A stretch of DNA of 41,759 bases, taken from NCBI GenBank assembly GCA_020846655.1, contig JADLDL010000114.1:1-41759 (forward strand), given 5' to 3'. The stretch is from Saprospiraceae bacterium (GTDB lineage: Bacteria; Bacteroidota; Bacteroidia; Chitinophagales; Saprospiraceae). Below the pieces are notes generated by a model, which saw nothing but the letters and a program-made list of their open reading frames with translations, did no database searches and was not told the origin of the DNA. This document shows, one piece after another, positions 1-41,759 of the stretch. Made by a program: the position numbers and the translations under genes. Every line of letters begins with the position of its first letter. The first letter of the stretch is position 1.

Positions 1-24
1 TAATACGTCTTTGGCTTGTGCCAT
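1..24 (-). CDS. Start of a minus-strand gene running off the window (partial)
   Basis: Reading the minus strand, an ATG at position 24 opens a frame M-A-Q-A-K-D-V-L that continues past the left edge. It is preceded by an A-rich stretch, as is common before Bacteroidota start codons. Only eight codons are visible, so no function can be given and the gene itself is uncertain. Confidence 0.35.
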
Positions 25-123
25 CGCTTTTTTGTTTAATCTAACCGATATGTCAAAGAACTAACTATTTTCTCAAAACCTTATGGCGCATCCTAACATT
101 AAAACTTTGTGGCGCACAGCAAA

Positions 124-175
124 GGTTGGAGGGTTAGACGGTTGGAAGGTTGGATGGGGTAGAAGGTTGGATGGG
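124..175. repeat. Octamer tandem array, left arm (inverted orientation)
   Basis: About six degenerate 8-bp units of the form ggttNgaN. They are the reverse complement of the array at 321-464, so the two arrays face each other across about 145 bp. The copies here are more diverged than those on the right. Confidence 0.7.
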
Positions 176-182
176 TGCTGTG

Positions 183-310
183 CGGCAACAAAGGTTTAAT
201 GTTTAAGTACGCCGTAAAGTTTTGTTGCCGTAGTTGGCCTACCCGCCAACTACATTCGAGATCCTGGCATACCCTCGCTCCGCCGTTGCTGTTGGCGGGA
301 CGCCAACAGC
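183..310. repeat. Group of hairpins between the two octamer arrays
   Basis: Three inverted repeats lie here: cggcaacaaa (183-192) with tttgttgccg (221-230); gttggc (233-238) with gccaac (245-250); and gctgttggcg (288-297) with cgccaacagc (301-310), separated by 3 nt. No convincing gene is seen in 25-538. The short open frames over 234-440 are made by the repeat period. Confidence 0.6.
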
Positions 311-320
311 GGCAAAAAAA

Positions 321-464
321 CCGTCCAACCGTCTAACCGTCCAACCGTCTAACCGTCTAACCGTCCAACCGTCCAACCGTCTAACCGTCCAACCGTCCAA
401 CCGTCTAACCGTCCAACCGTCCAACCGTCTAACCGTCTAACCGTCTAACTTTCTAACCCTCTAA
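321..464. repeat. Octamer tandem repeat, 18 units
   Basis: Eighteen consecutive 8-bp units. The first sixteen are ccgtccaa or ccgtctaa, differing only at the C/T position. The last two (ctttctaa, ccctctaa) have decayed. The C and T variants are interspersed, which suggests repeated slippage or unequal exchange. The array ends about 40 bp before the promoter of the Nudix regulator gene. Confidence 0.95.
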
Positions 465-504
465 CCCAAAAAAAGAAATTGGTGTTAAAATGACAATAAG
501 TCCG

Positions 505-512
505 TAAATTTG
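505..512 (+). promoter_or_regulatory. Promoter -7 element of the Nudix regulator gene
   Basis: The sequence taaatttg matches the Bacteroidota -7 consensus TAnnTTTG, 26 bp before the start codon at 539. A TTG at 479-481 is a weak -33 candidate. Confidence 0.5.
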
Positions 513-538
513 ACCTGAAACTAAAGCAACATGGTAAA

Positions 539-1228
539 ATGAGTGAAATTGAGAGCTTCTTCAAGTCGGCGTTCTCAGTTGACAATGTCATTTTTGGTTT
601 TGACGGCAGTGAATTAAAAGTCCTTTTAATTCAACGCGGCGCCGCGCCGTTCAAAGGGAAATGGGCATTGCCCGGCGATTTGGTATACCCCAATGAAAAC
701 CTGGATACCGCTGCCGAACGTGTACTGGAGCAATTGACGGGGCTGAGGGGCGTGTATCTCGAACAGGTTAAGGCTTTTGGCGCAGTAAACCGGCATCCGC
801 TGGGGCGCGTCATCACCATTGCCTACTATTCACTCATTAAAATCAGCGACTTTGCGGTCACACCGGCCTCGTTTGCCCAATCGGCCCACTGGCACACAGT
901 GCTTGATGTCGGCGAACTGGCGTTTGACCACAACGAAATCCTCGACACCTGCCTGCGCCGGCTCAAATTGAAAGTTCGGATGGCCCCCGTTGGATTTGAA
1001 CTGTTGCCGCCCAAGTTTACGCTTACCGAGTTGCAGCAACTCTACGAAGCCGTGTTGGTGGAGAAACTCGACAAGCGGAATTTTCGCAAAAAAATCCTTT
1101 CCATGAACCTTCTGCTCGACCTCAACGAGGTGCAGGAAGGCGTCGCCCACCGCCCCGCCAAACTCTACCAGTTTGACCGCGAAAACTACGAGCAATTCGT
1201 ATCGGAAGGTTTTAGTTTTGACCTGTGA
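539..1228 (+). CDS. NrtR-like Nudix-domain transcriptional regulator
   Basis: 229 residues. Residues about 10-140 form a Nudix fold and about 150-229 a winged-helix DNA-binding region, the architecture of the NrtR/AraR-type regulators that control NAD or sugar metabolism in bacteria. The Nudix box (GDLVYP...NENLDTAAERVLEQLTG) keeps the framework glycines and arginine. The usual RExxEE acidic residues read R-V-L-E-Q-L, so catalytic metal binding is probably lost and the domain would act as a ligand sensor. The start at 539 is forced, because an ATG at 531 runs straight into a stop overlapping it. The stop abuts the stop of the convergent gene with no spacer. The regulated pathway cannot be read from the neighbours, since no NAD or arabinose genes are seen nearby. 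Confidence 0.85.
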   Translation: MSEIESFFKSAFSVDNVIFGFDGSELKVLLIQRGAAPFKGKWALPGDLVYPNENLDTAAERVLEQLTGLRGVYLEQVKAFGAVNRHPLGRVITIAYYSLIKISDFAVTPASFAQSAHWHTVLDVGELAFDHNEILDTCLRRLKLKVRMAPVGFELLPPKFTLTELQQLYEAVLVEKLDKRNFRKKILSMNLLLDLNEVQEGVAHRPAKLYQFDRENYEQFVSEGFSFDL

Positions 1229-3514
1229 TCAACGCGCTACGGTGAGGGCACAGCGCCCGGCCCGCTGGCCACGACTACTGCTCATTTCCAGAAAATAAAC
1301 ACCCGGCTCCCAGTTGCTTACCGGAATGGTAAACACACTGTCGGGGGCTTCCCCCTGCGCGACCCGGCGCCCCAGCACATCGAAGGCTTGCCACTGCACG
1401 GGCTGGCCTACGGGCCAATCGACCCGCACCCAATGCCGCGCCGGATTGGGGCTGAGGTGGGGGGCTATCTGCCTGATTTCAGTCAAATTGTTGCTGCTTA
1501 CTGTGCAATCTACCAGTTCAGTTTTGTAGACCGTCAGGCCGCCACGCAGGTTGCCGACCACCAGGTCGAGCATCCCGTCGCCGTCCAGATCGCCGAATGC
1601 CGGCGAACTCCGGTTGCCCTCGTCGAGGTTGCCATAGGTATCCGAAACCACGCCGTAGGGCGATTCGGAGGCTACGATGTCGGTGTAGGCTTCCAAATGG
1701 CCTTCCTGGGTGCCGGCGACCAGCAAAAATGCGCCGTTGGGTAGGGTAACGATCGCCGGAATACTGTACCCCACGTCGGAGGGTGGCACCCGGGTGTCGA
1801 CGCCGCCAATCTTGCTCAGGGTAGGGGAGGCTTCAAACACCGGGTTGTCGGGGGCGCCGATGTTTCGGAAAAAATTCAGGTTGCCGTTGCGCTCGCCCAT
1901 CACGATGTCCATGAGGCCGTCGCTATCGAGGTCCACGATTGTGGGGGTGGAGAAGGAGCCGACGTCCATGGTTACCCACATCGCATTGAAATCGCGCTGA
2001 AACTGCATGGGTTTGTTGGGGCCGGCCGTGTTGCGGTAGTAGTAGAGAGAGCCCAGGTTGCTGCCCACCAGGAGGTCCAGGTCATTGTCGTTGTCCAGGT
2101 CCCCGAAAGCCGGGAAAAAATCATAGTCGTTGGGCGCGAATTCGGAAAGCCCCAGCCAGTCTTCATCGTCCAGGTTGAATTTCGGGCTGCTGCTGCTGCC
2201 GGTGTTGCGAAACAGCTGCAAACTGGCATTCTGGGCAATGCCATCGGCAAAGTAGCCATAGTTGCCCACCACCAGATCGAGCCGGCCATCGGCATCGATA
2301 TCCACCAGGGCCGGATGCGAGGCAGTACCCACGTCGATCATGTCGCTGACAAACAGGCGTTTGGTCTGTAGTTCGAAATGGTGCCCCGACGCGGCGGTAT
2401 TCGGGTAATACCAGATGCATTCGGTGTCGTCGTTCCGGAATTTGTCGTTTGGCGCGGCCACCAGGTCTTTCCGGCCGTCGTTGTTCAGGTCGAGGTAAAA
2501 CGGGGCCGGGAAGGTGGTCAGGTCTACCGGTGTGCTGTAGGACGGAAAGCCGGAGTCCTGCTCGGTCATCCAGGCGACATTGGCGTTGCCGCCGTTGAGC
2601 ATCATGTTGAAACAATTGAAGGAAATATCGCCCAGCACAATTTCTTTGTCGCCGTCGCCTTCCTGGTCAAAGGTCATGATGGTGGACCCCGGGTGCCGGG
2701 AGTCGTCGCGGTCGTCGACCGGAATTGGGCCGGCAAAACAGGACACACAGGTGTCGGGTTTGGGGCTCAGGCAATTGATACAGGGCAAGACGCCGCTCTC
2801 ATAAAACCGGCCCCAGCAGCGGTCGGTAATGCGGTAAATCAGGCTGTCGTTGCCGAAACCCATTTCGGCCGACATGTTTTCCGCCAGCCAGACGTGGCCG
2901 CCTGCCAGGCCATCAAAGGTGAGGATGTCGAGGTCGCCGTCGCCGTCGATATCATCCACCGCCGGCAAATCCGTTTGGGCAATCAGGAGGTTGTTCCAAA
3001 AGCCGGGTATGGTGGAGGGATAAAAAATGGCATAGGGATCGCAGGTCGGACAGCTCGGATACGAAGATCGAAACGGTTTGAATTTCAGGATTTTGTTTTC
3101 AAAATAGCCGGTATAGACCTGCACTTCCTGCGAACTTACCGCCAGGGACGCACAAAAAATATCAGCGGCGCCGTCGCCATTGTAATCCCGCAGCAGGGCG
3201 TAATCTCTCAACAGGGGAAAGTAGCACGCATATTCCGGGGCAAAGCGATAACTGGTTTTTCCAGGCGTGCCTTCGTTCAAAAAGGTCAACAACACATCGC
3301 CCGAACGGTCAAAGACCACCAGGTCGGGTATTTGATCCTGGTTCAGGTCTGCGGCCGACAATTGCGGGGCATTCAAACCGCCGGCAAACGGAAATTCCAG
3401 GGTTTGACCGTTGCTGCTCACCGGGAAATCGAGGCGCTGAAACATTTGGGTTTGCGCGCTCAATTGCCATCCCATGAAGGCGCTTACCAGGGAAAAAAGA
3501 AGTCGTACGTGCAT
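1229..3514 (-). CDS. Secreted FG-GAP/VCBS repeat protein with T9SS sorting domain
   Basis: 761 residues from the ATG at 3514, which opens a clear signal peptide (MHVRLLFSLVSAFMGWQLSAQ). The frame stays open upstream to 3697, but only through the tandem repeat, so the longer start is rejected. Eight or so FG-GAP/VCBS calcium-binding motifs are spread along the protein, for example DIDGDGDLDIL, DLNNDGRKDLV, DIDADGRLDLVVGN and DLDGDGMLDLVVGN. These predict a beta-propeller. The last about 75 residues (from HLSPNPARHW to the end) form a type A T9SS C-terminal sorting domain, so the protein should cross the outer membrane and be anchored or released. A cysteine cluster CINCLSPKPDTCVSC lies in the first half. 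Its ligand or role is unknown. Confidence 0.9.
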   Translation of the reverse strand: MHVRLLFSLVSAFMGWQLSAQTQMFQRLDFPVSSNGQTLEFPFAGGLNAPQLSAADLNQDQIPDLVVFDRSGDVLLTFLNEGTPGKTSYRFAPEYACYFPLLRDYALLRDYNGDGAADIFCASLAVSSQEVQVYTGYFENKILKFKPFRSSYPSCPTCDPYAIFYPSTIPGFWNNLLIAQTDLPAVDDIDGDGDLDILTFDGLAGGHVWLAENMSAEMGFGNDSLIYRITDRCWGRFYESGVLPCINCLSPKPDTCVSCFAGPIPVDDRDDSRHPGSTIMTFDQEGDGDKEIVLGDISFNCFNMMLNGGNANVAWMTEQDSGFPSYSTPVDLTTFPAPFYLDLNNDGRKDLVAAPNDKFRNDDTECIWYYPNTAASGHHFELQTKRLFVSDMIDVGTASHPALVDIDADGRLDLVVGNYGYFADGIAQNASLQLFRNTGSSSSPKFNLDDEDWLGLSEFAPNDYDFFPAFGDLDNDNDLDLLVGSNLGSLYYYRNTAGPNKPMQFQRDFNAMWVTMDVGSFSTPTIVDLDSDGLMDIVMGERNGNLNFFRNIGAPDNPVFEASPTLSKIGGVDTRVPPSDVGYSIPAIVTLPNGAFLLVAGTQEGHLEAYTDIVASESPYGVVSDTYGNLDEGNRSSPAFGDLDGDGMLDLVVGNLRGGLTVYKTELVDCTVSSNNLTEIRQIAPHLSPNPARHWVRVDWPVGQPVQWQAFDVLGRRVAQGEAPDSVFTIPVSNWEPGVYFLEMSSSRGQRAGRCALTVAR

Positions 3515-3549
3515 TTCTGTTGTAATTTTGGCCAAATTTGTTCCAGCCG

Positions 3550-3557
3550 CAAACCTA
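3550..3557 (-). promoter_or_regulatory. Promoter -7 element of the VCBS protein gene
   Basis: The minus strand reads taggtttg, matching TAnnTTTG, 35 bp before the ATG at 3514. This supports 3514 over a start inside the upstream repeat. No good -33 element is seen. Confidence 0.45.
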
Positions 3558-3614
3558 ACAGTTTTCCTTGCCCGGAACCCCTTCGATTTCAAACCCCGCA
3601 AAACCTGGACAAAA

Positions 3615-3714
3615 ATTGGGATATTGGATATTGGGATATTGAATATCCCAATATCCCAATATCCCAATATCCCAATATCCCAATATCCAATATCCAATAT
3701 CCAATATCCAATCT
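3615..3714. repeat. Octamer/heptamer tandem repeat with a self-complementary left arm
   Basis: From about 3642 the plus strand carries five aatatccc units, then four aatatcc units. The left part (about 3615-3641) is the same sequence in reverse complement (attgggatattgg and so on). The whole can therefore fold into a long hairpin. It ends directly at the start codon at 3715 of the next gene, where a ribosome binding site would normally sit. Confidence 0.92.
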
Positions 3715-4311
3715 ATGATCTACGAATTTAACGGCTACCGCCCGGTGATCCATCCCTCCGCTTTTATTCATCCGCAGGCGGCGGTGACCGGCAATGTCAT
3801 CATCGGGCGCGATGTGTACGTGGGCCCCGGGGCTGCCCTGCGGGGCGATTGGGGGCAAATCCTGATCGAAGATGGCTGCAATGTGCAGGAAAATTGTACC
3901 CTGCACATGTTTCCCGGGCTGCGGGTACATTTGCACGAAGCGGCCCACATCGGCCACGGGGCCATCATCCACGGCGCTACCGTTGGCCGCAACAGCCTCA
4001 TTGGGATGAATGCCGTGCTGATGGACGAGGTGGAAATTGGGGAAGAATGCATCGTCGGCGCGCTTTGTTTTGTCAAAAACGGCGAAAAAATCCCCCGGCG
4101 CAGTTTGGTGGTGGGCAATCCCGGCAAAATCATCCGGGAAGTAAGCGACGACATGATCGCCTGGAAAACGGAAGGCACCGGCTTGTATCAGCAACTGCCC
4201 GCCGAATGCTATGCCTCCCTGCGCCCCTGCGAACCCCTGCGCGAACTGCCGGCGGACCGCAACATCCAAGCCAAAGGTTATTCAATGTGGAAAGGCCCGG
4301 CAGGTGAATAG
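3715..4311 (+). CDS. paaY: PaaY/gamma-carbonic-anhydrase-like hexapeptide protein
   Basis: 198 residues, the usual length of PaaY/CaiE-type proteins. The sequence is a left-handed beta-helix of hexapeptide repeats with the gamma-carbonic-anhydrase metal histidines: H64 in LHMFPG, and H81 and H86 in HIGHGAIIHG, with the 81/86 spacing typical of the family. RGDWG at 43-47 also fits. PaaY hydrolyses dead-end CoA thioesters in phenylacetate breakdown, but no paa genes are seen here, so a carbonic-anhydrase-like or thioesterase role is left open. The C-terminal about 45 residues are PaaY-like. The start codon directly follows the aatatcc repeat and no Shine-Dalgarno sequence is present. Confidence 0.85.
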   Translation: MIYEFNGYRPVIHPSAFIHPQAAVTGNVIIGRDVYVGPGAALRGDWGQILIEDGCNVQENCTLHMFPGLRVHLHEAAHIGHGAIIHGATVGRNSLIGMNAVLMDEVEIGEECIVGALCFVKNGEKIPRRSLVVGNPGKIIREVSDDMIAWKTEGTGLYQQLPAECYASLRPCEPLRELPADRNIQAKGYSMWKGPAGE

Positions 4312-4357
4312 GCCTTGCCTCCGGCGGGAATTAAATTCCGCTTAACGCCGGGCTTCG

Positions 4358-4389
4358 CTTGCGCTCCCGGGCAATTTACTGTAGATTTG
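4358..4389 (+). promoter_or_regulatory. Promoter before a possible 20-residue ORF
   Basis: A cttg at 4358-4361 lies 20 bp from tagatttg at 4382-4389, close to the Bacteroidota TTTG-N19to21-TAnnTTTG pattern. Transcription would start near 4396. Confidence 0.45.
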
Positions 4390-4417
4390 CAAGCCAAACG
4401 TACCCCCAACAACCCCC

Positions 4418-4480
4418 ATGAACCAAACATCTGACGCTCGCCTACCATTCAAGAAATATTCCCTCGTTGTTCAGGTTTAG
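4418..4480 (+). CDS. Possible 20-residue leader peptide or small protein
   Basis: An ATG at 4418 opens MNQTSDARLPFKKYSLVVQV and a stop. It sits about 22 nt after the predicted transcription start and 8 nt before a terminator-like hairpin. This arrangement suggests a short independent transcript or a leader region of the gene at 4614. With only 20 codons it could be chance. Apart from this, nothing is seen in 4312-4613. Confidence 0.25.
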   Translation: MNQTSDARLPFKKYSLVVQV

Positions 4481-4487
4481 TCCCGAA

Positions 4488-4530
4488 GGCTTCAATGGCC
4501 TGGTGATATCCATGCCTGAAGCCCTTTTTT
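4488..4530 (+). terminator. Terminator or attenuator hairpin
   Basis: The stem ggcttca (4488-4494) pairs with tgaagcc (4517-4523) and is followed by cttttttcc. An inner atgg/ccat stem strengthens it. It lies between the short ORF at 4418 and the secreted protein at 4614. Confidence 0.55.
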
Positions 4531-4613
4531 CCGCAACCTGTCTCCCGCTTGTATGCCTTCCTGCATCCCCGATTCAGGTGTGACACGTCTCCTTTTTCAC
4601 AAACATATCTTTT

Positions 4614-5198
4614 ATGAAAACACTCAAAATGCTTTTGTTTTTGCTGTCGCCCCTCTTGTTGGGGGTTTGCAGCACGGCCCAGGGCCAGCGCAAAGGGATC
4701 CTCGCCGAGTATCCCGAACTCAGAAACCCCGTGGTGGCGCAACGCGGCACCGTCGCTGATGCCGACAGCGCGCTGAGCGGCCCACAAATCATCGTGGTGT
4801 GCAGTCAAACCAAGGCGCGGGCCGTAGATGCTATTATTCAATGGCCCGGCCAACTCCGCTCCTTCGAGCAACTCCGCCTGGATGTGAGTTTTTACAAACA
4901 AGGCTTTTCCAACAACCGCTATGCGATCCTTTGGCCCATGGAAAAAAACAAAAAGGCACGGGTCGTCGATCAAAAAATGGAGCGATCCCGCGAGTTGTCG
5001 GCTGGCCTGGAACTCACCGTACTGGACATGGCCAGGGGCGATGCCGGCCAGGGCGCCACCCTCAAACTGGAAGGCCTGGACCCCGGCAAAACGTATTTCT
5101 GGCGCGTACTTCGGAAAGGCCAGCGCGACTGGCAATCCAGCGAAATTATCCGGATCGAAGCCCCTACCTGCCCGGTCGATTTCATTGAAAAGCAGTAG
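4614..5198 (+). CDS. Small secreted protein of unknown function
   Basis: 194 residues. The N-terminus (MKTLKMLLFLLSPLLLGVCSTAQGQ) is a signal peptide, probably cut by signal peptidase I. The cysteine at LLGVC is not in a good lipobox. The C-terminal half has a pattern resembling the last strands of a fibronectin-III-like domain (LDPGKTYFWRVLRKGQRDW). No family is recognised with confidence. It lies 54 bp upstream of the large surface protein on the same strand and may be co-transcribed with it. Cellular location is likely periplasm or surface. Confidence 0.75.
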   Translation: MKTLKMLLFLLSPLLLGVCSTAQGQRKGILAEYPELRNPVVAQRGTVADADSALSGPQIIVVCSQTKARAVDAIIQWPGQLRSFEQLRLDVSFYKQGFSNNRYAILWPMEKNKKARVVDQKMERSRELSAGLELTVLDMARGDAGQGATLKLEGLDPGKTYFWRVLRKGQRDWQSSEIIRIEAPTCPVDFIEKQ

Positions 5199-5252
5199 GC
5201 TACCCGAGCCTGCCGCCTGGGTCACCTTTTTTACAATAAAAACCAAACCGAC

Positions 5253-8200
5253 ATGAAACAAATACCTTCCGGTTATGCACTGGGCTACCGGATACTGGCC
5301 TTCCTGCTCTGCGCCAGTCCGCTGCTCCTGAACGCGCAAGTGCAGGCGACGTTCTTTGATATCAACCCCAACAATTCGTCGCTCGACGCTGCCGACCCCG
5401 ACGGCGCTTCCGGGGGCCGGGTGAATGGCCTGGGCCGCGCTGCTGACGGCTCCGCCTACTATGCGGCCTCTGAATGGGGCGGTATTTACCGCAGCAACGA
5501 CACGGGCCGCAACTGGTTCCGACTCAACGGCCACCGCCCTTCCGTTACCTGGGATGTGGAAGTGGACCCCTCCAACTCTAATCGGATCTACGCCACCTCT
5601 TTTTACGATGGCCGTATCAACAGCCTGGCCGGCATCAACGTGTCCAACGACGGCGGCACCACCTGGACGCACCCTGCCACCGCCACCCCGCCCGCAGCGC
5701 CGTATACCAGCACCGCCAGGCGACAAGAGCCTTCCGCGTTCGGTATCGCTATCGACCCGGCCAATACCAACAACGTCTACATCGGCACCAATACCGGCCT
5801 GGCCATCAGCAACAACGCCGGCGCTACCTGGCGCTACGTGGACCCCACGCCTGCCGACCCTGCCGACAATGTCTGGGACGTGGTGGTGCACCACGGCGGC
5901 ATTATCGACATCGTGGGCGACGACGGCCACTCCCGTTCCACCGACGGTGGCACCACCTGGACAACCGCTACCACGGCATCCACCTTGCCCTCCGGGCGGG
6001 CGTCCATCGCCGTCTCTCCTGATGAAGCCTACGTGCTCTTTGCCGTAGTTGGCACCACCTTGTTTCAAACCACCGATGCCGGCGCCAACTGGACCGGCAT
6101 GACCAACCCCAGCCCGCAAGGCCGCATTCCCTTTGTGGCCACCAACCAACGCGCCGGGCAGGGTTTCGACCTCTGGTTTGGCGACGTCGGCCTGTGGCGC
6201 ACCACCTGCACCACACCGGCCAGCCCGGCCTTCGGCGGCGCCGCTCGCGCACCGGCCAACGCCTGGACCGGCTCTTTTACCCGGTCGGCCGGCGGGCACG
6301 ACGACTGCGCCGACATTTTGTTCGACCCCGCCGCCGCAACCGATGCCTGCCCCGTTCTGTTTTCCTCCGATGGCGGGGTATATTTCAACACCCTCAACGG
6401 CGCCGGGTGCCAGAGCCCGGTTTGGGAGCAACCCACCGTGACGCCGCACGGCTTGTGGCCTTTCGCCATGAGTGGCGCCATTCGGGCCGGTGAAGACCCG
6501 GAAGACCTCTACTTTGGCAACCAGGACAACGGCTCCTTCAGCAGCACCAACGCCGGCGCCAATACGCCTGGTTGGACCAACCGGGATTGTTGCGACGGTT
6601 TTGATTTTTCTTCCGACAACAACCGCGCCCTGTACACGATTTGTTGCTTTTCGCCGGCGCCGGCCAACCGGCTTTTCCTGCGCAACCCCGGCCTGGCCGG
6701 CGGTGCTGAAATCAATACCTATCCGCCGGGCGGGCTGCGGGGTTTTGCCTTTGACGATATTTTGGACCAGTTCGGACCCGACGATTACGCCGTGGTGACC
6801 AACACCGGCTTGTTTATCACCACCAATATTACCGCCAGCCCGGTGGTGTGGTCGGCAGAGCTGGGTGCTGCCACGAGCCCGGCCTCCATTTGCAACATCA
6901 AAGCCTCCGACAACAGCGGTACGCCAGTGTTTTATGGGCAAAGTTCCGCGGTCAGTTGCGACGACCGGAACCCCAATCCCAAACAACTCTGGCGCTTTAC
7001 CGGTACCGCGCCGGCGGGCACCTGGCAACAGATCAATACGCCGGGCGGAACCGGTGGATTTGGGGTGTACGACGTGGACCCCAACAATTCGAACCGGATC
7101 TTTGCTTCGCACCTGCGCCCGGGCAACAACCCGCAAATGCTGCTGTCGACCGATGGCGGCGCCACCTGGCAAAACATGCCGGAACTGGACCGCCTGATGA
7201 CGGGCAACGGCGTGTTTCGGGCGCAAACCACGATAGGGCCTTCCAATTTCACGGGATTTCAGGGCTACCCGCAGCCGAGTTTTGTGGCATTTGACCCGCT
7301 GGAATCGAGGATTTTGGTGGCCGGCGCTGCCGATGCCGGGGTCTTTGTGTCCAACGACGGCGGCGTGTGCTGGACCCTCATTTCTGACCCGTTTAACTCC
7401 CATATCTCCGGCATTCCGCACATCCCGCGACCTAAATTTGCCTATTTCAGCCACCAGCCCGACCAGGCCGGCAAAAAAATAGTACACCTGTACATCGGTT
7501 CGCAGGGCCGGGGGGTGTGGCGCACCGAACTCACGATCGACGGTTTTCCGAGCACCAGCCTTTCGGGCGTGGTTACCCCGCCCAATTGCCCGGGCGGCTG
7601 CGACGGCAGCATCAACCTCACACCTTCGGGCGGTCAAGCGCCCTACAGTTTCCGCTGGAGCAACGGTCAAACGAGCGAAGATGCTTCAGGGCTGTGCCAG
7701 GGTACGTACACCGTCACGGTATCGGACCAACTGGGCTGCGTGACCCGCACGTTTTCGGTACCGGATGGCGTGGATGTGACGCCGCCGGTGATTACCTGTC
7801 CGCCGCCTATTACCATCAGTTGCGAAGTGCCGCCCATCCCTGCCACGACGGGCAACCCGGTCGTTACCGACAATTGCCAGGTAGCCGGCACCAGTTTTGC
7901 AGATATCCGGATTCCGGGCAGTTGCCCCGGCAATTTCACCATCAACCGGACCTGGCGGGCTGTGGATGCCAGCAGCAATACGGCCACTTGTTTGCAAGTC
8001 ATCAAGGTGCAGGATATCAAAGCGCCGGTGGTGACGTGTCCGCCCAACATCACCGTTACCTGCAACACCACTCCGGATAGCACGGGCGTGGCCACGGCGC
8101 TCGACAATTGCGACCCCAGTCCGGTGCTGTCGTTTGCCGACGGCGTACCGACGGGCGATTGCGATTGGTTCTGTACGTTCCAGCGCACCTGGACGGCCGT

Positions 8201-8750
8201 CGACAACTGCAACAATGTGGGCACCTGTGCGCAGGTCATTACCAAAAATACCCTGCCGCTCATTGAGCAAGCCTTAAACGCCGATGTAGACGGCGACGGG
8301 CGGCCGGATCTGCTGGTGGTGGGTGTCAGCAACAGCACGCTGACGATTCCGCCGGGCCGGGGCATTTGCATCATCCAGTGGATGCCGAGTCTGGGCGCGG
8401 TGCCTTCAGGGATCAAGTTTGGGAAACCCGTGGTGGGCGCCGATTGCCTGCCGGGTACCAATCCGCTGGATGGCGCCGGCAAACTGGTGAACCCGCTGTT
8501 GGCGGAAGCCCTGAAACTGAACATCATGATGCGCTTGTATCCGACGCTGGCCACCCGGAAGATCAACACGTTCGGTTGCTCCATTGCGCCGATTATCATT
8601 CAGGCGCTGGCGCCCGATGCTGATGTGAAGGAGTTGCTGCGGGTGACCAATGCCGCGCTTGGCAACATCGCTTTGCAGCCGCATTTGACCGAGTTGCTGG
8701 CGGCCTTGCAGTGCATCAATGCGCCGTTGGATGTGTGTACGCCTCCGTAG
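5253..8750 (+). CDS. Large secreted Asp-box (VPS10/BNR-like) protein with SprB and HYR domains
   Basis: 1165 residues with an N-terminal signal peptide ending near LLLNAQ. Residues about 40-765 carry at least seven Asp-box motifs ([40 protein letters not shown] and others), predicting one or two sortilin/sialidase-type beta-propellers. This propeller alone does not show enzyme activity. Residues about 770-835 form a SprB-type repeat ([12 protein letters not shown]...[10 protein letters not shown]). Two HYR-like Ig modules follow at about 838-1005, each beginning with PPVITCPP or APVVTCPP. The final 160 residues start with a DVDGDGRPD calcium-type motif and then a cysteine-containing alpha-rich region that I do not recognise. 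There is no typical type A T9SS sorting domain at the end, although the rest of the architecture is that of T9SS cargo. A surface adhesion or binding role is inferred. Confidence 0.85.
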
Positions 8751-8784
8751 GGGTTCATCGGTTTGTAGTAAGTACACCGTAAGT

Positions 8785-8834
8785 AAATCGGCAAAAGGTA
8801 TGTTAGCGCAGGCTAATGTGTCTTTTGCCGATTT
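8785..8834 (+). terminator. Long hairpin after the Asp-box protein gene
   Basis: aaatcggcaaaag (8785-8797) is the perfect reverse complement of cttttgccgattt (8822-8834). An inner ttagc/gctaa stem lies in the loop, and T-rich sequence follows. It probably terminates the gene ending at 8750. Confidence 0.65.
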
Positions 8835-8858
8835 AAATTTTTATCGGGCGGATTTCTC

Positions 8859-8866
8859 TATTTTTG
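8859..8866 (+). promoter_or_regulatory. Promoter -7 element for the TIR-TPR gene pair
   Basis: tatttttg matches TAnnTTTG, 60 bp before the ATG at 8927 and just after the upstream terminator hairpin. The -33 element is not clear. Confidence 0.45.
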
Positions 8867-8926
8867 CCGGACAATGGTTTTTTAAGAGCACATTACTGCC
8901 ATTTCCGTGTTTTACATTTGATTGAT

Positions 8927-10237
8927 ATGGCCGCCGAGCCGCTGAAGGTATTTATCATTTACGCCCGCGAAGACGAACTTTTTCGTGCCGAATTAAAAGC
9001 CCAACTCCTGCCCATGGAGCGTGCCGGGCTGCTGCGCGTATGGACAGACCGGGAGCTCATTGCCGGTGAACATTGGGAGCCGGCGATCAAGCAGAACCTG
9101 AACAGCGCAGATATCATCCTGCTCCTTGTCAGTAGCGATTATTTTCAAAGCGACTATATTCACGATGTAGAAATAAAAGAAGCGCTGCGCCGGCACGATA
9201 TGGGCGAAGCGCGCGTGATTCCGGTTATTGTGCGCCCTTGCGATTGGGAGCCGGATTCTACCTTGAGCCGGCTACAGGTATTGCCTACAGATGGTGTGCC
9301 GGTGAATGATACGCGACATTGGCATTCGCGGGAGGCCGCTTGGGTGGATGTTGTGCGTGGCGTACGCCGGACTCTGCAACAGATGCAAGCCGACCGGGCC
9401 ATTGTTTTACAAGAAAAGGAAGCATCGGAACGCAAGCGGATTGAGCAGGAGCGGCTGGCCCGAGAGGCGGCCGAAAAACAAAGGCGCATGGAAGAGGAAC
9501 AGAGACAGGCCGAAGTCCTGCGCCTGCGCGATGAGGAGGCCCGCCGGCAGCGCGACGAGCAGAACCGGCAGGCATCTGAGGCGCGCAAACAGGCCTATCG
9601 GGCGTCCGAATACCTACGCCAGCAAGCCGAACGCGACCAACGCAAACCAGAAGAGGACAGCTGGCAAAAGGCTCTGCAAACTGGTACGGAAGACGCGTAT
9701 CACGCCTACCTGAGTGCCTATCCCAATGGCGCGTATGCCAAGTATGCCCAGCGCGTGATAAAACAATTGCGCCGGACGGCGGCAGCCAACAAGCCGCTAC
9801 CCTGGCGCCGCGTGGCAATGCTTGGTGGTAGCCTTGCCCTGGTCTTTGCATTGGCAGTCTATTTTTGGCCTTCCGGCCAACTTGATGCTGAGCCAACGTC
9901 TTTGCCCGTCGGAGAAATAGGCACCCCGAAACAGCCACAAGATGCTGGTTGGGTAAGCGCTTCTAAGGCCAATACCATAGTAGCCTACCGCCAGTTTTTA
10001 CAACAAAATCCGGGTAGCCCATTTGCTTCCGATGCCCGAAACCGGCTCGTTCAGTTTTACCTGAACGATGCCTATCAGGTGCTTCGGGATTCATATCCAA
10101 CTGAATGTAAAAATTTATTGCAGGAAGCCTTGAAAATTGAACCGGAGCATGCTACTGCAAAAAAAGCGTATCAACTGCTCCAAGAGGGCAAAACCAAACA
10201 GGCCGAACAGACACTCGCTTTTCGGCAAAGCAATTAA
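8927..10237 (+). CDS. Membrane-anchored TIR-domain protein with coiled coil and C-terminal TPR-like region
   Basis: 436 residues from the ATG at 8927. The frame is open back to 8864, but a TIR domain starting MAAEPLKVFIIYAREDE fits a start at 8927. Residues 5-145 are a TIR domain. E82 in HDVEIKEAL aligns with the catalytic glutamate of NAD-cleaving TIR domains, so NADase activity is plausible. Residues about 155-245 are a highly charged E/R/Q coiled coil. One AYxxYLxxYPxGxYAxxA repeat lies near 250-282 and a transmembrane helix at 296-315. A second repeat (VAYRQFLQQNPGSPFASDAR) and a TPR-like helix pair follow. The topology would put TIR inside and the C-terminus in the periplasm. The next gene starts 15 bp downstream and carries the same repeat. 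An envelope-stress or phage-sensing role is inference. Confidence 0.85.
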   Translation: MAAEPLKVFIIYAREDELFRAELKAQLLPMERAGLLRVWTDRELIAGEHWEPAIKQNLNSADIILLLVSSDYFQSDYIHDVEIKEALRRHDMGEARVIPVIVRPCDWEPDSTLSRLQVLPTDGVPVNDTRHWHSREAAWVDVVRGVRRTLQQMQADRAIVLQEKEASERKRIEQERLAREAAEKQRRMEEEQRQAEVLRLRDEEARRQRDEQNRQASEARKQAYRASEYLRQQAERDQRKPEEDSWQKALQTGTEDAYHAYLSAYPNGAYAKYAQRVIKQLRRTAAANKPLPWRRVAMLGGSLALVFALAVYFWPSGQLDAEPTSLPVGEIGTPKQPQDAGWVSASKANTIVAYRQFLQQNPGSPFASDARNRLVQFYLNDAYQVLRDSYPTECKNLLQEALKIEPEHATAKKAYQLLQEGKTKQAEQTLAFRQSN

Positions 10238-10252
10238 CCCTTCCACCTGAAT

Positions 10253-11806
10253 ATGAAACCTTTTTGGTGTTTTTGGGCTATAGTGCTCTACCTGACAATG
10301 GGTTCCGCTCCTGCTGCGGCCCAATGTTATGGTACCTATCGCGATGCGGGTAAAAATTTGCTGACTCAAGGACTTTTTGATGAGGCCATACAAAAATTTG
10401 AAAGGGCCAAAAAGTGTCAAACCGATAAGCCGCCAACCGGCGATCAGGAAATCGGCAGGCTGATTCAAGACGCTCGCCAGCGAAAAAAAGAAGCAGAGCA
10501 ACGCCGTCAAACCGAACTCGAAAATCAACGCGAACAGAAGCGCCAACTGGCAGCGCAACAGCAAAACAATAGCGATATAGAGTGGGAGCGCATCCGCAAA
10601 AATCCTTCGGCAGCCGATTGCGCCGACTACCTGCGCCAATACCCGGAGGGCCGCTACGCAAAGGAAGCACGTCAGTGTGTGTTCGATTATACAGACTCTG
10701 ACATGGACGGCGTGCGGAACGGCATCGATAATTGCCCGGAAACATATGGTTCAGGCCTCAATGGGTGCCCGATGACGGAAAAGGCCATCCCAGCCCTTAC
10801 TGCACCACAGGAAGTAGCATCGCCAACCGATGTCGCAGCAGCAAATTTATTGCTGCTGGAAAAGGTGCTGGTGTGGGATGCACAAACAGCCATTTCGCAA
10901 CTGGAGATGCCCAAAGCCCGACCTATAGGTTTCAAATTTGCAGACAACAAAATTAAAGAAGAGGTTCGGTCAGGGAATCCGGCCAAATTTGAAAAAAGAC
11001 TTAAGCGGGCCAAATCAACCGAGGATAAGCAGGAAAATACGTTTTACCTTGGGTATATTCATTTCATAACAAAGCGGTTCACGTTGGCCAAGAGCTACTT
11101 TACTCAATTGGCGGAGCTGCCGGGAGACCCGTATTACTTTGCCTCCAACTATTACCTGGCCTATTGCCATAGTTTTGAAAACGAACAGGAGGCCTGTATC
11201 AAGCGCTTAGGTGTTGCAAGTAAATACAAAGACTATGACGGCAATTGCAGGCTGCTGTTAGCAATAACATTGTTTAATGGTAAAAAATACAACGACGTAA
11301 AGGCCTTGTTGCAAGGGCTGTCGCAATCAAGTTGGAACTACAAAGCCGAGTTAAACTATTTACTCGCACGGGTGTATGTGCAGGAGAGAAATGAGACAGA
11401 GGCTTTACTTTGTTTGGAATCGATACAGAAGGATATTGGTATATTCGGAGTGCGGGATGCATATTTTCTTGCCGGCTATTTGCAAAAACGCGCAAAGAAC
11501 TATCCCGAAGCCATCCTTAGTCTGAGTGAAATTTATACAGACCAAACGGCGACCGGCCAACTTGCGGCATTGGCTTTAGGGGAATGTTATCTGAAGCAAG
11601 GAGAAAAATTCTTAGCGCGAAAGGCATTTGGAATAGCCAAAGAGAACAAATCCGACGCCTCGATAACGGAAAAAGCCCTTTTCTGTTTCGGTGTGCTCAG
11701 TTTGGACCTGTTGTTTGTGGAGGAAGGCCGGTTGGCCCTAAACAGCATCCGGCCTTCCTCCAAATATTTTGGCGATGCGCAGCGCATTCTTGCTCAAAAA
11801 CACTAA
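10253..11806 (+). CDS. Secreted TPR protein with thrombospondin type-3 motif, partner of the TIR protein
   Basis: 517 residues with a signal peptide ending near SAPAAAQ. Residues about 25-60 look like a first TPR (AGKNLLTQGLFDEAIQKFERA). Residues 70-105 are a charged coiled coil. Residues about 105-146 hold the DCADYLRQYPEGRYAKEAR repeat that also occurs twice in the upstream TIR protein. T147-P173 form a calcium-type thrombospondin-3 motif (DSDMDGVRNGIDNCP). Residues about 260-517 are a series of TPR-like helical pairs. It should sit in the periplasm or at the outer membrane. The 15-bp spacing, co-orientation and shared repeat suggest that it acts with the TIR protein. No enzymatic domain is seen. 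Confidence 0.8.
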   Translation: MKPFWCFWAIVLYLTMGSAPAAAQCYGTYRDAGKNLLTQGLFDEAIQKFERAKKCQTDKPPTGDQEIGRLIQDARQRKKEAEQRRQTELENQREQKRQLAAQQQNNSDIEWERIRKNPSAADCADYLRQYPEGRYAKEARQCVFDYTDSDMDGVRNGIDNCPETYGSGLNGCPMTEKAIPALTAPQEVASPTDVAAANLLLLEKVLVWDAQTAISQLEMPKARPIGFKFADNKIKEEVRSGNPAKFEKRLKRAKSTEDKQENTFYLGYIHFITKRFTLAKSYFTQLAELPGDPYYFASNYYLAYCHSFENEQEACIKRLGVASKYKDYDGNCRLLLAITLFNGKKYNDVKALLQGLSQSSWNYKAELNYLLARVYVQERNETEALLCLESIQKDIGIFGVRDAYFLAGYLQKRAKNYPEAILSLSEIYTDQTATGQLAALALGECYLKQGEKFLARKAFGIAKENKSDASITEKALFCFGVLSLDLLFVEEGRLALNSIRPSSKYFGDAQRILAQKH

Positions 11807-11823
11807 GCACCCACCCCCCCAAC

Positions 11824-11857
11824 AAAAAAAGCGACGCCTGCTTTTCGCCTGCGTCGC
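11824..11857 (-). terminator. Terminator of the GNAT-aminotransferase gene
   Basis: gcgacgc (11831-11837) pairs with gcgtcgc (11851-11857). On the minus strand the stem is followed by seven T residues (complement of 11824-11830), a good intrinsic terminator for the minus-strand gene ending at 11920. Confidence 0.75.
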
Positions 11858-11919
11858 CCAAAACAGCGGAGTTAAATGGGCCCCGAAGGGCCGGTATACA
11901 GCGATCCTAACAGCCTGAT

Positions 11920-13443
11920 TTAGTCCACTACCGTGTTCCAGCCGTATTCGTCGGGCCGCAGCCCGGTGCGGATCTCCTGCAACAGTGCCCGAACTTTGAC
12001 CGAAAACGAGCCGGCGCCCGCTTCGGGTAGCCAGAGGTCTTGCTCGCCCACGCCGATCAGTTCGAACGGCGCCGTCACGGCAGCCGTACCCGCGCCGAAG
12101 CCTTCCTGTAAGATGCCCCGGGCATGTGCCGCCACCAGTTCGTGCGCGCTGATGCGGCGCTCTTCGGTCCGGTAGCCCAATTGGCGGGCCAGCAGGAGGA
12201 TGCTGTCGCGGGTGATGCCTTCGAGGATGGTGTCGGAGAGGGGCGGCGTCACCACCACGCCGTCGATCACAAACATGAGGTTCATGGTGCCCGATTCTTC
12301 GAGGTAGAGATCGGAGGAGCCGTCGGTCCACAACACCTGGTCGAACCCGGCTTCGCGGGCCAGTTGGCTGGGGTACAGCGCGCCGCCGTAGTTGCCGGCG
12401 CATTTGGCGGCGCCCACACCGCCTTTGGCTGCCCGGGTGAAGCGCTCTTCCACTTTTACTTTCAGCGGGGTAGGGTAGTACATCGGCACCGGCCCGGTGA
12501 ACACGACCATCCGGTAGGTTTCTGAAATTTTCACCCCAAAACGTGCATCAGTGGCGTACACCAGCGGCCGGATGTACAGGGAGGTGCCGGGCGCCGAGGG
12601 TGTCCAGTCGGCATCCACCGACACCAGGCTCCGGATGCAGTCTTCAAAAAACTCCTCGGGCACGGGCGGCATGGCCATGCGCCGCAGCGAGCGGTTGAGG
12701 CGTTCGGCGTGTTTGGGAATGCGAAACACCGACACGCGGCCATCCGCCAGCCGGAAGGCTTTCATACCTTCCCAAACCAGTTGGCCGTAGTGCAGGGCCA
12801 GCATGTTGGGCGGCATTTCGAGGTTGCCGAAGGGTTGGATGCGGGCATTTTGCCAGGCGCCGTCGATGTAGTCGGCGATCAGCATGTGGTCGGAAACCGT
12901 CTCGCCGAAGGAGAGATGGTTCAGGTCGGTGTCCGGCAAACGGCTCCGGCTTGTTTTTTGCACCGGTAGGGTGTCCAAGAGTAGTTCCATTTTGATATCT
13001 GCACGTTTATAAATGCCTTGTTCGAGTTGGATTTCGCGGAATCCCAGTTTTCGGTACAGTTGTACGGCCGGCCCGGAAGTGCCGGTATTGGAGTAAAGCA
13101 CGACGCGGCGGGCGCCCAGTTGGCGGGCTTCCTGCAAAGCGGCCAGCATCAGTTGCCGGCCGATACCGCGGCCGCGCCAGGGGATATCGACGGCCATTTT
13201 GGTGAGTTCAAAACAGCGCTCGCCGGCCGGGCGAAGGGCGACGACGCCGATGACCTGGCCTTGCTCGCTGGCAGCCAAAATACTGCCGCCCGGCGCCAAA
13301 ATATGAGTGTCGGGGTCACTGAGTACGGCTAGGTCAACGGGTTCGAGGGCATAGCCGGCGGCTTCGATCCAGGCCTGGTTGAGGCGAAAAAAAGCGTCTT
13401 TAAATTCAGGCTTCCAGGTGGAGAGGCGTATGTCAGGGTGCAT
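11920..13443 (-). CDS. Fusion of a GNAT acetyltransferase and a branched-chain amino acid aminotransferase
   Basis: 507 residues. Residues 1 to about 155 are a GNAT N-acetyltransferase with the acetyl-CoA loop RGRGIG at 90-95. Residues about 170-507 are a class IV PLP aminotransferase of the branched-chain type (IlvE/BCAT). It has YGQLVWEGMKAFR, the PLP lysine K347 in GAAKCAGNYGG, and EGITRDSILLLA. BCATs interconvert leucine, isoleucine and valine with their 2-oxo acids in the cytoplasm. The GNAT substrate is unknown. The frame is continuous, with no stop or frameshift at the joint, and the linker is about 15 residues. The gene is transcribed away from a MocR regulator, with a shared palindrome in the 94-bp gap. 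Confidence 0.9.
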   Translation of the reverse strand: MHPDIRLSTWKPEFKDAFFRLNQAWIEAAGYALEPVDLAVLSDPDTHILAPGGSILAASEQGQVIGVVALRPAGERCFELTKMAVDIPWRGRGIGRQLMLAALQEARQLGARRVVLYSNTGTSGPAVQLYRKLGFREIQLEQGIYKRADIKMELLLDTLPVQKTSRSRLPDTDLNHLSFGETVSDHMLIADYIDGAWQNARIQPFGNLEMPPNMLALHYGQLVWEGMKAFRLADGRVSVFRIPKHAERLNRSLRRMAMPPVPEEFFEDCIRSLVSVDADWTPSAPGTSLYIRPLVYATDARFGVKISETYRMVVFTGPVPMYYPTPLKVKVEERFTRAAKGGVGAAKCAGNYGGALYPSQLAREAGFDQVLWTDGSSDLYLEESGTMNLMFVIDGVVVTPPLSDTILEGITRDSILLLARQLGYRTEERRISAHELVAAHARGILQEGFGAGTAAVTAPFELIGVGEQDLWLPEAGAGSFSVKVRALLQEIRTGLRPDEYGWNTVVD

Positions 13444-13470
13444 GTCGGGGAAGGGGGTGTTGTTGAATTC

Positions 13471-13497
13471 GTCCGCAAAGGTTTTACCTTTGCGGAC
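13471..13497. promoter_or_regulatory. Perfect 12-bp palindrome overlapping divergent promoters (MocR operator candidate)
   Basis: gtccgcaaaggt (13471-13482), a 3-nt spacer, and its exact reverse complement acctttgcggac (13486-13497). The right half contains tacctttg (13485-13492), a full TAnnTTTG -7 element for the plus-strand regulator gene. The left half gives aacctttg, a near-match for the minus-strand gene, with a TTTG about 17 bp upstream of it. A bound regulator would cover both promoters. Confidence 0.8.
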
Positions 13498-13537
13498 GAC
13501 AAAACAGATTCAGTTTTTGTAAAATAGCACAGCACAG

Positions 13538-14977
13538 ATGAAAACTGCGGCCGATGATTTTTTGTACCACCAGGTTGCCGACCGCCTGGAGACTATGGTG
13601 GGCAATGGCTTGTGGAAAACCGGCGACAAACTGCCTTCCGTGCGGGCCCTGAGCCAAGAGCAGGGGATCAGCATGAGCACTGCGTTCAAGGCCTATGCCG
13701 CATTGGAGAGCAAAGGCCTGATTGAGGCGCGCCCAAACTCGGGCTATTTTGTGCGGTTTGCGCCGCGCAAGCAGGCCGAGCCGCCCCGGATGCCGCGCTA
13801 TGCGCCGCCGCCACAGGGTTTGTCGGTCGACGAGATGATTGCCACGGTGTACGCCAACCTCTCGGAGGCGGGGGTATTGCATTTGTCGCTGGCGGCGCCG
13901 GCCTACGAACTGTTGCCGGCGGCCAAACTCAACAAATGCCTGCTGGAGGCGCTGCGCAGTAGTCCGACCAGTTGCCTGCACTACGAAAACATCCAGGGCA
14001 ACGAGCAACTGCGCCAGCAACTGGCCCGCTTGTCGTTCAACTGGGGTGGCCGCTCGACGGCCGAGGAGGTGGTGGTAACGCAGGGCTGCATGGAGGCCCT
14101 GGCGTTTTGCTTGCGGGCGGTGACCCAGCCGGGCGACGTGGTGGCCATCGAGCGCCCCACCTATTTCGGCATTTTCAGCCTGCTCAAAAACCTGGGCCTG
14201 CGGGCCCTGGAGGTGCCCAACCACCCGGAGACCGGCCTGGACCTCCAGTTTTTGCGCGAAGCCATCCACCGGCAACGCATCGCGGCGGCCCTGTTGGTGC
14301 CCAGTTTCAACAACCCCACCGGCAGCCTCATGTCCGACAGCCAAAAAGAGGCCCTGGTGGCCCTGCTGGCGGAGCGCGAGATCCCCTTGGTGGAGGATGA
14401 TATTTACGGCGAGTTGTATTTTGGCAAAGCCCGGCCGCGGACCTGCAAGAGTTTCGACCGGCAGGGCCTGGTGTTGTATTGTTCGTCGATGTCCAAGTCG
14501 CTGGCGCCGGGCTACCGGGTGGGCTGGTGCCAGCCCGGGCGTTTTCAGAAAAAGGTCTTGCAACTCAAGTTGACGCACTGCGTCACCACGGCCACACCCA
14601 CCCAGGCGGCCGTCGCGCGGTTTTGCGAGGCTGGGCGGCTGGATCTGCACCTGCGGCATTTGCGCAAGGCCTTGCACACGCAATGCCTGCGCTACTGGCA
14701 GGCGATTGCGGAGTTTTTTCCGGCGGGCACGCGGGTCTCGCAGCCGGCGGGCGGGTATGTGTTGTGGCTCGAACTGCCCGAAACGGTGGATGCGTTCCAC
14801 CTGTACCACCGGGCGCGGCAGCACCAGATCAACATTGCGCCGGGGCAGATTTTCAGCACCGACGGGCAGTTTTCGCACCATATCCGGCTGGGTTTCGGCA
14901 CGCCGTATGGCCCGGCCTTGGAAAACAGCCTGCGGACCCTGGGGGGGCTGGTGCGGCAATTGGCTGCTGGGGGATAA
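13538..14977 (+). CDS. MocR-type regulator (GntR winged helix + aminotransferase domain)
   Basis: 479 residues. Residues 1-75 are a GntR winged helix (GDKLPSVRALSQEQGISMSTAFKAYAALESKGLIEARPNSGYFV). Residues about 110-479 are a fold type I aminotransferase domain with the PLP lysine K320 in SSMSKSLAPGYRVGW and the motif PSFNNPTG. Members such as PdxR and GabR sense PLP or amino-compound adducts. The upstream divergent aminotransferase gene is the most likely target, through the palindrome at 13471-13497. The effector cannot be told from sequence. The start gives a 45-bp leader after the -7 element. Confidence 0.92.
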   Translation: MKTAADDFLYHQVADRLETMVGNGLWKTGDKLPSVRALSQEQGISMSTAFKAYAALESKGLIEARPNSGYFVRFAPRKQAEPPRMPRYAPPPQGLSVDEMIATVYANLSEAGVLHLSLAAPAYELLPAAKLNKCLLEALRSSPTSCLHYENIQGNEQLRQQLARLSFNWGGRSTAEEVVVTQGCMEALAFCLRAVTQPGDVVAIERPTYFGIFSLLKNLGLRALEVPNHPETGLDLQFLREAIHRQRIAAALLVPSFNNPTGSLMSDSQKEALVALLAEREIPLVEDDIYGELYFGKARPRTCKSFDRQGLVLYCSSMSKSLAPGYRVGWCQPGRFQKKVLQLKLTHCVTTATPTQAAVARFCEAGRLDLHLRHLRKALHTQCLRYWQAIAEFFPAGTRVSQPAGGYVLWLELPETVDAFHLYHRARQHQINIAPGQIFSTDGQFSHHIRLGFGTPYGPALENSLRTLGGLVRQLAAGG

Positions 14978-15003
14978 GTTTTGAAAAAAACTCCCGTGGA
15001 AGT

Positions 15004-15036
15004 TTTGCGTTTTTTCCGAATGGACGTGTATCTTTG
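15004..15036 (+). promoter_or_regulatory. Promoter of the tRNA pair
   Basis: tttg at 15004-15007, a 21-bp spacer, then tatcttTG at 15029-15036: a full Bacteroidota TTTG/TAnnTTTG promoter. Transcription should start near 15043, about 70 bp before tRNA-Thr. Confidence 0.7.
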
Positions 15037-15110
15037 CCGCCGCTTTGAACGAAAAGCAGTTGAATCGGAAAAAATGGCACAACAATTGTCTTTTTCCGGT
15101 GACCTGAACA

Positions 15111-15185
15111 GCCACTTTAGCTCAGCGGTAGAGCAGCTGATTCGTAATCAGCAGGTCGAGGGTTCAAATCCCTTGAGTGGCTCCA
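15111..15185 (+). tRNA. tRNA-Thr (anticodon CGT)
   Basis: A complete cloverleaf. The acceptor GCCACTT pairs with GAGTGGC, the D arm is TAGCTCAGCGGTAGAGCA, and the anticodon stem GCTGA/TCAGC holds loop TTCGTAA with anticodon CGT. The T arm has GGTTCAAATC. The 3' CCA is encoded (15183-15185). Confidence 0.95.
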
Positions 15186-15249
15186 CGGAATAGCGAGAAC
15201 GGGCGGCGGCAACGCCAACGGGAATCGGTGCTCCAGATAGTTTGGTTTG

Positions 15250-15323
15250 CGGGATGTAGCGCAGCCCGGTAGCGCGCGTCGTTCGGGACGACGAGGTCGC
15301 TGGTTCGAATCCAGTCATCCCGA
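15250..15323 (+). tRNA. tRNA-Pro (anticodon CGG)
   Basis: The acceptor CGGGATG pairs with CATCCCG, and the anticodon loop TTCGGGA carries CGG. The T arm has GGTTCGAATCC. Discriminator base A at 15323. CCA is not encoded (the next bases are cct), unlike the tRNA-Thr 65 bp upstream. Both are probably one transcript. Confidence 0.95.
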
Positions 15324-15335
15324 CCTCAAGTACAC

Positions 15336-15375
15336 AACGCCTAACTTACTGTTCAGCAGTTTGTTAGGCGTTTTT
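15336..15375 (+). terminator. Intrinsic terminator of the tRNA transcript
   Basis: aacgcctaac (15336-15345) pairs perfectly with gttaggcgtt (15363-15372), with a small inner actg/cagt stem, followed by a T run to 15375. Confidence 0.88.
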
Positions 15376-15394
15376 CGTTTCTGCCCTGCGGCGC

Positions 15395-15745
15395 CTACCC
15401 CCGGGCGCCCAATACCCGCACCAACACGAGCACCAGGCCGAGCAGGTCGATACTGGTGAAAATCTGTTTGTTGTACCGGGCCAGCCAGTTGGGCAGATAA
15501 ATATCAAAATTGTCTTTTTGCGAATCGGAGTACCGCCGGGCCACAAGGGTCAGGGGGCAGGTCCACCGGAACAACAGCAGCACCAGCCCTTCAAACAGGA
15601 TCAGGAGTATCGCGATCCAGGTGTAGCGGGTGATCTGGTTGAAGCACCCTGAATACAACACGTAGAGAGTCGCACCCGCCATCACTGCCCAAATGAGGGT
15701 GTGCAACAATTTGATGGCGATGAGGGACTTGTGTGTTGTTTCCAT
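15395..15745 (-). CDS. Small integral membrane protein of unknown function
   Basis: 116 residues with three or four hydrophobic helices (about 8-30, 42-62, 95-113). The motif RWTCPLTLVARRYSDSQKDNFDIYLP resembles the 'CPLT' motif of small membrane proteins of the DUF2784 kind and a common Bacteroidota hypothetical family. No function is known to me. It sits between the tRNA pair and the RloAB defence genes, on the same strand as the latter but 74 bp downstream of them. Confidence 0.75.
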   Translation of the reverse strand: METTHKSLIAIKLLHTLIWAVMAGATLYVLYSGCFNQITRYTWIAILLILFEGLVLLLFRWTCPLTLVARRYSDSQKDNFDIYLPNWLARYNKQIFTSIDLLGLVLVLVRVLGARG

Positions 15746-15818
15746 AGGCCAGGTTTTTTATGGTGTTAAATGTACTGGCGGGTAGGGTGGGGTACACGCC
15801 TATTTTGCAGATTCTCCC

Positions 15819-16529
15819 TTACTTGAATTTTAATATTTCTTCAACAAGCAAGAATACAGATGTTGAGGATTCTTCTTGGGCAGGGCTTCGATGATCGTAC
15901 AAATTAAAAATTCGTCTCGCTCGATTAATTGCTAATTGAATACGTGAAACACCAGTTTGGTTATCTTTTGAAAGGAGCAAATCAAAAACCTTTTTAGTCA
16001 CTTTCTTGCTTCCATTTCCATCATAATATAACCCGAAATTGGTAAGATGTTCATTTATTTTATCATGGTATTGGTCACGGTGCATGCTTCCTCCTTGGTG
16101 GTCTTCAAAATGTAAGATCAGCCAGTATTCAAAAGATTGATTTGAATATGCCACACCAAAATTATGTTGGGTTGCTTTCTCGATCGCGGCATTAAAATCC
16201 TGTGCAGAAAAATCATCTTTGTCGAATACCACCCATATCTGATCAAAACTACCTTTGTTTTTTTCTTCAATTGCACGATCAACTACACGAATTGTTTCGC
16301 AACCTGCGCCCAACGCAACTATACGGCCAGAAGTTAAGCGAAATTGTCGAAAATAACTTGGCTCTGTATTGACGCCTTCGCAAACAATCAAAATATTTTG
16401 CCTTTCTAATCGAGTTGGCTCTTCTAATATCAGAGAGGGTTCATGCTGACGTTTTTTTGCAAGGATTAATGCTTGCTTATGTTGCTTTTTCCGGGCAATT
16501 TGCTCGTTTTTTTTATTTTTCATTTTCAT
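15819..16529 (-). CDS. rloB: RloB-like protein (AbiLii-type abortive infection component)
   Basis: 236 residues. A lysine-rich N-terminus is followed by the RloB signature: ILIVCEGVNTEPSYF at about 47-61, VFDKDDF and SNQSFEYWLILHF. These carry the conserved acidic residues of a Toprim-like nuclease fold. In AbiL and related systems RloB pairs with a RloA-type ATPase and acts in anti-phage abortive infection. Here its start overlaps the end of rloA by 17 bp, so the two are translationally coupled. The region is visibly richer in A+T than its neighbours, which suggests transfer. The nucleic-acid target is unknown. Confidence 0.85.
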   Translation of the reverse strand: MKMKNKKNEQIARKKQHKQALILAKKRQHEPSLILEEPTRLERQNILIVCEGVNTEPSYFRQFRLTSGRIVALGAGCETIRVVDRAIEEKNKGSFDQIWVVFDKDDFSAQDFNAAIEKATQHNFGVAYSNQSFEYWLILHFEDHQGGSMHRDQYHDKINEHLTNFGLYYDGNGSKKVTKKVFDLLLSKDNQTGVSRIQLAINRARRIFNLYDHRSPAQEESSTSVFLLVEEILKFK

Positions 16530-17847
16530 GGCTCACTATAACTTCAGGCTTGAATAAATTATAAAAATCACTCAAAACTGGCACTCCGCCGTAGCGACCC
16601 ATAATGTAATTTTCCTCGTAGTTATCTGTCTTTCGCGCCCCTTCACTTGTTTTAAATGAAGAAAGTGGATATAATGTTGCCGCGCCATACTGATCTTTTT
16701 CCACAAACCAAATTTGATCACGCCGGAACAAACCAGAGCCGAGCAAGTTGGTATCATGAGTATTAAAAATCAGTTGTGCATTTTTGGGGTTCGCTTCTTT
16801 TGAATTGAAAATATTGACAATCTTGCATACCAAATTTGGGTGGATTTTTGAGTCAAGTTCATCAACAAGTAATACTTCCCCATTGTCAAGGGCCTGAATG
16901 ATAGGGCCACTTAAAGCGAAAAACTTTCGAGTTCCAGAAGACTCTTCTTCCATCAATTTGAATTCTTCATTGTCTATCTGGTTATTTGAATCATCGTATT
17001 TTGTGTGAACCGTTACCAAGTCAGAATAAATTTTTGTGTCTTTATCCTTAATTTTTTCGATCAATTTCATACGGATTTCATCCGGCAGATCACTTGGCAA
17101 ATCACTGATATTCATTGTCTCCACTCGAATGTCATCAATCCCTATATCTGCACTCTTAAGCCAATCCAGGATTTTTACCTTGCCACCTTTTTCACTTGCT
17201 TTATGCATGGAAAAGCCCATGTAACCATCTTCACGCAGCCCTGAAAGTTGTCGAAATTGCCGCAACCATTCAAATACACGTTTGGCCAAATTGTCATTAA
17301 ATTGTGCAGCCACCGAAAGCATTAAGGCGTTTGGGCGAACCATATTTTCTTTTACTAGGAAAGTGCCTTTTTTAAAAAGAGTAGGATGTAAATTAAATTC
17401 CTGCCCCTCACGATAAAAAATCTCTGTTTCTTTTGTCTTAGGCCGGTAGTATAGCCATTCACTTACAACTGCCTCCTTCGTAACCTCAAATCCATATCGG
17501 AACATATCCTCCTTATGAATAAAAACCAACTCAAATAGTGTAGGTTGACCTTCAGATGAAGTACTTAATCTGAAGGGTTCAGTATTGATTGGTTCACCCT
17601 CTTGTGATTCCTTGGAGGAATTCAGAATTAATTCACGCATTACATTCGTCGCGTTGATCAACTTGGTTTTGCCACTTGCATTGGCTCCATAAATCACAGC
17701 GCTTTTCAATAAGCGCAAATCAAATTTAGGTACTTCAAACACATTATCTTCTTCACGAGTAGATTTGTCGTAATTGGAAGCAAACATGGTAAGTTTCGCC
17801 TCGTCTTTGAACGTTTTGAAATTTCGAACAGAAAATTGAACCAGCAT
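16513..17847 (-). CDS. rloA: RloA/AbiLi-like AAA15-family ATPase
   Basis: 444 residues. The N-terminus MLVQFSVRNFKTFKDEAKL is typical of SMC/OLD-type ATPases. Walker A is YGANASGKTKLI near 55, Walker B LLVDELDSKIHP near 330, and a switch histidine lies in FNTHDTNLL. An EESSGTRKF segment takes the signature position. The family (AAA15, RloA/AbiLi) works with RloB; it likely senses infection and licenses the partner. The first gene of the pair, with its own promoter. Low GC and position next to tRNA genes suggest a mobile defence cassette, although no integrase or repeat boundary is seen. Confidence 0.88.
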   Translation of the reverse strand: MLVQFSVRNFKTFKDEAKLTMFASNYDKSTREEDNVFEVPKFDLRLLKSAVIYGANASGKTKLINATNVMRELILNSSKESQEGEPINTEPFRLSTSSEGQPTLFELVFIHKEDMFRYGFEVTKEAVVSEWLYYRPKTKETEIFYREGQEFNLHPTLFKKGTFLVKENMVRPNALMLSVAAQFNDNLAKRVFEWLRQFRQLSGLREDGYMGFSMHKASEKGGKVKILDWLKSADIGIDDIRVETMNISDLPSDLPDEIRMKLIEKIKDKDTKIYSDLVTVHTKYDDSNNQIDNEEFKLMEEESSGTRKFFALSGPIIQALDNGEVLLVDELDSKIHPNLVCKIVNIFNSKEANPKNAQLIFNTHDTNLLGSGLFRRDQIWFVEKDQYGAATLYPLSSFKTSEGARKTDNYEENYIMGRYGGVPVLSDFYNLFKPEVIVSHENEK

Positions 17848-17875
17848 GATACGGGCGTTTTTTACATATTATTTG

Positions 17876-17905
17876 CAAAAGTATCCTTTATTTTTAATAA
17901 ACAAA
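17876..17905 (-). promoter_or_regulatory. Promoter of the rloA-rloB pair
   Basis: On the minus strand, tttg (complement of 17902-17905), an 18-bp spacer and tacttttg (complement of 17876-17883) form a full TTTG/TAnnTTTG promoter. The -7 element is about 28 bp before the ATG at 17847. Confidence 0.7.
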
Positions 17906-17994
17906 GAAAATAGAGGTTGGTTTAAAGGGTTTAACTTGGCCAGTTTTGTTTTTGCAGAAGCCTCGTCAGAAAAATTGGAAGGTTATATCACCCC

Positions 17995-20900
17995 CTACTT
18001 CCTACCCAAATATTTCTCCCGCAACGCATCATACAGCCCCAGCCAGGCATTCGCGTTGCCTTGCCAGTCAAACACCGATTCCCAGGTGTTCAGCGGCTCC
18101 CAGATGCAGGCGCCTTTGCCGTGTCCGCCGGGCAAACCGAAGGCAATCTGGTGTACTTCTTCTTTTTTGGCTGAATATTCCACCACGATCACGTCCTTGC
18201 CGTAGCGGCGCACGAGGTCGTTCAGGTTGTCGCGCAGGTCGTCGAGGGTGCCGTGCCATTTGGGGTAGTACGACTCGCCGATGACGTCGAAATGCACGCC
18301 CCGTTGCAGCATATGGTCTATGAAAAACACCGACTCGTCGTTCTGGCCGCCCAGCGCCACGTGCAGCATCATGACGGTGGCGGGCTGCACGGCTTTCACC
18401 GCCGCCGTGCCCGCACAGAGCAGTTGCGCCAGGCTATCCAAATGCGCTACCGAGCCTTCCGGCCACACGATGCCGTGGTTGATTTCATTGCCGATTTGCA
18501 CCATGTCGGGCGGCGTGCCCTGGGCTTGTAGTTGGCGCATGACCTCGAACGTATAGTCGTAGAGGGCTTTTTTCAGGTTTTCAAACGACAGATTGGCCCA
18601 GGCGGCTGGTTTGTACTGCTTGCCGGGATCGGCCCAGTAGTCGCTGTAGTGGAAATCCAGCAGGAGTTTCAGGCCGGCGGCTTTCACGCGGCGAGCCATG
18701 GCCTTGGTGTGTTCCAGGTCGCAAAAGCCGGCCTTGGGCGAGTAGCCTTTTTCCGTGGCCGGGTCGTTGAAAATGCGCAGGCGCACGTAGTTGAAGCCGT
18801 GCGCCTTCAGGCTTTGGATGGCATCCACCTCCACGCCGTTTTCCTTGAATTTGAGGCCCTTGGCCTCCAGTTCGGGCAGGAAGGAGATGTCGGCCCCGAT
18901 CATCTTGTCCACGGCGCGGGGTTTGGCGGCTTCGCCGCGCAGCACGTATTTCGGATCGATGGTCACCGAGGCGGCGCTGGCCGGCGCTACGGTGAGGATA
19001 TCGGTGGCGCCGGCCCACAAGTTTGGCGCCCGCGCCTCCACATGGATGCTGCCCGGCGCCGTGCCGGCCTGGATGATGAGCTGGCATTTGCCATTGAACA
19101 AACTGCGCTGCCAGGCGCCGTCGGGGCATTTGTCGGGCTCGTGGCAGGAGGGATCGCCGTTGCCGACCCCGATGATCCGGGCATCGCCCTCGATAAAAAA
19201 CTGCACCAGGTTGTTGGCGTTCGGTAGCTCGCGGCCCTCGGCGTCGATGATCGAAATGTTGATGACTGTGGCGTCCTGGCCGTCGGCCAGCAGGGTGGTT
19301 TTGTAGGGCGTCAGCACCAGTTCGGTGGGCGGGCCCGTGGTTTCGATTTTGGCCTTCAGGAGTTTGCCTTTTTTGTAGCCGATGGCTTCCAGTTTGCCCC
19401 GTTCGTAGGGCACGCTCCAGTTGAGGTGGCGGTGGCGGGGCATGATTTTCCGGCCCAGGGTGTTGCCGTTCAGGAACAACTCCACCGAATCGGCATTGGA
19501 ATTGACCCACACGTCGATGGGCTTGCCGCGCTGGTCCTGCCAGTTCCAGTGCGGCGACAGGTGCAGCACGTCCTTGTCGGTCCACCAGGACTGGTAGTAG
19601 TAGTACAAGTTTTTCGGGAAGCCGCACATGTCCATGATGCCGAAATGCGAGTTGATGTTTGGCCAAATAAAGGGCGTGGGCTCGCCCCGGTAGTCGAGTC
19701 CGGTCCACACAAAACCGCCGAGCCAGGCATCGTTTTCGGCAGCCAGGGTCCACCAGGTTTCGGCGGTGCTGGCCCACCAGGGCGCGGTGATGTCCTGGTC
19801 GGGCAGATAGCCGCGCAGGGTATCTTTGGCATATTCGCCCCGGGTGCTGACGGTGCTGCCCATTTCAGTGCCCAGGATGGGCTGCGTGGGGTGGTCGCGG
19901 TGGTAGTCGGCCACGGCAAACTGGCGGTAGTTGAAACTGCGCACCGGGATGACTTCGTTGATGCCCTGGAACACATTGGCCAGGTCGGCGGCGTAGGTGG
20001 CGGTGCGGGTGGGGTCGAGTTCGCGTTGTTTTTTCAAAAACGTTTCGGCGATGCGTTTGCCGGTCGGGGTGGTGTGGATCCAGCCTTCTTCGTTGCCGAT
20101 CGACCAGAGGAAGACGCAGCTGCGGCTGCGGTCGCGTTTCAGCAGTTGCGCAAATTGGTCGAGGTACTCGGGGCTGCTGTTGAGCAGGCGCGTTTCGTCG
20201 AGCACCAGCATGCCGAGGCTGTCGCAGGCATCGAGCAATTCGGGTGTCGGCGGGTTGTGGCTGGTGCGGTAGGCGTTGACGCCGAGGTTTTTGAGCAAAT
20301 CAATGCGGTAGTATTGCAAATAATCGGGCAGGGCGCTGCCCAGGCCGGCGTGGTCCTGGTGGCAATTGACGCCGAGGATTTTCAGTTTTTGGCCGTTCAG
20401 CAAGAAGCCGTCGGGGCGGATCTCGATGCTCCGGAACCCGAATTTCAGCGTTTGCTGGTCGATGACTTGGCCGGCTTTTTTCACCAGCACCTGGATGCGG
20501 TACAGGTAGGGGTCGTCGAGGTTCCAGCGCCTTGGGTTGGGCACGGTGAGTTGGTGGCGGGTGCTGCCGCGCTGGTTGACCTCGAGCCGCAGGGATTGGG
20601 CGGTACTTTGGGCCACGGGTTTGCCGTTGCGGTCGGTGAGCAGCACTTCGGTGCTGATGGCTGAGGGGGCGCTGCCGTCGTTGAGCAATTCACTTTCTAC
20701 TGTGAGGGTAGCCGATGTTGCATCCAATTTTGCGTAAGCAAAAATACCATCCTGCGCGAGGTGGGTGTCGGCGTAGGTGTTCAGCCACACGTGGCGGTAG
20801 ATGCCCGCGCCTTCGTAAAACCAGCCTTCGTATTGCGTGGCGTCGACGCGCACCACGAGCACATTTTCCTGGTCGAAGCGGACCACATCGGTGATGTCGT

Positions 20901-21393
20901 AGCACACGCCGGTGTAGCCGCTTTTGTGGTTGCCGAGGTAAAAGCCGTTGAGCCAAAACTCAGCGTCGCGAAACACGCCGTCGAACTGGATCTGAAAGCG
21001 CCGGCCGGCGCTGGCGGGCGCCAGGCGAAAATGTTTGCGGTACCAGCCGATGCTCGTGGCCGGGTAATGGCCGCCGAGGGGCTTGTAGCCGTGGGCCATG
21101 ACGTTGAAGGCCGGGTCGTTGACAAAGGGCAGTTCCACGGCCCAGTCGTGGGGCAGTTGCAGCGTGCGCCAGAGGCTGTCGTTGAAACGCGGGTCGATGA
21201 CAGTATTGGGGGCGCCGCCGGATTTGGCAAAAATCGTTTCCAGGCCGAAGTTGAAATCTTGCTCGGGGTGCTGCGCGTGCCCGAAGGCGAATTTCCAATC
21301 GCGGTCAAAATTTTGGTGCGAGCGGGTTTGCGCGAGCGCTACCTGAGCGCTCAGCAGGAGGAAAAAGGGGAGGACTTTGTTGAATTGGAACAT
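17995..21393 (-). CDS. Secreted GH2 beta-galactosidase fused to a GH53 endo-galactanase
   Basis: 1132 residues with a signal peptide ending near VALAQ. Residues about 25-210 are the GH2 sugar-binding domain, 215-320 the Ig-like domain and 320-610 the TIM barrel. The acid/base is E435 (IGNEEG) and the nucleophile E510 (LGTEMG). A DUF4982-like region (VWVNSNADSVELFLNG) and an invasin-like Ig module (LLADGQDATVINISIIDAEG) follow. Residues about 815-1130 are GH53 (MIGADISFLPELEAKG), with acid/base E970 (IGNEINHG) and nucleophile E1072 (VVEYS). All four catalytic glutamates are intact. The likely job is to cut beta-1,4-galactan or type I arabinogalactan and release galactose from the fragments. 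It lies alone, without SusC/SusD genes, and has no T9SS tail. Confidence 0.92.
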   Translation of the reverse strand: MFQFNKVLPFFLLLSAQVALAQTRSHQNFDRDWKFAFGHAQHPEQDFNFGLETIFAKSGGAPNTVIDPRFNDSLWRTLQLPHDWAVELPFVNDPAFNVMAHGYKPLGGHYPATSIGWYRKHFRLAPASAGRRFQIQFDGVFRDAEFWLNGFYLGNHKSGYTGVCYDITDVVRFDQENVLVVRVDATQYEGWFYEGAGIYRHVWLNTYADTHLAQDGIFAYAKLDATSATLTVESELLNDGSAPSAISTEVLLTDRNGKPVAQSTAQSLRLEVNQRGSTRHQLTVPNPRRWNLDDPYLYRIQVLVKKAGQVIDQQTLKFGFRSIEIRPDGFLLNGQKLKILGVNCHQDHAGLGSALPDYLQYYRIDLLKNLGVNAYRTSHNPPTPELLDACDSLGMLVLDETRLLNSSPEYLDQFAQLLKRDRSRSCVFLWSIGNEEGWIHTTPTGKRIAETFLKKQRELDPTRTATYAADLANVFQGINEVIPVRSFNYRQFAVADYHRDHPTQPILGTEMGSTVSTRGEYAKDTLRGYLPDQDITAPWWASTAETWWTLAAENDAWLGGFVWTGLDYRGEPTPFIWPNINSHFGIMDMCGFPKNLYYYYQSWWTDKDVLHLSPHWNWQDQRGKPIDVWVNSNADSVELFLNGNTLGRKIMPRHRHLNWSVPYERGKLEAIGYKKGKLLKAKIETTGPPTELVLTPYKTTLLADGQDATVINISIIDAEGRELPNANNLVQFFIEGDARIIGVGNGDPSCHEPDKCPDGAWQRSLFNGKCQLIIQAGTAPGSIHVEARAPNLWAGATDILTVAPASAASVTIDPKYVLRGEAAKPRAVDKMIGADISFLPELEAKGLKFKENGVEVDAIQSLKAHGFNYVRLRIFNDPATEKGYSPKAGFCDLEHTKAMARRVKAAGLKLLLDFHYSDYWADPGKQYKPAAWANLSFENLKKALYDYTFEVMRQLQAQGTPPDMVQIGNEINHGIVWPEGSVAHLDSLAQLLCAGTAAVKAVQPATVMMLHVALGGQNDESVFFIDHMLQRGVHFDVIGESYYPKWHGTLDDLRDNLNDLVRRYGKDVIVVEYSAKKEEVHQIAFGLPGGHGKGACIWEPLNTWESVFDWQGNANAWLGLYDALREKYLGRK

Positions 21394-21437
21394 ATGCGGA
21401 AGCAGAATAAACGTGGGGAGGGAAGGGTAGTGCGGGC

Positions 21438-21480
21438 GGCAATTGCCTGGCCCAAACCTCGGGAAATATTGCCAATTGCC
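21438..21480. promoter_or_regulatory. Two similar 10-bp palindromes in a divergent promoter region
   Basis: ggcaattgcc (21438-21447) is a perfect palindrome and gccaattgcc (21471-21480) a one-base variant, with centres 33 bp apart, about three helical turns. They lie 45 bp upstream of the GH2-GH53 gene, in the 281-bp gap to the divergent CotH gene, and may be operators. Confidence 0.4.
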
Positions 21481-21674
21481 GGAGGGTAACTATCGGCGTT
21501 GTATTCACGGATATTCAAGATTGCTTTTGCCTTTCGCCAATCCCCGACACATAAATCTGCCACTTTGTCCCAACCCGACAGGCCCATTTGGGTGTATATC
21601 CGGAAAATCGTTGATTTTTGCGCATTACCTTGCGTACGACCGAATTTCTTAACCATTTATCCTGCTAGCTGTAC

Positions 21675-24221
21675 ATGAACATGACTACCCGCCTCAAGGT
21701 GGCCCTGCCCGCCTTTTTGTTTTTGTTTGCCCGGGCTGTTTCCGCCCAAATTCTGATCAATGAATACTCCTGCGCCAACCTTAATCAGTTTGCCGACAAT
21801 TTTGGCAAACACGAAGATTGGATCGAGTTGTACAACAAAGACAGTGTCGCCAAAGACCTGAGCGGTTATTTCCTCAGCGACAACAAAGACAAACCTACCA
21901 AATGGGCGTTCCCGGCCGGCGCCACCATCCCCGCCAAGGGCTATGTGGTGGTTTGGGCCAGCGGCCGCGACGCCTCGACGGGCTCGGATTTCCACGCCAA
22001 TTTTAAACTCACCCAAACCAAAGCCAATCCCGAAACCATTGTTCTGGCCAAGCCCGGCGGTATTGTGGTCGATCAGGTGAAAATTGGCAAAACCAAGGCC
22101 CTGCAATCGAGGGGCCGGATCACCGACGGTGGGGTCGATTGGGGCATCCTGACCGAGCCCTCGGCCAATGGCTCCAACAACGCCTCCCCGCACTATTTTT
22201 CATATGCCGACCGCCCCGACTTTAGCCTGGAAGCCGGGTTTTACTCGGATTCTGTGACGGTTTCGCTCACCAACAACGAACCCGGCGCCACGCTCTACTA
22301 TACCCTCGACGGCTCGGACCCGGCCCCCGGTGCGCTCGAATACACCGGCCCGATTACCCTGAAATCCACCACGGTGCTCAAGGCCCTGGCGGTGAGCCCG
22401 GATGCGGAGGTGTTGCCCGGTTTTGTGGAATATGCCACCTATTTTATCAACGCGCCACACACTTTGCCGGTAATTTCCATTGCTGGCGCCGACTTGAAAA
22501 ACCTCGCCAACGGCAACAAAAACCTCCGGCCCTGGGGCTCGGCCGAATATTTTAACCAAAAAGGCGAACGCACGGCCCGCACCTACGGCGAATTCAACAG
22601 CCATGGCCAGGATTCCTGGGTGAACGACCAGCGCAGCATCGACATCGTAGCCCGCGATGAAATGGGCTATAACAATGCCCTCAAGGACAAAATTTTTGAA
22701 TACTCGGACCGCGACGAATTTCAGCGCCTGATCCTGCGCGCTGCCGGCGACGACAACTACCCCGGCAATTTCTTGCCCTCCCACGAGGGCTGCGCCCACG
22801 TGCGCGACGCTTATGTACACAACCTGGCCAAACGCGGCGGCCTGCACCTCGATTTGCGCTTGTCGGAAAAAGCCATCATTTACATCGACGGCGAATACTG
22901 GGGCGTGTACGACCTGCGTGAAATACCCGACGACCACGACTATACCGAGTACTACTACGGCCAGGGCAAATACGATATCCAGTATATCCTGACCTGGGGC
23001 AACACCTGGGCGGAATACGGCGGCTCCAAAGCCATCCAGGACTGGAAAGCGCTGTACAACTACATTCAAAACAACAATATGTCCGTGCAGGCCAATTACG
23101 ATAAAGTGGCCGAGCAATTGGACGTGACCAGCCTGGTCGATTACGTGATCGTCAATTCCATGACCGTTTGCTCGGACTGGTTGAACTACAACACCGGCTG
23201 GTGGCGCGGCCTGAACCCCGACGGCAGCCACCAAAAATGGGGCTATATCCTGTGGGACAACGACGCCACGTTTGGGTACTATATCAACTACACCAACGTG
23301 CCCGACACCTCTGCGGCCGCCCTGCCTTGCAACCCGGAATTCCTCAACGGCTTTTCTGATCCGGAAGGCCATATCAAAGTGCTGCGCCGTCTGATGGGCA
23401 ACCCCGGCTTCAAACAGTACTACATCTCGCGCTACATCGACCTGATGAACACCGTGTTTAGCTGCGACAACATGCTGCCCTACCTCGACACCATTGTGAA
23501 CCGCATCGCCCCTGAAATGACCCAGCACACCGCGCGCTGGGGCGGCTCTTACGACGACTGGCAAAAGAACGTGGAGCGCTTGCGCAATTTCATCATCCGC
23601 CGCTGCGATGCCTCTGCCCCCGGCATGGTCGGTTGCTACGACCTGACCGGCCCGTATGACATCACGTTTGGCATTGACCCCGACAGCCTGGGCTTGGCCA
23701 GCATGCAGATCAACTCGCTCACCATCGATCAGTTTCCGTACACCGGCACGTATTTTGGGGGCGTCGACCTGAAACTGGCTTTGCTGGCCGATACCACCCT
23801 GGGCTACAAGTTTGACCGCTGGTTGTCGGATGGGCAGGCGTTTTTGCCCGGTGATTCGCTGCTGAGCGTGTCCGTCGATCTGGCGGGCGTGGATACCATC
23901 ATCGCGCATTTTGTGCAGCAATCCACCTCGGCCGGCGAGCCTGCGGCCCTGACGCCGGCGCTGGGCGTGCAACCCACGGCTTTCAAAGACGCTACGCAGG
24001 TGGTGTTTGAGTTGCCGGCGGCTGCGCCCGTTTCGGTCCGTTTGTTTACACTTTCGGGCCGCGAGGCCGCTGTTTTGGCCGACGGCAGCCGTACCTTTGA
24101 GGCCGGCCGGTATGCGCTGCGGCTCGACCTGGCGCGTTCTGGTTTGCCGGGCGGCATGTATGTGTTGCATTTTGGCGCCGGCGCGTACCAGGAAAGTGTA
24201 AAAATCATCTATACGCCGTAA
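21675..24221 (+). CDS. Secreted CotH-family protein with lamin-tail domain and T9SS sorting domain
   Basis: 848 residues with a signal peptide ending near AVSAQ. Residues about 26-165 are a lamin-tail domain (LINEYSCANLNQFADNFGKHEDWIELYN in outline). Residues 180-255 are a chitobiase/beta-hexosaminidase C-terminal-like Ig module (GATLYYTLDGSDP). Residues about 265-600 are a CotH kinase-type domain with GEYWGVYDLREIPD and WDNDATFG, the latter carrying the family's metal-binding aspartates. Residues about 770-848 are a type A T9SS sorting domain. CotH proteins are atypical protein kinases in spore coats; secreted Bacteroidota members have unknown substrates. The DUF2721 gene follows after 4 bp. 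Confidence 0.88.
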   Translation: MNMTTRLKVALPAFLFLFARAVSAQILINEYSCANLNQFADNFGKHEDWIELYNKDSVAKDLSGYFLSDNKDKPTKWAFPAGATIPAKGYVVVWASGRDASTGSDFHANFKLTQTKANPETIVLAKPGGIVVDQVKIGKTKALQSRGRITDGGVDWGILTEPSANGSNNASPHYFSYADRPDFSLEAGFYSDSVTVSLTNNEPGATLYYTLDGSDPAPGALEYTGPITLKSTTVLKALAVSPDAEVLPGFVEYATYFINAPHTLPVISIAGADLKNLANGNKNLRPWGSAEYFNQKGERTARTYGEFNSHGQDSWVNDQRSIDIVARDEMGYNNALKDKIFEYSDRDEFQRLILRAAGDDNYPGNFLPSHEGCAHVRDAYVHNLAKRGGLHLDLRLSEKAIIYIDGEYWGVYDLREIPDDHDYTEYYYGQGKYDIQYILTWGNTWAEYGGSKAIQDWKALYNYIQNNNMSVQANYDKVAEQLDVTSLVDYVIVNSMTVCSDWLNYNTGWWRGLNPDGSHQKWGYILWDNDATFGYYINYTNVPDTSAAALPCNPEFLNGFSDPEGHIKVLRRLMGNPGFKQYYISRYIDLMNTVFSCDNMLPYLDTIVNRIAPEMTQHTARWGGSYDDWQKNVERLRNFIIRRCDASAPGMVGCYDLTGPYDITFGIDPDSLGLASMQINSLTIDQFPYTGTYFGGVDLKLALLADTTLGYKFDRWLSDGQAFLPGDSLLSVSVDLAGVDTIIAHFVQQSTSAGEPAALTPALGVQPTAFKDATQVVFELPAAAPVSVRLFTLSGREAAVLADGSRTFEAGRYALRLDLARSGLPGGMYVLHFGAGAYQESVKIIYTP

Positions 24222-24225
24222 TATC

Positions 24226-24633
24226 ATGGAGTTAGACATTCAAACGCCGGCTTTGCTGTTTCCTGCGGTATCGCTGTTGATGCTGGCGTACACCAACAAG
24301 TTTCTGGCCATTGCCAACCTGATCCGGAAGTTGTACTCGGACTATGAAAAAAACCGGCACGTGAGCCTGGTGGCCCAGATTTCCAACCTGCGGCGCCGGC
24401 TGATGCTCATCCGCTGGATGCAGGTGGGCGCGGTGGCCAGTATCTTGTTTTGTGTGGTGACGATGTTCCTGATTTACGCCGGCTTTCAATGGTGGGCCAA
24501 AGTCTTGTTTGCCATAAGCCTGTTGCTGATGATTGTATCGCTGGTGATCAGCATCATCGAATTGTTCCTGTCGGCTGGTGCGTTGCGCTTGTTGTTGCGG
24601 GATCTGGAGGAAAAACGGAGCAGTGGGCAATAG
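24226..24633 (+). CDS. DUF2721 family membrane protein
   Basis: 135 residues. The N-terminus has the DUF2721 signature (TPALLFPAVSLLMLAYTNKF), then LANLIRxLY-like and SLVAQISNLRRRLMLIR segments. Three hydrophobic helices lie near 8-28, 62-85 and 90-115. Function is unknown for the family. Starting 4 bp after the CotH stop, it is probably in the same transcript, which may be chance or may point to a membrane partner. Confidence 0.88.
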   Translation: MELDIQTPALLFPAVSLLMLAYTNKFLAIANLIRKLYSDYEKNRHVSLVAQISNLRRRLMLIRWMQVGAVASILFCVVTMFLIYAGFQWWAKVLFAISLLLMIVSLVISIIELFLSAGALRLLLRDLEEKRSSGQ

Positions 24634-24686
24634 CCTTGGATGTTGAACAACAGCAATTATTTTTTTCTTGCAATGATATTTTGTCG

Positions 24687-24694
24687 TACCTTTG
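24687..24694 (+). promoter_or_regulatory. Promoter -7 element of the rimP-nusA operon
   Basis: tacctttg matches TAnnTTTG exactly. A TTG at 24668-24670 is a possible -33 element. Transcription would start near 24701, just before the leader hairpin. Confidence 0.6.
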
Positions 24695-24720
24695 CGGCAG
24701 ATTAAAAGACGAATACACGA

Positions 24721-24745
24721 GAGGGAGCCAAAGGTTCCCTCTTTT
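24721..24745 (+). promoter_or_regulatory. Attenuator-like hairpin in the rimP leader
   Basis: gagggagcc (24721-24729) pairs with ggttccctc (24733-24741), with one G-T pair and a 3-nt loop, directly followed by ttttatttg. It has the form of an intrinsic terminator but lies between the promoter and rimP, so it may act as an attenuator of the rimP-nusA transcript. Confidence 0.6.
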
Positions 24746-24799
24746 ATTTGTATCTACCTGATTGTAAACGATTTGCCCCAGTCTCCTCTTCGCGAGCCT

Positions 24800-25282
24800 A
24801 TGGATTTGATGGAACACCTCTCCCAGTTGCTGGAAGAAAAATACGCCACCGACGAAGCCTTTGCCGACTGTTTTACCGTAGAGATCGAACTCAAACCCGG
24901 CAACCGCCTGAGCGTATTTGCCGACAGCGATTCGGGTATGACCTTCGAAAAATGCCAAAAACTCAGCCGCTACCTCGAAGGATTTCTGGACACCAACAAA
25001 TGGCTGGGCGATCAGTACGTGCTGGAGTTCAGCAGCCCCGGGGTGAGCCGCCCGCTGAAATTTGCGCGGCAATATGTCCGGAACATCGGCCGCACCGTGA
25101 CCGTCACCCTGCACGACAAAAGCCAGCAGGTCGGCGTGTTGAAAGCCGTGGAGGATTTGCAAATTATACTGGCACAGGTAATTGTGGAGAAAGAAGGGAA
25201 AAAGAAAAAAGAAGTGCCGGTAGACACACCGATTTTGTTTGAAAATATTGAAAAAACCATAGTTAAAGTAGCCTTTTCCTAA
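24800..25282 (+). CDS. rimP: Ribosome maturation factor RimP
   Basis: 160 residues from the ATG at 24800 (an in-frame start further up would lie inside the leader hairpin). RimP assists 30S subunit assembly. The family motifs are present: VEIELKPGNRLSVFADSDSG in outline, CQKLSRYLEGFLD, and the hallmark LEFSSPGVSRPLK. The C-terminal SH3-like domain follows (VTVTLHDKSQQVGVLKAV). nusA follows after 51 bp, the conserved rimP-nusA-infB order. Confidence 0.95.
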   Translation: MDLMEHLSQLLEEKYATDEAFADCFTVEIELKPGNRLSVFADSDSGMTFEKCQKLSRYLEGFLDTNKWLGDQYVLEFSSPGVSRPLKFARQYVRNIGRTVTVTLHDKSQQVGVLKAVEDLQIILAQVIVEKEGKKKKEVPVDTPILFENIEKTIVKVAFS

Positions 25283-25333
25283 TTAAAATACAGTTTTCGA
25301 ACTTCAAACGTCGAATCATTAAACGCATAATTG

Positions 25334-26581
25334 ATGGTTAATTTAGTAGATGTCTTTTCCGACTTTAAAACCGGGAAAAATATAGACCGCCCCACGATGG
25401 TGCGGGTGCTGGAGGACGTATTCCGCACCCTGATCAAAAAGAAATACGGCTCTGACGAGAACTTCGACGTCATCGTCAATACCACCACCGGTGACCTTGA
25501 AATCTGGCGCGTCCGCGAAGTGGTGCCCGACGGTGAGGTGACCGACGAGCGCGCTCAGGTCAGTGAAACCGAAGGCCATCAGATCGACGAGAGCCTCAGC
25601 GTGGGTGACGAATGCTACGAACAACTCGTGATTGACGACTTCGGTCGCCGGGCCATCATGGCCGCCCGCCAAACCCTGGTGTCGCGGATCATGGAACTCG
25701 AAAAAGACGAAGTGTTCCGCAAATACTCCGAGCGTGTTGGCGAAGTCGTGACCGGCGAAGTCAACCAGATCATGAAAAAAGAACTGCTGGTGCTCGACGA
25801 CGCTACCAGCACCGAACTGGTGTTGCCCCGTATGGAAATGATCAAGGGCGACTACTACCGCAAAGGCGACATGGTGCGCGGCATCATCAAAAAGGTGGAA
25901 ATGCGCAACAATACACCGTTTATCATGATCAGCCGCACCGATCCGGCCTTCCTCGAAAAGCTGCTGGAAGCCGAAGTGCCTGAAATTGAAGATGGTATCA
26001 TCGAGGTGAAACACATCGTCCGCCTCCCGGGCGAACGCGCCAAGGTAGCCGTGGAAAGCCACGACGAACGCATCGATCCGGTGGGCGCCTGCGTGGGGAT
26101 GAAAGGCAGCCGTATCCACGGCATCGTGCGCGAATTGCGCAACGAAAACATCGACATCATCAACTACACCAACAACCTGTCGCTGTTCATCCAGCGGAGC
26201 CTCACCCCGGCCAAAATCACGACCATCGACATCGACCAGGAACGCCGCCGTGCCTCCGTCTACCTCGATGCCGACCAGGTCAGCCTGGCCATCGGCAAGA
26301 GCGGCTCCAACATCAAATTGGCCACCAAACTGACCGGCTACGAAATCGATGTATACCGCAACAACCAACAGGAATTTGAAATCGACGACGTCGACCTGGA
26401 AGAATTCAGCGACGAAATCGAGCCCTGGGTGATCGAAGCCCTGAAGAATATCGGCTGCGATACGGCCCGTCAGGTGCTCGAACTCAGTGCCGATGAGCTG
26501 GTGCGCCGGACCGACCTGGAAGAAGAAACCATCAAAGAATTACTCAGCATCCTGTCCTCTGAATTCGAGAGCGAACAGTAG
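25334..26581 (+). CDS. nusA: Transcription termination/antitermination factor NusA
   Basis: 415 residues starting at the ATG at 25334 (a TTG lies directly before it). Order: N-terminal RNA-polymerase-binding domain (MVNLVDVFSDFKTGKNIDRP), S1 domain (EVVTGEVNQIMKKELLVLD), KH1 and KH2 (VGACVGMKGSRIHGIVREL and AIGKSGSNIKLATKLTG). A single C-terminal helix-hairpin-helix acidic segment ends the protein. NusA binds RNA polymerase and nascent RNA and controls pausing and termination. All core motifs are intact. Confidence 0.97.
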   Translation: MVNLVDVFSDFKTGKNIDRPTMVRVLEDVFRTLIKKKYGSDENFDVIVNTTTGDLEIWRVREVVPDGEVTDERAQVSETEGHQIDESLSVGDECYEQLVIDDFGRRAIMAARQTLVSRIMELEKDEVFRKYSERVGEVVTGEVNQIMKKELLVLDDATSTELVLPRMEMIKGDYYRKGDMVRGIIKKVEMRNNTPFIMISRTDPAFLEKLLEAEVPEIEDGIIEVKHIVRLPGERAKVAVESHDERIDPVGACVGMKGSRIHGIVRELRNENIDIINYTNNLSLFIQRSLTPAKITTIDIDQERRRASVYLDADQVSLAIGKSGSNIKLATKLTGYEIDVYRNNQQEFEIDDVDLEEFSDEIEPWVIEALKNIGCDTARQVLELSADELVRRTDLEEETIKELLSILSSEFESEQ

Positions 26582-26609
26582 TTTGGTGTAAACCGCAATT
26601 GTTTTATTG

Positions 26610-26617
26610 TACCTTTG
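26610..26617 (+). promoter_or_regulatory. Promoter -7 element in front of infB
   Basis: tacctttg, an exact TAnnTTTG match, lies 29 bp after the nusA stop. A TTTG at 26582-26585 is a possible -33 element, with a slightly long spacer. infB would have a leader of about 120 nt. Confidence 0.55.
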
Positions 26618-26641
26618 CACCACTTTTTGTTCACATATTAA

Positions 26642-26707
26642 ATGATCAGGCCTTCTAACGTAATCATATTCAAGGGCATAGCCCTAAGTACGGGATTCAA
26701 CAAGTAA
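26642..26707 (+). CDS. Possible 21-residue upstream ORF in the infB leader
   Basis: An ATG at 26642 opens MIRPSNVIIFKGIALSTGF followed by NK and a stop, wholly inside the infB leader and 35 bp before infB. A gggc-ata-gccc hairpin lies within it. It may be a leader peptide or chance. Confidence 0.2.
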   Translation: MIRPSNVIIFKGIALSTGFNK

Positions 26708-26742
26708 TTTAAATTATTCAATTTAGCAGGAAAAACCACTGC

Positions 26743-29709
26743 ATGGCATTAAAACTTATCAAGGTAGCCAAGGATTTTAACGTCGGTTTGCACACCATTG
26801 TGGAAACACTTCGAGCCAAAGGATTCTCTGGCGTGGAGGAAAAACCGACCGCAGAAATTTCTGATGAAATGTTGGACGTCCTTCAGCGGGAGTTCAAAGG
26901 CGATATGGCTATCAAAAAAGAGGCGGACAAACTTGCCCGTCCCGTATTAAAAAAAGAATCGGTTACCACTCCCGGCACTATGCCGCCAGTTTCCCCCGAA
27001 GCCGCACCGCCGGCGCCACGCCCTAACCTCCTGCCCCCGAGGGAAGAGGCGCCTAAGGTCGTATTGCCCAAGAAAGAAGAGCCTGAACTCCACCAACGCG
27101 AGCGCCCGGCGCTCCGGGTCGTCGGCAAAATAGACCTGGATGCCCCCAGCCCAGCTCCTGCGCCCAAAGTGGAAGAGCCGGCAAAACCAGTGGAGCAGCC
27201 CGTCGAAGCGCCAGTGAAGGCAGAAACAGCGCCGCCACCGCCGCCACCTGCACCGCTTGTCGAAGAGCAAAAATCGGCTACTGGCCAGGTTGAAGCTCCG
27301 CCCCCGCCCCCGCAGGAAAGCAAGGCCGAAGTGCCACCGGCGCCGGAAGAGCCCAGCGGAGAATCCGATTTCTACCGCGCCGATTCCCCGCAATTGCGCG
27401 GCCTGAAGATCCTGGGCCGGGTCAATCTCGAACAGAAAAAAGAACCCGCACCGCCGTCCAACGACCGCAACCGCGGCGCGGCCGGCAACAACCGCGGCCG
27501 CGACCAACGCGGCGGCAACCAGGGCGGACGCGGCGGCAACCCGCAGCAAGGCCAACCCAACCGGGGCGGCCCCGGCGGCCAGCAACAGCCCGGCCAACCG
27601 AATCGCACTGGCCCTCCAGGTAGCCAACCCGCTACCGGCAGCGCCGCCGATGCCGAAAAACGCCGCCGCAAACGCAAAAAAGTACAACAACCCATCACCG
27701 CTGAAGCCATTCAGGCATCCCTGAGCGGTACCACAGGCGATAAAAAAGGCAAACCACGTCAGCCGGAATCCAAAGAGGTTTCTACCAAAGAAATCGAAGA
27801 GCAAATCCGCAAGACGATGACCCGGATGGGCGCCGGCGCCAGCCGCAAACGGCAAAAAATGCGCCGCGACAAACGCGACAACATCCGCGAACGCGCCGAA
27901 CTGGCCGAACAAGCCGAACTCGACGGCGGCAAACGACTCCAAGTCACCGAATTCGTTTCGGTGTCCGACCTGGCATCCCTGATGAACGTTCGGCCCGCCG
28001 ACATCATCAAAGCCTGTATGTCGCTCGGCATTTTTGTGTCGATCAACCAACGCCTCGACGCAGAAATCATCGAAGTCGTCGCCAGCGAATTCGGCTATGA
28101 AGTCGAGTTTATCAGCGCCGAAGAACAAGTCGAAGTGGTAGAAGAAGAAATCGATAACCCCGACGACCTGCGCTCCCGCCAACCCATTGTGACGGTGATG
28201 GGCCACGTCGACCACGGTAAAACCTCTTTGCTCGACTTTATCCGGAACGCCAACGTAGCCGGCGGCGAAGCCGGTGGTATCACCCAGCACATCGGCGCCT
28301 ACGAAGTGATGGTCGGCGAAGGCAGTGAAGCGCGCCGGATCACCTTCCTGGATACGCCAGGTCACGAAGCCTTTACGGCCATGCGGGCACGCGGCGCCAA
28401 AGTAACAGACATTGCCATCATCGTGGTCGCTGCCGACGACAGCATCATGCCGCAAACCCGGGAGGCCATCAGCCACGCCCAGGCCGCCGGCGTACCGCTG
28501 GTGTTCGCCATCAATAAAATTGATAAAAACGGCGCCGACCCCGAACGCATCAAAAACGAACTGGCGCAGATGAACCTGCTCGTGGAAGAGTGGGGCGGTA
28601 AATACCAAAGCCAGGACATTTCGGCCAAACTGGGTCTCAACGTAGACAAATTGCTCGAAAAAGTCCTGCTAGAAGCCGAATTGCTCGACCTCAAAGCCAA
28701 CCCCGCCCGCCGCGCCACCGGTACGGTCCTGGAAGCCTCGCTCGACAAGGGCCGCGGCTACGTGACCAAAGTGCTGGTCGAAAACGGTACGCTCGACGAA
28801 GGCGACTCCATCATTGCCGGCGAATACTCCGGTAAGGTGCGGGCCATGTTCAACGAGCGGGGCAAAAAAGTGAAATCCGCCGGCCCGGCTACCCCCGTGC
28901 TGATTCTCGGCCTTTCCGGCGCTCCGCAGGCCGGCGAAAAAATCAAGGAAACGGCCACAGAAGCCGAAGCCCGCGAAATCGCCTCCAAGCGCGCCCAGAT
29001 CATCCGCGAACAAGCCAACCGCGCCAGCAAACGGATCAGCCTCGAAGAAATCGGCCGCCGTCTGGCTCTCGGCAACTTTAAGGAACTGAACCTCATCGTC
29101 AAAGGCGACGTGGACGGCTCCGTAGAGGCCCTCAGCGACTCGTTGATCAAACTGTCGATGGAAAAAATCCAGGTCAGTGTGATCCACAAAGCCGTCGGTC
29201 AAATCGTAGACAGCGACGTCATGCTGGCTTCCGCTTCCGACGCCATCATCATCGGCTTCCAGGTGCGGCCCTCGCTCACAGCCCGCAAACTGGCCGAAAA
29301 AGAAGGCGTGGAGATCAAACTCTACTCCATCATTTACGAGGCCATCGAGGAAATCAAGGCCGCTATGGAAGGCATGTTGGAGCCCACCAAAGAAGAAGAG
29401 ATCACCGGTCAGGCCGAAGTGCGCGAGGTGTTCAAAATTTCCAAAGTGGGCACAGTGGCCGGCTGTTTGGTACAGGAAGGCAAGATCAACCGGAACCACC
29501 ACGTCCGCATCGTACGCGACGGTATCGTGATCTACCCGGTACACGAAGGCCAGCACGCCGAACTCTCGTCGCTCAAACGCTTCAAGGAAGATATCAAAGA
29601 AGCCCGTGCGGGCCTCGAATGCGGTATGACGGTCCGGAACTTCAACGACATCAAAGTAGGCGACGTCATCGAATCCTACGTGATCAACGAAGTGAAAGCC
29701 ACCTTATAA
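26743..29709 (+). CDS. infB: Translation initiation factor IF-2
   Basis: 988 residues, longer than the E. coli protein because of the linker. Residues 1-55 are the IF2 N-terminal domain ([20 protein letters not shown]). Residues about 60-330 are a low-complexity Pro/Glu/Ala then Gly/Asn/Gln/Arg-rich linker. A second N-domain-like module lies near 400-455. The GTPase has G1 GHVDHGKT from 487, DTPGH from 537 and NKID from 591. Domains II-IV with [16 protein letters not shown] follow to the end. IF-2 places initiator tRNA on the ribosome. It is intact and followed by a strong terminator. Confidence 0.97.
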
Positions 29710-29738
29710 CGCCAGTTTTTTACACAAACCGGAATAGG

Positions 29739-29773
29739 AAAAAATGCCTTCGTCAACCACGAGGGCATTTTTT
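29739..29773 (+). terminator. Intrinsic terminator of infB
   Basis: aaaaaatgccttcgt (29739-29753), loop caacc, then acgagggcatttttt (29759-29773): a 15-bp stem with one G-T pair, ending in a T run. An ATG inside this stem (29744) is in frame with rfbA but cannot be its natural start. Confidence 0.9.
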
Positions 29774-29803
29774 TCAACACCTCACCACTTCAAGCCTCGT
29801 ATC

Positions 29804-30670
29804 GTGAAAGGCATTATTCTGGCCGGAGGTCTCGGCACCCGTTTATACCCTCTTACGCTGGCCGTGAGCAAACAACTCATGCCAGTGTACGACAAACCCA
29901 TGATCTACTACCCGCTCAGCACCCTGATGCTGGCCGGTATCCGCGATGTGCTGATTATCTCGACGCCGCAGGACCTGCCCAAGTTCAGCCAGTTGTTTGG
30001 CGACGGCAGTGCCCTGGGCATGAATTTTTCCTACGTGGAGCAGCAGGTGCCCAACGGCCTGGCGCAGGCCTTTGTGCTGGGGGAATCCTTTATTGGGGCC
30101 GACCCCGCCGCCCTGATCCTGGGCGATAATATTTTTTACGGCGCCGGCCTCGGCGAAATGGTGCGCTCCTGCGCCGAACCGGAAGGCGGTATCATCTTTG
30201 CCTACCAGGTGGCCGATCCGGAACGGTACGGTGTGGTGGAATTCGACGCCGCGCTCAAAGCCATCAGTATCGAAGAAAAACCCGTTCGGCCCAAGAGCCA
30301 TTTTGCAGTGCCCGGTTTGTATTTTTATGACAACTCCGTTGTGGAGATCGCCAAAAACCTCCAACCCAGTCCGCGCGGCGAGTATGAAATCACGGACGTC
30401 AACCGCAGGTACCTGGCCGAAGGCCGGTTGCAGGTGCGCGTCATGGGCCGTGGCTATGCCTGGCTGGATACCGGCACCCACGAGTCGCTGATGCAGGCTG
30501 GCCAGTTTGTACAAGCCATCGAAGACCGGCAGGGCCTCAAGATCGGTTGTATCGAAGAAGTAGCCTGGGAAATGGGCTTTATCGATGCGGCACAATTGGA
30601 GCGCCTCGGGCATAAATATTTGAAAAGCGGCTACGGAGAATATTTGCTGAACCTGCTGAAGTTTGCCTGA
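29804..30670 (+). CDS. rfbA: Glucose-1-phosphate thymidylyltransferase
   Basis: 288 residues from the GTG at 29804, which gives [18 protein letters not shown], the normal N-terminus. The upstream ATG lies in the infB terminator. The enzyme makes dTDP-glucose from dTTP and glucose-1-phosphate, the first step to dTDP-rhamnose and related sugars for surface polysaccharide. Motifs: [67 protein letters not shown]. No rfbB, C or D genes are in the window. The stop is 2 bp before the next gene. Confidence 0.95.
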
Positions 30671-30672
30671 GT

Positions 30673-31227
30673 ATGGAAATTGCATTTGGCTTTTTCGTTC
30701 TGGTCATCTTCCTGGTCGCCTTCTACCAGCGCCGCCAAACGCGCAAAACCTGGGTCGCCGAAGAGCGCCAGGAAGAACGCGGAGACTGGATCGACAAGCG
30801 CGCCGGCGAGCGCGGTACCTATGGTTCTTTGGATGCCGAGCGCGAACAGGAGCGAAAAACCCTGGCGCAACAGGGCCGTGCTATCGAGCTGGCGCGCCTG
30901 GTCCGTACCTATGCGTTTGACCACTATCCCGGCTTTCACGAATTGAGCGATGCACAATTGAAAGCCTTCAGTGCCTATGCCCGCCTGCAGGCAGCGCAGT
31001 TGATCGAGATCCTGGAGGCTTTGCTGGCGGGCCGTGGCTTGAACCAGCAAAGTGCTGCCGCCGCCTCTGGCAATGTCCATGCCGGGGCCATCAAAACCAT
31101 CCTGCTCGACTATGCGTACGCCCAGTTTCCGGCTTTGCTGGACCTGGAATTGGAAACGATCAAGGCCCTGGATCAACAGGCAGCCGGGATGGCGGATGCC
31201 CTTTTGGCAAATATCGAAGCCTTATAA
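30673..31227 (+). CDS. Unknown protein with one N-terminal membrane helix
   Basis: 184 residues. Residues 3-19 form a transmembrane helix (IAFGFFVLVIFLVAFYQ), followed by a charged Arg/Glu/Gln-rich segment (about 20-75) and an alpha-helical C-terminal half with several Leu/Ala-rich helices. No family is recognised. It begins 2 bp after rfbA, so is probably co-transcribed with it. A role in the envelope is only an inference from that position. Confidence 0.7.
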   Translation: MEIAFGFFVLVIFLVAFYQRRQTRKTWVAEERQEERGDWIDKRAGERGTYGSLDAEREQERKTLAQQGRAIELARLVRTYAFDHYPGFHELSDAQLKAFSAYARLQAAQLIEILEALLAGRGLNQQSAAAASGNVHAGAIKTILLDYAYAQFPALLDLELETIKALDQQAAGMADALLANIEAL

Positions 31228-31404
31228 ACTAGCCCTCCGCCCTGGAGTAGTCGCATGCAGAGGTACCCGCTGCTGCCGCTCAAGCAGCCGTGCCGGGTAA
31301 ATCCCCTTTTATAATTCTCGGGGCTGCTATTCATCCAATAGCGGAATGGCGCATCATGTCCTGTTGTGTCGCTAACTGTGACGATGGCCTGTGCGGAAAG
31401 CCGG

Positions 31405-31412
31405 TACGTTTG
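31405..31412 (+). promoter_or_regulatory. Possible promoter -7 element of the RiPP exporter gene
   Basis: tacgtttg matches TAnnTTTG, 59 bp before the ATG at 31472. A -33 element is not evident. The rest of 31228-31471 holds a small gctatt/aatagc hairpin near 31325 and no gene that I can support. Confidence 0.4.
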
Positions 31413-31471
31413 TGCTGCCACAATTCTGGCTCTAAGCACCCATTCGTTCAACGGCTAAACCACAACCCTGC

Positions 31472-33751
31472 ATGCCCGTACTATTTCCCTTTTACCGCCA
31501 ACGTGATGCGATGGACTGCGGTCCGGCTTGCCTGATGATGATTGCCGCCGCACATGGCCGGCGGTTTACGCTGCCGTACTTGCGCGAGCAAAGTTACCTG
31601 AGCCGGGAGGGCGTGTCGGCCCTGGGGATTGTGGAGGCTGCCGAGGGCGTAGGGTTTCGGACGATGACCGTCAAGGTGCCGTTCGATTCCGGAAAAAGTA
31701 CGGCCTGTTTGTTGGAAGCGCCCCTGCCTTGCATTGCCCATTGGAATCAAAATCATTTTGTGGTGGTGTACCGCGCCAACGAACGCTATGTGTGGGTGGC
31801 CGACCCCGGCGCTGGGAAATTTAAAATTGCCCGGCCGGATTTTGAAAAATCCTGGTGCAGCGATGCCGGCAAAGGCATTTTGATCCTGTTGGAACCGACC
31901 CCCGAGTTTTACCGGATAGAGGCTGCAGTACCTCAATCGACCACCCGCTGGTCGCAGGTGCTGGACTACCTGAAGCCCCACCGGCAGCTCATGGTGCAGT
32001 TGTTGGTCGGCATGACCCTGGGCTCGGTACTCCAATTGATTTTCCCGTTTTTGACGCAAAGTATCGTCGATTTTGGGATTGAAAACCGCAACCTGGGCTT
32101 TATCTATATTATTCTGGCGGCACAACTGATGCTGTTTTTTAGTCAAATGGTGGTGCAATTTGTGCAAAGTCGCATTTTGTTGTTTATCGGTACGCGGATC
32201 AATGTGGCGATGGTCAATGATTTTTTAGCCAAACTGATGCGCCTGCCAATCGGTTTTTTCGATACTAAAATGACTGGTGATTTGATGCAACGGATCGGCG
32301 ATCAATCCCGCATCGAGTCATTTCTGACCCAGTCTTCACTCGCGGTGCTTTTTTCGGCGGTCAATTTCCTGATTTTCAGCCTGGTCCTTTTTGTGTACAA
32401 CCGGACCATTTTTGCACTGTTTTGCTTCGCTGCGGTGCTTTATGTGGTTTGGATCTTGTTTTTTCTACGGCGGCGCAAGGAGATCGATTATATCCGCTTC
32501 CAGCAATCCGGCGAAAACAGCAATACGCTGATTGAGTTGATCCAGGGGATGCAGGAAATTAAACTGCAAGGCTCGGAGCGCAAACGCCGCTGGATTTGGG
32601 CAGGAATTCAGGCCAAACTGTTTCACACCAATTTGCAATCGCTCAATCTGGCGCAATGGCAGGAAACGGGCGCCGGGTTTATCAATCAGGGTAAAAATAT
32701 ATTGATTTCCTTTTTGGCTGCCAGCGCGGTGATCGACGGGCAAATGACGCTGGGGATGATGCTGGCCACGATTTATATGGTGGGCCAATTGGACGCCCCT
32801 TTGCAGCAATTTATTGCGTTTATCCGGGCGGCACAAGATGCAAAAATTAGCCTCGAGCGCCTGAGCGAAGTGCGGGATCAGCCGGATGAGGACGCCGCAG
32901 CGGCGCACAAATTTACGCGGATGGGCGACACCGAAACACCCACTGCACGCCTGGTGCCGTCGATAGTGCTCCCAGCTGGCGGACATCAATTTCGGCAGGT
33001 ATCAATGCCTGAGCACGCCGATTTCCACCTGGATCAGGTGAGTTTCAGGTACAATCACCTGGCTGACGACGTGCTCGACAAGGTTTCGCTGACGATACCG
33101 CATGGCAAAGTAACGGCCATCGTGGGCACCAGCGGCAGCGGCAAAACCACCCTGGTGAAACTGCTGCTGGGTTTTTATCAGCCCACCAAAGGCGTAATCC
33201 GCCTCGGCAACACGGCGTTGCACCACATTCAGCCCTCCATCTGGCGCAAACAATGCGGCGCGGTGATGCAGGACGGGTTTATTTTTTCCGATAGTATCGC
33301 CAATAATATAGCAGAAAGCGATGAATACCCGGATCGTGAAAAACTACTCCATGCCGTAACACTAGCCAATATCCGGGATTTTGTAGAGGAATTGCCTCTG
33401 GGTTATAATACCCTGATCGGTTCGCGGGGCAACGGGGTGAGCCAGGGCCAGCGCCAACGCCTGCTGATTGCGCGGGCGGTGTATAAAAACCCTAAGTTTT
33501 TGTTTTTTGATGAAGCCACCAATGCCCTGGATGCCAACAATGAGCGGGTCATCGTTGAAAACCTGCAACAATTTTATCAAAAAAAGACGGTTGTCGTCGT
33601 CGCGCACCGGCTGAGTACCGTGCGCCATGCTGACCAAATCATTGTCCTGGAAAAAGGCGGCGTGGTGGAGATCGGGACACACGAAGAACTGGTTGGCCAA
33701 CGCAATGCCTATTTCAATCTGGTAAGAAACCAACTGGAACTAGGGGCATAG
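31472..33751 (+). CDS. Peptidase C39-containing ABC transporter (leader-cleaving RiPP exporter)
   Basis: 759 residues. Residues 1-130 are a C39 cysteine peptidase with Q10, C16 (QRDAMDCGPAC), H95 (NHFVVVY) and D111 (VADPG), all intact. Residues about 165-460 are six-helix ABC transmembrane segments. The nucleotide-binding domain has Walker A VGTSGSGKTT at 551-560, signature VSQGQRQR, Walker B FLFFDEATNALD and H-loop VAHRLSTV. Such exporters cut double-glycine leaders in the cytoplasm and export the product. The peptide at 34343, with Gly-Gly at 29-30, is the obvious substrate, and the HlyD protein at 38006 the adaptor. Transcription is probably separate from the maturase genes. Confidence 0.95.
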   Translation: MPVLFPFYRQRDAMDCGPACLMMIAAAHGRRFTLPYLREQSYLSREGVSALGIVEAAEGVGFRTMTVKVPFDSGKSTACLLEAPLPCIAHWNQNHFVVVYRANERYVWVADPGAGKFKIARPDFEKSWCSDAGKGILILLEPTPEFYRIEAAVPQSTTRWSQVLDYLKPHRQLMVQLLVGMTLGSVLQLIFPFLTQSIVDFGIENRNLGFIYIILAAQLMLFFSQMVVQFVQSRILLFIGTRINVAMVNDFLAKLMRLPIGFFDTKMTGDLMQRIGDQSRIESFLTQSSLAVLFSAVNFLIFSLVLFVYNRTIFALFCFAAVLYVVWILFFLRRRKEIDYIRFQQSGENSNTLIELIQGMQEIKLQGSERKRRWIWAGIQAKLFHTNLQSLNLAQWQETGAGFINQGKNILISFLAASAVIDGQMTLGMMLATIYMVGQLDAPLQQFIAFIRAAQDAKISLERLSEVRDQPDEDAAAAHKFTRMGDTETPTARLVPSIVLPAGGHQFRQVSMPEHADFHLDQVSFRYNHLADDVLDKVSLTIPHGKVTAIVGTSGSGKTTLVKLLLGFYQPTKGVIRLGNTALHHIQPSIWRKQCGAVMQDGFIFSDSIANNIAESDEYPDREKLLHAVTLANIRDFVEELPLGYNTLIGSRGNGVSQGQRQRLLIARAVYKNPKFLFFDEATNALDANNERVIVENLQQFYQKKTVVVVAHRLSTVRHADQIIVLEKGGVVEIGTHEELVGQRNAYFNLVRNQLELGA

Positions 33752-33809
33752 GCCCGGGTGCACTACCAGCCGGCAGCATTTGATTGTCTTCCTGCAATAT
33801 GTGGGCAGC

Positions 33810-33836
33810 GGCGCCCCGATCAGGGCCTTTTTATAT
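33810..33836 (+). terminator. Weak terminator-like element after the exporter gene
   Basis: A short gccc/gggc stem in gcgccccgatcagggccttttt, with a T run. The stem is only about 4-5 bp, so the call is uncertain. Confidence 0.3.
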
Positions 33837-33889
33837 GAAATGTATATTTTTATTGTTTTTATAACTCATTTTTCATAAAACCTGAAAAT

Positions 33890-34201
33890 ATGAACCTCTT
33901 CTCAGATTTGTTTTTACTGGAGCGTGTCGATCACCTGATCCGAACCCGCGCTACCGGCAAACCCACTCAATTTGCTTCCCGGCTGGAAACTTGTGAGCGA
34001 AATGTATACCGTCTGATCGGCCGCTTGCGCGATATGGGGTTTCCTATAGAGTATGATAAGCAATCCGATACTTATTTTTATAAAGAACCTGTCCGCTTGC
34101 GCTTTGATATTGTTGTTGGGGATGAAAAACTATTGCTTATCCGCGGCGGTGAAAAAAATTTCAATTTTAATGATAGACTGCCAATAGATGGCAGTGTCTA
34201 G
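33890..34201 (+). CDS. Small HTH-domain DNA-binding protein in the RiPP cluster
   Basis: 103 residues. Residues about 10-72 match an HTH_11/WYL-type winged helix (ERVDHLIRTRATGKPTQFAS, then ERNVYRLIGRLRDMGFPIEYD, then a YFYKEPVRLRF wing). Small proteins of this type are found beside Bacteroidota natural-product precursors. It may regulate the cluster. The C-terminal 30 residues are not conserved in any way I recognise. An A/T-rich gap of 138 bp precedes it and the precursor gene begins 141 bp later. Confidence 0.8.
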   Translation: MNLFSDLFLLERVDHLIRTRATGKPTQFASRLETCERNVYRLIGRLRDMGFPIEYDKQSDTYFYKEPVRLRFDIVVGDEKLLLIRGGEKNFNFNDRLPIDGSV

Positions 34202-34276
34202 ATAGATCTTTGTATCACTTTCAGGTTCTAATTTAGTGCGCACGGAACAGGGAAGAAGGGCGATGCTGAAAACCCT

Positions 34277-34299
34277 GCCAGGCTTCGGGTGAAGCCGGC
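34277..34299. promoter_or_regulatory. Hairpin in the precursor leader region
   Basis: gccaggcttc (34277-34286), loop gggt, gaagccggc (34291-34299): a 9-bp stem with one bulged A, followed by seven A on the plus strand. On the minus strand it would look like a terminator. On the plus strand it may protect or regulate the precursor mRNA, starting 44 nt before the ATG. A near-match to the -7 element (gatctttg) lies at 34205-34212. Confidence 0.45.
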
Positions 34300-34342
34300 A
34301 AAAAAAGAGAGTAAGCGATGATGTTATTATTATTTCCGAATT

Positions 34343-34594
34343 ATGAAGAATAACAAATTTTCTGCACTCGACTCCGGCCTGTTCGATAGCGCCGAACTCA
34401 ACAAATCTCAATTGCGCGTGGTGACGGGCGGCGCTACCACCTGGACGAACTACAACTCGGCCGGTACGGTAACGGGTTCGGGAACGGATACCATCGGCAC
34501 CAATGCTGTAACCACCTTCTCCTCCGGCGGCGGCGACCCGCGCAGCGATGCCAAAATCGCTCTCCCCCACGACCTGAATCCGCGGACGAATTAG
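34343..34594 (+). CDS. Double-glycine RiPP precursor of a grasp-with-spasm system
   Basis: 83 residues. The leader (1-30) has the Bacteroidota GG-leader pattern: FSALDSGLFDSAELNKSQLR then VVTGG, with the cleavage site after G30. The 53-residue core is rich in Thr, Ser, Gly and Asn. It contains TWTNYNSAGTVTGSGTDTIG and a later segment with Asp at DPRSD and PHD. Hydroxyl residues and acidic residues are the donors and acceptors used in graspetide (omega-ester or amide) crosslinks. Position between the C39 exporter and the ATP-grasp gene supports the call. Which residues are linked cannot be read from sequence. A very stable hairpin follows 16 bp after the stop. Confidence 0.85.
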   Translation: MKNNKFSALDSGLFDSAELNKSQLRVVTGGATTWTNYNSAGTVTGSGTDTIGTNAVTTFSSGGGDPRSDAKIALPHDLNPRTN

Positions 34595-34610
34595 GCCTGG
34601 TGCAACAAGT

Positions 34611-34650
34611 CACGGGCGCGTTGTATACCCATACAATGCGCCCGTGTTTG
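34611..34650 (+). terminator. Strong hairpin after the precursor gene (partial terminator)
   Basis: cacgggcgcgttgtat (34611-34626), loop accc, then atacaatgcgcccgtg (34631-34646), one G-T pair in 16, followed by ttt only. The long stem with a short T run suggests partial read-through into the maturase genes, keeping precursor mRNA in excess, and protection of the 3' end. Confidence 0.75.
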
Positions 34651-34729
34651 AAAGATACAGGGTAGTGGCGCCGGCAACCAATTTCTCCTTACAAATACCC
34701 GTTGTGTATACCGTAATCGTTTTCTTATT

Positions 34730-35686
34730 ATGCACAAACTTTTTTTAGTACTGATTTTTGGGAGCCTTCCTTTTTGGGGTATAGCGCAAAGTATATGGAT
34801 ACCCGCCAAACCTCCGGGGCTTTCACAGGAATTATACCAGGATTCAGAAACCGGCCTGAAGATAGCAGCGCGCCAACTTTCGGATAAAGGATTGCCTTTT
34901 ATTGACCAAAAGATAGACCGGTTTAACTTGTTCTTTAGTTATGCAAAATTACAAGCCCCACTTGATACAGTGGCTAAGTATATGAACCTTGTTTTTTTGT
35001 ATCACCCGGATTTTGTATGCGAGTATATGTTTACTACTCAATATTCGGGTTCCGAAGGAAAGTTTGTGCAGGGTTTTATCCGACGGTATGATTCCACCCT
35101 ATATCACAACACCCGACTTCGCTGCGCCGGCTTGTTTGCTTCCTATGACTCTGTATTGATCCGGCAGTTGGATACCATCCGGGCGGCCGACCAGGATATT
35201 CGGGGCAAACTGGACGCGCAGGGCAATCCGCAATTTGGCGGCCGCAATGCTTCCGCCAATGCCTTGTGGCGCCAGCAGCTTCAACGTGATTCCATCAACC
35301 AGCGAAAAATGGAGCAAATTTTCTTCCGATATGGCTATCCGGGGCGGCAACTGGTTGGCAGCAACCATGCCGGCGTGCTGTTTTCGGTGTTGCAGCATGC
35401 GCCGTTATCGCTCCAGGAAAAATACCTGTACCTGATTCAGGCGGCGGCTGAAAAAGACCAACTTGACCAGCAGTCTGTCGCATACCTGACCGACCGGATC
35501 CGAATGGCCAAAGGCCTGAAACAGCGATACGGCACACAATTGGTCTTCAATCCCCAAAAAGAAGCACTCGAACTCTATCCAATAGAAAATATGACAGGTA
35601 TAGATGCGCTTCGCAGAAGCGCAGGCCTGGGCCCTTTACACGAATACCTCCAACAATACGGGATTAAAGAAATTCGAAAAGAATGA
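34730..35686 (+). CDS. Secreted DUF6624-like protein in the RiPP operon
   Basis: 318 residues with a signal peptide ending near FWGIAQS. The C-terminal half has the DUF6624 pattern: RYGYPGRQLVGSNHAGVLFS, then QHAPLSLQEKYLYLIQ, then YLTDRIRMAKGLKQRYGTQ. Its function is unknown. The stop overlaps the start of the ATP-grasp gene in an ATGA, so translation is coupled, which argues for a role in this system, for example in processing, export or self-protection in the periplasm. That role is inference. The N-terminal half (about 25-180) is not recognised. Confidence 0.8.
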   Translation: MHKLFLVLIFGSLPFWGIAQSIWIPAKPPGLSQELYQDSETGLKIAARQLSDKGLPFIDQKIDRFNLFFSYAKLQAPLDTVAKYMNLVFLYHPDFVCEYMFTTQYSGSEGKFVQGFIRRYDSTLYHNTRLRCAGLFASYDSVLIRQLDTIRAADQDIRGKLDAQGNPQFGGRNASANALWRQQLQRDSINQRKMEQIFFRYGYPGRQLVGSNHAGVLFSVLQHAPLSLQEKYLYLIQAAAEKDQLDQQSVAYLTDRIRMAKGLKQRYGTQLVFNPQKEALELYPIENMTGIDALRRSAGLGPLHEYLQQYGIKEIRKE

Positions 35687-36672
35687 AAACGATAGCCATT
35701 CTGACAGAAAAAGGCGACCGCTCTACTGCGGAAGTAATGGACTATCTGGTTTATCGCCGCCAAACCACAATCCTCCGCCTCAACTACGAAACCCTGGTCC
35801 GGCACCTGCACCTCGAACTTGGCCAAGCGGCCAACCAGGCCACACTCAACGAGGCTCCTGCGCCCATTGATCTGGATGCCATCGACGGATTCTGGTACCG
35901 CCGGGGAAACATATACCTCAGCCTCCCCTTCGGGCAGGAGGCCATTCGGCACGAGCGGGTTAAGATGCACCTGGATGCCGAATGGATGGCCGTTCAGCAA
36001 CTGGCCCATGAAGCGTTTGGGGCCCACATAAAATTGGGCAGCGCACAAGCCGAAACGGAAGGCCGAAAACTAAAAGACCTGTTTCTGGCCCAAAAAGCCG
36101 GTTTTGCTGTGCCAGATACCCTGGTCACTACCGATAAAAATAAACTCATGCACTTTATGCAAGCCTACCCTTCGGTGATTACAAAGCCGCTGAACTACCA
36201 CGTCAATATTGAAACAACAGATGTTTTTTTCAAAAGTACCGGCACCCGGGTAATTACCCCCGACGAATTGGACAGACTCGATGATCATTTTTTTCCGCTG
36301 TTCGCACAGGAATACATAGACAAAAAAATAGAAATCCGCATCTTTTTCCTGAAAAACCAACTTTTCCCGATGGCCATCTTTTCGCAACAGGATGACACCA
36401 CCCGGCTCGATTACCGCCACTACAACACCGAAAAGCCAAACCGGAACGTGCCCTTTGCTTTGCCGGAAGCCCTTGCCCAATGTGTACTGCGTTTTATCGA
36501 ATACACTCAACTGGATACGGGCTCTATTGATGTAATGCTGGGGCAAGACGGGGTGTATTATTTCCTGGAGGTCAATCCCTGCGGGCAGTTTAGTTGGGTT
36601 TCTCTGCATTGTAACTATTATCTGGAAGAACGAATCGCTCAATATTTGACAGATGAACAAGCTACCGCATGA
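35683..36672 (+). CDS. gwsG: Grasp-with-spasm system ATP-grasp peptide maturase
   Basis: 329 residues. Residues 1 to about 100 are the pre-ATP-grasp domain of the MvdC/MvdD type, including FWYRRGN. Residues about 120-325 are the ATP-grasp fold. They have the lysine in ITKPLNYH, an acidic segment DKKIEIRIFF, and the metal-binding DVMLGQDGVYYFLEVNPCGQF. These ligases activate acidic side chains of a precursor core with ATP and join them to Thr/Ser or Lys. The likely substrate is the peptide at 34343. It overlaps genes at both ends: ATGA with the DUF6624 gene and 20 bp with the 82-residue gene. Confidence 0.93.
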   Translation: MKTIAILTEKGDRSTAEVMDYLVYRRQTTILRLNYETLVRHLHLELGQAANQATLNEAPAPIDLDAIDGFWYRRGNIYLSLPFGQEAIRHERVKMHLDAEWMAVQQLAHEAFGAHIKLGSAQAETEGRKLKDLFLAQKAGFAVPDTLVTTDKNKLMHFMQAYPSVITKPLNYHVNIETTDVFFKSTGTRVITPDELDRLDDHFFPLFAQEYIDKKIEIRIFFLKNQLFPMAIFSQQDDTTRLDYRHYNTEKPNRNVPFALPEALAQCVLRFIEYTQLDTGSIDVMLGQDGVYYFLEVNPCGQFSWVSLHCNYYLEERIAQYLTDEQATA

Positions 36673-36901
36673 TCACAAGGCCCCGGAAGATGATCCGGAA
36701 TATGACCGCTTGTTTGCGCCGGACATTTCGGGCCGCTTGCCGCTCATTTTTCATTTTCTGGAAGCAGATCCAATACAACCGGCTTTGCCTGTAGAAATCT
36801 GGGAAGAAGGTGTAAAATCATTCGAGGTAGATTTTTACCAAACCAGCACCTACACTCCGGAAATTTTCTATAAGCCCATTTCAAAAATATGGAAAATATA
36901 G
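36653..36901 (+). CDS. 82-residue protein between the two maturase genes, unknown
   Basis: 82 residues, acidic at the start (HDHKAPEDDPEYDRLFAPDI) and with a hydrophobic middle (RLPLIFHFLEADPIQPALP). It has no signal peptide, no double glycine and no cysteine. It overlaps the ATP-grasp gene by 20 bp and the SPASM gene by 13 bp, so it is firmly part of the operon. It may be a recognition or adaptor subunit for the maturases, or a second unleadered substrate. I recognise no family. Confidence 0.7.
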   Translation: MNKLPHDHKAPEDDPEYDRLFAPDISGRLPLIFHFLEADPIQPALPVEIWEEGVKSFEVDFYQTSTYTPEIFYKPISKIWKI

Positions 36902-38031
36902 AAGCCATGACCAACCACCTTCCGTTCAAACTATTCTCTTGTGTGTTGCCTGTGCGTGGTGCCCGGCGTTGCGCATTGGTAGACGTACAACGGCACGTCT
37001 TTCGCCTGATTCCCGAAGGGCTCTTTGAAATCCTGCGCGACATGGATGGCTCCAGCATACCGGAGGTCAAAGGGGCGTTTCAGGGCGAGCATGATGCCCT
37101 TATCGACGAATATTTTGCATGGCTGGAACGGGAAGAACTTATCTTTTTTACCGAAACCCCTGAATTGTTTCCGCCCATTGATTGGCGCTGGAACGCGCCG
37201 GCCGAGATTACCAATGCTATTTTGGATTTGGACCAAGACAGTGCCCCCGACTTTCCCGCCGTATTTGAAGAGTTGGGTGCCCTGGGCTGTAAACACGTGC
37301 AAATTCGCTGTTTTTGCGAAAAAAACCTGCCGTTTTGGGAAGATGTATTGGCCGCTGCGCATCGAAGCAGGGTTACCTCTATAGAGATTTTAACCCGATA
37401 CCACCCCGATTTTGACAAAAAGCGCCTGTTCGATTTTTGCCAACGCTTTCCCAGGGTCATTTTGTTTACGGCACATGCCGCTCCCGCAACCGAACAGGTG
37501 TACGGCGCCAGAAGTGGTATCGGGCACATCTTTTTTACCGAACAAGCCCTGGACTCTGCTGCGCATTGCGGGGTGATCCTGCCCGATTTTTTTACCGTCA
37601 ATATCAAAAATGTTTCAGAAGCCCTGCACCACAACTCTTGCCTGAATCGCAAAATTTCTATCGATACCCATGGAAATATAAAAAACTGCCCCTCCATGCC
37701 GCAATCCTTTGGCAATATCCGGACCACCTCGCTGCACACGGCGCTGGAACACCCCGATTTCAGGAAATTCTGGCACCTCAACAAAGATCAGGTGGCCGTA
37801 TGCCGCGACTGTGAGTTCAGGTATATCTGTACCGATTGCCGGGCCTATCTGGAACAACCCCATGACCCCGCGAGCAAACCGCTGAAATGCGGCTACGACC
37901 CCTACACCTGCCAATGGGAAGAATGGAGCAATAACCCGCTCAAACACCAAGCCATGGCGCACTATGGACTCTCTTCGCCCCAACCAACACCCAAACCTGT
38001 AGACTATGCCATCGCAGATACAACTTGCTAA
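36889..38031 (+). CDS. gwsS: Grasp-with-spasm system SPASM-domain peptide maturase
   Basis: 380 residues. Residues about 10-95 resemble a PqqD/RRE-like recognition region, although this is inference from pattern. Residues about 97-245 have the look of a radical-SAM barrel but no CxxxCxxC motif; only RCFCEKN is present. The SPASM domain is complete: C251 and C267 (CX10GX4C), C305, C308, C314 and C317 (CX2CX5CX2C), then C334 and C341. The protein probably carries auxiliary iron-sulfur clusters without SAM chemistry. The start may be at 36889 or at the ATG at 36907. It overlaps both neighbours and works with the ATP-grasp enzyme. Confidence 0.9.
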   Translation: MENIEAMTNHLPFKLFSCVLPVRGARRCALVDVQRHVFRLIPEGLFEILRDMDGSSIPEVKGAFQGEHDALIDEYFAWLEREELIFFTETPELFPPIDWRWNAPAEITNAILDLDQDSAPDFPAVFEELGALGCKHVQIRCFCEKNLPFWEDVLAAAHRSRVTSIEILTRYHPDFDKKRLFDFCQRFPRVILFTAHAAPATEQVYGARSGIGHIFFTEQALDSAAHCGVILPDFFTVNIKNVSEALHHNSCLNRKISIDTHGNIKNCPSMPQSFGNIRTTSLHTALEHPDFRKFWHLNKDQVAVCRDCEFRYICTDCRAYLEQPHDPASKPLKCGYDPYTCQWEEWSNNPLKHQAMAHYGLSSPQPTPKPVDYAIADTTC

Positions 38032-39301
38032 GCCCCCGGAGCCGATCTTCAATGAGCGCGAAGAAATCCAATACCTACTCGGCAACCCACCCGGCTGGAT
38101 GCTTCGGTTTGGCCTCAGTAGCTTGGCGGGTATCGTGGTTTTTTTACTTGGCCTCAGTTATTTTATCCGGTATCCGGATGTGATTGAATCCAAAATTATA
38201 CTCACTACCGTCCATCCGCCCATTCGTGTGTTGGCCACGGCCAGCGGCCGCGTATCGGCGCTGCTGAGCGCCGACCATCAACTCGTTGAGCAAGGAGAGG
38301 TGTTGGCGGTCCTGGAAAATGCAGCCGACTGGACAGATGTGCGGCAATTGGAGGCCTGGCTGCAACATCCGCTTGAACCGACGCCTGCAGGCCTCCGTGT
38401 CGGTGAACTGCAGGGGCCCTGGTCGGCCTTTACCCAACATTGGAATGAGTTCCGGTACTACCGCAGCAACAACGGTACGGCGGAGCGGATCGCACACCTG
38501 CGCCGGCAAATCCTCCAATTGGAGGCGATGGAAAAGGTTTTGCTGGCGCAAAAAAACACCCAGCAGGCGGCCTTTGATCTGGCGCTCAAAGACCGGCAAC
38601 GGCAGCAAAACCTGCATGCCAATGGCATCATTTCCGACTTGGAAGCCGAAAAGGCGGAGGCCGCTTTTTTGCAACAACAACAACAACTCGAAGGCGCTGC
38701 AGCAGCGTTTATCCAAAATCGAATGCAAATCCGGCAAATCGAAAGCCAAATCACCGATCTCGGGCAGAACAACAACGACCAGTTCAACGAGAAAGAACTT
38801 ACCCTGGCCGAAGACCGGCAACGCCTGCTCAGCGCGGTCATCGAATGGAAACAACGATACCTGGTACAGGCGCCGATCCGGGGCCGGGTGTCGCTATCGA
38901 CGGTGTGGAGCCCCCAGCAGCCAGTCGCCGCAGGCGATGAAATTCTGGCCGTTGTGCCACTCGAATCGGATACCAATGCCCGGCGGGTCATCGGTAAGGC
39001 CATGTTACTGGTAGCCAATTCCGGGCAGGTCAAGGCCGGCATGAAGGGCTTGATCCGCCTCGATGGCTTCCCGGCACAACAATTCGGCGCCCTCGAAGCC
39101 ACGGTCAGCAACATCGCTCTGGTGCCGCAAAAAGATGCCTATGTCCTCAACCTGGAGCTGCCACATGCATTGCGCACCACCTATGGCAAAGAGGTGACGC
39201 TGCGGCAGGAAATGAGTGGCACGGTGCGCATCGTCACCGATGACCAGCGCATCCTGAGTCGAATTTTTAACCGCCTGCGCGATTTATTGAAGAATAGTTA
39301 A
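38006..39301 (+). CDS. HlyD-family membrane fusion protein of the RiPP exporter
   Basis: 431 residues. A cytoplasmic N-terminus is followed by one membrane helix (about 35-52), a lipoyl-like half (VLATASGRVSALL...VEQGEVLAVLENA), a long alpha-helical coiled coil (about 165-275) rich in Gln and Glu, the second lipoyl half (VQAPIRGRVSLSTV) and a beta-barrel. It connects the inner-membrane ABC exporter to the outer membrane. It overlaps the SPASM gene by 26 bp. The exporter itself lies 4.2 kb upstream, at the other end of the cluster. No TolC gene is in the window. Confidence 0.92.
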   Translation: MPSQIQLAKPPEPIFNEREEIQYLLGNPPGWMLRFGLSSLAGIVVFLLGLSYFIRYPDVIESKIILTTVHPPIRVLATASGRVSALLSADHQLVEQGEVLAVLENAADWTDVRQLEAWLQHPLEPTPAGLRVGELQGPWSAFTQHWNEFRYYRSNNGTAERIAHLRRQILQLEAMEKVLLAQKNTQQAAFDLALKDRQRQQNLHANGIISDLEAEKAEAAFLQQQQQLEGAAAAFIQNRMQIRQIESQITDLGQNNNDQFNEKELTLAEDRQRLLSAVIEWKQRYLVQAPIRGRVSLSTVWSPQQPVAAGDEILAVVPLESDTNARRVIGKAMLLVANSGQVKAGMKGLIRLDGFPAQQFGALEATVSNIALVPQKDAYVLNLELPHALRTTYGKEVTLRQEMSGTVRIVTDDQRILSRIFNRLRDLLKNS

Positions 39302-39321
39302 GGGCGCTGGCCAGCGCCCTT
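39300..39321. terminator. Bidirectional hairpin between convergent genes
   Basis: aagggcgctggccagcgccctt is a perfect 22-bp palindrome. It fills the 18-bp gap between the stops at 39301 (plus) and 39320 (minus) and includes parts of both stop codons. It has no long T run. Confidence 0.65.
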
Positions 39322-41011
39322 ATTGGGGCTTGCGTTTTTCCCATTCCTGCAAATCGGCATCGCCGCCCGCCGCATCGCCCAGTTGCTTGCGCACATTGCC
39401 ACGCGCCCGGTAGGCCCGCGCAAAACCGGGTTCGAGTTCGAGGGTTTTGTTCAGGTCGGCCAGCGCCTCCGGCAAACGTTTCAGGTTGACGTAAGACAAG
39501 GCCCGGTTGTACAGGATTTCCGGGTCGTTCGGGTGTTTTTCCAGGTATTTGTTCAAATCGGCCACCGACGATTCGTATTGTTTGGCCATGCCCAGCAAGC
39601 CACCGCGGTATTTGTAGGCCTCGGTCAGGTCCGGATTGGTGCTGATGGCTTTGTTGAAATCCTCCAGCGCGCGCCGGCCTTCGCCTTTGTCGCCCAGGGC
39701 CATACCGCGCCACAGGTAGGCTTTGCCGCCGTTGTCGCCTTGGGCCGCAATGGCTTTTTCAATCAGCACCACCGTGTCGCGCCAGTCGCGGATGCGGGAA
39801 AATGTGGTCAGGAACCAAGCCAGGCCAAGCACAGCCAGCACCACCCAGGCCAGGCCCGCCCGGTTGGGGGCTTTGTCGCGGAAAAAGCCCGGCAAGGCAG
39901 CCAGAATGGCAAAAAACCCGAGGCAAGCCAGGTAGTTGTAGCGGTCCGAGCGGAGTTCGAAGGTGCCGATGGTGTACAGGGGCAAGGCAAAAACGATATT
40001 AGCCAGGTAAAAAAGTGTGCCCCGAAACACAAACGGCCATTGCTCGCGTTGGCGCCACACCCACCACAACAAACCCGCCAGCACCAGCGGCGCCGCGTAG
40101 TAGGGCCAGGGCCAACTACCGCCGGCATTTTTGACGAAGGGGTACCAAATACTCAGGCCGATGGGGGCCAGCAGTTTGGTCCAGTAAAACAAGAGGGTGT
40201 GGCAGGCCATCAGGGCGCGGTCGGCCATGGAAAAGCCCCCGCTCAGGGTGTCTACCTGGTGGCCGGCTTGCGCCCGGGAATAAAACGTGAGGAGCCCGAA
40301 GCCCAGCGCCAGGGCAAAAAACGGCGCTTTTTCGAGCAGCGAAGCCCGGCTCAGCGGAGCGCGGCGGAGCCAGAGGTCGACCACCAGCAAACTCAGGGGC
40401 AGGGCCACGGCTGCCGATTTGGACAAGCAAGCCAAGGCGAAAAAGCCCAGTGCCAGCCAGTATTTTTTGCCCCAGGCCGCCGCTTCATCCGTATGCGCCA
40501 CATATGCGTTCAGGGCCAACAGCGAAAAAAGCGAAAACAATGGGGTGCTAAACCCGGCAATCCAGGACACCGCCTCCACCTGCATCGGGTGAATCGCAAA
40601 AAACAAAGCAATCAGGAACGCTACCGTGGCATCCCCTTCGAGCCGCCGGAACAGGCGAAACACCAGAAATGCGTTGGCGGCATGTACCAGCGCGCTCATC
40701 ACGTGGTACCACAACGTGGAGTCCTTGCTCAGCCAGTGCGCCAGGGCATAGCCCATCCAGGTGATAGGCGCGTACATGCCCAGGTTGAAACGGCCAAATA
40801 TGCCAGGCGAAAAATTCGTAACCGCCGGGTTGTCGAGCGTGGCCGAGTGGTCGTCCATGGCTACCATCGGATTGCCAAAACCGGTGCTGTACAGCAGCAA
40901 GGCCAGGCCTGCCGCCACCCAGGGCATCCAGCGGTCCGGAGAATATTCAGAGGAAACCGTACTTTTGGAAGGGTTGGGAGCCGTTGTTTTTTTTGTCGCT
41001 TGTTTAGCCAT
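39320..41011 (-). CDS. Multi-pass membrane protein with C-terminal TPR repeats (TMTC/O-mannosyltransferase-like)
   Basis: 563 residues from the ATG at 41011 (MAKQATKKTTAPN). The frame is open to 41167 but the extra part does not look coding. Residues about 30-420 have around ten hydrophobic helices with a luminal MVAMDDHSATLDNPAV loop and the motif HPMQVEAVSWIAG, resembling bacterial TMTC-like glycosyltransferases of the GT-C type. The aspartate pair in the first loop fits a catalytic DD motif. Residues about 430-555 hold four or five TPRs (KAYLWRGMALGDKGEGRRALEDFNKAI and so on, in outline). Substrate is unknown. It is convergent with the RiPP operon and not obviously linked to it. Confidence 0.82.
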   Translation of the reverse strand: MAKQATKKTTAPNPSKSTVSSEYSPDRWMPWVAAGLALLLYSTGFGNPMVAMDDHSATLDNPAVTNFSPGIFGRFNLGMYAPITWMGYALAHWLSKDSTLWYHVMSALVHAANAFLVFRLFRRLEGDATVAFLIALFFAIHPMQVEAVSWIAGFSTPLFSLFSLLALNAYVAHTDEAAAWGKKYWLALGFFALACLSKSAAVALPLSLLVVDLWLRRAPLSRASLLEKAPFFALALGFGLLTFYSRAQAGHQVDTLSGGFSMADRALMACHTLLFYWTKLLAPIGLSIWYPFVKNAGGSWPWPYYAAPLVLAGLLWWVWRQREQWPFVFRGTLFYLANIVFALPLYTIGTFELRSDRYNYLACLGFFAILAALPGFFRDKAPNRAGLAWVVLAVLGLAWFLTTFSRIRDWRDTVVLIEKAIAAQGDNGGKAYLWRGMALGDKGEGRRALEDFNKAISTNPDLTEAYKYRGGLLGMAKQYESSVADLNKYLEKHPNDPEILYNRALSYVNLKRLPEALADLNKTLELEPGFARAYRARGNVRKQLGDAAGGDADLQEWEKRKPQ

Positions 41012-41213
41012 CGGGAAATGCCGTTTTTTGCAGGCGGCAAAATACGGTGTCTGCGCATATTCTGCGAAAAGAACGCCGGAAGCCGGCGCGAAAAGGCGTA
41101 TTGGCGCAGAGCACAGGACTCCAATCAAGCAGCGCAGCCCTGTTCCAATGCATCTAAACCGGATCAAACCCTGTCATTCACTACTTCATTCTTCATATTG
41201 TATCCACATTCCC

Positions 41214-41759
41214 ATGAAAAAGTCCTCCCTCTTTCTTGCTCTGTTTTTGGCAGCCGTGTCGCTGCAGGCCCAGTACGGCGGCCCCCGCTTGTTTTTGGAT
41301 GTGCCATCCATGTATTTTCACACCCCCGACGTCGAACAGATCGGCGACCGGCTCGGCGCTGGCGCTGAAATTGCCATGAACGTCGGCACCCACTGGAGCG
41401 TCGCCCGCTTGGGCGCAGGCACCACCTTTACCTTCAAACCCACCAACGAGGAGTTCAATACCAGCACGCTTTGGGGCCCATATGCGATCCTGGAAGCCGG
41501 CGCTGGCATGTACCGCTCCAATGGCAACCAGTGCGCCAAAAACCACGCCAGCGCCTTCACCGCGCTCGGCAAAGTGGGGCTGCGCTACGAATTTAATGAA
41601 AAAGCCGTGCCGTCTACGGATGGAGACCCCAGCCAGTTCGATTTTACGGTGGGCGTGGAGTTGGGCTATTTTTTCATTCGCGACGTGTTTCGCAACATGG
41701 AAATCGTAGCCTCCGCCAACTACCTGACCCAAAACAAAACCATTGCCGCGAACTTCGGA
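41214..41759 (+). CDS. Outer-membrane-type beta-barrel protein (partial, 3' end outside the window)
   Basis: An ATG at 41214 opens an uninterrupted frame to the window end (182 codons). The protein begins with a signal peptide (MKKSSLFLALFLAAVSLQAQ). It then has alternating hydrophobic strands and Gly/aromatic turns (AALGKVGLRYEF-like and FTVGVELGYFFI), the pattern of an outer membrane beta-barrel. The family and C-terminus cannot be judged. It is divergent from the TPR membrane protein gene, with about 200 bp between. Confidence 0.8.
   Translation, partial: MKKSSLFLALFLAAVSLQAQYGGPRLFLDVPSMYFHTPDVEQIGDRLGAGAEIAMNVGTHWSVARLGAGTTFTFKPTNEEFNTSTLWGPYAILEAGAGMYRSNGNQCAKNHASAFTALGKVGLRYEFNEKAVPSTDGDPSQFDFTVGVELGYFFIRDVFRNMEIVASANYLTQNKTIAANFG

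Follow-up and report, generated by a model that had tools for sequence, protein, structure and literature searches.

A grasp-with-spasm graspetide cluster in a Saprospiraceae bacterium and the candidate helper proteins of its ATP-grasp enzyme

Which of the proteins encoded around a graspetide synthetase belong to the system, and what might each of them contribute to making the peptide? The question is raised by a contig of a Saprospiraceae bacterium (JADLDL010000114.1 of assembly GCA_020846655.1; the whole stretch analysed, 41,759 nucleotides, is called the window here), in which a first-pass annotation had recognised a grasp-with-spasm cluster containing two supposedly uncharacterised, dedicated genes. 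Eight open reading frames occupy positions 31472-39301, all in the order and at the places given by that annotation, and the last five of them (DUF6624, ATP-grasp, 82-residue, SPASM and HlyD) overlap successively by 4, 20, 13 and 26 bases:

31472..33751, + strand: C39-peptidase/ABC exporter, for leader removal and export (Peptidase_C39, ABC_membrane and ABC_tran; C16/H95/D111)
33890..34201, + strand: small HTH-like protein, putative regulator (weak HTH_11 match)
34343..34594, + strand: precursor of 83 residues with a GG leader (TIGR04149 score below the cut-off; core composition)
34730..35686, + strand: DUF6624 protein with a signal-peptide-like N-terminus and a helical N-terminal part (PF20329)
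35683..36672, + strand: graspetide synthetase, ATP-grasp of the GRASP_w_spasm family (TIGR04192; DYR and EVNPCGQ motifs)
36653..36901, + strand: 82-residue protein, putatively of the LPL family (own profile; alignment A1)
36889..38031, + strand: SPASM protein with a predicted RRE-like N-terminus, a partial pseudo-radical-SAM barrel and a seven-cysteine SPASM domain (TIGR04193)
38006..39301, + strand: HlyD-family periplasmic adaptor (HlyD_3)

The assignment to the grasp-with-spasm class was borne out by the curated models, since within this single row of genes the ATP-grasp scores 235.2 bits against TIGR04192 (cut-off 230) and the SPASM protein 332.5 bits against TIGR04193 (cut-off 175). Judged by its sequences, the grasp-with-spasm graspetide cluster is intact and of a kind described before; it would belong to branch 5 of Makarova et al. 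2022 (PMC8939145) and correspond to graspetide group 14 of Carter 2026 (PMC13097080), the latter matched by description (SPASM co-occurrence) only. It has in common with them the TIGR04192 ATP-grasp and the TIGR04193 SPASM protein, a GG precursor, a small protein encoded directly 5' of the SPASM gene, a DUF6624-like protein and export through C39/HlyD proteins; no qualitative difference was found, the sequence of the precursor core being its own. Since the order of the LPL, ATP-grasp and SPASM genes is repeated in related loci, the arrangement is more than chance. Going by description, the two genes taken for new belong to families that PMC8939145 had already reported from such loci, the LPL family and the "cluster 23" family.

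The catalytic motifs of the maturase and the exporter are intact: the ATP-grasp retains D243-Y-R and E296-V-N-P-C-G-Q, and the exporter C16, H95 and D111. The corresponding ATP-grasp signatures, D[FYWC]R and [ED]xN[PHQ]xGQ, occur in 35 and 37, respectively, of the 39 aligned enzymes, the window's included. Peptidase_C39 matches the exporter with 113.4 bits (cut-off 22, E 8.9e-33) and HlyD_3 the adaptor with 48.3 bits (cut-off 22.2, E 1.9e-12), and no TolC-like outer-membrane protein is named among the ten scanned proteins of the region. The HTH protein of the first-pass annotation exists as an open reading frame, but its designation is weak, the best match (HTH_11, E=0.13) staying under the family cut-off, and homologues were found in 5 of the 42 searched loci. 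The precursor, whose GG leader is present, reaches 15.3 bits against TIGR04149 (curated cut-off 25) and is therefore not filed under that model. This shortfall is not decisive for its membership in the system, since branch 5 precursors are, in the available text of PMC8939145, very diverse and mostly outside curated models. It is weakly similar (E 0.0005) to a frame at 13492-13743 of a related locus, L064. Its core of 53 residues comprises 11 Thr, 5 Ser, 4 Asp, 1 Lys, no Glu and no Cys, so that of the earlier description "Thr/Asp-rich" only the first half applies. The likely product of the cluster is a ring-linked peptide, which the cell would export.

Whether the SPASM protein would act on that peptide as an enzyme is the first point on which readings diverge. 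A second modification by this protein has been proposed for branch 5 (Makarova et al. 2022, in the available text of PMC8939145), and a catalytic maturase installing a C-C, C-O or thioether bond would agree with the name of TIGR04193, a peptide maturase, with the solved folds closest to the model of the window protein (pLDDT 85.7), namely the radical-SAM/SPASM peptide maturases CteB and SuiB (TM-scores of only 0.27-0.37, the RRE TbiB1 ranking 22), and with the retention of the seven-cysteine SPASM ligand set (7/7 in the window and all seven in 27 of 36 long relatives). However, unlike CteB and SuiB, the window protein lacks CxxxCxxC and has an incomplete barrel, with four longer strands (109-196) and two short ones in the modelled region. 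The motif is likewise missing from all 50 related open reading frames that match the SPASM model, fragments included (36 of them have at least 325 residues), and on this ground an active radical-SAM enzyme was rejected. Moreover, SPASM cysteines have been lost in 9 of the 36 relatives (eight keep four of the seven aligned positions and one, in locus L094, none), and the window core offers no Cys for a thioether. The argument from cysteine loss is weakened by the fact that two of the nine cases, L094 and the second L064 pair, are possibly inactive: the ATP-grasp of the latter is broken at two places and that of L094 has DVK instead of D[FYW]R, which suggests that both systems may be inactive. 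Since 27 relatives keep the cysteines, Fe-S clusters may still play a part. Searched against PDB sequences, the alignment of SPASM proteins (A2, with that of the window and 25 from the 41 pairs) gave no match at E<=0.01. Taken with the evidence on both sides, catalysis by this protein is unlikely; it looks like a non-radical helper, whose N-terminus is modelled as RRE/PqqD-like.

The 82-residue protein has no Pfam or NCBIfam match at E<=1, and its distribution comes from a profile of its own. Of 41 related pairs of ATP-grasp and SPASM genes, 31 have between the two genes a protein that this profile recognises, and the other 10 have at the same position an open reading frame that it does not recognise. 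Run over 43 sequences cut into 11,557 stop-to-stop segments, the profile gives 32 matches (worst E 3.9e-9), the window's own protein and 31 in ATP-grasp/SPASM gaps. At a threshold of E<0.05, held-out tests recovered 13/16 and 11/16 and matched nothing beyond these gaps, both halves having come from one iterated search in whose alignment the L066 row is partly misplaced. A scan of 100 whole genomes gave 17 strong matches (E<=1.5e-4), each of them immediately 5' of a SPASM gene; 15 of the 17 are the window's own protein or sequences already contained in the profile. All 17 stand in frames of at most 132 residues, with no fusion to a neighbour. Absence of the gene from related clusters, which would have counted against its being a dedicated part, was thus looked for and is not what is seen, and the claim is upheld by the 31 pairs and by the 17 strong matches beside SPASM genes. 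By description, the protein would be the LPL family of PMC8939145, which in the available text is likewise a small protein encoded directly 5' of the SPASM gene, with an LP-hydrophobic motif and no GG; to that comparison, made by description only, the C-terminal KPISKI-like motif and the held-out test are added here.

What is conserved in this family? In alignment A1, with 31 proteins (the window and the open reading frames of 30 of the 41 pairs, L073 being omitted for an in-frame stop together with the ten unrecognised pairs), the conserved parts are a Pro-hydrophobic segment and the C-terminus, represented in the window by the segment starting at Pro30 and by YQTSTY...FYKPISKI, and the middle is variable. 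The Pro is found in 30/31 and is followed by hydrophobic residues at +1 (29/31), +3 (31/31) and +6 (27/31). The strict pattern Phhx(1,2)h is weakly enriched, occurring in 18/31 proteins where shuffling predicts 9.5, and several of these occurrences fall elsewhere in the protein. Small, adjoining the ATP-grasp and variable in its middle, the protein could be imagined as a second precursor, but the 31 aligned proteins have neither a conserved GG site nor a conserved acidic acceptor, for which reason this candidate was rejected. Conservation of the segment and the C-terminus is, furthermore, the reverse of a variable core, and the available text of PMC8939145 gives the LPL family no precursor features. 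We regard a second precursor as highly improbable.

A more serious contender is a PqqD-like chaperone that serves the SPASM protein only and makes no contact with the ATP-grasp, as put forward in the available text of PMC8939145. In all but one of the 31 recognised pairs, the LPL gene immediately precedes the SPASM gene (in the exception, L080, a DUF6624-like gene sits between them), and its product could use the C-terminal KPISKI-like motif for docking on the SPASM protein. Nonetheless, the SPASM protein is modelled with an RRE/PqqD-like N-terminus of its own, the precursors have no counterpart of the leader-like Pro-hydrophobic segment borne by the LPL protein, and in L094, which may be inactive, the LPL gene stands beside that of a SPASM homologue with none of the seven cysteines. 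A role restricted to the SPASM protein is thus a possibility of some weight, although not the one that we would choose.

The ATP-grasp enzymes of microviridins are switched on by a helix within the precursor leader, and the Pro-hydrophobic segment of the LPL proteins seems to resemble that helix. In the related loci, none of 16 GG-precursor candidates (at least two of which, L033 and L065, look spurious) carries Phhx(1,2)h in its leader, and the leader of the window precursor, which is outside those 16, has no Pro. The window ATP-grasp is similar to MdnC (5ig9) and to CdnC (7mgv). In MdnC, the leader Arg is bound by Glu191, Asp192 and Asn195 (available text of PMC7823629); the leader-contact stretch is variable and gapped across the 39 grasp-with-spasm ATP-grasps, so an MdnC-like mode of leader binding is not supported here. 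According to the same text, a microviridin leader supplied in trans works. A split recognition could be imagined on these grounds, in which a dead radical-SAM protein (RRE, pseudo-barrel and SPASM domain) would hold the GG leader and the switching helix would have moved to the LPL protein, the product of a separate, translationally coupled gene, and act in trans; this particular form of the idea is speculative, and we think it rather improbable.

The DUF6624 protein scores 63.2 bits against PF20329 (gathering cut-off 27) and, by description, may be the cluster 23 family, which in the available text of PMC8939145 has a signal-peptide-like N-terminus and a conserved His and Arg and is frequent in these loci. 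The available text of PMC13097080 also places DUF6624 in graspetide groups 18, 20, 23 and 42. An enzyme that tailors the graspetide in the cytoplasm, and is dedicated to it, would suit the position of the gene (a DUF6624-like gene stands directly 5' of the ATP-grasp in 25 of the 41 related pairs) and the conserved His223 and Arg295. However, 30 of the 32 family members have a hydrophobic N-terminal stretch, lipobox-like in 15 of the 30, according to a crude test that also flags 8/26 SPASM proteins and 1/31 LPL proteins; looking exported in this way, the protein is an unlikely cytoplasmic maturase. In addition, no ATP-grasp of the grasp-with-spasm kind was present in the 20 DUF6624 regions fetched from outside the clusters (among 38 matches, 5 are in clusters, 21 are covered by these regions and the other 12 fall outside the comparison). 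The dedicated role given to it by the first-pass annotation therefore holds in part: a DUF6624-like gene is frequent directly 5' of the ATP-grasp, but the family is common outside graspetide loci in related genomes and looks exported. Its model (pLDDT 85.5) found nothing in a PDB fold search at E<=0.001 (best E 0.29), and a PDB sequence search with its alignment gave 22 matches at E<=1, mostly TPR proteins on its N-terminal part. A cytoplasmic enzyme dedicated to the graspetide is, all in all, quite doubtful.

The reading that we prefer, with a probability of roughly 0.6, is that the SPASM and LPL proteins assist the ATP-grasp, that export proceeds through the C39 and HlyD proteins, and that the DUF6624 protein has its role beyond the cytoplasm. 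As a pseudo-radical-SAM protein serving as non-radical partner and scaffold, the SPASM protein would hold the GG leader of the precursor with its RRE-like domain. The LPL protein would activate or dock the ATP-grasp, and would do so either by providing the leader-like helix missing from the precursor or by bridging the enzyme to the SPASM protein. The ATP-grasp would then form side-chain esters or amides from Thr, Ser or Lys to Asp on the Thr-rich core, the C39 exporter would cut after GG and export the product via HlyD, and the DUF6624 protein would serve in post-export processing or self-protection. There is already an example of a graspetide synthetase that depends on a dedicated partner, rosaritide MirB/MirC (available text of PMC13097080), in which the N-domain of MirC weakly resembles an RRE; MirC has a SurA-like C-domain, whereas the partners here would be a pseudo-radical-SAM/SPASM protein and the LPL protein. 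The literature found, which leaves out most subscription journals, describes no product for any SPASM-associated graspetide cluster. The comparison names the helper proteins that a reconstitution would have to include and predicts the absence of radical chemistry, and it makes of this cluster a compact system for testing peptide macrocyclisation that depends on partner proteins.

The eight genes that the first-pass annotation had placed in the cluster are all present and open, its exporter does carry the triad C16/H95/D111, and the overlaps that had been reported among the last five genes measure 4, 20, 13 and 26 bases.

31472-39301, plus strand: cluster, in the order C39 exporter, HTH-like protein, GG precursor, DUF6624 protein, ATP-grasp, 82-residue protein, SPASM protein, HlyD
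34343-34594, plus strand: precursor gene
36653-36901, plus strand: gene for the 82-residue protein, between the ATP-grasp and SPASM genes
39320-41167, minus strand: TPR protein (C-terminal repeats), tail to tail with the cluster, whose downstream end it marks

In NCBIfam the ATP-grasp is assigned to TIGR04192 (235.2 bits, slightly above the cut-off of 230) and the SPASM protein to TIGR04193 (332.5 bits vs 175), Pfam recognizes the DUF6624 protein (63.2 bits vs 27), and the C39 exporter and HlyD are also named by these databases. The precursor matches TIGR04149 below its cut-off only, the family match of the HTH protein is marginal, and the 82-residue protein has no match in NCBIfam or Pfam. 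After its GG, the precursor has a core of 53 residues, with 11 Thr, 5 Ser, 4 Asp and 1 Lys but no Glu or Cys. Since a second glycine run (SSGGGD) lies inside this core, and PMC8939145 mentions branch 5 precursors that carry several GG motifs, the final product is possibly shorter than 53 residues.

Relatives were gathered through searches with TIGR04193, which gave 13 genomes above cut-off among 100 relatives and 12 among 395 genomes sampled from the phylum, the genome of the window being included in both. The stretches fetched around these and some weaker matches (38 regions), together with four further named loci (Flavobacterium poyangense, Chryseobacterium flavum and two Bacteroidota MAGs), contain 41 pairs of ATP-grasp and SPASM genes in 36 loci when searched with the window proteins. 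Judging by the named relatives, the window too is probably from Bacteroidota. Within the fetched flanks, an exporter is found in 15 of the 36 loci, an HlyD in 16 and both in 14. Some of these genes are broken: the SPASM gene lies in two pieces in the fetched loci L069, L076, L086 and L090, and an in-frame stop interrupts the counterpart of the 82-residue gene in L073, in each case next to an open ATP-grasp, and in the second pair of L064 the split gene is the ATP-grasp itself. Either assembly error or decay may account for them.

We conclude that the window SPASM protein is a pseudo-radical-SAM protein. The CxxxCxxC motif is absent from it and from the other 25 rows of its alignment, and from all 50 SPASM ORFs found (fragments included; 36 have at least 325 residues). 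Among the 36 long relatives, all seven cysteine positions of the window protein are kept in 27, four in 8 and none in one (L094), a count that a cysteine shifted by misalignment would escape. The four- or zero-cysteine homologues are a divergent subset (L064, L074, L081, L089 and L091-L095), and in L064, L074 and L081 they share the locus with a seven-cysteine copy. The ATP-grasps paired with these nine homologues carry the [ED]xNxxGQ signature in 9/9 cases. In the second L064 pair, the ATP-grasp gene is broken at two positions and the signature lies on its C-terminal fragment, and in L094 DVK replaces D[FYW]R, so that both systems may be inactive.

The AlphaFold model of the SPASM protein (26 sequences, pLDDT 85.7) starts with short strands and three helices, an RRE-like arrangement, followed by a partial barrel of four longer strands (109-196) and two short ones, and then by the SPASM part. 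Its best PDB matches are CteB (5why, E 3.3e-6) and SuiB, with the RRE TbiB1 further down at rank 22 (E 0.043, probability 0.99); seven matches reach E<=0.001, with low TM-scores (0.27-0.37). The protein is most likely a binding partner. In the available excerpts of Makarova et al. (PMC8939145), the branch 5 protein is called a SPASM family enzyme, and in a figure legend a radical SAM enzyme, that could form C-C, C-O or thioether bonds; the sequences compared here do not support radical chemistry by it.

The 82-residue protein, which had been taken as uncharacterised, turns out to be already published: the accessible text of Makarova et al. 2022 (PMC8939145) describes the LPL family, whose 116 members are always encoded immediately before the SPASM gene of a branch 5 locus, and suggests a PqqD-like role for it. 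A short ORF lies between the ATP-grasp and SPASM genes in 37 of the 41 pairs, and in the other four an intervening ORF was found on the reading frames (that of L073 being the one with the stop). Run over the 11,557 stop-to-stop segments of 43 sequences, an iterated LPL profile matched the window and 31 of the 41 pairs and gave no other match. When built from 16 rows that come from the window's order, the profile finds 13 of the 16 others at E<0.05, and 11/16 in the reverse direction, which tests a shared signal rather than blind discovery, both halves having first been gathered by the iterated search; no segment outside the ATP-grasp/SPASM gaps reached E<0.05 (best, 0.093). Against the 100 whole genomes, 17 matches at E<=1.5e-4 were obtained, 15 of them the window or profile rows and two others (genomes G052 and G048), and in all 17 cases a SPASM gene follows immediately; the four weaker matches, with E from 0.018 to 0.072, lie at other places. 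One locus of the phylum sample, L080, has a DUF6624-like gene between its LPL and SPASM genes.

In the LPL alignment (31 rows), a Pro is conserved in 30, followed by hydrophobic residues at +1 (29), +3 (31) and +6 (27), while position +4 holds Arg, Lys, His or Gln in 16 rows; the C-terminus carries a YxT..Y....FYKPISKI-like motif. The excerpts of PMC8939145 liken the LPL motif to the leader motif Phh[x1-2]h, which they describe as absent from branch 5 precursors. Phhx(1,2)h was found in the leader of 0/16 GG-precursor candidates from 14 loci (at least two of them look spurious), but its strict form occurs in 18/31 LPL proteins vs 9.5/31 expected after shuffling, only about twofold. The stretch of the microviridin ATP-grasp MdnC that contacts the leader Arg, whose residues are named in the portion of the review PMC7823629 at hand, is variable and gapped across 39 grasp-with-spasm ATP-grasps, and the same portion describes the microviridin leader as functional in trans. 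A role of LPL as a trans-acting leader helix is thus possible.

The DUF6624 protein most plausibly acts outside the cytoplasm, either in processing or in self-protection. It belongs to 32 related proteins gathered by an iterated profile, 13 of which match Pfam DUF6624 independently at E<=0.01, the membership of the remoter ones being based on the profile and shared residues (H223, invariant in alignment A3; R295, invariant in A4; G202, nearly invariant in both). A crude test finds an N-terminal hydrophobic stretch in 30/32, and a lipobox-like site in 15 of these 30; the same test also flagged 8/26 SPASM and 1/31 LPL proteins. Its counterpart in PMC8939145 is probably "cluster 23", for which the excerpts give a signal peptide, a lipoprotein site and conserved His and Arg; those of Carter et al. 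2026 (PMC13097080) place DUF6624 in graspetide groups 18, 20, 23 and 42. In 25 of the 41 pairs such a gene immediately precedes the ATP-grasp gene, and 30 pairs have one somewhere in their locus; of the 16 pairs lacking it in the preceding position, two (L070, L072) stop at or near a contig edge. The family is also common outside clusters, with 5 of 38 matches in 60 relatives falling within grasp-with-spasm loci, and 20 other fetched DUF6624 regions (L141, contig C371 1009-1974 of the window's genome, and L142-L160), several on short contigs, contain no ATP-grasp of this kind, LPL or SPASM gene. No PDB match to the window DUF6624 model (pLDDT 85.5) was better than E 0.29.

The window cluster thus belongs to an already known kind. 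By analogy with the rosaritide synthetase MirB and its partner MirC, a precedent for partner-dependent graspetide synthesis in the excerpts of PMC13097080, the SPASM protein and LPL would act as partners of the ATP-grasp. In the literature searched, PMC8939145 and PMC13097080 proved to be the relevant papers; the passages of PMC9576775 that were consulted mention neither SPASM nor TIGR04192. The cross-validated LPL family may prove useful, as may the finding that the SPASM family lacks the radical-SAM motif throughout and that some of its members have also lost SPASM cysteines.
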